Source: a virus. Taken from it: a DNA stretch of 25,986 nt. Location: positions 1-25,986 of the IMG/VR virus record IMGVR_UViG_3300043409_000750; one strand, 5' to 3'. Below the pieces are notes generated by a model, which ran no database searches, was not told the origin of the DNA, and saw nothing but the letters and a program-made list of their open reading frames with translations. The position numbers and the translations under genes were made by a program. Below are positions 1 through 25,986 of this stretch, in pieces. The first letter of the stretch is position 1; every line of letters starts with the position of its first letter.

Positions 1-763
1 TTTCCATACCAGAACCCGCCGTTGCTTTTACTACGTTTTGAGTATCTGTAATTTGGTCTTTTAGTTCACCGGCTTTTTGTGCCATTTCCTGAAACTTTGG
101 ATCGCTTTCGGACATATTCATTAACTCTTTAGTTAACGCCCGTAATTCAGTCTTTAAATTCTTTGTAGCTCCTTCATAATTACCTACATTTCGTTGGTGT
201 TGCCCGACCGTTGCATCAACTTTTTTAAGTTGCGAATCTAAATCCTGAACTTGCCGTAAAAGTTGTTGCCCCTCCGCCGTGTTTTCCTGATTTTGTACCG
301 CTAAATCTTTGTATGCTTTGCGTGCGTTGTTTAATTCCTTTGATAATCTTGCATATCCACTCGCTTCGTTTTCGGACGCTTTTACCGCCTTTGCGCTTTC
401 CGCCGCTAACCTCGATTTTTCCTGTGATTCAGCTTTTTGGGTTTTGATTCGTTCCTGTTGTAAACGTTCCTGTTCCTTTTCGCTTTTTATAGCCTGTTGT
501 TTAACCTGTTCTTGTAATTTTTGTATTTCAATTGATTGCTTTTGAATCTTATTTGCCTCCGCAGTTGCTTGCGTGAATTTCTTAATCGAATCCGAACTAT
601 CGAATTTAGCATCGCCCAAACTTTGTTTTAACGTGGTCGCGGTTTGCTTAAACTCATCGTTAATTTTATTCAAACTGATTAAAGTTTTTTCAGCCGAATC
701 CCGAATACCTTTAAATATGTCTTCGGATTCAAATAAATCTTTACTGCTAATTTTTTTTGCCAT
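1..763 (-). CDS. Tail tape measure protein, N-terminal part (runs off the left edge)
   Basis: The frame is open from an ATG at 763 to the window edge (254 codons), so the C-terminal part is missing. The visible part is mostly long helix rich in Gln, Lys, Glu and Ala, with heptad-like coiled-coil stretches at about residues 75-190. It then has a segment of the type VGNYEGATKNLKTEL and repeated KELxxM/AGELKDQ helices, as in N-termini of Bacteroidetes phage tape measure proteins. Such proteins set tail length and are threaded through the tail tube. The gene follows the tail tube and tail assembly genes, the standard place. The start overlaps the upstream gene by 17 bases. Family by pattern and position; no enzymatic domain is visible in this part. 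Confidence 0.85.
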   Translation of the reverse strand, partial: MAKKISSKDLFESEDIFKGIRDSAEKTLISLNKINDEFKQTATTLKQSLGDAKFDSSDSIKKFTQATAEANKIQKQSIEIQKLQEQVKQQAIKSEKEQERLQQERIKTQKAESQEKSRLAAESAKAVKASENEASGYARLSKELNNARKAYKDLAVQNQENTAEGQQLLRQVQDLDSQLKKVDATVGQHQRNVGNYEGATKNLKTELRALTKELMNMSESDPKFQEMAQKAGELKDQITDTQNVVKATAGSGME

Positions 764-1205
764 CGTTCATTTTATTATATCGATTCATTTCGTTTTGCAA
801 ATCAAAATATTCTTTTGTAGTTATGTTTTTAGGATTAATCCACTGACCTAACCATTTCGAAATATGAATCAAACTTTGTTCAATTGTTACTCCGGATCCG
901 TTATTATTTAGCATCTGAATTAAACTTTGTTCAACCATTTCAATTTGAGTTAATTTAAACCTATCATTTGTTAAAATATAATCGCATTCGTAAAGCGCTT
1001 TTTTCTGCATTGTTTTTAATAGCTTCAAATAAAGCTTTCCTAATCCGTATTCATTCAAGTAAGTATCATAAATCTTTTCCCACATCACTAAATCATTCTC
1101 GTTTGTGCCGTTTTCAGCCGTTCTAACGTACTTTAATTCTCCATTAATACATTTTATCCAATTGTATAAAGGCAGTTCGTTAATCGAGTGAAAATAACCG
1201 GTCAA
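747..1205 (-). CDS. Putative tail assembly chaperone-like protein; start uncertain
   Basis: A protein of about 150 residues sits between the previous tail gene and the tape measure, where tail assembly chaperones (lambda G/T type) usually lie. The convincing protein begins near LTGYFHSINELPLYNW; upstream of that the frame stays open to about 1337 but overlaps the previous gene and looks out of frame. No ATG lies near the natural beginning. I give a TTG at 1205 as start (26-base overlap). ATG at 1328 or expression as a +1/-2 frameshift product of the gene before are alternatives. The stop at 747 lies inside the tape measure start region. The sequence is largely helical and no catalytic motif is seen. 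The chaperone role is inferred from position only. Confidence 0.7.
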   Translation of the reverse strand: MTGYFHSINELPLYNWIKCINGELKYVRTAENGTNENDLVMWEKIYDTYLNEYGLGKLYLKLLKTMQKKALYECDYILTNDRFKLTQIEMVEQSLIQMLNNNGSGVTIEQSLIHISKWLGQWINPKNITTKEYFDLQNEMNRYNKMNDGKKN

Positions 1206-1647
1206 TTTCAATTGCGTATCGTCGCTTTGTTTCCTCGCGTAATTTATCCAAACTTTCTTCAGTAAGTCCGATAATCCCTTCGCCAAATTTTGTAAATAAG
1301 TTCGCATTTTCTTTAATTGGATCCGCATCGATTTCAAAATAATCTGTTCCCAACAAAATTAACATACTTTTATAGAAATCGCCCGTGTCAAATAAATTAT
1401 ACGGATCGCCCTCTTTTTTTCTCCCGTTGCTTAACTCTTCGGTTAACTTTGAATAAGTTGTACGCCCGTTATCTCGATTTGTTAACGGTTTTCCGTCTTC
1501 ATCAATACCCTGTTCCATTAATTGATCGTCGCGAATTAAATCTAAAATCCAAACTTGAAAATCTTTGTCACTAAAAACATGATTCCAAATGATATCCGGA
1601 TCCATTAGGATTTTTGTATTTCGTAGTAAATCGTTTAATGCTTGCAT
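1180..1647 (-). CDS. Tail completion / tail assembly protein, HK97 gp10-like appearance
   Basis: 155 residues, ATG at 1647. The centre reads GDPYNLFDTGDFYKSMLILL, resembling the 'DTG-x-hydrophobic-S' core seen in head-tail joining and tail completion proteins of HK97 gp10 type. A later segment (LFTKFGEGIIGLTEESLDKL) is helical. The gene follows the tail tube gene across a strong terminator hairpin and precedes the chaperone-like gene, with which it overlaps in a different frame. It could be the first half of a frameshifted chaperone pair or a tail terminator. The assignment rests on context and one motif, so the specific role is tentative. Confidence 0.6.
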   Translation of the reverse strand: MQALNDLLRNTKILMDPDIIWNHVFSDKDFQVWILDLIRDDQLMEQGIDEDGKPLTNRDNGRTTYSKLTEELSNGRKKEGDPYNLFDTGDFYKSMLILLGTDYFEIDADPIKENANLFTKFGEGIIGLTEESLDKLREETKRRYAIEIDRLFSLD

Positions 1648-1649
1648 AG

Positions 1650-1685
1650 TATAAAAAAAACGGGCTAACCTAAGCCAACCCGTTT
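1650..1685 (-). terminator. Intrinsic terminator after the tail tube gene
   Basis: On the minus strand, AAACGGGTTGGC pairs with GTTAGCCCGTTT around a TTAG tetraloop (12 pairs counting three G-U). Eight T follow directly. It lies in the 54-base gap between the tail tube gene and the next tail gene, so it probably reduces read-through downstream of an abundant structural gene. Confidence 0.85.
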
Positions 1686-1701
1686 AAATTAAAGGTTGAA
1701 A

Positions 1702-2607
1702 TTAAACCGCTGTGAACGTTATCGCTCCGATAAAACCATCTTTTGCCACGCTTAACGTGTAAACATCCGCTGGTGTTAATGTTTCGGAAATCTCATAAGT
1801 TCCCGCCGGTGATTCAACAACCGCAGTAGGTACTCCAATCAACGTCAAAGTAGTTACATTGTAAAGCGACCAATCGGAAACAGTATTTGCACCCTGAAAA
1901 ATAATAGGGTTTATTGCAGTACCGTAATCAAATGCGGCCGAAACCGTAATTGAAGCCGCTGTTACTTGACTAACTTCAGTTAAATTAACATCAATTAAAC
2001 CGCTTAAATCGTTGAAATTAACCAACGCTTCGCCCGTTGTAATCATGTACATTGTTGACTCATCAAATAAACGATAAAAATCGAATCCTAACATAATTTT
2101 CTGAACTGTTGAATCAGTTGAAAACATGAATTTTGGATCCCACGACTGCTCATCAACCGGAATAGGGTATAAAAAACCATTAGATTTTGAACCAATCAAA
2201 TTTCCGTTAACGTCAACAATAAAAACTCCAAAAGAAACGCATCGACCAGCGCTTAATTTTCCTAATAAAGTTGGCGTTGAATCGTCACCCCAAAGTTCAC
2301 CGGCAAAACTTCTTTTACCTTGACGTAAAAACGCCATCCGGCCGCTGTTCGCCTCTTCAAATTGTGAATCCGCTTTCGGCAATTCTACGTTTTCAAATTC
2401 AGGAATCGGAAACCATCTTTTTGAAGCATCCGCCTCATTAATTAAATCACTCCACGTCGGTAAAGCGATTGATAAATCGATTCCGTTTAAATTACCCTGA
2501 TTGTCCTGTAAAGGAACCATGATTAATTTACTCGTAACCGATTGCAAAGGTACGCAACCCGGGCGCCCTGTGTTGGAAAGTCCAACGTTACAATTACATC
2601 CTGCCAT
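1702..2607 (-). CDS. Major tail tube protein
   Basis: 301 residues, ATG at 2607. It starts with a Cys-rich tip (MAGCNCNVGLSNTGRPGC) common to Bacteroidetes phage tail tube proteins. A mostly beta body of about 200 residues follows, and the C-terminal 90 residues (VNLTEVSQVTAAS onward) look like an Ig-like beta sandwich, a frequent surface decoration of tail tubes. The position fits: after the connectors and before tail assembly and tape measure genes. The downstream terminator hairpin is consistent with strong expression. A role as tail sheath is unlikely because the protein is short and no contractile tail genes are present. Confidence 0.75.
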   Translation of the reverse strand: MAGCNCNVGLSNTGRPGCVPLQSVTSKLIMVPLQDNQGNLNGIDLSIALPTWSDLINEADASKRWFPIPEFENVELPKADSQFEEANSGRMAFLRQGKRSFAGELWGDDSTPTLLGKLSAGRCVSFGVFIVDVNGNLIGSKSNGFLYPIPVDEQSWDPKFMFSTDSTVQKIMLGFDFYRLFDESTMYMITTGEALVNFNDLSGLIDVNLTEVSQVTAASITVSAAFDYGTAINPIIFQGANTVSDWSLYNVTTLTLIGVPTAVVESPAGTYEISETLTPADVYTLSVAKDGFIGAITFTAV

Positions 2608-2626
2608 TTTTTCTATTTTTTTTAAA

Positions 2627-3295
2627 TTAACATTTACAATTTTCTTTGTATTTCGTGAGTTTTATTTTTAACTCTACTCCGCTCAAATTTGCGTCCAATA
2701 TGTTTTTGAAATATCCGTTTTCCTGTTCCGTTCCAAACCTACTGAATTCTATAATTTCCCAATTGTCAACGCGTAAAAAACTGCGATCACTTTGAACAAC
2801 CTCAACGAACTCATCCGCTAATTTTGTCATTGGAATTACAACTTGTTGAATGTGGTCTTTTGTATAAAAATTAAGTATGTCGGTTTCGTCTAAAAAAAAG
2901 ATTCTTAAATCGCTTTCCCACGCGAAAACGGATTCTTTACCGAATGAATTATATCGGATTCCATGAAGTAACCACACTAACGGCGTTTTCTGTGTTAAAT
3001 CGTTATTTACTATTGTCCACTCTCGATTAGCTTCAATCTTAGTTCCTGGCACAAAATAGGGCGTTGGTAACGTAATTTCCCCGTCAATTATTCCCGCTTT
3101 AATCCAATTATCGTAATCGATATCAGTAATTAAAAAAGGTATTTGTTGAGAATCTATTATCGTTTTTCCTATTCGGGCCCACTTCGTGTTACATACGGTT
3201 GTAAACTCATCAGGCGCGGGCAAATAAACGCCGTAAATCGTTGGACTTATTGCGTTAACTATGCTTTCAATCGCGTTTGAAATATCGTTTATCAT
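2627..3295 (-). CDS. Head-tail connector / neck protein, unrecognised family
   Basis: About 222 residues. The ATG at 3295 forms an ATGA overlap with the upstream connector gene, so I prefer it over the TTG six bases earlier. The sequence mixes helix and beta (IYGVYLPAPDEFTTVCNTKW; TPLVWLLHGIRYNSFGKESVFAWESDLRIFFLDETD) and has no catalytic motif. Its place between the first connector and the tail tube suggests a head completion or tail terminator protein that forms the ring at the head-tail joint. The function is by position; the reading frame itself is secure. Confidence 0.65.
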   Translation of the reverse strand: MINDISNAIESIVNAISPTIYGVYLPAPDEFTTVCNTKWARIGKTIIDSQQIPFLITDIDYDNWIKAGIIDGEITLPTPYFVPGTKIEANREWTIVNNDLTQKTPLVWLLHGIRYNSFGKESVFAWESDLRIFFLDETDILNFYTKDHIQQVVIPMTKLADEFVEVVQSDRSFLRVDNWEIIEFSRFGTEQENGYFKNILDANLSGVELKIKLTKYKENCKC

Positions 3296-4071
3296 AACCA
3301 ATATGCTGTTGATTTTGCTATTCCCCTGAACTTATTGTAATTACCGATTCCAACGTAAATTAATTCAATTATCGCATCGTCGTTTCCGCCCGGAATAGTG
3401 AAAGTGTCACCGATTTTATAATTTTTCCCTGCATCTGCGATTGTAATTGTATCAATTACGCCCGCTCCATCTTCTGTAAAATCAATTATTAAACCGGTTC
3501 CAAATCCACCACTCAAAGCAACGTTATTCGTAGCCACATAATTAGAACCCCCCGAAACAATTCCGAATGTAACGGCTTGACCTATTGGGGGGTTGTTATA
3601 TCTTATGTAACTTTGAATTGATCGATAAGATCTAATCGCTTCGTTGTATCGCGTGTAAATCATGGAAAAACCTGTATTCGCAACCTCCGAGTTTTCGCTC
3701 AAAGGTTTAACGTTTCCGTATGGCGTCATTTGGTTTACTAAATCCTTTGCATATTCAAAATAAATAAAGCCTTTCAACATTTGTAAAATACCTTCTGAAT
3801 CCAATTGATTTGAACTGTAACCTACTCCGTAATTGGTGTAAAAGTTGTATCCTAAATCCTCACTGAATTCATTAAATATTTTTATGAAATTTGGGCTTTG
3901 CGGAACGTTGTTTAACAAGTCGCTTTGAAACTGATTATATAAATCAATTCCTAACAAATTTTTTAAATAACGCGGTTCGTAAATATCAATATAATCTTGC
4001 AATTTATTGACATCGTACATCCCCGTATGTAAAGCGTATTTTCCAACAAAATCTTGAATGCTTAAAATCAT
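3292..4071 (-). CDS. Head-tail connector protein with an added beta domain
   Basis: About 259 residues. I start at the ATG at 4071, giving MILSIQDFVGKYALHTG, because it begins six bases after the upstream stop and matches the usual start of this connector type. A longer form from 4140 would overlap that gene. Residues 1-165 are helical (LQDYIDIYEPRYLKNLLG; EGILQMLKGFIYFEYAKDL; a YNEAIRSYRSIQSYI helix), as expected for HK97 gp6-like adaptors. From about residue 175 a Gly-rich beta module follows with two GGSNY / AGKNY turns, resembling the GxGY repeats found in phage virion surface proteins. The chain then returns to a short connector-like tail. Confidence 0.7.
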   Translation of the reverse strand: MILSIQDFVGKYALHTGMYDVNKLQDYIDIYEPRYLKNLLGIDLYNQFQSDLLNNVPQSPNFIKIFNEFSEDLGYNFYTNYGVGYSSNQLDSEGILQMLKGFIYFEYAKDLVNQMTPYGNVKPLSENSEVANTGFSMIYTRYNEAIRSYRSIQSYIRYNNPPIGQAVTFGIVSGGSNYVATNNVALSGGFGTGLIIDFTEDGAGVIDTITIADAGKNYKIGDTFTIPGGNDDAIIELIYVGIGNYNKFRGIAKSTAYWL

Positions 4072-4076
4072 TTTTT

Positions 4077-4298
4077 TTATTTTAGATTTCCGTAACCTTT
4101 TGCAATAAACCTCGAAGCAAGTTCCCCGTTTATTTTCCAAACTGATCCTTTTGGTAACGTGCGAAAATTTCCATTTCCAATAAATTCATAAATTAAACTC
4201 GGATCCAATTCAACGGGTTTTTTTGCTTTTGGCGTTACCGTTTCTTTTGTTTCTAAATCTAAATCAAGAACCTTTTTTTTACGTGGTTTCTTTTCCAT
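4077..4298 (-). CDS. Small basic protein between capsid and connector
   Basis: 73 residues, ATG at 4298. The N-terminal third is very basic (EKKPRKKKVLDLDL). The C-terminal half (YEFIGNGNFRTLPKGSVWKINGELASRFIAKGYG) looks like a small beta domain. It lies just after the capsid gene, a usual place for small virion proteins, and could be a minor capsid or decoration component. No family is recognised and the function is unknown. Confidence 0.7.
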   Translation of the reverse strand: MEKKPRKKKVLDLDLETKETVTPKAKKPVELDPSLIYEFIGNGNFRTLPKGSVWKINGELASRFIAKGYGNLK

Positions 4299-4312
4299 AT
4301 TGAACTAAATTA

Positions 4313-5533
4313 TTACAATTCTAACGCAGCGATTGCAGTTGCTAAATCAGCCTCCACGAACGCGTTAAAATCATTGTTTCTAATATATTGAACTAATCGA
4401 GCCTCAGCAATTATTGTTACCATGTTACGAGTAAAATCGTCGTTTTCATAACCAACAGTTAAATTAACCGCCTCGCGAACTTTTACAATTAGTTTCGTGA
4501 AATCACCTACTAAAATTGTTCCGGCCGCAACGTTGTTTGAAGCAACTACGATTAAACCAGCTACATTTTCAGCCCCTGTAAAGAACATAGGGTATGTATA
4601 TTCGCCTGTTGTCGTTTTCGTTAACTCAAATTTAGCTTTGTCTTCAGGATTCATTACAACGTGAGTTGGCATAAAATTCGCCGCTTCGATTTGTGCTTTT
4701 GAAACTTGAATAACGTCGATTATATTTGCCGCAACAATTGTACCCGCAAAATTACCAGCTGCAAACGCCGGAACGTTACCGATTAAACCGTTCAAATCCG
4801 ATCCACCAGCTCCATTCAGCATTGAGTAATCAATTGACTGCTCGATTTGTTCCATTAAAACCGTGTTGATTTCTGATCTAACGAACGCTAAATCTTCCAA
4901 CATTTCTTTTGAAACTTTTACGAATCCAGCAACTTTTTTAACCTCGCTTGAAACCTCTTCCCATTTAATTTCACCGTCTTGTTTTAATTCAGCTTCCGTT
5001 GACCATGCGCTTGATGCCTGTTGCGTTTGTTGAATATAAACTACAAATTTTGACGCTGTTGTTCCTACGTTTGCAATTTCCATCATTCTACGCGTTGGAC
5101 GTGCAATTCTGTTAACTTCAGGATCCAAAGTTGTTAACGCGTACGTTCCTGAATAATCACCGTTGATTGTCATTTCGTCCGCTTTTACTTCTAAGGTAAA
5201 GTTTTGACCTTTTGCAACTGAATCTTTTATCGTTTTGATATTGTCCGCGTATGCTTTTGACAATTTACCCGCCAAACCTTTGGGGCTTTTTGATTCAGGT
5301 GCTTTGTGACTTTTTTCGCTTTGCGCTTCAATACGTCCTTCCATTTTCGCGATTGCTTTCATTAGCTCATCACTTTTTAACTCCAAAGATTTGATTGTGT
5401 TCAATTCAGATTTTACTGAATCCAAATCCGCTTGCGTTAATAAATTTTGCATTTTTTCTGCAACCATTTTATTAATCGTTTCTACTGCCATTTCTGGCGT
5501 CATGTTTTCCGTTGCCGGTGTTTCGTGTTCCAT
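4313..5533 (-). CDS. Major capsid protein, HK97 fold
   Basis: 406 residues, ATG at 5533, two bases after the protease stop. The first 70-80 residues form a charged coiled-coil (ETINKMVAEKMQNLL; LKSDELMKAIAKMEGRIEAQ) like the HK97 delta scaffolding domain. After a basic linker comes the capsid body: RRMMEIANVGTTASKFVVYI, the E-loop region AWSTEAELKQDGEIKWEEV, then KKVAGFVKVSKEMLEDLAFV and the EQIEQSIDYSMLNGAGGSDLNG helix-turn typical of the family. The length matches a capsid with internal scaffold. The neighbouring protease presumably removes the N-terminal domain during maturation. Confidence 0.95.
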   Translation of the reverse strand: MEHETPATENMTPEMAVETINKMVAEKMQNLLTQADLDSVKSELNTIKSLELKSDELMKAIAKMEGRIEAQSEKSHKAPESKSPKGLAGKLSKAYADNIKTIKDSVAKGQNFTLEVKADEMTINGDYSGTYALTTLDPEVNRIARPTRRMMEIANVGTTASKFVVYIQQTQQASSAWSTEAELKQDGEIKWEEVSSEVKKVAGFVKVSKEMLEDLAFVRSEINTVLMEQIEQSIDYSMLNGAGGSDLNGLIGNVPAFAAGNFAGTIVAANIIDVIQVSKAQIEAANFMPTHVVMNPEDKAKFELTKTTTGEYTYPMFFTGAENVAGLIVVASNNVAAGTILVGDFTKLIVKVREAVNLTVGYENDDFTRNMVTIIAEARLVQYIRNNDFNAFVEADLATAIAALEL

Positions 5534-5535
5534 CG

Positions 5536-6282
5536 TTAAATTTTTAAATTATTTATTACATTGCTCCAATTAAACGGCTCATTCAACGGCTCGCATTTTA
5601 CGGATTGAATCGTTATCGGATCCGCGCTTGCAAGTGTTATTAATTCACTGTTTAAATATTTTATTTTCATTTCCATTTCATGCAACCTTTCATCGGTTCC
5701 TTTGCCGTTTACAAGTGCTTTCAAACAGATATTTAATTCGTTTGTTATTCGTTCAATACGGGCGTGTTTCTGTTGCCCTTTCATAACCTCGACTACGTTA
5801 GTCATTTCGTTCGCTCCAAATGTAACCGCGCTGCCTTCGTAAAGTTTAACCTCATTCACTGAAAAATATCCGCCCGCTTCGTTTTTAGTATCCGGGATCC
5901 ATTTTGTTTTGTCTTCGATATATTGAAACCCGATTGAATGTTCGCGAATTATTCCGTCTTCGTAATCCCTGAATGCATCTTCGCCTTGCGTTGAAGTACC
6001 CAATTCACCAATCGCAAATAATCCGTTATCGTCTTCATTTAATTCAAGGAATTTTCCTATTTGCATTTCCCAATTGTGGTGACGTAAAAAAGCGATTTTT
6101 CTGTTACCGGTGCTTAATGGCCCGCGTTCCTGAATTGATTTTGTAAACGCCCCTTTTTGAATCATATCATTATCGGAATCTATGTTATCAAACTTCGCTA
6201 AATAGATTGCAACTTTACGACCTACTGAATCAATATCGCGAATTTCTGCGGATGCTTTTGTATTATAAAGGTTATTTCTCAT
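5536..6282 (-). CDS. Prohead maturation protease, HK97 / S78 family
   Basis: 248 residues, ATG at 6282. Visible family features are KGAFTKSIQERGPL near residue 43, the His of AFLRHHNW (residues 68-69), the nucleophile Ser116 in IREHSIGF, and an acidic site in VNEVKLYEGSAVTFGANE (residues 142-159). This agrees with the His-Ser-Glu arrangement of HK97 gp4-like proteases. It should cleave scaffold domains from capsid proteins in the assembling head. The C-terminal 85 residues are helical and probably act as a targeting tail. It lies between portal and capsid genes, the canonical order. Confidence 0.93.
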   Translation of the reverse strand: MRNNLYNTKASAEIRDIDSVGRKVAIYLAKFDNIDSDNDMIQKGAFTKSIQERGPLSTGNRKIAFLRHHNWEMQIGKFLELNEDDNGLFAIGELGTSTQGEDAFRDYEDGIIREHSIGFQYIEDKTKWIPDTKNEAGGYFSVNEVKLYEGSAVTFGANEMTNVVEVMKGQQKHARIERITNELNICLKALVNGKGTDERLHEMEMKIKYLNSELITLASADPITIQSVKCEPLNEPFNWSNVINNLKI

Positions 6283-6336
6283 TTTATATACTATTTCTTT
6301 TGTTTTATCGGTGTGTAAATATCATTTTTTACACTG

Positions 6337-7536
6337 TTATATGTTAAGCAACGATCTTATTTCCTCTTCATTAACAATAACTCCCATTTCAATAATCGAT
6401 TTTAGCGTTTCGGCTTTTACTTTTTGGGTGTTTGCCTTTTGTAACTCATCCTCTTGTAAAACGGGTACGTGGTCAAAACAAGCTTCTAAATAATACCCCT
6501 GTTGACTTAATCCAAATTGATGCATGATTGAATCGTACATCGCTTGCGTTTCTGGAATTATAGTATCCTGATAAACCATTTTTAAGCTATCTCGAACGTT
6601 TGAAAATGTAGCCCCTTTGTCACTTGAAAAAAGATTGTAATTCATTCCGTACGTGTCGATAATTGCAATTACATCAGCTGTTAACTCCTCAAATAACATT
6701 AAATCGCGCGTTGGGTAACTCATCGGATTCCACGTAACGTTTGATTCAGTAATCATTATTTCGTCCTTTTGACGTCGGTACCAATCGCGCTGAATCTTAG
6801 TTCGCTCTTCGGGTGTCATTGGAATCGCCCCGCCCATATCAGAATTTTGTGAACTTAAAATACCAATCGCGCCTAAATTTTCAAGTAATACATTTCGTTT
6901 GTTATATTGCGCCTGAATATTTGACAAAGGGAATCTAAGCGAGTCTATTCGTGAAATAGGTTTAACGATATTCATTCCATCCGCTGTGGTCAAATATAAA
7001 GCCTCTTCCCACGTAATTAACTCAATTGTTCCATCGTCGTATGTGAACTGAAAAGAATCAATAAGATTCTCTTTATCCATTTGTTTTAACTTTTTTCCGC
7101 TTAAATTAATCCGGATTTTGTTATTTGGTAAAACAACCATTAAATTACGAATCTCAAAGGATCTTTTTGGTGCGTATGCAACTACATTTGAATACAAAGC
7201 ATCCTGAACGCTCATCGAATAAACGATATCGCTCCAACTTTGAACTGCATTCGGTTGAATAATAAGGTCATTTAACCAATGATTTTCAACTAATTCGCCT
7301 TTTGCATCGTACAATTTAGGTTCGTTTCCGCTCATCATTGATGCGCGTTTATTTATTACCATGCGAAGCTCTGGAATGTCAACAAACAATCGCCACGCGT
7401 CGCCCGTATCTAACCAAACCGCTTCTTTTTTTCCCCAAACTTGAGCCGTTGGCGGTAAAGAATTACGAACAATATTTGAATATCGATCGCGATTAAATAA
7501 ATTATCTGTAAAGGCTGTAATAAATTCGAACGCCAT
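6337..7536 (-). CDS. Portal protein, HK97 type
   Basis: 399 residues, ATG at 7536. The sequence has the usual portal features: an N-terminal region with ELRMVINKRASMMSGNEPKLYD, a PNAVQSWSDIVYSMSVQDALYSNVVAYAP-like wing/stem segment (given here in part), a PISRIDSLRFPLSNIQAQYN segment and a C-terminal helical crown. The dodecameric portal forms the DNA entry vertex and binds the terminase. It sits between terminase and protease. The roughly 60-base AT-rich gap upstream contains no obvious terminator. Confidence 0.9.
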   Translation of the reverse strand: MAFEFITAFTDNLFNRDRYSNIVRNSLPPTAQVWGKKEAVWLDTGDAWRLFVDIPELRMVINKRASMMSGNEPKLYDAKGELVENHWLNDLIIQPNAVQSWSDIVYSMSVQDALYSNVVAYAPKRSFEIRNLMVVLPNNKIRINLSGKKLKQMDKENLIDSFQFTYDDGTIELITWEEALYLTTADGMNIVKPISRIDSLRFPLSNIQAQYNKRNVLLENLGAIGILSSQNSDMGGAIPMTPEERTKIQRDWYRRQKDEIMITESNVTWNPMSYPTRDLMLFEELTADVIAIIDTYGMNYNLFSSDKGATFSNVRDSLKMVYQDTIIPETQAMYDSIMHQFGLSQQGYYLEACFDHVPVLQEDELQKANTQKVKAETLKSIIEMGVIVNEEEIRSLLNI

Positions 7537-7599
7537 TAAATAGTTTTTGACAAAATTAATCGAAAATAATTAGCAATTCACTTGTAAGTTAATTTTTTT

Positions 7600-8952
7600 T
7601 TACATAAGGTGTTTAAACATCGACTGCGCGAATATCGATAAACCCGCCAAACAATCGGGCGCATCGTCATTTTTGTTTTTTCCCTCTTTGGAATAGTTTA
7701 ATACATTTTCAATAAATAATTCGTTTTCGGGCGTTCCTGATTGAAGGAAATTAATTCGCTGCTGAATAAAAACGCTATTCATTAAAATCCTTGTTTGTTT
7801 GTTTGTTGAGTTGTGAACTTGTAATATTTTTGTTTTGACATCCTTTTGAAGCATACGCGAAAACATCGCACCCATCGAATTGGATTCAACCCGGCAATAA
7901 GTTACTTTCCACTCATTTAATTTGGCCACAATTAAAGGCAACGTAACATCGGTATTCGCTTTATTGAATACGTAATCCACTAAATAGAAATCTTTGTTTA
8001 TAACTGCGAGTATTGCCATTGCCGTGTAATCCGCGCCCTGATCCGCAACGTCAACGTAACCAATACAACCTTCGATTTTGTCTTTTATGCTGTTTAAATC
8101 GGTTGTAGATATAAATTTCAGGTCACTGAATAATCGACCTTTTATGTCAACGGGTTCTTGCATGTATTCAGCTGCCCAAATACTCGGATCCGTGCGCTTT
8201 TTTTTGGTCAAATACTCTTCGGTTGTCATTACATCTGTGCAAAATGACTCGTTATTCTCATTTAATGCAGCGACTATAATTGATTTATCGTATATTTTTT
8301 GTTGAATATTCCTTCCGATTACATCGTTTATACTCCAACGCGTTCCAATATCAATACGGGCGCATCCACTTTCGAACCTTGAATCGTGAGTCGCCTCTTT
8401 CCATTGAATTATTCGATCGTTTACAGTATCGCTTAGCGCGTCTTCAAGGTTTCTATATAAATCGTCGGTAACGCCTATTTTTGTCGCTCCAAAACCGATA
8501 ATTGTACCACCAACGCCCGCACCAAAGTACCCAACTTGTTTACTGTGGTTTGTATTCCAACCTTGTAAATTTGCTTTATCATCGCTCAAATGTACGTGAT
8601 TAAATACTTGTTTAAATTTATCAGATTTTACGATGGTTCGAACATCATAACTGAATTTCAAATATAGGGTTGCCGTACACGTGTTTCGCATTACAGATTC
8701 CGTTGGGTTGCGTCCAATTACCCACGCACAAAATAAAGAGGTCACGTAGCTTTTACCAGCTCGTGGCGGCATTGAAACGCTGAGCGAATTTATTTTTTTC
8801 TCTTCAATTTCTTGGAATGCTTTTGCGATTTCGTGCAAAAATACTCTTTTGGAAAAAAACTCGTGATCGTAGAATAGGCAAAATTGCCAGAATTCACGCC
8901 TGCATAGTTCGTAAAGTAATAATTGTTTAATTGCCAGCTCACGTTCATTCAC
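7600..8952 (-). CDS. terL: Terminase large subunit
   Basis: 450 residues, ATG at 8952, overlapping the small-subunit gene by 8 bases. The ATPase half has Walker A MPPRAGKS (61-68) and Walker B IGVTDD with Asp163-Asp164. A coupling segment SRFESGCARIDIGTRW follows. The C-terminal RNase H-like nuclease half shows YVDVADQG (Asp301), RVESNSMG (Glu356) and NDDAPDCLAG (Asp433), the three expected acidic sites. The protein packages DNA into the prohead and cuts the concatemer. Full length with all motifs intact. I cannot tell cos from headful packaging from this sequence. Confidence 0.96.
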   Translation of the reverse strand: MNERELAIKQLLLYELCRREFWQFCLFYDHEFFSKRVFLHEIAKAFQEIEEKKINSLSVSMPPRAGKSYVTSLFCAWVIGRNPTESVMRNTCTATLYLKFSYDVRTIVKSDKFKQVFNHVHLSDDKANLQGWNTNHSKQVGYFGAGVGGTIIGFGATKIGVTDDLYRNLEDALSDTVNDRIIQWKEATHDSRFESGCARIDIGTRWSINDVIGRNIQQKIYDKSIIVAALNENNESFCTDVMTTEEYLTKKKRTDPSIWAAEYMQEPVDIKGRLFSDLKFISTTDLNSIKDKIEGCIGYVDVADQGADYTAMAILAVINKDFYLVDYVFNKANTDVTLPLIVAKLNEWKVTYCRVESNSMGAMFSRMLQKDVKTKILQVHNSTNKQTRILMNSVFIQQRINFLQSGTPENELFIENVLNYSKEGKNKNDDAPDCLAGLSIFAQSMFKHLM

Positions 8953-9253
8953 TTTTTAATAAGTCTTTTATTTCGTCGGTTGTTAAATCGCTTAAATCTA
9001 CGTTTGTTTGTGTTTGTTCTATTTGTTGAACGGGAGCGCCGTATGCGCTATCTAAAACTGCTTTATAGGCGTTTGTGTCTTTTTGTTCAATTGCTTTGTC
9101 AATTTGTGCTTGGTGCATTAATAATTCTTGATCGTTTAAATCAAGTAATTCCCTTAAAATTGTACTTCGATTTCTCGCTCCTTTTGGGCGTCCGTTTGGA
9201 TTTCCTGTTTGACCTTTTTCAAACTTTTTTAAATTATCTAATCGATCAGCCAT
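8945..9253 (-). CDS. terS: Probable terminase small subunit (DUF5681-like N-terminus)
   Basis: 102 residues, ATG at 9253. The N-terminus has the KFEKGQTGNPNGRPKGARN pattern, seen in a large family of short phage proteins encoded right before the large terminase gene. The rest is helical, with a Gln-rich linker and a C-terminal acidic helix (DLTTDEIKDLLK). It overlaps the large subunit gene by 8 bases. The likely role is recognition of phage DNA for packaging. It is the first gene of the late operon, just after the promoter at 9282-9313. Confidence 0.85.
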   Translation of the reverse strand: MADRLDNLKKFEKGQTGNPNGRPKGARNRSTILRELLDLNDQELLMHQAQIDKAIEQKDTNAYKAVLDSAYGAPVQQIEQTQTNVDLSDLTTDEIKDLLKSE

Positions 9254-9281
9254 TTTCGTTGTTTTTTCACTGTTTAACGTA

Positions 9282-9313
9282 CAAATTTACGTTTTTTAAA
9301 ATATCAATTCAAA
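9282..9313 (-). promoter_or_regulatory. Promoter of the packaging/head operon with an overlapping palindrome
   Basis: On the minus strand TTTG (9313-9310) is followed after 20 bases by TAAATTTG (9289-9282), a good match to the Bacteroidetes TTTG / TANNTTTG promoter, 29 bases before the small terminase start. A perfect inverted repeat AACGTA / TACGTT (9276-9281 and 9288-9293) straddles the -7 box and could be an operator. Confidence 0.65.
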
Positions 9314-9505
9314 CAGTCCATAAATTGCCAGCGCGATAATTACCCGAATTAAACTTTTATACGCGTGGTTCTCATCGTAAATCCATTTTTGAATTGGTAT
9401 CGCAGTCAACCACCAACACGCCGTTAAAATGATTCGATCAATTACAAACAAAGCCGTAAAAATCGGTAATATTAAAAATCCTGTAATTACTTTTAGTTTT
9501 TTCAT
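9296..9505 (-). CDS. Small membrane protein
   Basis: 69 residues, ATG at 9505. Two hydrophobic segments are visible (about residues 5-35, ITGFLILPIFTALFVIDRII, and 52-69, LIRVIIALAIYGLFELIF), separated by a polar loop. It is the last of a group of small genes before the packaging operon, and its 3' end overlaps the -33 box of that operon's promoter. A holin-like role is possible, but the main lysis genes are elsewhere (22.3-23.4 kb). Function unknown. Confidence 0.65.
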   Translation of the reverse strand: MKKLKVITGFLILPIFTALFVIDRIILTACWWLTAIPIQKWIYDENHAYKSLIRVIIALAIYGLFELIF

Positions 9506-9519
9506 GTGTCAAATTTAGT

Positions 9520-9720
9520 TTAAATATTTCTTAAATCAATTTTCTGCTCCGTTCCGTTTGGATGCGTTACAATTAATGAAGTTAATTTTCCTATATTCCA
9601 TGTTCCAAATTCAACTTCGTATGTTTCAAAGTTTATTTTTAAGTGGTTATCATTTGGTAACTGCGTAAAACATTCAGTTTTTGACGCGTTTTTTATTTCA
9701 GAGCAAATATTTTCAATCAT
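9520..9720 (-). CDS. Small unknown protein
   Basis: 66 residues, ATG at 9720. A short N-terminal helix (IENICSEIKNASKTECFTQL) is followed by beta-rich sequence (LKINFETYEVEFGTWNIGKL). It overlaps the 30-residue membrane gene upstream by 8 bases, so the two are probably translated together. No family recognised. Confidence 0.6.
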   Translation of the reverse strand: MIENICSEIKNASKTECFTQLPNDNHLKINFETYEVEFGTWNIGKLTSLIVTHPNGTEQKIDLRNI

Positions 9721-9805
9721 TTTCTACGTGTTTTTTAATTAGATAAAAAGCGATACCGATTATAAAAATAAACCAAATCAGTATCGCAATATTTCTTAAT
9801 AGCAT
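9713..9805 (-). CDS. 30-residue single-span membrane peptide
   Basis: ATG at 9805 to TGA at 9713. The peptide is one long hydrophobic segment (LLRNIAILIWFIFIIGIAFY) followed by a charged tail ending KKHVEND. It overlaps the end of the upstream gene by 10 bases and the start of the downstream gene by 8, and it fills exactly the gap between them. That supports a real gene despite its size. Predicted inner-membrane peptide with unknown role. Confidence 0.6.
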   Translation of the reverse strand: MLLRNIAILIWFIFIIGIAFYLIKKHVEND

Positions 9806-10173
9806 TGTTCCCTTTTAATTTGATAGTTTAATTCCTCATTCCATTCCATTAAATCATTCTCGAAAACTTCCATATCAAACCCGCATAATTCAGGTTCGTT
9901 AAAAACAATTTCCTCAATAGCTTGACAAACTAATTTCCTGTTACGCTGGTTTAAAAATCCGCTTTTAAATACGTGCTCCCAATCGTACTGTTCTAACCTT
10001 AAATCCACGCTATCGATTACGTGGTCGCCGTTTTTAAGTGTAATGTTAAACGATACTTCGCCGCAAAAATTCATTTGCTTGTTTCCTATTTCAATGTTGA
10101 AATATACTTCTTTGTCGCTGAATTCTAAATTAACGATTTTGAAGTTTCTGTTTTTAAATTCTACTGTTTTCAT
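9796..10173 (-). CDS. Unknown 125-residue protein
   Basis: ATG at 10173. The N-terminal half looks like a beta barrel or sandwich (FKNRNFKIVNLEFSDKEVYF; FCGEVSFNITLKNGDHVIDS). The C-terminal half is helical and acidic (VCQAIEEIVFNEPELCGFDM and on). It shares a transcription unit with the 60-residue gene upstream. No family recognised. Confidence 0.65.
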   Translation of the reverse strand: MKTVEFKNRNFKIVNLEFSDKEVYFNIEIGNKQMNFCGEVSFNITLKNGDHVIDSVDLRLEQYDWEHVFKSGFLNQRNRKLVCQAIEEIVFNEPELCGFDMEVFENDLMEWNEELNYQIKREQCY

Positions 10174-10184
10174 ATTGCTTGTTT

Positions 10185-10367
10185 TTATATGTTAAAAAAT
10201 TTGTTTACTAAACTTTCAGTAGTTTTAAAAGATCCATTACTTGATCTAATTTCGAATAATTTAACGCTTTCAATTGGACTCAATGCGCGAAAAATTAAAA
10301 CCTCTTCACCCGCGTAAATTCTAAATCCTTCAGAAGTTTTGATCGTTGTTTTTGCAGTTGCTTTCAT
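10185..10367 (-). CDS. Small unknown protein, first gene of its operon
   Basis: 60 residues, ATG at 10367. Begins MKATAKTTIKTSEGFRIYAG, then GEEVLIFRALSP, which looks like a small SH3-like beta barrel. It follows a clear promoter at 10390-10419. Its leader (AATTAAAAACAAAGTATATG before MK) is shared almost exactly with the cupin gene at 16262. Function unknown. Confidence 0.65.
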   Translation of the reverse strand: MKATAKTTIKTSEGFRIYAGEEVLIFRALSPIESVKLFEIRSSNGSFKTTESLVNKFFNI

Positions 10368-10389
10368 ATACTTTGTTTTTAATTATCTT

Positions 10390-10419
10390 CAAATTTAATA
10401 TAACTTTTTGAATAAACAA
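10390..10419 (-). promoter_or_regulatory. Promoter of the 10.4-9.3 kb operon
   Basis: Minus strand TTG (10419-10417), 19-base spacer, TAAATTTG (10397-10390), preceded directly by a terminator for the upstream operon. Same spacing, same -7 box and nearly the same leader as the promoter at 16285-16314. Confidence 0.75.
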
Positions 10420-10428
10420 TACATTTTG

Positions 10429-10462
10429 AAAAAAAAAAGCGAAATTTTTTATTTTCCGCTCT
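10429..10462 (-). terminator. Intrinsic terminator of the recombination operon
   Basis: Minus strand AGCGGAAA pairs with TTTCGCT (one bulged G) around an A/T loop and is followed by ten T. It begins a few bases after the stop of the HTH gene at 10469. Confidence 0.8.
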
Positions 10463-10468
10463 TAATTA

Positions 10469-10678
10469 TTACATTCCTTTTGAATAAAGATACGTGGCCA
10501 CGCGCTGAATAGTTCGATTTGTAACAGATTTTCCGCTTAAAAATACGTGTATATTTGATTGATGTAATTTAGCATCCACACAAAACGCATTTAAGGTTAT
10601 TCCTGTTTTATTTAAATATTCCCGAAGTAGGTTCCGCGTAATTTGATCACTGTTCGCAATTATTTTTGTCGCTTTCAT
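10469..10678 (-). CDS. Small HTH DNA-binding protein (XRE/Cro-like)
   Basis: 69 residues, ATG at 10678. Residues 15-65 fit a five-helix Cro/XRE type domain: LLREYLNKTGITLNAFCVDA as helices 1-2, then LHQSNIHVFLSGK as the recognition turn-helix, and TIQRVATYLYSKG as the closing helix. It is the last gene of the recombination operon, two bases from the gene before, and is followed by a terminator. It probably binds DNA as a phage regulator; its target is unknown. Confidence 0.7.
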   Translation of the reverse strand: MKATKIIANSDQITRNLLREYLNKTGITLNAFCVDAKLHQSNIHVFLSGKSVTNRTIQRVATYLYSKGM

Positions 10679-10680
10679 TT

Positions 10681-10920
10681 TTAAAAAGGTAAATCATTGT
10701 TTACAATTGGTGGCAAAGGTTCGGTTTTAACCTCGTTTTGTTCACGTGGGTCCTCAAATGTTAAACTCATGTATTTTAATCCTTTTGCGCTGGTATTAAT
10801 CCATGCGCTAATTTGTTTGGGTTCCCCGTTTATAATTCCGTTGCCTTTGTAGTCGGGTTGGGTTTCTTTTTTTTTATTGTCGTTTTTAAATAACGCTCCT
10901 GAGTTGTTTTTTGTTTCCAT
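10681..10920 (-). CDS. Small single-strand-binding-like accessory protein with SSB-type tail
   Basis: 79 residues, ATG at 10920. The pattern NSGALFKNDNKKKETQPDYKG...ISAWINTSAKGLKYMSLTFE resembles a family of short phage proteins with a PDYxG / SAW / GxKYxSL signature, probably one small beta domain. The C-terminus, PPIVNNDLPF, looks like the acidic-hydrophobic tip of SSB proteins (D-D-I/L-P-F), though with fewer acidic residues. It sits among ERF and exonuclease genes, so a role in handling single-stranded DNA or in recruiting host SSB partners is plausible. That role is inference. Confidence 0.65.
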   Translation of the reverse strand: METKNNSGALFKNDNKKKETQPDYKGNGIINGEPKQISAWINTSAKGLKYMSLTFEDPREQNEVKTEPLPPIVNNDLPF

Positions 10921-10936
10921 TTTATTATTTATTTGA

Positions 10937-11344
10937 TTAGTAAATCCATTTTATAAACCGTCGAATTAATCCTAATTTCTGCGGTTCGGGTTTTTGTTTC
11001 CTGTTTCTTTTTATAGGATCTTTTTTTATTTCAGTGAATAAATTTGCTTCAATTGGTTTTCTTTTTAACCTGTATTGTTGATTATATTTAAATATGTAAT
11101 TTCTGCATGATTCAATTAAATTTTTTGAAACCGGTATTTTTTCGTTCCATCGATAAAAATCGTTTGAATCTTTGTAAATTACATTTGATCTTTTTAAAAA
11201 CGTTATCCAAGTGTTTGACATTTTATATTTTGTAAATAAAATATTTAAACTTTTTAAATCTCCTGAATTAATTTCCATTTTAATTATTGGTAAATATTTT
11301 TCATATTTTACCGTTGAACTTTGCTTTGTGTATTCCTGTTTCAT
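10937..11344 (-). CDS. Unknown 135-residue basic protein
   Basis: ATG at 11344. Residues 20-90 look like a winged-helix or small helical fold (DLKSLNILFTKYKMSNTWIT; NVIYKDSNDFYRWNEKIPVS). The C-terminal 45 residues are strongly basic (RLKRKPIEANL, KKDPIKRNRKQKPEPQK) and end in RRFIKWIY. It probably binds nucleic acid. It is in the recombination operon and its leader (AAATAAATAATAAAATG) is shared with the next gene downstream. No family recognised. Confidence 0.65.
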   Translation of the reverse strand: MKQEYTKQSSTVKYEKYLPIIKMEINSGDLKSLNILFTKYKMSNTWITFLKRSNVIYKDSNDFYRWNEKIPVSKNLIESCRNYIFKYNQQYRLKRKPIEANLFTEIKKDPIKRNRKQKPEPQKLGLIRRFIKWIY

Positions 11345-11352
11345 TTTATTAT

Positions 11353-11517
11353 TTATTTATTTGTTTTTAACTCTTCCCTACAAATTTTGATTATAAGCGA
11401 ATTACTATGTAACGGCGTGTTATTGTCTATATTTTCAATTATATGGCTTAAAACGCCGCGTAACTCCTTAATTTGGTTCTTTAAATCGTTGATTTCTTTG
11501 TTTACTTCAGGTTCCAT
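11353..11517 (-). CDS. Small helical protein
   Basis: 54 residues, ATG at 11517, which follows the exonuclease stop codon with no gap, and TAA at 11353. Sequence MEPEVNKEINDLKNQIKELR starts a coiled-coil helix of about 30 residues, then a short loop and a second helix (SLIIKICREELKTNK). The fit between its neighbours supports it. Function unknown. Confidence 0.6.
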   Translation of the reverse strand: MEPEVNKEINDLKNQIKELRGVLSHIIENIDNNTPLHSNSLIIKICREELKTNK

Positions 11518-12294
11518 TTATTGAAATATTAATAGTTTATAATTCATTCGTAATTTTTCCTTCCAAAATTCTGATTCATTTTTATACGCTTCGCAAATTG
11601 CTTTAAATTTTCCGTAGCTTGTATTTTTTGATTCAATAATTTTGGCCGCTTTTGCTTTTCCAATTCCTTTTACGCCTTTTATATTGTCGCATGCATCCCC
11701 AACTAAAAACAGTTCACAAAGTAAATTTTCGCAATCGGTTTTTTCCATGTATTTAAACCCTTTTCGAATTTTAAATTCTTCGCCGTTTTCGTCGTATCTT
11801 TTCAGCTGGTAATAATCAAAATGTAAACCCTGAATTTGTTTTAAATCTTTGTCAATTGAACAAACAATATAATCCTTTTCATGAAGTAATTGCGTGTTGT
11901 AAAAAATAAGGTCATCTGCTTCGTATTCGTCATGAGCAAATGAATTATTCCAATAGTCAATCAAATAATTTCTTAATTCAGAAATCCAGCGATTCGGTTT
12001 TTTACGATTTGCTTTGTATTGTGGATCGATTGCATATCTAAAATTATTTTTACATTTCGTGAAAAAATATAGCGTTTTTTCTACGTGATAACTTTGTTCA
12101 ATTTCGTTTAAAATATCAAAACTTATTTTTTCAAAACGATCATAACCGCGCTGTAAAATTTCCATTTCAATTTCAAAGCGTAATTTTCCGCTTTTTAGCA
12201 TGTCCCGGATTTCTCCGAAACTGATAACCTTGTAAATCGATTGATAAACAAGGCTATCCGCGTCGAATAAAACTATTTTAGATTCCATTTTCAT
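11518..12294 (-). CDS. 5'-3' exonuclease / FLAP endonuclease family
   Basis: 258 residues, ATG at 12294 (an in-frame ATG at 12288 is equally possible). It has the PIN-like active-site series: Asp11/Asp13 in LFDADS, a basic arch YKANRKKPNRW (92-102), EYEADDLI (Glu124, Asp126, Asp127), SIDKDLKQ (Asp147, Asp149) and VGDACDNIKGVKGIGKAKAAKI (given in part; Asp199, Asp202, then the H3TH DNA-binding motif). These match T5/T7-type phage 5'-nucleases that trim flaps and produce single strands. Here it is coupled to the ERF annealing protein upstream (17-base overlap), an exonuclease-annealing pair for recombination and for maturing replication products. Confidence 0.9.
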   Translation of the reverse strand: MKMESKIVLFDADSLVYQSIYKVISFGEIRDMLKSGKLRFEIEMEILQRGYDRFEKISFDILNEIEQSYHVEKTLYFFTKCKNNFRYAIDPQYKANRKKPNRWISELRNYLIDYWNNSFAHDEYEADDLIFYNTQLLHEKDYIVCSIDKDLKQIQGLHFDYYQLKRYDENGEEFKIRKGFKYMEKTDCENLLCELFLVGDACDNIKGVKGIGKAKAAKIIESKNTSYGKFKAICEAYKNESEFWKEKLRMNYKLLIFQ

Positions 12295-12793
12295 TTAAGA
12301 AATTGATTTGATCTTTTGTTAACTCAAAACGGGCTTCAAGTGCTTCGCGTGTAAATTCACTGTTTTTGATTTTTTCAACCGCTGCGTGAAATCTTTTATA
12401 ATCTAAAACTTGAGATCCGCTCGCGTCATTATCCACGTCCGTAACCAAACCTAAAATACTGCTTAAACAGTACCTACGGTAGTAAGTTATTCCGGATCCA
12501 AAACATTGGTGTTCGTTCATTTTTGCCAATTGAACGCTTGGAATTAAAGTACTCGATTCAAGTTTTTCACCGCTTTCGCAATGGAATACAATCGTAACTA
12601 AATAATTTTGCCCTTCGTGGCTGTTAATCATTTGAGCGAATCCTAATCCGTGTTTTTGCATTAATGGATTGATGGCCTCAAAGATTTTAGGCAAATCCGC
12701 AAATTTGTATTGATTCGCATATCCTGTTGATCCTTTGTGAATCACTTTAATTTCCTGTTGGAATGCAGCTAAGTTTTTAAATAAATTAATCAT
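12278..12793 (-). CDS. erf: ERF-family single-strand annealing protein
   Basis: 171 residues, ATG at 12793. The ERF core is visible: YANQYKFADLPKIFEAINPL (25-44), HGLGFAQM, then FGSGITYYRRYCLSSILGLV (98-117) followed by TDVDNDA, the most conserved ERF stretch. A short helical tail follows. ERF proteins coat single strands and anneal complementary DNA during phage recombination. It is coupled to a 5'-3' exonuclease downstream, and an SSB-tail protein lies further on, a functional recombination set. Confidence 0.9.
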   Translation of the reverse strand: MINLFKNLAAFQQEIKVIHKGSTGYANQYKFADLPKIFEAINPLMQKHGLGFAQMINSHEGQNYLVTIVFHCESGEKLESSTLIPSVQLAKMNEHQCFGSGITYYRRYCLSSILGLVTDVDNDASGSQVLDYKRFHAAVEKIKNSEFTREALEARFELTKDQINFLNENGI

Positions 12794-12926
12794 TTGCTTT
12801 GTTTAAATTGTTTCTAAATTCATTTGCTTCTTTTTTGGAATAAAAAGCCTTAATTACTTCTTTTCCAATCATTACCGTAAACGTTGGAAACGTGTATGGA
12901 TTTTTTGTTTTTACTGTTGCTTTCAT
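12786..12926 (-). CDS. 46-residue protein opening the recombination operon
   Basis: ATG at 12926, TAA at 12786, overlapping the ERF start by 8 bases. Sequence starts MKATVKTKNPYTFPTFTVMI and continues GKEVIKAFYSKKEANEFRNN. The IKAFYSKKEANEF part looks like a short beta-helix element. It lies directly downstream of a good promoter (12949-12976). Function unknown. Confidence 0.65.
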   Translation of the reverse strand: MKATVKTKNPYTFPTFTVMIGKEVIKAFYSKKEANEFRNNLNKAND

Positions 12927-12948
12927 AACTCTAATTATTAATTGTTTA

Positions 12949-12976
12949 CAAATGTAATATAATTTTTTAATATAAA
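12949..12976 (-). promoter_or_regulatory. Promoter of the recombination operon
   Basis: Minus strand TTTA (12976-12973), 16 bases, TACATTTG (12956-12949). The block AGGTTTATATTAA and most of the rest are shared with the promoter at 22170-22197 (28 of 32 positions), so the two operons are probably controlled alike. Confidence 0.7.
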
Positions 12977-12995
12977 CCTAATTTTTAAAAAAATA

Positions 12996-13358
12996 TTACA
13001 AAAATTCTTTTAATCCGTTCGCGCACCGCTCAATTGAATTTGCGCGCTCGTAAAGGCTTTTAATTTGGTTTTTAATAGTTTCCTTGCAATCAGTTGTAAA
13101 GTAGCCTTGTGAGGTTGCTATTAACGGAATTAAGCTATTTGAACGAATATAGTTTACTAACTTTCGTAATCGTGGACCGGTTAATCTTATTTTATACCCT
13201 CGATCACTCAAAAATTGATTCATGCGTTTTACTATTAATTCAGCTTTTATTGGGTTGTTCTTTTTATACGCCCTGAATCCATGAATTACAATTGGTAAAA
13301 TTTCCAATTCCTTATCCGTTAATTCATGCGTGTAATTTTCAAAATTTGTAACGCTCAT
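12996..13358 (-). CDS. Winged-helix-like protein linked to the IbrA gene
   Basis: 120 residues. ATG at 13358 forms an ATGA overlap with the IbrA-like gene. The order of elements, LTDKELEILPIVIHGF, NPIKAELIVKRMNQFLSDRG, IRLTGPRLRKLVNYIRSN and LIPLIATSQGYFTT, fits a winged-helix domain (helix-helix-recognition helix-wing) of the kind seen in small Bacteroidetes phage proteins. A C-terminal helix contains IKSLYERANSIERCANGL. Probably a DNA-binding protein, either a regulator of this module or a replication accessory protein. Confidence 0.65.
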   Translation of the reverse strand: MSVTNFENYTHELTDKELEILPIVIHGFRAYKKNNPIKAELIVKRMNQFLSDRGYKIRLTGPRLRKLVNYIRSNSLIPLIATSQGYFTTDCKETIKNQIKSLYERANSIERCANGLKEFL

Positions 13359-14650
13359 ATTTTGCTATATTTATTTTTAATGAATTTCATTCTTTCAATT
13401 TGTTCTTTTGTTGGTGAAAGTCCTAAATACTTACAAGTGTGATCGTTTTTTAAAATTGTTATTCCTAATCTTTTCCAGCTTGCTACATCGGAATTATGGC
13501 AACTTAACATATCTAAATGATCTGGTAAACTTTGTATCCTAACTCTATGCAATGTTTTACGACCATGAGCCGTAAAACCATTTAATTTAAATTCAATATT
13601 ATTATCTGTTAATTCTTGAATAATTCTATCGGGTAATCCGCGTCCCACTCTTCCCCAATACCTAATTGATTGAATGAAACGCTGCTTAAAATTTACAGCT
13701 GATTTTTCTGGTAAAGTATCTAATAAAAATTTAACAAACGATTTCCACGTATGCCCTAAAGGTAATTTAAAACTATTATAACTTAATTGTTTTCCATAAG
13801 TTGCAACAAAATTAGCTCCATTAACACGTGCGCAAAGCGTAATCCAAACATGAGGATCAATAATTCTGTATAAATTTAACGATGATTTACTTTCGCTCAT
13901 AAATGGAGATGCAACTCGCATTTGGTGTATTGATAAACCAGCTTTCCAAAACATATCATAAAGTTTATTATAATCCCAATCAAATTTACAATTAGCAATC
14001 CAAACATCTTCAGTTTTCCAATCATAAATAGGGTAACAATTATAAGCATGTTCAGTATTTCTTTTAGTCCATAAATTACCTCCATGAGTTTGTTTATTTT
14101 CATTTACAATTGCACGCCATCTATTTAAACTTTCATGTGTTCTAATTCCAATTAAACATGCACATTCTTTGCCTTGCGAATACCATTCTCCAAATTCATC
14201 CCAAAATTCTTGATAACCCATATTTTCACGAAAAAAAGGAAACTCATGATTATTAATATTTACTATATATTTTTCTTTTGACATTGGTCTAATCCAACGA
14301 TGCTCATCTTTCGAGCCCCAACATTGCCAATCAATTTCATAACTTGAAACCGTACAAGGTAAAGTAATAGGCAAACAACACCAAAAAACTTCTAAAACAT
14401 CTAAGTTTTTTTGAATTATTCGATGCATAAAACTTAATGACTCTGTATAATTAGCTTCATTATCTAATATCATTAAACCTATTTTTCGGTTTGGGTAATT
14501 TTTCCTTAATTCATCAATCATTAAATTAAGCATTACACCCGAATCTTTACCCCCTGAAAAAGACACATAAACTCGTTCAAATTTTTCTAAAATGTATTGA
14601 ATTCGATTTACTGATTCATCGTATACATTGTTTTCTAATATTTTAATCAT
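13355..14650 (-). CDS. ibrA: IbrA-like PP-loop (PAPS-reductase family) protein
   Basis: 431 residues, ATG at 14650. The PP-loop SFSGGKDSGVML (Ser32-Ser37 as SGGKDS) gives an ATP-pyrophosphatase / PAPS-reductase fold. Later landmarks are ILDNEANY, WCCLPITLPC, WIRPMSKE, CLIGIRTHESLNRW, a YPIYDWKTEDVW segment and RVASPFM. This is the architecture of IbrA proteins, known from E. coli prophages where ibrA/ibrB affect eib gene expression. The reaction is not established. The last 45 residues (ASWKRLGITILKNDHTCKYL region) resemble the small protein encoded just upstream. A ParB-like IbrB gene is in the same operon. DndC-type phosphorothioation is less likely because no DndD/E partner is present. Confidence 0.88.
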   Translation of the reverse strand: MIKILENNVYDESVNRIQYILEKFERVYVSFSGGKDSGVMLNLMIDELRKNYPNRKIGLMILDNEANYTESLSFMHRIIQKNLDVLEVFWCCLPITLPCTVSSYEIDWQCWGSKDEHRWIRPMSKEKYIVNINNHEFPFFRENMGYQEFWDEFGEWYSQGKECACLIGIRTHESLNRWRAIVNENKQTHGGNLWTKRNTEHAYNCYPIYDWKTEDVWIANCKFDWDYNKLYDMFWKAGLSIHQMRVASPFMSESKSSLNLYRIIDPHVWITLCARVNGANFVATYGKQLSYNSFKLPLGHTWKSFVKFLLDTLPEKSAVNFKQRFIQSIRYWGRVGRGLPDRIIQELTDNNIEFKLNGFTAHGRKTLHRVRIQSLPDHLDMLSCHNSDVASWKRLGITILKNDHTCKYLGLSPTKEQIERMKFIKNKYSKI

Positions 14651-14907
14651 AATTCTAATTTTAATTGCTTTACTTTTTGCCTGTTTTCAATTTCTATTTT
14701 TTTATATGCGTGATAATACTTTGATTTTATTTCTGTAAATCCAAGACTTTTTAACGCGTAATCATTTTTTAAAATCGCAAAACATATTCTACGATATGAA
14801 GGGACTTTATTTCTAATTTCTAATTCATTTGGAGCCTCGTCCGGTATTCCATTAGAATAACATCTTTGCTCCCACGTTTGAATGTATTTCTCTATTTTTT
14901 GTTTCAT
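14647..14907 (-). CDS. Stand-alone IbrA-tail (DUF3440-like) domain protein
   Basis: 86 residues, ATG at 14907, ATGA overlap with the IbrA-like gene. Sequence landmarks are YIQTWEQRCYSNGIPDEAPN and PSYRRICFAILKNDYALKSL followed by GF. The second is clearly similar to the C-terminus of the IbrA-like protein (WKRLGITILKNDHTCKYLGL), sharing the R-I/L-x3-ILKND-x4-K-x-LG pattern. It therefore looks like a separate copy of the IbrA C-terminal module, which may partner with IbrA. Its start overlaps the upstream gene by 56 bases and no later Met is available near the conserved part, so the start is fairly firm. Confidence 0.75.
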   Translation of the reverse strand: MKQKIEKYIQTWEQRCYSNGIPDEAPNELEIRNKVPSYRRICFAILKNDYALKSLGFTEIKSKYYHAYKKIEIENRQKVKQLKLEL

Positions 14908-15253
14908 ATTCTAAAATTATTTTTTCAGCTATTTTATTTGCGCTATCTTGTTTTTTTTTATTTAATAAACTCCATGCTATTCGAGTTAAATATTCAGGAG
15001 CGTTACATTTATACATACACGCCGCCGCACCTAACCACGCTTTTCTGTTTTGATTCCTATTACTTAAATTAACATCACTTGATATTTTCCAATCAATTAA
15101 TATTTTTTGACATGTAATGTAAAAATCATTTGGGTTTGATAATAGATTTATGCTTTCAATTACTTTTTTGTCTTTATCAATAACATCACTTGCGTTATAC
15201 ATTCCACACAAATAATCTTCCCATTTTTGATATTCAATATAAATTTGTTCCAT
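14852..15253 (-). CDS. All-helical protein of the IbrA/IbrB module
   Basis: 133 residues, ATG at 15253. The first half starts EYQKWEDYLCGMYNASDVID. The second half has RKAWLGAAACMYKCNAPEYL, then TRIAWSLLNKKKQDSANKIA and EKIILEYE, a pattern I associate with small phage proteins carrying an AW-LxxxxQDxAN-xA-xxI helix pair. It lies between the ParB-like and IbrA-tail genes and overlaps the latter by 56 bases. Likely a dedicated partner of the module; its function is unknown. Confidence 0.7.
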   Translation of the reverse strand: MEQIYIEYQKWEDYLCGMYNASDVIDKDKKVIESINLLSNPNDFYITCQKILIDWKISSDVNLSNRNQNRKAWLGAAACMYKCNAPEYLTRIAWSLLNKKKQDSANKIAEKIILEYETKNREIHSNVGAKMLF

Positions 15254-15259
15254 TTTAAT

Positions 15260-15886
15260 TTAATTATTATCACTTTCCCAAGCGTTACTAAATTCTTTAT
15301 TTGCAAATAATGAAGCTAATCCTGTAATTTGTTTCATTCGTAATAATTCATCAATACTCATTCCAACGTGTTTACAAATCCACGCGTCACCTTTTCCCAT
15401 TTCAACTAATTCAGTTACTATTGTACTCATTAATTCGATTGAATGAGATCCGCGTGCCCTGTTATGTCTTATAGTTGAAGCCATTCTATCACTTCTGCCT
15501 TGTTTCCATTGATTAATATTTACAACAGGCAGCCTACCGTGAACTCGTTGTTTAACCTCTTCAACTTCTTTACCTACTCTATTTCTATGAAATCCATCAA
15601 TTACAGTTATATTTTCTTCTTCTTTAAATGAAACTATTGGTTGCGTGTAACCATCTTCCATAATTGATTGTCTTAATAATTCCATTTCAGGAGGTGCAAC
15701 TGCATTTGGGTTGTAATCATTAGCCCTAACTATTTCATTTTTCACCCACAAAACACAATCAACAGGCTCGTTTCTCATTGGTGAAATTTCATGTAATGCT
15801 ATTTTAATTTCATTAATAGCGTCAATTTGTTCATCTATACTCAAATTTTCATAATTTGGCATTAATTCTAATAGTTTACTTTTCAT
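15260..15886 (-). CDS. ibrB: IbrB-like ParB-fold protein
   Basis: 208 residues. I start at the ATG at 15886 (MKSKLLELMPNYENLSIDEQ), 10 bases after the cupin stop. A start at 15940 would overlap that gene by 43 bases. Residues 50-125 are a ParB N-terminal domain: NDYNPNAVAPPEMELLRQSI, EDGYTQPIVSF, VIDGFHRNRVGKE (with the GxxR signature as GFHR), and GRLPVVNIN. Then follow DRMASTIRHNRARGSHSIEL, characteristic of IbrB, and a helix-turn-helix (GDAWICKHVGMSIDELLRMK). ParB-fold domains bind and often hydrolyse nucleotides such as CTP, but its role here is not known. It is paired with the IbrA-like gene in one operon. Confidence 0.88.
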   Translation of the reverse strand: MKSKLLELMPNYENLSIDEQIDAINEIKIALHEISPMRNEPVDCVLWVKNEIVRANDYNPNAVAPPEMELLRQSIMEDGYTQPIVSFKEEENITVIDGFHRNRVGKEVEEVKQRVHGRLPVVNINQWKQGRSDRMASTIRHNRARGSHSIELMSTIVTELVEMGKGDAWICKHVGMSIDELLRMKQITGLASLFANKEFSNAWESDNN

Positions 15887-15896
15887 TACGTTGTTT

Positions 15897-16262
15897 TTAA
15901 AGATTATAATTTCCATTTGAATCGTGCGTTTCATTTCCATTTAATGGAGGATTAAATACACTTATTAAAATAACTTCTGTTTCTGCAAAAAAAACATGAG
16001 GTTGATGATTATCTACTAAATACGTTACACCTTCATATATTTCATGTTTGGAATTTGTTGTCAAATCAATTAAATAACCTTTTCCAGAAATACAAGTGCA
16101 TGCCTCTTTATGATTTACATAATGCCATTTATAACCTCCACCTTTATTTATTATTGTTTTCATTAAAGCAAATCCTAATTGATCGCTTTTTAATACTGAT
16201 CGATAACTTGTACCGCCCTCAAATTTAACTCCTGTTAAATCTTTAAAATTAACTGTTTTCAT
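15897..16262 (-). CDS. Ectoine-synthase-like cupin (EctC family), orphan
   Basis: 121 residues, ATG at 16262. The whole chain aligns by eye with L-ectoine synthase: GFALMKTIINKGGGYKWHYV, NHKEACTCISGKGYLIDL, YEGVTYLVDNHQPH and the diagnostic VFNPPLNGNETHDSNGNY. The positions equivalent to the EctC iron ligands Glu57, Tyr85 and His93 are present here as Glu53, Tyr81 and His89, with identical spacing, so metal binding is likely kept. EctC cyclises N-gamma-acetyl-diaminobutyrate, but no EctA or EctB is present, so the phage enzyme probably uses another substrate. It opens a promoter-driven operon with IbrB- and IbrA-like genes. Family is near certain; substrate unknown. Confidence 0.88.
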   Translation of the reverse strand: MKTVNFKDLTGVKFEGGTSYRSVLKSDQLGFALMKTIINKGGGYKWHYVNHKEACTCISGKGYLIDLTTNSKHEIYEGVTYLVDNHQPHVFFAETEVILISVFNPPLNGNETHDSNGNYNL

Positions 16263-16284
16263 ATACTTTGTTTTTAATTGTTTT

Positions 16285-16314
16285 CAAATTTAATCTAAAT
16301 TTTTAATATAGCAA
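16285..16314 (-). promoter_or_regulatory. Promoter of the cupin-IbrB-IbrA operon
   Basis: Minus strand TTG (16314-16312), 19-base spacer, TAAATTTG (16292-16285), 22 bases before the cupin ATG. The leader AATTAAAAACAAAGTATATG matches that at 10367 almost base for base. Confidence 0.75.
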
Positions 16315-16323
16315 CTATCTTTT

Positions 16324-16854
16324 TTAATTATTTTCAATATTTTTTATTTTTGCCTTGTAAATACTAATTATTTCTTTTAACTCATTTGTTGAAAATTTGC
16401 GCGTTTTATCGGATTCATGCTTTAAAATACAAAATTTGTAAAATCCAATTTTAGTAATTAAATTTTCCCTGTATTCAATTAAATTACCGTGTAAATATGT
16501 ATTGCAATATTCACACTGTAAATGTACGTTGTCCTCGTTAAATCGAACGTTCCAATGGTTATTTGCATTGTAAAAATGTCCCGCGTTTTCCTTTAATGCT
16601 GGTTTATTACACGAAATGCAATTTTGCCCCGCATCACGAAGTCGAATAAATTTATTAAAAACCTGCTGTGCTAATTTTATGTAATCCTGAACGGTCATTA
16701 ATTCCGCTTTTAACTTTGCTTTTCGCTTTGTCCATTGCTTTTGCTTTGTTTCGTTTATCCAGTCGGTAACACAATTTGGTTCGAAGCAATTTTTTTGTAA
16801 AAATGCAATCGGTTCGAAACTGTTTTTACAATACTTACATTTTCGCGCTTTCAT
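16324..16854 (-). CDS. ninG: NinG recombination protein
   Basis: 176 residues, ATG at 16854 with an ATGA overlap with the methyltransferase gene. N-terminal zinc site KCKYCKNSF with Cys6, Cys9, Cys23 and Cys28. Then a basic helix region, QQVFNKFIRLRDAGQNCISC (Cys79, Cys82), AGHFYNANNHWNVRFNEDN (His93) and HLQCEYCNTYLHGN (Cys114, Cys117), the HNH-like second zinc region. This order is typical of lambda NinG/Rap, which acts on recombination junctions in phage crosses. It is the last gene of the replication operon. Confidence 0.92.
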   Translation of the reverse strand: MKARKCKYCKNSFEPIAFLQKNCFEPNCVTDWINETKQKQWTKRKAKLKAELMTVQDYIKLAQQVFNKFIRLRDAGQNCISCNKPALKENAGHFYNANNHWNVRFNEDNVHLQCEYCNTYLHGNLIEYRENLITKIGFYKFCILKHESDKTRKFSTNELKEIISIYKAKIKNIENN

Positions 16855-17459
16855 AATTTTATAAATTTAAAAATATGTTCAATTACGGGCAACGTCCATC
16901 CATCGCCTAATAAGGATCCCGCTTTTGCTTTTGATAAAATACTTGTATATCCATCCGGGAAACCTTGTAATCGTTCCATTTCTATTTGATTAACCGTTCG
17001 AACTTTTCCATCCTTATATGAATATAAATTATTATTTGATTCCATTAAACAAGGGCTTTTGCCTTTTGTAACGCGCCCGCGTCTGGTTGTTGAAGCGCTA
17101 CCAACATTTTCTTGTAAAAATAATACTTTTGGATTCAGCTTTTTAACGTGGTTTAATATTTCAACAAACGTAAAAAATAAACTTGATTTTTTGCCGTTTA
17201 TTCCCGCGCGTTTTCCCGCTGCGCTTAAATCTTGACACGGCGAACCGCTTAAAATTAAATCAATGCTTTGCCAATTAATATTCCATTCACGCCATTTTGT
17301 AACATCGCCAACCTGAATTGTGTCCGGGAAATGATATTGAGTTAATTCAATTGCATACGGTTTTATTTCACTTGAATAATATTTATTGACTTTTATACCT
17401 ACATTTTCGAGCGCTTGCCGTCCTGTATTCATTCCATTAAATAAGCTAACTACATTCAT
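16851..17459 (-). CDS. Compact DNA cytosine-5 methyltransferase lacking the middle region
   Basis: 202 residues, ATG at 17459. Motif I SLFNGMNTGRQAL (5-17), motif IV GSPCQDLSAAG with catalytic Cys75, motif VI LQENV (115-119) and motif X LLGDGWTLPVIEHIF (183-197) are all present, as is ERLQGFPDGYT. The roughly 60-120 residues that normally follow ENV, with the motif VIII QNRxR arginines, are absent: ENVGSA runs straight into STTRRGRVTKGKSPCL. Typical phage relatives are 270-350 residues. It may be a minimal enzyme, one needing a partner, or an inactive version. No restriction endonuclease is nearby, so self-protection or regulation is likelier than an R-M system. Confidence 0.88.
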   Translation of the reverse strand: MNVVSLFNGMNTGRQALENVGIKVNKYYSSEIKPYAIELTQYHFPDTIQVGDVTKWREWNINWQSIDLILSGSPCQDLSAAGKRAGINGKKSSLFFTFVEILNHVKKLNPKVLFLQENVGSASTTRRGRVTKGKSPCLMESNNNLYSYKDGKVRTVNQIEMERLQGFPDGYTSILSKAKAGSLLGDGWTLPVIEHIFKFIKL

Positions 17460-17743
17460 AATCCATTTAATAAATTTCCAATATGAATATTCAGGCTTTT
17501 ATTTTCCTGTTTTAGCTTTAAATTTTCCAACTCTAAATCGTGGTTTCTGCTGTTCGTAGCGCGTGTTACTTTATCGCAGTGTGTAAAGTATTGGATTGAT
17601 TCCGCAACTTCGTTTAAACTTTCACGCATTGGATCTAAAATGTCGCTACGTTCCGGGTGCTTTGCTTCAATCTCTTCAATCGAGTTTTTTAGCCTGTAAT
17701 AAAGTACATTTAATCCGGCTTTTCTTTTAATCATTTCAATCAT
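17456..17743 (-). CDS. Coiled-coil protein of the replication operon
   Basis: 95 residues, ATG at 17743, ATGA overlap with the methyltransferase gene. Almost entirely helical: GLNVLYYRLKNSIEEIEAKH, then RESLNEVAESIQYFTHC, and a C-terminal leucine heptad segment NHDLELENLKLKQENKSLNI. It probably forms a homodimer or binds a neighbouring protein. No family recognised. Confidence 0.65.
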   Translation of the reverse strand: MIEMIKRKAGLNVLYYRLKNSIEEIEAKHPERSDILDPMRESLNEVAESIQYFTHCDKVTRATNSRNHDLELENLKLKQENKSLNIHIGNLLNGL

Positions 17744-17755
17744 ATTTTCATTTTT

Positions 17756-18793
17756 TTAAAAAGGTAAATTATTTTCGTTTGCTATTCTTATTTTTTCACT
17801 CGTTGACATTAATTCGGGTACGTTACCTAATTTTAGTTTTGTTGGAAATTGATTTGAAATCGGTTTAATTTCTGCTAAATCTTTTCTATTCGCGTAAACC
17901 TTGTTTCCTAAAATATCGAGCATGTAATATTGGTATTTTGAAACATCCAAATACATTTTATATATACCGTTTTTTGAAACTCCTTTCGGCTTGCTTTTAG
18001 CAACTTTAAAATGTACTTCGTTATCTTGATATTCATTACCGTTTTTATCGTTTAATCCGGCCGGTGGACGCCATGGAATTAAAACCGTTAATCCTTTACG
18101 AAACCAAACTTGACCGCCGGCGAAGTCGCGAGCCGTTGGCATTGGGTAAAATGTTTGATCGTTTTGCGTAATTGGTGCTTGATCCCGAACGTGGTTTATT
18201 ATGCAATTGTGGCGTTTTGTTTTCCTCGCGTTTTTTCTGGCCATTCCTAAAATTCTACTCAAATATTTATCTTCGCGCCCTAAATCCGATTGTATATACT
18301 CTTCAGTTAATTCATTCCATGGATCAATCGTTGTCGTATTTATTGTTATTTCGTGCGTTTTTTCAATTTCATCGACTAATTTATAAAAATTTTCTAAGGT
18401 TAAATCTTCATCAATTGGATCCACGACAATAAAATGATCGTTTACAAACATTTCAGCTGTTATTTGTTCGCCTTGACTCATCGAAAATTCGCCGATTGTG
18501 TACGGTTTCCCGATATATTTATGACAAAGTTCTGAATAAACTTCGGCTGCGCTTCCTGTTTCTGGTGAAAAAATTACATGTTTCCAACCGTGTAAACAAC
18601 TTAAATTAATTAGGAATTCAAACCAAATTTCTGTTTTTCCACTTGCGGGCGCCGCTCCAATATAGGTTGTACAACCCTCTTTTACGGTGTACGGTAATTG
18701 TTCAAAATCCCAACCGATTGATTTTCCACGTACATTTTTCACGTGCCGAATGTTATGTAATTCAGGCTGTAAATCGCTTAATCTTTTATACAT
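17756..18793 (-). CDS. RecA/DnaB-type ATPase, probable replicative helicase
   Basis: 345 residues, ATG at 18793. Walker A is GAAPASGKTE (46-55), after YTVKEGCTTYI. Then come a HVIFSPETGSAAEVYSELCH segment, the DPWNELTE and NHVRDQAPI segments in Walker B and sensor positions, and a conserved PMPTARDFAGGQVWFRKG stretch, all as in DnaB/Twinkle-type RecA folds. No primase or DnaB N-terminal domain is present, so it is a single RecA core plus a C-terminal tail ending NENNLPF, which resembles an SSB-type tip. It follows the winged-helix initiator by one base. Likely loaded at the origin by that protein. Confidence 0.85.
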   Translation of the reverse strand: MYKRLSDLQPELHNIRHVKNVRGKSIGWDFEQLPYTVKEGCTTYIGAAPASGKTEIWFEFLINLSCLHGWKHVIFSPETGSAAEVYSELCHKYIGKPYTIGEFSMSQGEQITAEMFVNDHFIVVDPIDEDLTLENFYKLVDEIEKTHEITINTTTIDPWNELTEEYIQSDLGREDKYLSRILGMARKNARKTKRHNCIINHVRDQAPITQNDQTFYPMPTARDFAGGQVWFRKGLTVLIPWRPPAGLNDKNGNEYQDNEVHFKVAKSKPKGVSKNGIYKMYLDVSKYQYYMLDILGNKVYANRKDLAEIKPISNQFPTKLKLGNVPELMSTSEKIRIANENNLPF

Positions 18794-18794
18794 T

Positions 18795-19418
18795 TTATTC
18801 GTGTATTATTGGTGGACTGTAAACGTTACCGGCATCCGTTCGTAAATATCGAAGCGTATTTAATAAAGTTGTTTTCCAATTAGAAATTTTCCTTTGTTTA
18901 CCGTCCACGTTTACGCACCAATCATTTACTAACCAACTTTTGTACTTCAATTGAACATCTTGTTTGTTTATATTTGGAATTTGACTAACTGAATAAGCTA
19001 AAAATTCATCAATCGACGGTATAGTTATTTCTTTATTTTCTTTCTTTTCTTTATTGTTAGTGGTTACTCGCTGGTTATTCGTTGGTTGCTCGTTTGTTGT
19101 TTCGTTGGTTTCTATTTGATATTTTTCGTAGTTAACTATTTGAATTATAGTACCTTGCGAACTTGTAACGCTGGTTACTTCGTTGGTTGAAATTAGCTTG
19201 TTTAATGCGGTTCTAATTTGTTGTGAACTTAGTCCCGTTTCACGTGCTAATATATCGCGGCTGGTTACAATTGATCCTTTTTTTAGTTCAATTCCTTTAA
19301 ATCTTTTTTGCTTATAATTAGCTTTTAAAACTAAATGCGTAAACAAACGAAAACAATTATTATCGGAATACCATTCCCATTCTAAAATTTGCCTGTGTAA
19401 TTTAATCCAGCCGCTCAT
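18795..19418 (-). CDS. Winged-helix replication initiator-like protein
   Basis: 207 residues, ATG at 19418. The N-terminus SGWIKLHRQILEWEWYSDNN, then LFTHLVLKANYKQKRFKGIE and IVTSRDILARETGLSSQQIR...LNKLISTNEVT, is the winged-helix domain of phage replication proteins. Residues 98-125 are a polar low-complexity linker (NETTNEQPTNNQRVTTNNKE region). The C-terminal part (FLAYSVSQIPNINKQDVQLK; WLVNDWCVN) is DnaD/O-like and probably contacts the ATPase. The linker-coding DNA carries 11-bp iterons, as the lambda O gene carries its origin. It precedes the helicase-like gene by one base. Confidence 0.8.
   Translation of the reverse strand: MSGWIKLHRQILEWEWYSDNNCFRLFTHLVLKANYKQKRFKGIELKKGSIVTSRDILARETGLSSQQIRTALNKLISTNEVTSVTSSQGTIIQIVNYEKYQIETNETTNEQPTNNQRVTTNNKEKKENKEITIPSIDEFLAYSVSQIPNINKQDVQLKYKSWLVNDWCVNVDGKQRKISNWKTTLLNTLRYLRTDAGNVYSPPIIHE
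19061..19112. repeat. Iteron-like 11-bp repeats, candidate replication origin
   Basis: On the plus strand the units TGGTTACTCGC, TGGTTATTCGT and TGGTTGCTCGT follow head to tail at 19061-19093. A degenerate unit TTGTTGTTTCGT and a partial TGGTTTC come next. Two further copies (TGGTTACTTCGT, TGGTTGA) lie at 19172-19190. An AT-rich pyrimidine tract lies beside the array at 19031-19056. The array encodes the polar linker of the initiator-like protein, so the repeats could alternatively reflect low-complexity protein sequence. Confidence 0.6.
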
Positions 19419-19584
19419 CTCTAAATGATTCTAAAGTTTTAATCAATGTAAACGCCTGTTTATTATCAATACAAACAGTTTTTGATTCTCCATTTTCAAA
19501 AATTTCAAAACAAATCCAATCACCTTTTGAAACAATCATTTTATCTTGGTCATTAAATTGACATTGTAAATAAATTTCATTCAT
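19402..19584 (-). CDS. Small unknown protein before the initiator gene
   Basis: 60 residues, ATG at 19584. Sequence NEIYLQCQFNDQDKMIVSKG then DWICFEIFENGESKTVCIDN suggests a small beta-rich fold, ending in a helix. It overlaps the initiator gene by 17 bases. A 7-codon reading frame (MLKNLDL) just upstream ends in ATGA with this start, so translation may be coupled to a leader. Function unknown. Confidence 0.65.
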   Translation of the reverse strand: MNEIYLQCQFNDQDKMIVSKGDWICFEIFENGESKTVCIDNKQAFTLIKTLESFRDERLD

Positions 19585-19604
19585 AAATCTAAATTTTTAA
19601 GCAT

Positions 19605-19697
19605 AAAAAAAACCTCTTAAATCCTTTGGGGTCTGACGTCCAAATTCATTAAAAGGTCTTAATAACTTCTTTAGGTTCTATATTGTCAGACCGAACC
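19605..19697 (-). ncRNA. Structured leader RNA with kissing-loop potential and terminator-like end
   Basis: Minus strand. Hairpin 1 is GGTTC (19697-19693) / GAACC (19678-19674), with loop GGTCTGACAATATA. Hairpin 2 is TTTGG (19644-19640) / CCAAA (19629-19625), with loop ACGTCAGACC. The eight bases GGTCTGAC in loop 1 are the perfect complement of GTCAGACC in loop 2, so the two loops can kiss. Hairpin 2 sits inside an outer stem CCTTTTAA (19656-19649) / TTAAGAGG (19620-19613), followed by eight T. An alternative pairing GGTCT / AGACC is also possible. It sits between a promoter (19703-19730) and the replication operon, like an attenuator or riboregulator. Structure drawn by eye, no homolog search. 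Confidence 0.6.
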
Positions 19698-19702
19698 GTT
19701 TG

Positions 19703-19730
19703 CAAATATACAAATTATTTTCTAATCAAA
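19703..19730 (-). promoter_or_regulatory. Promoter of the replication operon / leader RNA
   Basis: Minus strand TTTG (19730-19727), 16 bases, TATATTTG (19710-19703). Transcription would begin at about 19697, at the first base of hairpin 1 of the leader RNA. The -33 box overlaps the stop region of the 40-residue gene upstream. Confidence 0.65.
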
Positions 19731-19844
19731 CTCATTATTTATCCAAATTTTTAATAATTTTCTTTTTTGGTTTTGATAAACCCTGTTATTCCGAACAATT
19801 AACAGTGTGTTATGGTATCGCGTTAAATTGCGTTTTGCTTTCAT
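19722..19844 (-). CDS. 40-residue basic peptide
   Basis: ATG at 19844, in ATGA overlap with the upstream gene, and TAG at 19722. It starts MKAKRNLTRYHNTLLIVRNN and continues RVYQNQKRKLLKIWINNEFD. It is rich in Arg and Lys, so may bind nucleic acid. The overlap and length support a real small gene, last of the early operon. Confidence 0.55.
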   Translation of the reverse strand: MKAKRNLTRYHNTLLIVRNNRVYQNQKRKLLKIWINNEFD

Positions 19845-20137
19845 AAATAATCGCCCTTAATTACTTTATTTCTAACTAAAAAATTGTGTTTTACAAAACT
19901 TGACATTTCACGTTTGAAATTTCTGTATTCCCAAACGGATCCTAAATCATTTGAATTTATAAACTTCATTTCTTTTTTAATATCTGAAAAATAGTTTATT
20001 TCGGATCCGCTCATTTCCTCGACCAACAGATAATTATTTTTGTAAACTTTTGAGTAAATTGTCCCGATTATTTCATGCGAAACAATTACCGCAAACGGTT
20101 GCTTTTTTTCGTGTAATTCAGCTATTGTATAAAACAT
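19841..20137 (-). CDS. Unknown 98-residue early protein
   Basis: I start at the ATG at 20137 (MFYTIAELHEKKQPFAVIVS). The open frame reaches back only to a TTG at 20152. An SH3-like beta core is suggested by IIGTIYSKVYKNNYLLVEEM. The C-terminal part is basic and helical (VWEYRNFKREMSSFVKHNFL). It overlaps the 28-residue membrane peptide gene by 20 bases and the 40-residue gene by 4. No family recognised. Confidence 0.65.
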   Translation of the reverse strand: MFYTIAELHEKKQPFAVIVSHEIIGTIYSKVYKNNYLLVEEMSGSEINYFSDIKKEMKFINSNDLGSVWEYRNFKREMSSFVKHNFLVRNKVIKGDYL

Positions 20138-20204
20138 AACAAAGCGAAACAAACGAAACCAGCCCCGTAAACATCCAACCGTAAAAAATTATTCTCTCAA
20201 ACAT
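20118..20204 (-). CDS. 28-residue membrane peptide
   Basis: ATG at 20204, TGA at 20118. Sequence MFERIIFYGWMFTGLVSFVS then LCYVLYNS is a single hydrophobic span. It overlaps the following gene by 20 bases. A TAAATTTG box lies four bases upstream of the ATG but without a clear -33 partner. Tentative gene. Confidence 0.4.
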   Translation of the reverse strand: MFERIIFYGWMFTGLVSFVSLCYVLYNS

Positions 20205-20226
20205 ATTGCAAATTTAGTTTATTTTT

Positions 20227-20433
20227 TTATCGTAGTAATTGATATTCATTAATATTATTTTTTTGCGCGTAATCCAAAAGGATTTCAACGCATTTTTCAA
20301 GTTTACGACTGCATCCTAAATAGTTTTGTTTGTAATCTTTATTAATATGCACCACAAAATAATCGTAGGTTCCGTATTCGTGCTTTACAGTACGTTTAAA
20401 AATGTGTTTATACCTGATTTTTTCTGTTTTCAT
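20227..20433 (-). CDS. Unknown 68-residue early protein
   Basis: ATG at 20433. Basic N-terminus (TEKIRYKHIFKRTVKHEYGT), beta segment YDYFVVHINKDYKQNYLGCS, then helix LEKCVEILLDYAQKNN. It may be a small nucleic-acid-binding fold of beta-beta-helix type. It starts one base after the stop of the gene before. No family recognised. Confidence 0.6.
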   Translation of the reverse strand: MKTEKIRYKHIFKRTVKHEYGTYDYFVVHINKDYKQNYLGCSRKLEKCVEILLDYAQKNNINEYQLLR

Positions 20434-20434
20434 G

Positions 20435-20707
20435 TTAATTTATTTTACTTTTTATTACAAATTTTAATTCTCCGTTAATTTCCGATTCTTTGCTTTCGTG
20501 GATTGAATCCGGGTAAAATTGAACGAAATTAAATCTATTTGCGTTTCTTGTTTTTAACGGGTTTTTTATCTCACTCGAATACATTTGTACTCCCGAGCCT
20601 ATTAAGTCGCTTAAAACGGCTAAAACACGCTTTAAATCGACTGCGTTTGTGTACTCTAATGATATGCTAACCTCTTTTGTACGTTGTTTTGGGTTTTTAA
20701 AATTCAT
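20435..20707 (-). CDS. Unknown early protein, paralog of the 21717-21986 product
   Basis: 90 residues from the ATG at 20707. I chose this over 20752 because the paralog starts at the equivalent place (MNFKNPKQRTKEVS here, MNWKNRQRRKKHVD there) and the upstream gene ends at 20715. Shared core: ISLEYTNAVDLKRVLAVLSD-like segment and HESKESEINGELKFVIKSKI. The pattern is a beta strand, a long helix (VDLKRVLAVLSDLIGSG) and beta strands. The two copies flank a block of four small genes. Function unknown. Confidence 0.7.
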   Translation of the reverse strand: MNFKNPKQRTKEVSISLEYTNAVDLKRVLAVLSDLIGSGVQMYSSEIKNPLKTRNANRFNFVQFYPDSIHESKESEINGELKFVIKSKIN

Positions 20708-20714
20708 TTTGTGC

Positions 20715-20957
20715 TCATTTGTTAAAGGTTTCATTGTAGTATTGTTCTGCATTCATATTATAGTGTGATACATTTTCACCACCATCATAAATGCCACAAT
20801 CAAAAGCATAAATTATCTGCTTTTTTTCTTCATTTAATCTATTTTGTGCATCTGTTAAAGCCAATTCTAAAATTTTTAGTAAAGTTGGTTCTGAATCTTT
20901 GCATATTTTCAATGCTTCTTTAAGCCACTCAATATGTTCTTGCATTGCTGTTTTCAT
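20715..20957 (-). CDS. Small helical protein in the repeat-leader cassette
   Basis: 80 residues, ATG at 20957 at the edge of a 23-bp leader repeat. Helical: EHIEWLKEALKICKDSEPTL, LKILELALTDAQNRLNEEKK, then acidic-polar YDGGENVSHYNMNAEQYYNE. Few CG-containing codons compared with neighbours. No family recognised. Confidence 0.65.
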   Translation of the reverse strand: MKTAMQEHIEWLKEALKICKDSEPTLLKILELALTDAQNRLNEEKKQIIYAFDCGIYDGGENVSHYNMNAEQYYNETFNK

Positions 20958-20977
20958 TCTATTCTGATTTAAAGGTT
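20955..20977 (-). repeat. Leader repeat, copy 1 of 3
   Basis: 23 bases identical to 21224-21246 and 21454-21476. On the minus strand each ends in the ATG of a small gene. The repeat has core CTTTAAATCAGAATAG, and copies 1 and 2 contain the stop codon TAA of the preceding gene. Confidence 0.85.
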
Positions 20978-21226
20978 ATTTTTCTCTAATTCTGCAAGTA
21001 AAGCATCTGCTATCATAACAGCAGCATATGGAACATTTTCAGCCATTTCAGTTGGGATATTATGTCTACCTGCAATTGCTTGAACTGATAATCCTGTTGC
21101 TATGTGTACAGCAAAATATTCTCTTTTGGTTAAGCCTATTGGTAAATCATGTGGTGTTTGATTTATAAAACTTTGTTCAGCACCTCTCATTGGGTCTGGA
21201 TAAATTGGTTCTTTTCCGTTTTTCAT
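20969..21226 (-). CDS. Small protein in the repeat-leader cassette
   Basis: 85 residues, ATG at 21226. Starts KNGKEPIYPDPMRGAEQSFI, then TKREYFAVHIATGLSVQAIA, ending LEKNNL. The YFAVHIATGL(S) part fits short phage proteins of the KREYFAAxAMQGLL type, found near replication genes in many phages. Function unknown. It ends inside leader repeat copy 1. Confidence 0.7.
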   Translation of the reverse strand: MKNGKEPIYPDPMRGAEQSFINQTPHDLPIGLTKREYFAVHIATGLSVQAIAGRHNIPTEMAENVPYAAVMIADALLAELEKNNL

Positions 21227-21246
21227 TCTATTCTGATTTAAAGGTT
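21224..21246 (-). repeat. Leader repeat, copy 2 of 3
   Basis: Identical 23 bases as copy 1. It contains the TAA stop of the upstream gene and the ATG of the downstream one. Confidence 0.85.
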
Positions 21247-21456
21247 AATTATTTCTTGTTTAACTTCTTGCCAATAAGAAAACCTATTTGCAAAGTCTTT
21301 TTCTATTAGTTCTTCAATTATTTCATCAACTGCAATTAAGGCGCATTGTTTTGCTGTACTTGGAAACATTAATTCACTTGGAGGAATACAACCTTTTCTA
21401 TTAAATGGGTTTCTGTATTGATTTATTAACTTTTCTGCTTTTTCTTTCGGTGTCAT
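21238..21456 (-). CDS. Small helical protein in the repeat-leader cassette
   Basis: 72 residues, ATG at 21456. Starts MTPKEKAEKLINQYRNPFNR and contains TAKQCALIAVDEIIEELI, a common pattern in small Bacteroidetes phage proteins (KEKAxxLxxxY ... KQCAxIAVDEI). Two helices with a Cys/Pro-containing turn. Function unknown. Confidence 0.7.
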   Translation of the reverse strand: MTPKEKAEKLINQYRNPFNRKGCIPPSELMFPSTAKQCALIAVDEIIEELIEKDFANRFSYWQEVKQEIINL

Positions 21457-21476
21457 TCTATTCTGATTTAAAGGTT
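21454..21476 (-). repeat. Leader repeat, copy 3 of 3
   Basis: Third identical copy. It runs into a 17-base stretch at 21468-21484 that recurs with one change at 20722-20738, so the three-gene cassette is bounded by direct repeats. Confidence 0.85.
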
Positions 21477-21489
21477 TCGTTGTAATTAT

Positions 21490-21720
21490 TTATTTATATG
21501 GTTTTGAATTAAGCCAAATTGGGTTACTATCCTTTATAGGTTTTTTATATTTTTTACCCTTTTCATAAGCATCTTTCATCTGCTCTTTCTCCATTTCTTT
21601 GGCTTTGTTGAGCAACTCTAACCTTAAAAGACCATATTCAAGTTCACTAATTTTTTCTGCTAAAAAGTCAAGAGTTAATTTTACTTCTTGCTCTGCGTAC
21701 CATTCTACTGCTGTTTTCAT
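21490..21720 (-). CDS. Small helical protein
   Basis: 76 residues, ATG at 21720, ATGA overlap with the paralog gene upstream. Begins KTAVEWYAEQEVKLTLDFLA and contains LEYGLLRLELLNKAKEMEKE, a long helix typical of small phage proteins beginning TAVEWLxxQ. Basic C-terminus (KGKKYKKPIKD). Function unknown. Confidence 0.7.
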   Translation of the reverse strand: MKTAVEWYAEQEVKLTLDFLAEKISELEYGLLRLELLNKAKEMEKEQMKDAYEKGKKYKKPIKDSNPIWLNSKPYK

Positions 21721-21986
21721 ATTTTACTTTTAATTACCAATTTTAATTCCCCGTTAATTTCGCATTCTTTACTTTCGTGAACCGTATTTTCAAAGCTTTG
21801 AATAAAAAAAAACTTATTGCTTTTATCCTCTTTCTCTAAGCTTTTTAATTGTCCTGAATGCGTTTCCTTACCCGAACTAATTAAGTCGCTTAAAACGTTT
21901 AAAATATGCTTTAAATCAACTTCGTAGGTGTACTCGAAAGAAATATCTACGTGCTTTTTGCGTCTTTGTCTATTTTTCCAATTCAT
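21717..21986 (-). CDS. Unknown early protein, paralog of the 20435-20707 product
   Basis: 89 residues, ATG at 21986. Core VDISFEYTYEVDLKHILNVL, then SDLISSG, and C-terminal HESKECEINGELKLVIKSKI, nearly identical in its last 20 residues to the other copy. Linked to both neighbours by ATGA overlaps. Function unknown. Confidence 0.7.
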   Translation of the reverse strand: MNWKNRQRRKKHVDISFEYTYEVDLKHILNVLSDLISSGKETHSGQLKSLEKEDKSNKFFFIQSFENTVHESKECEINGELKLVIKSKI

Positions 21987-22147
21987 TTTGTAGGGTAATC
22001 GTTTATAACTGATAAATAATCTAAATAAAGATCTACGTTAAAAGATCCACTTTTTTCCTCAGGTGTGTTTTTTGATCTCCATTTTCTAATCATATACATT
22101 AAATTAGGCTTTAATGGAATAAACGTGTTTACTGCTTGTTTTTTCAT
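21983..22147 (-). CDS. 54-residue protein opening the early operon
   Basis: ATG at 22147, TGA at 21983 in ATGA overlap with the next gene. Starts MKKQAVNTFIPLKPNLMYMI, then RKWRSKNTPEEKSGSFNVDL and YLDYLSVINDYPTK. It sits directly behind a good promoter and has the 4-base overlap seen across the operon. Function unknown. Confidence 0.65.
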   Translation of the reverse strand: MKKQAVNTFIPLKPNLMYMIRKWRSKNTPEEKSGSFNVDLYLDYLSVINDYPTK

Positions 22148-22169
22148 AATCATTTCGTTTTTGTTTCAA

Positions 22170-22197
22170 CAAATTTAATATAAATAATTAATATAAA
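22170..22197 (-). promoter_or_regulatory. Early operon promoter
   Basis: Minus strand TTTA (22197-22194), 16 bases, TAAATTTG (22177-22170), 22 bases before the first early gene. Shares AGGTTTATATTAA and most of the spacer with the promoter at 12949-12976. Confidence 0.7.
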
Positions 22198-22278
22198 CCT
22201 AATTTATTTTCAATTATTTTCAATTTATTTTTAAAACCCTTGTAAACATTAGGATTTCTGAACAAAAAAAAATGATAT

Positions 22279-22312
22279 AAAACACAAAATCCGCCTATTT
22301 CTAAGCGGATTT
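22279..22312 (-). terminator. Terminator after the lysis genes
   Basis: Minus strand AAATCCGC (22312-22305) pairs perfectly with GCGGATTT (22294-22287) around a 10-base loop. A T-rich tail (TGTGTTTT) follows. It separates the tail/lysis operon from the early promoter. The rest of the 22198-22353 gap is AT-rich, with no other signal seen. Confidence 0.75.
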
Positions 22313-22353
22313 CATGCAATTAAGTAAAAACAAGTATATCAAAGCATTCAAAT

Positions 22354-22635
22354 TTAGCGTTTAAATCTCTTTAAAACAAATTTTATTATTCTTTTTGCAA
22401 TAATTTTCCATAAAGCGCCCGTTGCATCAACTTTCACCTCGATCCCTTCAGGCGTTTTTTTAATATCAATATCGATCTTTTTTCCATCGTAGTGAAATTC
22501 TTTGTTTAACTCATCTTTTACTACGTTAATATCAATGTTTTTTGTGTCAACGTCCAATTTAAAATTTGTTCCGTCCTTTTCCAAATTAATATCTACGTTA
22601 TCCGTATTTATTTTAACCGTTTTTTTCTTTGCCAT
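22354..22635 (-). CDS. Small lysis-cluster protein with cationic amphipathic C-terminus
   Basis: 93 residues from ATG at 22635 (MAKKKTVKINTDNVD), just after the endolysin stop; a start 12 bases earlier is possible. Residues 5-70 are charged beta strands repeating an x-ID-I pattern (NVDINLEKDG, NIDINVVKDE, KIDIDIKKTPEG). Residues 74-93 switch abruptly to an amphipathic helix, ALWKIIAKRIIKFVLKR and on, carrying about eight positive charges. Such a tail suits binding to or disturbing a membrane. No signal peptide or span. No known family. A lysis role is suggested by position and composition only. Confidence 0.65.
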   Translation of the reverse strand: MAKKKTVKINTDNVDINLEKDGTNFKLDVDTKNIDINVVKDELNKEFHYDGKKIDIDIKKTPEGIEVKVDATGALWKIIAKRIIKFVLKRFKR

Positions 22636-22636
22636 T

Positions 22637-23185
22637 TTAAAATTCATTAATTAAACATATTGAAACGGCGCTAAAATCTTTTGCCATTTTAACCATGCGC
22701 TCGTAATCCGCGTTATTATTTAAAACCAAACAACCCTCCGACCAACCGCCAATTTTAGTCGCTATTTGCTGCGATCCTTTATTGTAAGTTGCGCCGTGAA
22801 TATTCATGTTAATAATATCGGTTTTTATTTCGGTTGTAGGGTTTGTTTTTCCATCCGCTGTAAAATCGCGCTGGTATGGAATTCGTTTAACTTGCCGTAA
22901 TGCTTCCATTTTGCCCCTGTGCAACCCGTAACAATATGAATCGTAATTCCATTCATCCGCTCGCATTACCGCCGTTCCTTTATTTCCTTTATTTGTCGTG
23001 CAACTTGTTACAAATTGAAATTGGTTAAATTTAAAAATATAAACTTTGTCATCAAACACGTCGTTTTGATCCTCATTCGATCGAACGAATAAAAGCCATA
23101 ATCCGGCCGGAATAAAAGTAAAAGTTTTTAAACTCATTACCCTATCGAGTAACTGTTTATCGGTATAGCTTTGTACGTTTGTCAT
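22637..23185 (-). CDS. L,D-transpeptidase-fold protein, probable endolysin
   Basis: 182 residues, ATG at 23185. The C-terminal half carries the YkuD-like signature: INMNIHGATYNKG with His130 and, 19 residues on, GGWSEGCLVL with Ser149, Gly151 and Cys152 (the H...S-x-G-C pattern). The N-terminal half begins SYTDKQLLDRVMSLKTFTFI and includes the beta strand VYIFKFNQFQF. No signal peptide is visible, so release would need a holin. Phages use this fold as peptidoglycan-cleaving lysins. A cell-wall modifying role is the alternative. It lies between a membrane protein and the cationic-tail protein. Confidence 0.75.
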   Translation of the reverse strand: MTNVQSYTDKQLLDRVMSLKTFTFIPAGLWLLFVRSNEDQNDVFDDKVYIFKFNQFQFVTSCTTNKGNKGTAVMRADEWNYDSYCYGLHRGKMEALRQVKRIPYQRDFTADGKTNPTTEIKTDIINMNIHGATYNKGSQQIATKIGGWSEGCLVLNNNADYERMVKMAKDFSAVSICLINEF

Positions 23186-23192
23186 AAATTTT

Positions 23193-23417
23193 TTACGTTA
23201 ATTTACGCTTTTTTTTATTTGGTAAAATTGCGGCCGCTTTTTGTTTGTTAAATTCAGCTTTATTGTTTTGATTGATTTCGTTTTGTTTATCTAAGCATGC
23301 GAATAAACGCGCTTTTAAATCCTGAACTTCGAAATGGGTGTAACTAAGCCATAACGCCAAAACTCCGATTGATCCGTGTTTTTTTATTACTGCTAAAAAT
23401 TGATTAATTGGTATCAT
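23193..23417 (-). CDS. Small membrane protein, holin-like position
   Basis: 74 residues, ATG at 23417, 7 bases before the endolysin start. A weak hydrophobic segment, GSIGVLALWLSYTHF, is followed by a helix (EVQDLKARLFACLDKQNEIN) and a strongly basic tail (NKKKRKLT). One span plus a charged tail next to an endolysin fits a holin or holin accessory. The short hydrophobic stretch makes this uncertain. Confidence 0.65.
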   Translation of the reverse strand: MIPINQFLAVIKKHGSIGVLALWLSYTHFEVQDLKARLFACLDKQNEINQNNKAEFNKQKAAAILPNKKKRKLT

Positions 23418-23449
23418 TGGTCAAAAGTAATAAATTTAAAAATGTGTTT

Positions 23450-24601
23450 TTAATAATAGGTTCTTTTTGTTTTGAATTTATCGGAAACTTTGCATTTTAC
23501 GCCCGCTTTTCTTGTAAATGGATCCGGGTAAATCATTTCAGGGCTTTCACTTACAATTACCGCCAAATCTTTTATACAGTAATCGTGGTTATGCGCGTTG
23601 TAATCGCTTATAAATAGTTGGTTTTCACTAAGTAAGTAAAGATTAATCATTGGTGCCGTTATGCATTTTAAACTTGCATCAACTAAGATTTCGTAATCGG
23701 TTAAATTCTCGCGTAAATTTGAACGCATTTCCCTGTTATTGTAAATCAAATTATCGATTTCCATGTTCGGTTGTGAATTACCAATAAACCCGTTAAATCG
23801 CAACGTACTTTCAACGTTGGATCCTGTAAAATCTATTCCCTCGATTTGTTGGTTTAAATTAAAAAACGCTCGTATTCGTGCCGTTCCAATTGCATTTTGA
23901 ATTGTGTACGGTTTTAACCTGTAATTTCCCCAAACATCATTCCCTATTATTCCTGAAATATTCCACTCGCGGCGTAATTCATAACATCCGGCTCCGTCAC
24001 TCACTAAAACATCATACCAATTTATAACTGAATAATACGCATTTGGGTCGCTTACAAAGGTTATCGGAGTAATTACGTACGTTGTTAAGACATTATCTTT
24101 ATATAGCTTAAAATCGAATGAATCAGCCACGTTTGAAAGTTTAATCCAAACCGCTGTTTTATCATTTTTCCACGTATCCGAACCCGCATTTCCTAAAACT
24201 AATTGCTCGCAGCAACAATCAATATATCCGCGATCCTCTTCAATACAAGTTTTAGGTAATCTAATCGAAGTATATTCTTTAAAAATACGATCCTCAAAAC
24301 CGCAATTTATTTCACACTCTTCGGTTTTCGTGTAAAAACTCGTTGAAGTCCAAACCGGGCTTTCAGCAATCGGGCACGGCTCTTCGTTATTTTTTAATTC
24401 ATTTTTATAAGGTGAACTACCTAAAATTTCTGAAATATACCATGTATCGGTCGCGTTATGCCAAACATAATATTGCGTTCCAAAATAAATAAATTCATAG
24501 TAATTGTAACCGTTTAAAGTTCCGGCAAATTGCATTTCAAAAGTTAGATTTGGTAATCCTCTTTCAACGTTTCCAAACGTAATTTTTAAGCATTCACACA
24601 T
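23450..24601 (-). CDS. Cys-rich tail protein
   Basis: 383 residues, ATG at 24601, one-base overlap (TAATG) with the gene before. Mostly beta with aromatic-rich strands (GYNYYEFIYFGTQYYVWHNA). A Cys-rich section follows: TKTEECEINCGFEDR, TCIEEDRGYIDCCCEQL, CYELRREW. The C-terminal part (YEILVDASLKCITAPMINLY) is predicted beta-helical/sandwich. Likely a tail-tip or baseplate structural protein. It lies between receptor-binding type proteins and the lysis genes. No family recognised with certainty. Confidence 0.65.
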   Translation of the reverse strand: MCECLKITFGNVERGLPNLTFEMQFAGTLNGYNYYEFIYFGTQYYVWHNATDTWYISEILGSSPYKNELKNNEEPCPIAESPVWTSTSFYTKTEECEINCGFEDRIFKEYTSIRLPKTCIEEDRGYIDCCCEQLVLGNAGSDTWKNDKTAVWIKLSNVADSFDFKLYKDNVLTTYVITPITFVSDPNAYYSVINWYDVLVSDGAGCYELRREWNISGIIGNDVWGNYRLKPYTIQNAIGTARIRAFFNLNQQIEGIDFTGSNVESTLRFNGFIGNSQPNMEIDNLIYNNREMRSNLRENLTDYEILVDASLKCITAPMINLYLLSENQLFISDYNAHNHDYCIKDLAVIVSESPEMIYPDPFTRKAGVKCKVSDKFKTKRTYY

Positions 24602-24810
24602 TATATTTCAAAATTAGTTGGTTCTCCTAAAATAATTCTTATTGATTCATCAAAAATTATATACCAAAATTCAAGTTCTGAATAGTTGTAATCTACCCAA
24701 TAAATGGTTTCATCTACTGGCGTCTTTGGTAGTCCATAATAATCAGCACATTGCTTTCGTGCATCAATGGCTTCTTGTTCTATAAAATATTGGTAGCCTT
24801 TTACTTCCAT
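24601..24810 (-). CDS. Small tail-region protein
   Basis: 69 residues, ATG at 24810, one-base overlaps with both neighbours. Acidic and aromatic: KGYQYFIEQEAIDARKQCAD, then ETIYWVDYNYSELEFWYIIF. Probably a small chaperone or accessory of the tail fibre protein encoded upstream. This is context inference only. Confidence 0.65.
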   Translation of the reverse strand: MEVKGYQYFIEQEAIDARKQCADYYGLPKTPVDETIYWVDYNYSELEFWYIIFDESIRIILGEPTNFEI

Positions 24811-25673
24811 TAGTATGTTGAATAAAATGAGTTCATATTTGTTTCAATGCCAGTTCTATTTGATGTTTGGTTTGAGTTAAATAAAACATATTCAGATAAG
24901 TAACCTCTCCCAGTAATAGTATCCGAACGTCTAACTCTATTTAATAAAACATAAGTAGCGTTAAAACTTGCCAATGTTGTTGCTGATGTATATGTATTTG
25001 TATTATTAACAGCCAATAATCTATTAGTTGTCGCTGTTGTATGTCGGGATATAATATATAATTGATTATTAGTATATGCTAATCCAGTTATAACATTTTC
25101 TGTACCACCATTTCTAAACAATCCAGTGATATTAGTACTACTTGATGCAATACTTTCATATTGATTTATGCTTGATGTACTTGATAATCCAAAAGAACCA
25201 GTGGTTGAGGCACTAAAATCAGGAGCTCTAAGTATAAAAGCAGAATGGCTAACTGTAGCAATAGTTGATGTTAACAATTCTTCCAAAAATCTCTCTGTTG
25301 AACCAGCAAATAAAAGCATTGAAGGCTTTGAATTTCTTGTAATTGTAGCACCAGATGAAACTATCAACGGTTGTCTGTTTAATGTTCCTTGACCAGCATA
25401 ATTATTAACTCCGCTTTGGTCATATATACGAGTCACAAATCCATCTCCAGCTCCGCAAAAACTCAACAATGAACTTTCATCAAGTAAATTATTTGAAAAT
25501 CCAATATCTTGCTCTGTGTTATCAGATGACCTTCTTACTCTTATTGCACTACCTGAATAAGAAGAACGTAATTTCCTAAGTGAATAAGCAACTGAAGCAC
25601 CAGGATAGTCATCAAGTAAATAGTTGTAAGGTGTTGAAGCCTTTGGCATCAAAGAAATTAGGCTTCTGTACAT
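24810..25673 (-). CDS. Tail fibre/receptor-binding protein with GH54 (ArabFuran-catal)/LamG-like domain
   Basis: 287 residues, ATG at 25673 (an ATG at 25649 is an alternative). Residues 20-110 follow the GH54 alpha-L-arabinofuranosidase-type sandwich: YSLRKLRSSYSGSAIRVRRS, SDNTEQDIGF, GAGDGFVTRIYDQSGVNNYA and QPLIVSSGATI. The rest (FILRAPDFSASTTGSFGLSS and on) resembles a LamG-like carbohydrate-binding jelly roll. Such domains in phage tail proteins usually bind surface glycans; whether the hydrolase activity is kept cannot be seen. Base use differs from the capsid genes, with few CG dinucleotides. Confidence 0.75.
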   Translation of the reverse strand: MYRSLISLMPKASTPYNYLLDDYPGASVAYSLRKLRSSYSGSAIRVRRSSDNTEQDIGFSNNLLDESSLLSFCGAGDGFVTRIYDQSGVNNYAGQGTLNRQPLIVSSGATITRNSKPSMLLFAGSTERFLEELLTSTIATVSHSAFILRAPDFSASTTGSFGLSSTSSINQYESIASSSTNITGLFRNGGTENVITGLAYTNNQLYIISRHTTATTNRLLAVNNTNTYTSATTLASFNATYVLLNRVRRSDTITGRGYLSEYVLFNSNQTSNRTGIETNMNSFYSTY

Positions 25674-25986
25674 ACTCCAATAATATCAAATTTAGTGTCT
25701 GTTGAATTATAAATACAACCAATATAAGTTGTTTTATTTGCAACGGTTATTATTGGTGCGGTAACTCCTATTGCTCTGAAATTAGTTCCGTATGCAATAC
25801 TTCGTGCCGTTCCATTGTCCTTAATTCTTATAATCAAAGATTGACCCTCTGAAAATGTACCCGTTGGATTTGCTAACGTTAAATTAACCGCCTGAGCTGT
25901 AATTGTTACAATATCATTTGTATTTATTGCCGTAACCGTTGCACTCGAAACAACTAATTGAACGCGCGCATCTAAGAACGTTTGAT
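25658..25986 (-). CDS. Tail protein, C-terminal end (starts beyond the right edge)
   Basis: 109 residues are visible, stopping at 25658, in a frame open to the right edge (first full codon at 25984). Landmarks are VTAINTNDIVTITAQAVNLT, PTGTFSEGQSLIIRIKDNGT and ARSIAYGTNF, the common C-terminal beta domain of phage tail and fibre proteins. It overlaps the next gene by 16 bases. The N-terminal part and overall length are unknown. Confidence 0.8.
   Translation of the reverse strand, partial: QTFLDARVQLVVSSATVTAINTNDIVTITAQAVNLTLANPTGTFSEGQSLIIRIKDNGTARSIAYGTNFRAIGVTAPIITVANKTTYIGCIYNSTDTKFDIIGVCTEA

Follow-up and report, generated by a model that had tools for sequence, protein, structure and literature searches.

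Locus layout and the conserved gene set

Analysis of the window, the whole stretch of 25,986 nucleotides studied here, showed six co-directional open reading frames on the minus strand between 12996 and 16262, and an ORF check bore out the coordinates given in a first-pass annotation, which had treated them as a six-gene module bounded by promoters at both ends. The features are as follows.

16285..16314 (-): Bacteroidota-type promoter TTG-N19-TAAATTTG, upstream of the module (pattern match)
15897..16262 (-): EctC-type cupin, 121 aa, a putatively repurposed ectoine synthase (PF06339, E 5.5e-32)
15260..15886 (-), longest-ORF start 15940: IbrB, ParB/sulfiredoxin-like, with a DGFHR motif (phrog_2159, E 1.7e-69)
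14852..15253 (-): Hel, all-helical protein, 133 aa, without known family
14647..14907 (-): tail, 86 aa, stand-alone DUF3440 C-terminal part (PF11922 positions 140-179, E 2.6e-8)
13355..14650 (-): IbrA, 431 aa, PP-loop (PAPS-reductase-like) plus DUF3440 (PF01507, E 1.7e-10; PF11922, E 5.1e-58)
12996..13358 (-): wH, the 'winged helix' of the first-pass annotation, 120 aa (phrog_2113, E 4.4e-8), outside the conserved module

Four-nucleotide ATGA overlaps join tail to IbrA and IbrA to wH, and Hel and tail overlap by 56 nt. Alignment with relatives favours an IbrB start at M19 of the longest ORF (position 15886), in which case the cupin/IbrB overlap gives way to a gap of approximately 10 nt. The upstream promoter matches the Bacteroidota-type pattern, which occurs 10 times in the whole window versus 3.3 times in shuffled sequence. 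A second promoter had been proposed at 12949-12976; its TAnnTTTG element is present but is accompanied by no further promoter element, and the picture of a module bounded at both ends was abandoned, as only the upstream promoter fits. CpG observed/expected is indeed lower in the module (1.21, versus 1.78 and 1.55 in the flanks), although it also falls to approximately 1.24 at 18.6-19.5 kb and the dip is thus not unique. The module is likewise free of GGATCC, with 16 sites elsewhere in the window, but this is weak evidence because only about two sites would be expected in the module at the flank rate, and it was rejected as a module marker.

The gene cluster is real, and its conserved unit comprises five genes: the EctC-type cupin, IbrB, the all-helical protein, the DUF3440 tail and IbrA. 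The winged-helix gene, which matches phrog_2113 only, was removed from the module for want of conservation, as just one other contig has a close homologue next to the module, and the one further match is distant. A neighbourhood survey covered 230 distinct loci, in which IbrA was at least 60% identical to the clade in 109 and less than 50% identical in 112. An EctC-type match was present at 108 of the 109 clade loci versus none of the 112 others, so that the survey, which could have undone the proposal of a self-contained system in which PP-loop chemistry is joined with a cyclising cupin and a protein of the ParB fold, instead strongly supports it. IbrB was found at 107, Hel at 102 and the tail at 95 of the 109 clade loci. 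EctC-bearing IbrAs form a single branch (SH-aLRT 100) with one change on the tree; the linkage traces to one event, and 108 of 109 does not represent 108 independent observations.

Despite a shuffled order, the module genes share a strand at every one of the 108 loci and their membership is constant; the phages that carry them have hosts among Bacteroidota, Pseudoalteromonas and Mycobacterium. A fusion of EctC with IbrB occurs in 40 of 113 cases; it is the sole common fusion between different core proteins and already bears the GenBank name 'ectoine synthase/ParB multidomain protein'. Helicase, exonuclease, primase and ERF genes recur as neighbours, and a search around the module loci for a further constant neighbour gene found none. 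Two clade loci (L118 and L102) carry a peroxiredoxin at the EctC position and either lack EctC or have just a divergent cupin, thus indicating that EctC is not strictly essential. With two loci only in the viral collection, peroxiredoxin was rejected as a general partner.

The EctC-type cupin and its partner proteins

The description of the cupin as a cyclising enzyme is well supported: it belongs to the ectoine synthase (cyclodehydratase) family with an intact metal site, scoring 111 bits against PF06339 (Ectoine_synth; cut-off 27). Residue roles in ectoine synthase were taken from PMC6344544. Among the 113 EctCs, the iron ligands Glu and Tyr are invariant and His is kept in 112 (E53/Y81/H89 in the window), and the equivalents of Arg-25, Thr-40, Tyr-52 and Ser-23 are kept in all. 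The substrate contacts differ. Trp-21, which is invariant in 437 cluster-encoded EctCs and kept in 145 orphan EctCs (PMC6344544), is lost throughout the clade, being replaced by Gly in 95 and Phe in 13 of the 113; one locus (L117) has a Trp close by, and another (L005) keeps Trp-21 but is not a module member. The Asn-38 position holds Thr, His, Met or Cys instead, and the window cupin has Gly17 and Met34 at the two positions. An EACxC motif has been gained in 112 of 113. EctA and EctB were absent from all 36 viral records that hold the module, a survey of viral records only, many of them fragments. The replacement of Trp-21 and Asn-38, the gain of EACxC and the absence of EctA and EctB indicate that the module is unlikely to be an ectoine pathway.

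IbrA, which has an SGGKDS loop, combines PF01507 (41.6 bits; cut-off 22.5) with PF11922 (196.2 bits; cut-off 25), and the separate tail corresponds to the C-terminal part of the latter, IbrA's own C-terminus being degenerate. An AF2 model predicts a PP-loop fold that matches FAD synthase (best, Z = 15.9), CysD (15.1) and APS/PAPS reductases (13-15), with lower values for TilS, GMPS and NadE (10-12). Searches against PDB sequences returned only weak PP-loop matches. IbrA scores 12.1 bits against the curated CysH model TIGR00434 (cut-off 165.1) and 24.8 bits against the DndC model TIGR03183 (cut-off 290.4). A weak similarity to DndC, a protein that modifies DNA, is present. Clade IbrAs have gained Cys-91, -99, -110 and -273. 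PAPS reductase is a frequent name given to IbrA-like genes.

IbrB is assigned by phrog_2159, whereas its Pfam ParB_N match lies below that family's own cut-off and its score against the partition ParB model TIGR00180 is 13.3 bits (cut-off 58.45); its PDB sequence matches were limited to ParB (4umk) and a designed repeat. It retains a DGFHR motif that is distinct from the CTPase motif typical of partition ParB, and its C-terminal segment RMASTIRHNRARGSH...DELLRLKQ is highly conserved among relatives. Family profile searches found no family for Hel. Its AF2 model is confident (pLDDT 92) and all-helical, but comparison with the PDB gave no convincing match (best Foldseek E 0.55), and the best Z of 3.9, to 14-3-3, is too weak for a helical bundle; no function was assigned by fold.

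Proposed chemistry and alternative explanations

A mechanism is tentatively proposed in which the five proteins form a phage-borne, ATP-driven enzymatic module, a reading that we favour over the alternatives, though as no more than possible. IbrA, whose PP-loop site is of the PAPS-reductase/FAD-synthase/CysD type, would use ATP to activate a substrate by adenylation, and IbrB, with its ParB/sulfiredoxin fold and DGxHR motif, would hold or phosphorylate the activated substrate. The coupled EctC, a cyclodehydratase that depends on iron and whose pocket has been altered, could then close a ring on this new substrate, with chemistry like that which converts N-gamma-acetyl-diaminobutyrate into ectoine, where an amine attacks a metal-activated amide carbonyl and water is lost. 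Hel and the detached DUF3440 tail may serve as accessory subunits. The target would most likely be a nucleic acid or nucleotide, and the module could serve to protect against host defence or to control phage or host expression. The first-pass annotation had named DNA or nucleotide modification, anti-defence and superinfection control as candidate roles. The gene set with its linkage and fusion, the conserved catalytic site, the lost ectoine contacts and the predicted PP-loop fold speak for this reading, as do the weak DndC similarity of IbrA, the recurring helicase, exonuclease, primase and ERF neighbours and the part that ParB-like DpdB and DndB play in DNA modification. A narrower version, in which the iron cupin closes a ring such as a cyclic amidine on the IbrA-activated, IbrB-held substrate as part of a new pathway that hypermodifies nucleic acids or nucleotides, is rather doubtful. 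Counting against modification are the IbrA score far below the DndC cut-off and a module with no sulfur-donor or nuclease partner. In the original description, IbrA/IbrB activate the expression of prophage genes, which also counts against modification and makes a regulatory role possible.

Such a role could be filled if IbrB, with its ParB fold and predicted HTH-like C-terminus, were a DNA-binding activator, and IbrA and EctC made or sensed a small molecule through which phage or prophage expression is tuned, as has been reported for ibrAB and the eib genes of E. coli. A paper cited in PMC10434257 describes IbrAB as co-activators of prophage genes, phage records carry the name 'co-activator of prophage gene expression', and the strong conservation of the IbrB C-terminal segment is consistent with this. 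A regulator would nevertheless not need as many as three proteins that look catalytic and have conserved active sites, and the DGFHR motif, unlike that of partition ParB, also argues against this explanation, which we consider somewhat improbable. Alternatively, the module might work in counter-defence or on the nucleotide pool by modifying or destroying a small molecule, be it a nucleotide in free form, a cofactor or an immune signal, and not DNA. The nearest folds to IbrA (FAD synthase and APS/PAPS reductase) act on free nucleotides and oxyanions, the natural substrate of EctC is a small molecule (PMC6344544), and no other nucleic-acid-processing gene is constant near the module; yet the module contains no known signal-degrading family and PADLOC gave no strong match for it, which leaves this option unlikely.

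Auxiliary metabolism, with phage ectoine for osmoprotection and IbrA as a PAPS reductase for sulfur assimilation, is highly improbable. Annotation pipelines use such names, a 2026 virome paper interpreted viral ectoine synthase as osmoprotection (PMC13079714), and the PF06339 match exceeds its gathering score. Both functions were rejected on the absence of EctA and EctB (0 of 36 records), the loss of Trp-21 in nearly all module EctCs and the curated cut-offs: the cupin misses that of the NCBIfam ectoine synthase subfamily model (115.5 versus 128 bits), and IbrA falls far short of that for CysH. The near-obligate tie of the cupin to IbrAB also argues against them.

Significance and relation to known systems

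IbrA relatives occur in 600 plasmid and 215 phage records, and IbrA/IbrB enzyme pairs, although widespread in phages and plasmids, have lacked an explanation. A near-obligate EctC partner of known chemistry offers a handle on their function and gives non-ectoine EctC proteins, as a class, an initial context. 'Ectoine synthase' and some 'cysH' calls in viromes may reflect the presence of this module rather than osmoprotection or the assimilation of sulfur. If ring-closing hypermodification proved true, the chemistry of the IbrA/IbrB family would be defined, and phages would have a type of modification that is new. No description of EctC together with IbrAB was found in the open-access literature searched, although a computational survey from 2013 on DNA-modification systems could conceivably mention it.

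The phage cupin shares the PF06339 family with the EctCs of Paenibacillus lautus (5onn) and Sphingopyxis alaskensis (5bxx) and with orphan EctCs, and keeps the equivalents of the Glu-57/Tyr-84/His-92 ligands and of Arg-25, Thr-40, Tyr-52 and Ser-23, but differs in lacking Trp-21, Asn-38 and EctA/EctB, in its EACxC motif and in its linkage or fusion to IbrB. The IbrA/IbrB pair of E. coli and many phages and plasmids (ybdN/ybdM in E. coli K-12) has the same PF01507 plus PF11922 IbrA architecture and an adjacent IbrB with a DGF/YHR motif. Here, EctC is additional, mostly adjoining or fused to IbrB, and a DUF3440 C-terminal piece is also a separate gene; clade IbrAs are at least 60% identical to each other and at most approximately 45-50% identical to the rest. 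Dnd/Ssp phosphorothioation (PP-loop DndC, ParB-like DndB) and Dpd (ParB-like DpdB) appear to have the pairing of a PAPS-reductase-type PP-loop enzyme with a ParB-superfamily protein in common with the module, and the ParB-like DpdB and DndB work in DNA-modification systems (PMC12839542). In contrast to these systems, the module has an IbrA well under the DndC cut-offs, lacks a cysteine desulfurase, DndD/E and a restriction partner, and includes an EctC that is without counterpart in them.

Genes of the module and its surroundings

An ORF check of the window found the six minus-strand genes exactly as the first-pass annotation had placed them. The product it called a cupin does have the cupin fold but can be assigned more specifically, to the ectoine-synthase (EctC) family. 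Five of the genes form the conserved module; family searches with the third and sixth genes returned no known function.

Genes at the module
First gene, minus strand: EctC-type cupin (PF06339, 5.5e-32)
Second gene, minus strand: IbrB, a ParB/sulfiredoxin-like protein (phrog_2159)
Third gene, minus strand: Hel, an all-helical protein
Fourth gene, minus strand: tail, a stand-alone duplicate of the PF11922 (DUF3440) C-terminal region
Fifth gene, 13355-14650, minus strand: IbrA, PP-loop plus DUF3440 (PF01507 + PF11922)
Sixth gene, 12996-13358, minus strand: outside the conserved module

The window, a virus record of 25,986 bases, also encodes NinG, an ERF recombinase, an exonuclease, portal, terminase and a C5-cytosine methyltransferase (16851-17459, minus strand), and it carries 10 Bacteroidota-type promoter sites (3.3 expected). 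The methyltransferase is unusually short (202 aa); its PF00145 match covers mainly the N-terminal part, and the normal target-recognition domain is apparently missing. A second CpG-poor dip lies in the 18600-22800 region, where observed/expected falls to ~1.24 near 18.6-19.5 kb; distinct composition is therefore not confined to the module. GGATCC is the most strongly over-represented of all 64 six-base palindromes, with 16 sites against 1.45 expected from dinucleotide shuffles (~11-fold excess; 894, 1319, 1598, 2135, 4201, 5121, 5618, 5895, 8186, 12494, 16914, 18417, 19937, 20003, 23520 and 23819), and several others, including CTTAAG, CCGCGG and CTGCAG, are absent.

Linkage of EctC to IbrAB

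The closest IbrAs in public phages (64-65% identity) belong to Mycobacterium phages Gaia and Nebkiss and Pseudoalteromonas phage XCL1123, the next at ~41% or less; exactly these three carry an EctC homologue adjoining or fused to IbrB, and likewise Hel and tail. Gaiavirus modules have an extra gene between the EctC-IbrB fusion and Hel (Gaia gene 105; L003:6890-7264), which is annotated as GIY-YIG-like in Nebkiss and has no Pfam match at E<=0.01.

Searches of viral contigs with EctC, IbrA and Hel alignments, and of bacterial genomes with IbrA, yielded 317 loci (230 without duplicates). By identity to the window's IbrA clade, the IbrAs fall into two groups, >=60% and <50%, with almost none in between, although sampling via conserved peptides could miss intermediates. 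The co-occurrence of cupin and IbrA/B for which the first-pass annotation had proposed a neighbourhood survey is borne out: EctC matches accompany 108 of 109 IbrAs in the first group, counting one degenerate cupin (L102), and none of 112 in the second. In the first group, IbrB is present in 107 loci, Hel in 102 and tail in 95. Loci retrieved with IbrA alone are unbiased for EctC, which was present in 46/47 with sufficient flank. The core genes share one strand in 108/108 loci. Over the whole survey, the most frequent order is IbrA-EctC-IbrB-Hel-tail (73 loci). EctC-form loci come almost only from viral records, plus a few metagenome-assembled bacterial contigs (for example L238 and L240); none of 600 plasmid IbrA relatives exceeds 60% identity.

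Peroxiredoxins at or adjoining the EctC slot after IbrA were found in just two clade loci. In L118, EctC is missing and a 1-Cys peroxiredoxin lies between IbrA and IbrB (L118:3868-4617); in L102 the degenerate cupin (32.6 bits to PF06339) is followed by a peroxiredoxin (L102:5519-6181) 63% identical to that of L118.

In a maximum-likelihood tree of 47 IbrAs, a single branch (SH-aLRT 100, length 0.52) separates all EctC bearers from the rest, and EctC presence requires one change in all. Therefore, EctC was most likely recruited once, then kept despite changes in gene order and passed among phages whose hosts belong to several phyla.

Active site and partner proteins

Residue roles were taken from Paenibacillus lautus EctC structures (PMC6344544), and the residues were compared in 113 full-length homologues, of which 112 are module-type or contig-end copies and one is the unrelated L005. 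Of the iron ligands, Glu-57 and Tyr-84 are kept in 113/113 and His-92 in 112/113; Ser-23, Arg-25, Thr-40 and Tyr-52 are kept as well, and Phe-106 is kept in 110/113. The substrate-positioning Trp-21 occurs without exception in 437 cluster-encoded EctCs and is retained, at times shifted by two, in 145 orphans (PMC6344544); here 95 homologues have Gly at this position and 13 have Phe. At the position of Asn-38, which binds the substrate carboxylate (PMC6344544), most homologues have Thr, His, Met or Cys. An EACxC motif adds two new cysteines (residues 55 and 57) in 112/113. L005, which has no IbrA, retains the Trp and has a PF06339 score of 191 bits, is a canonical or orphan EctC. This pattern suggests that metal-assisted cyclodehydration is kept and the substrate changed, probably to something larger. 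Fusion of EctC to IbrB in 40/113 homologues indicates that the two proteins would act together.

The AlphaFold model of IbrA (pLDDT 86) contains a PP-loop domain closest to FAD synthase (Z 15.9), ATP sulfurylase CysD (15.1) and APS/PAPS reductases (13-15), with lower scores for TilS, GMP synthetase and NAD synthetase (10-12). The FAD synthase/CysD/PAPS-reductase subgroup carries out ATP-dependent activation of phosphate- or sulfate-bearing substrates. The SGGKDSG loop is invariant in seven aligned clade members. Cys-91, -99, -110 and -273 in the PP-loop domain are conserved and specific to the EctC-type clade, and one could speculate that they bind a metal or iron-sulfur cluster; Cys-92 and Cys-406 are more general. 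Nearly all IbrBs have a DGF/YHR motif in place of the usual CTPase motif of partition ParB. Hel is confidently modeled as all-helical, and structure comparison gave no convincing relative. The tail is similar to the C-terminal region of ordinary IbrAs; stand-alone tails have a median tail-profile score of ~94 bits, versus a weak ~21 bits for the clade IbrAs' own C-termini.

Possible functions and relation to known systems

A constant additional neighbor was sought around the module and none was found; helicases, exonucleases, primases and ERF-type recombinases recur, and the module thus sits in the replication region. Our preferred but tentative reading is an ATP-driven pathway that modifies nucleic acid or nucleotides and in which EctC closes the ring. 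A ligand-making regulatory system is possible but less probable, and we consider a counter-defence enzyme targeting a free nucleotide or signal a little less likely again. Ectoine or sulfur auxiliary metabolism, the reading given to a viral ectoine synthase in a 2026 virome study (PMC13079714), seems very improbable here; the other ectoine-pathway enzymes, EctA and EctB, were not found in any of 36 module-bearing viral records tested.

In the open-access literature searched, we found no description of the five-gene unit, its single origin or its altered active site. IbrAB and EctC are each already known separately, and GenBank records already label the fusion as an 'ectoine synthase/ParB multidomain protein'.
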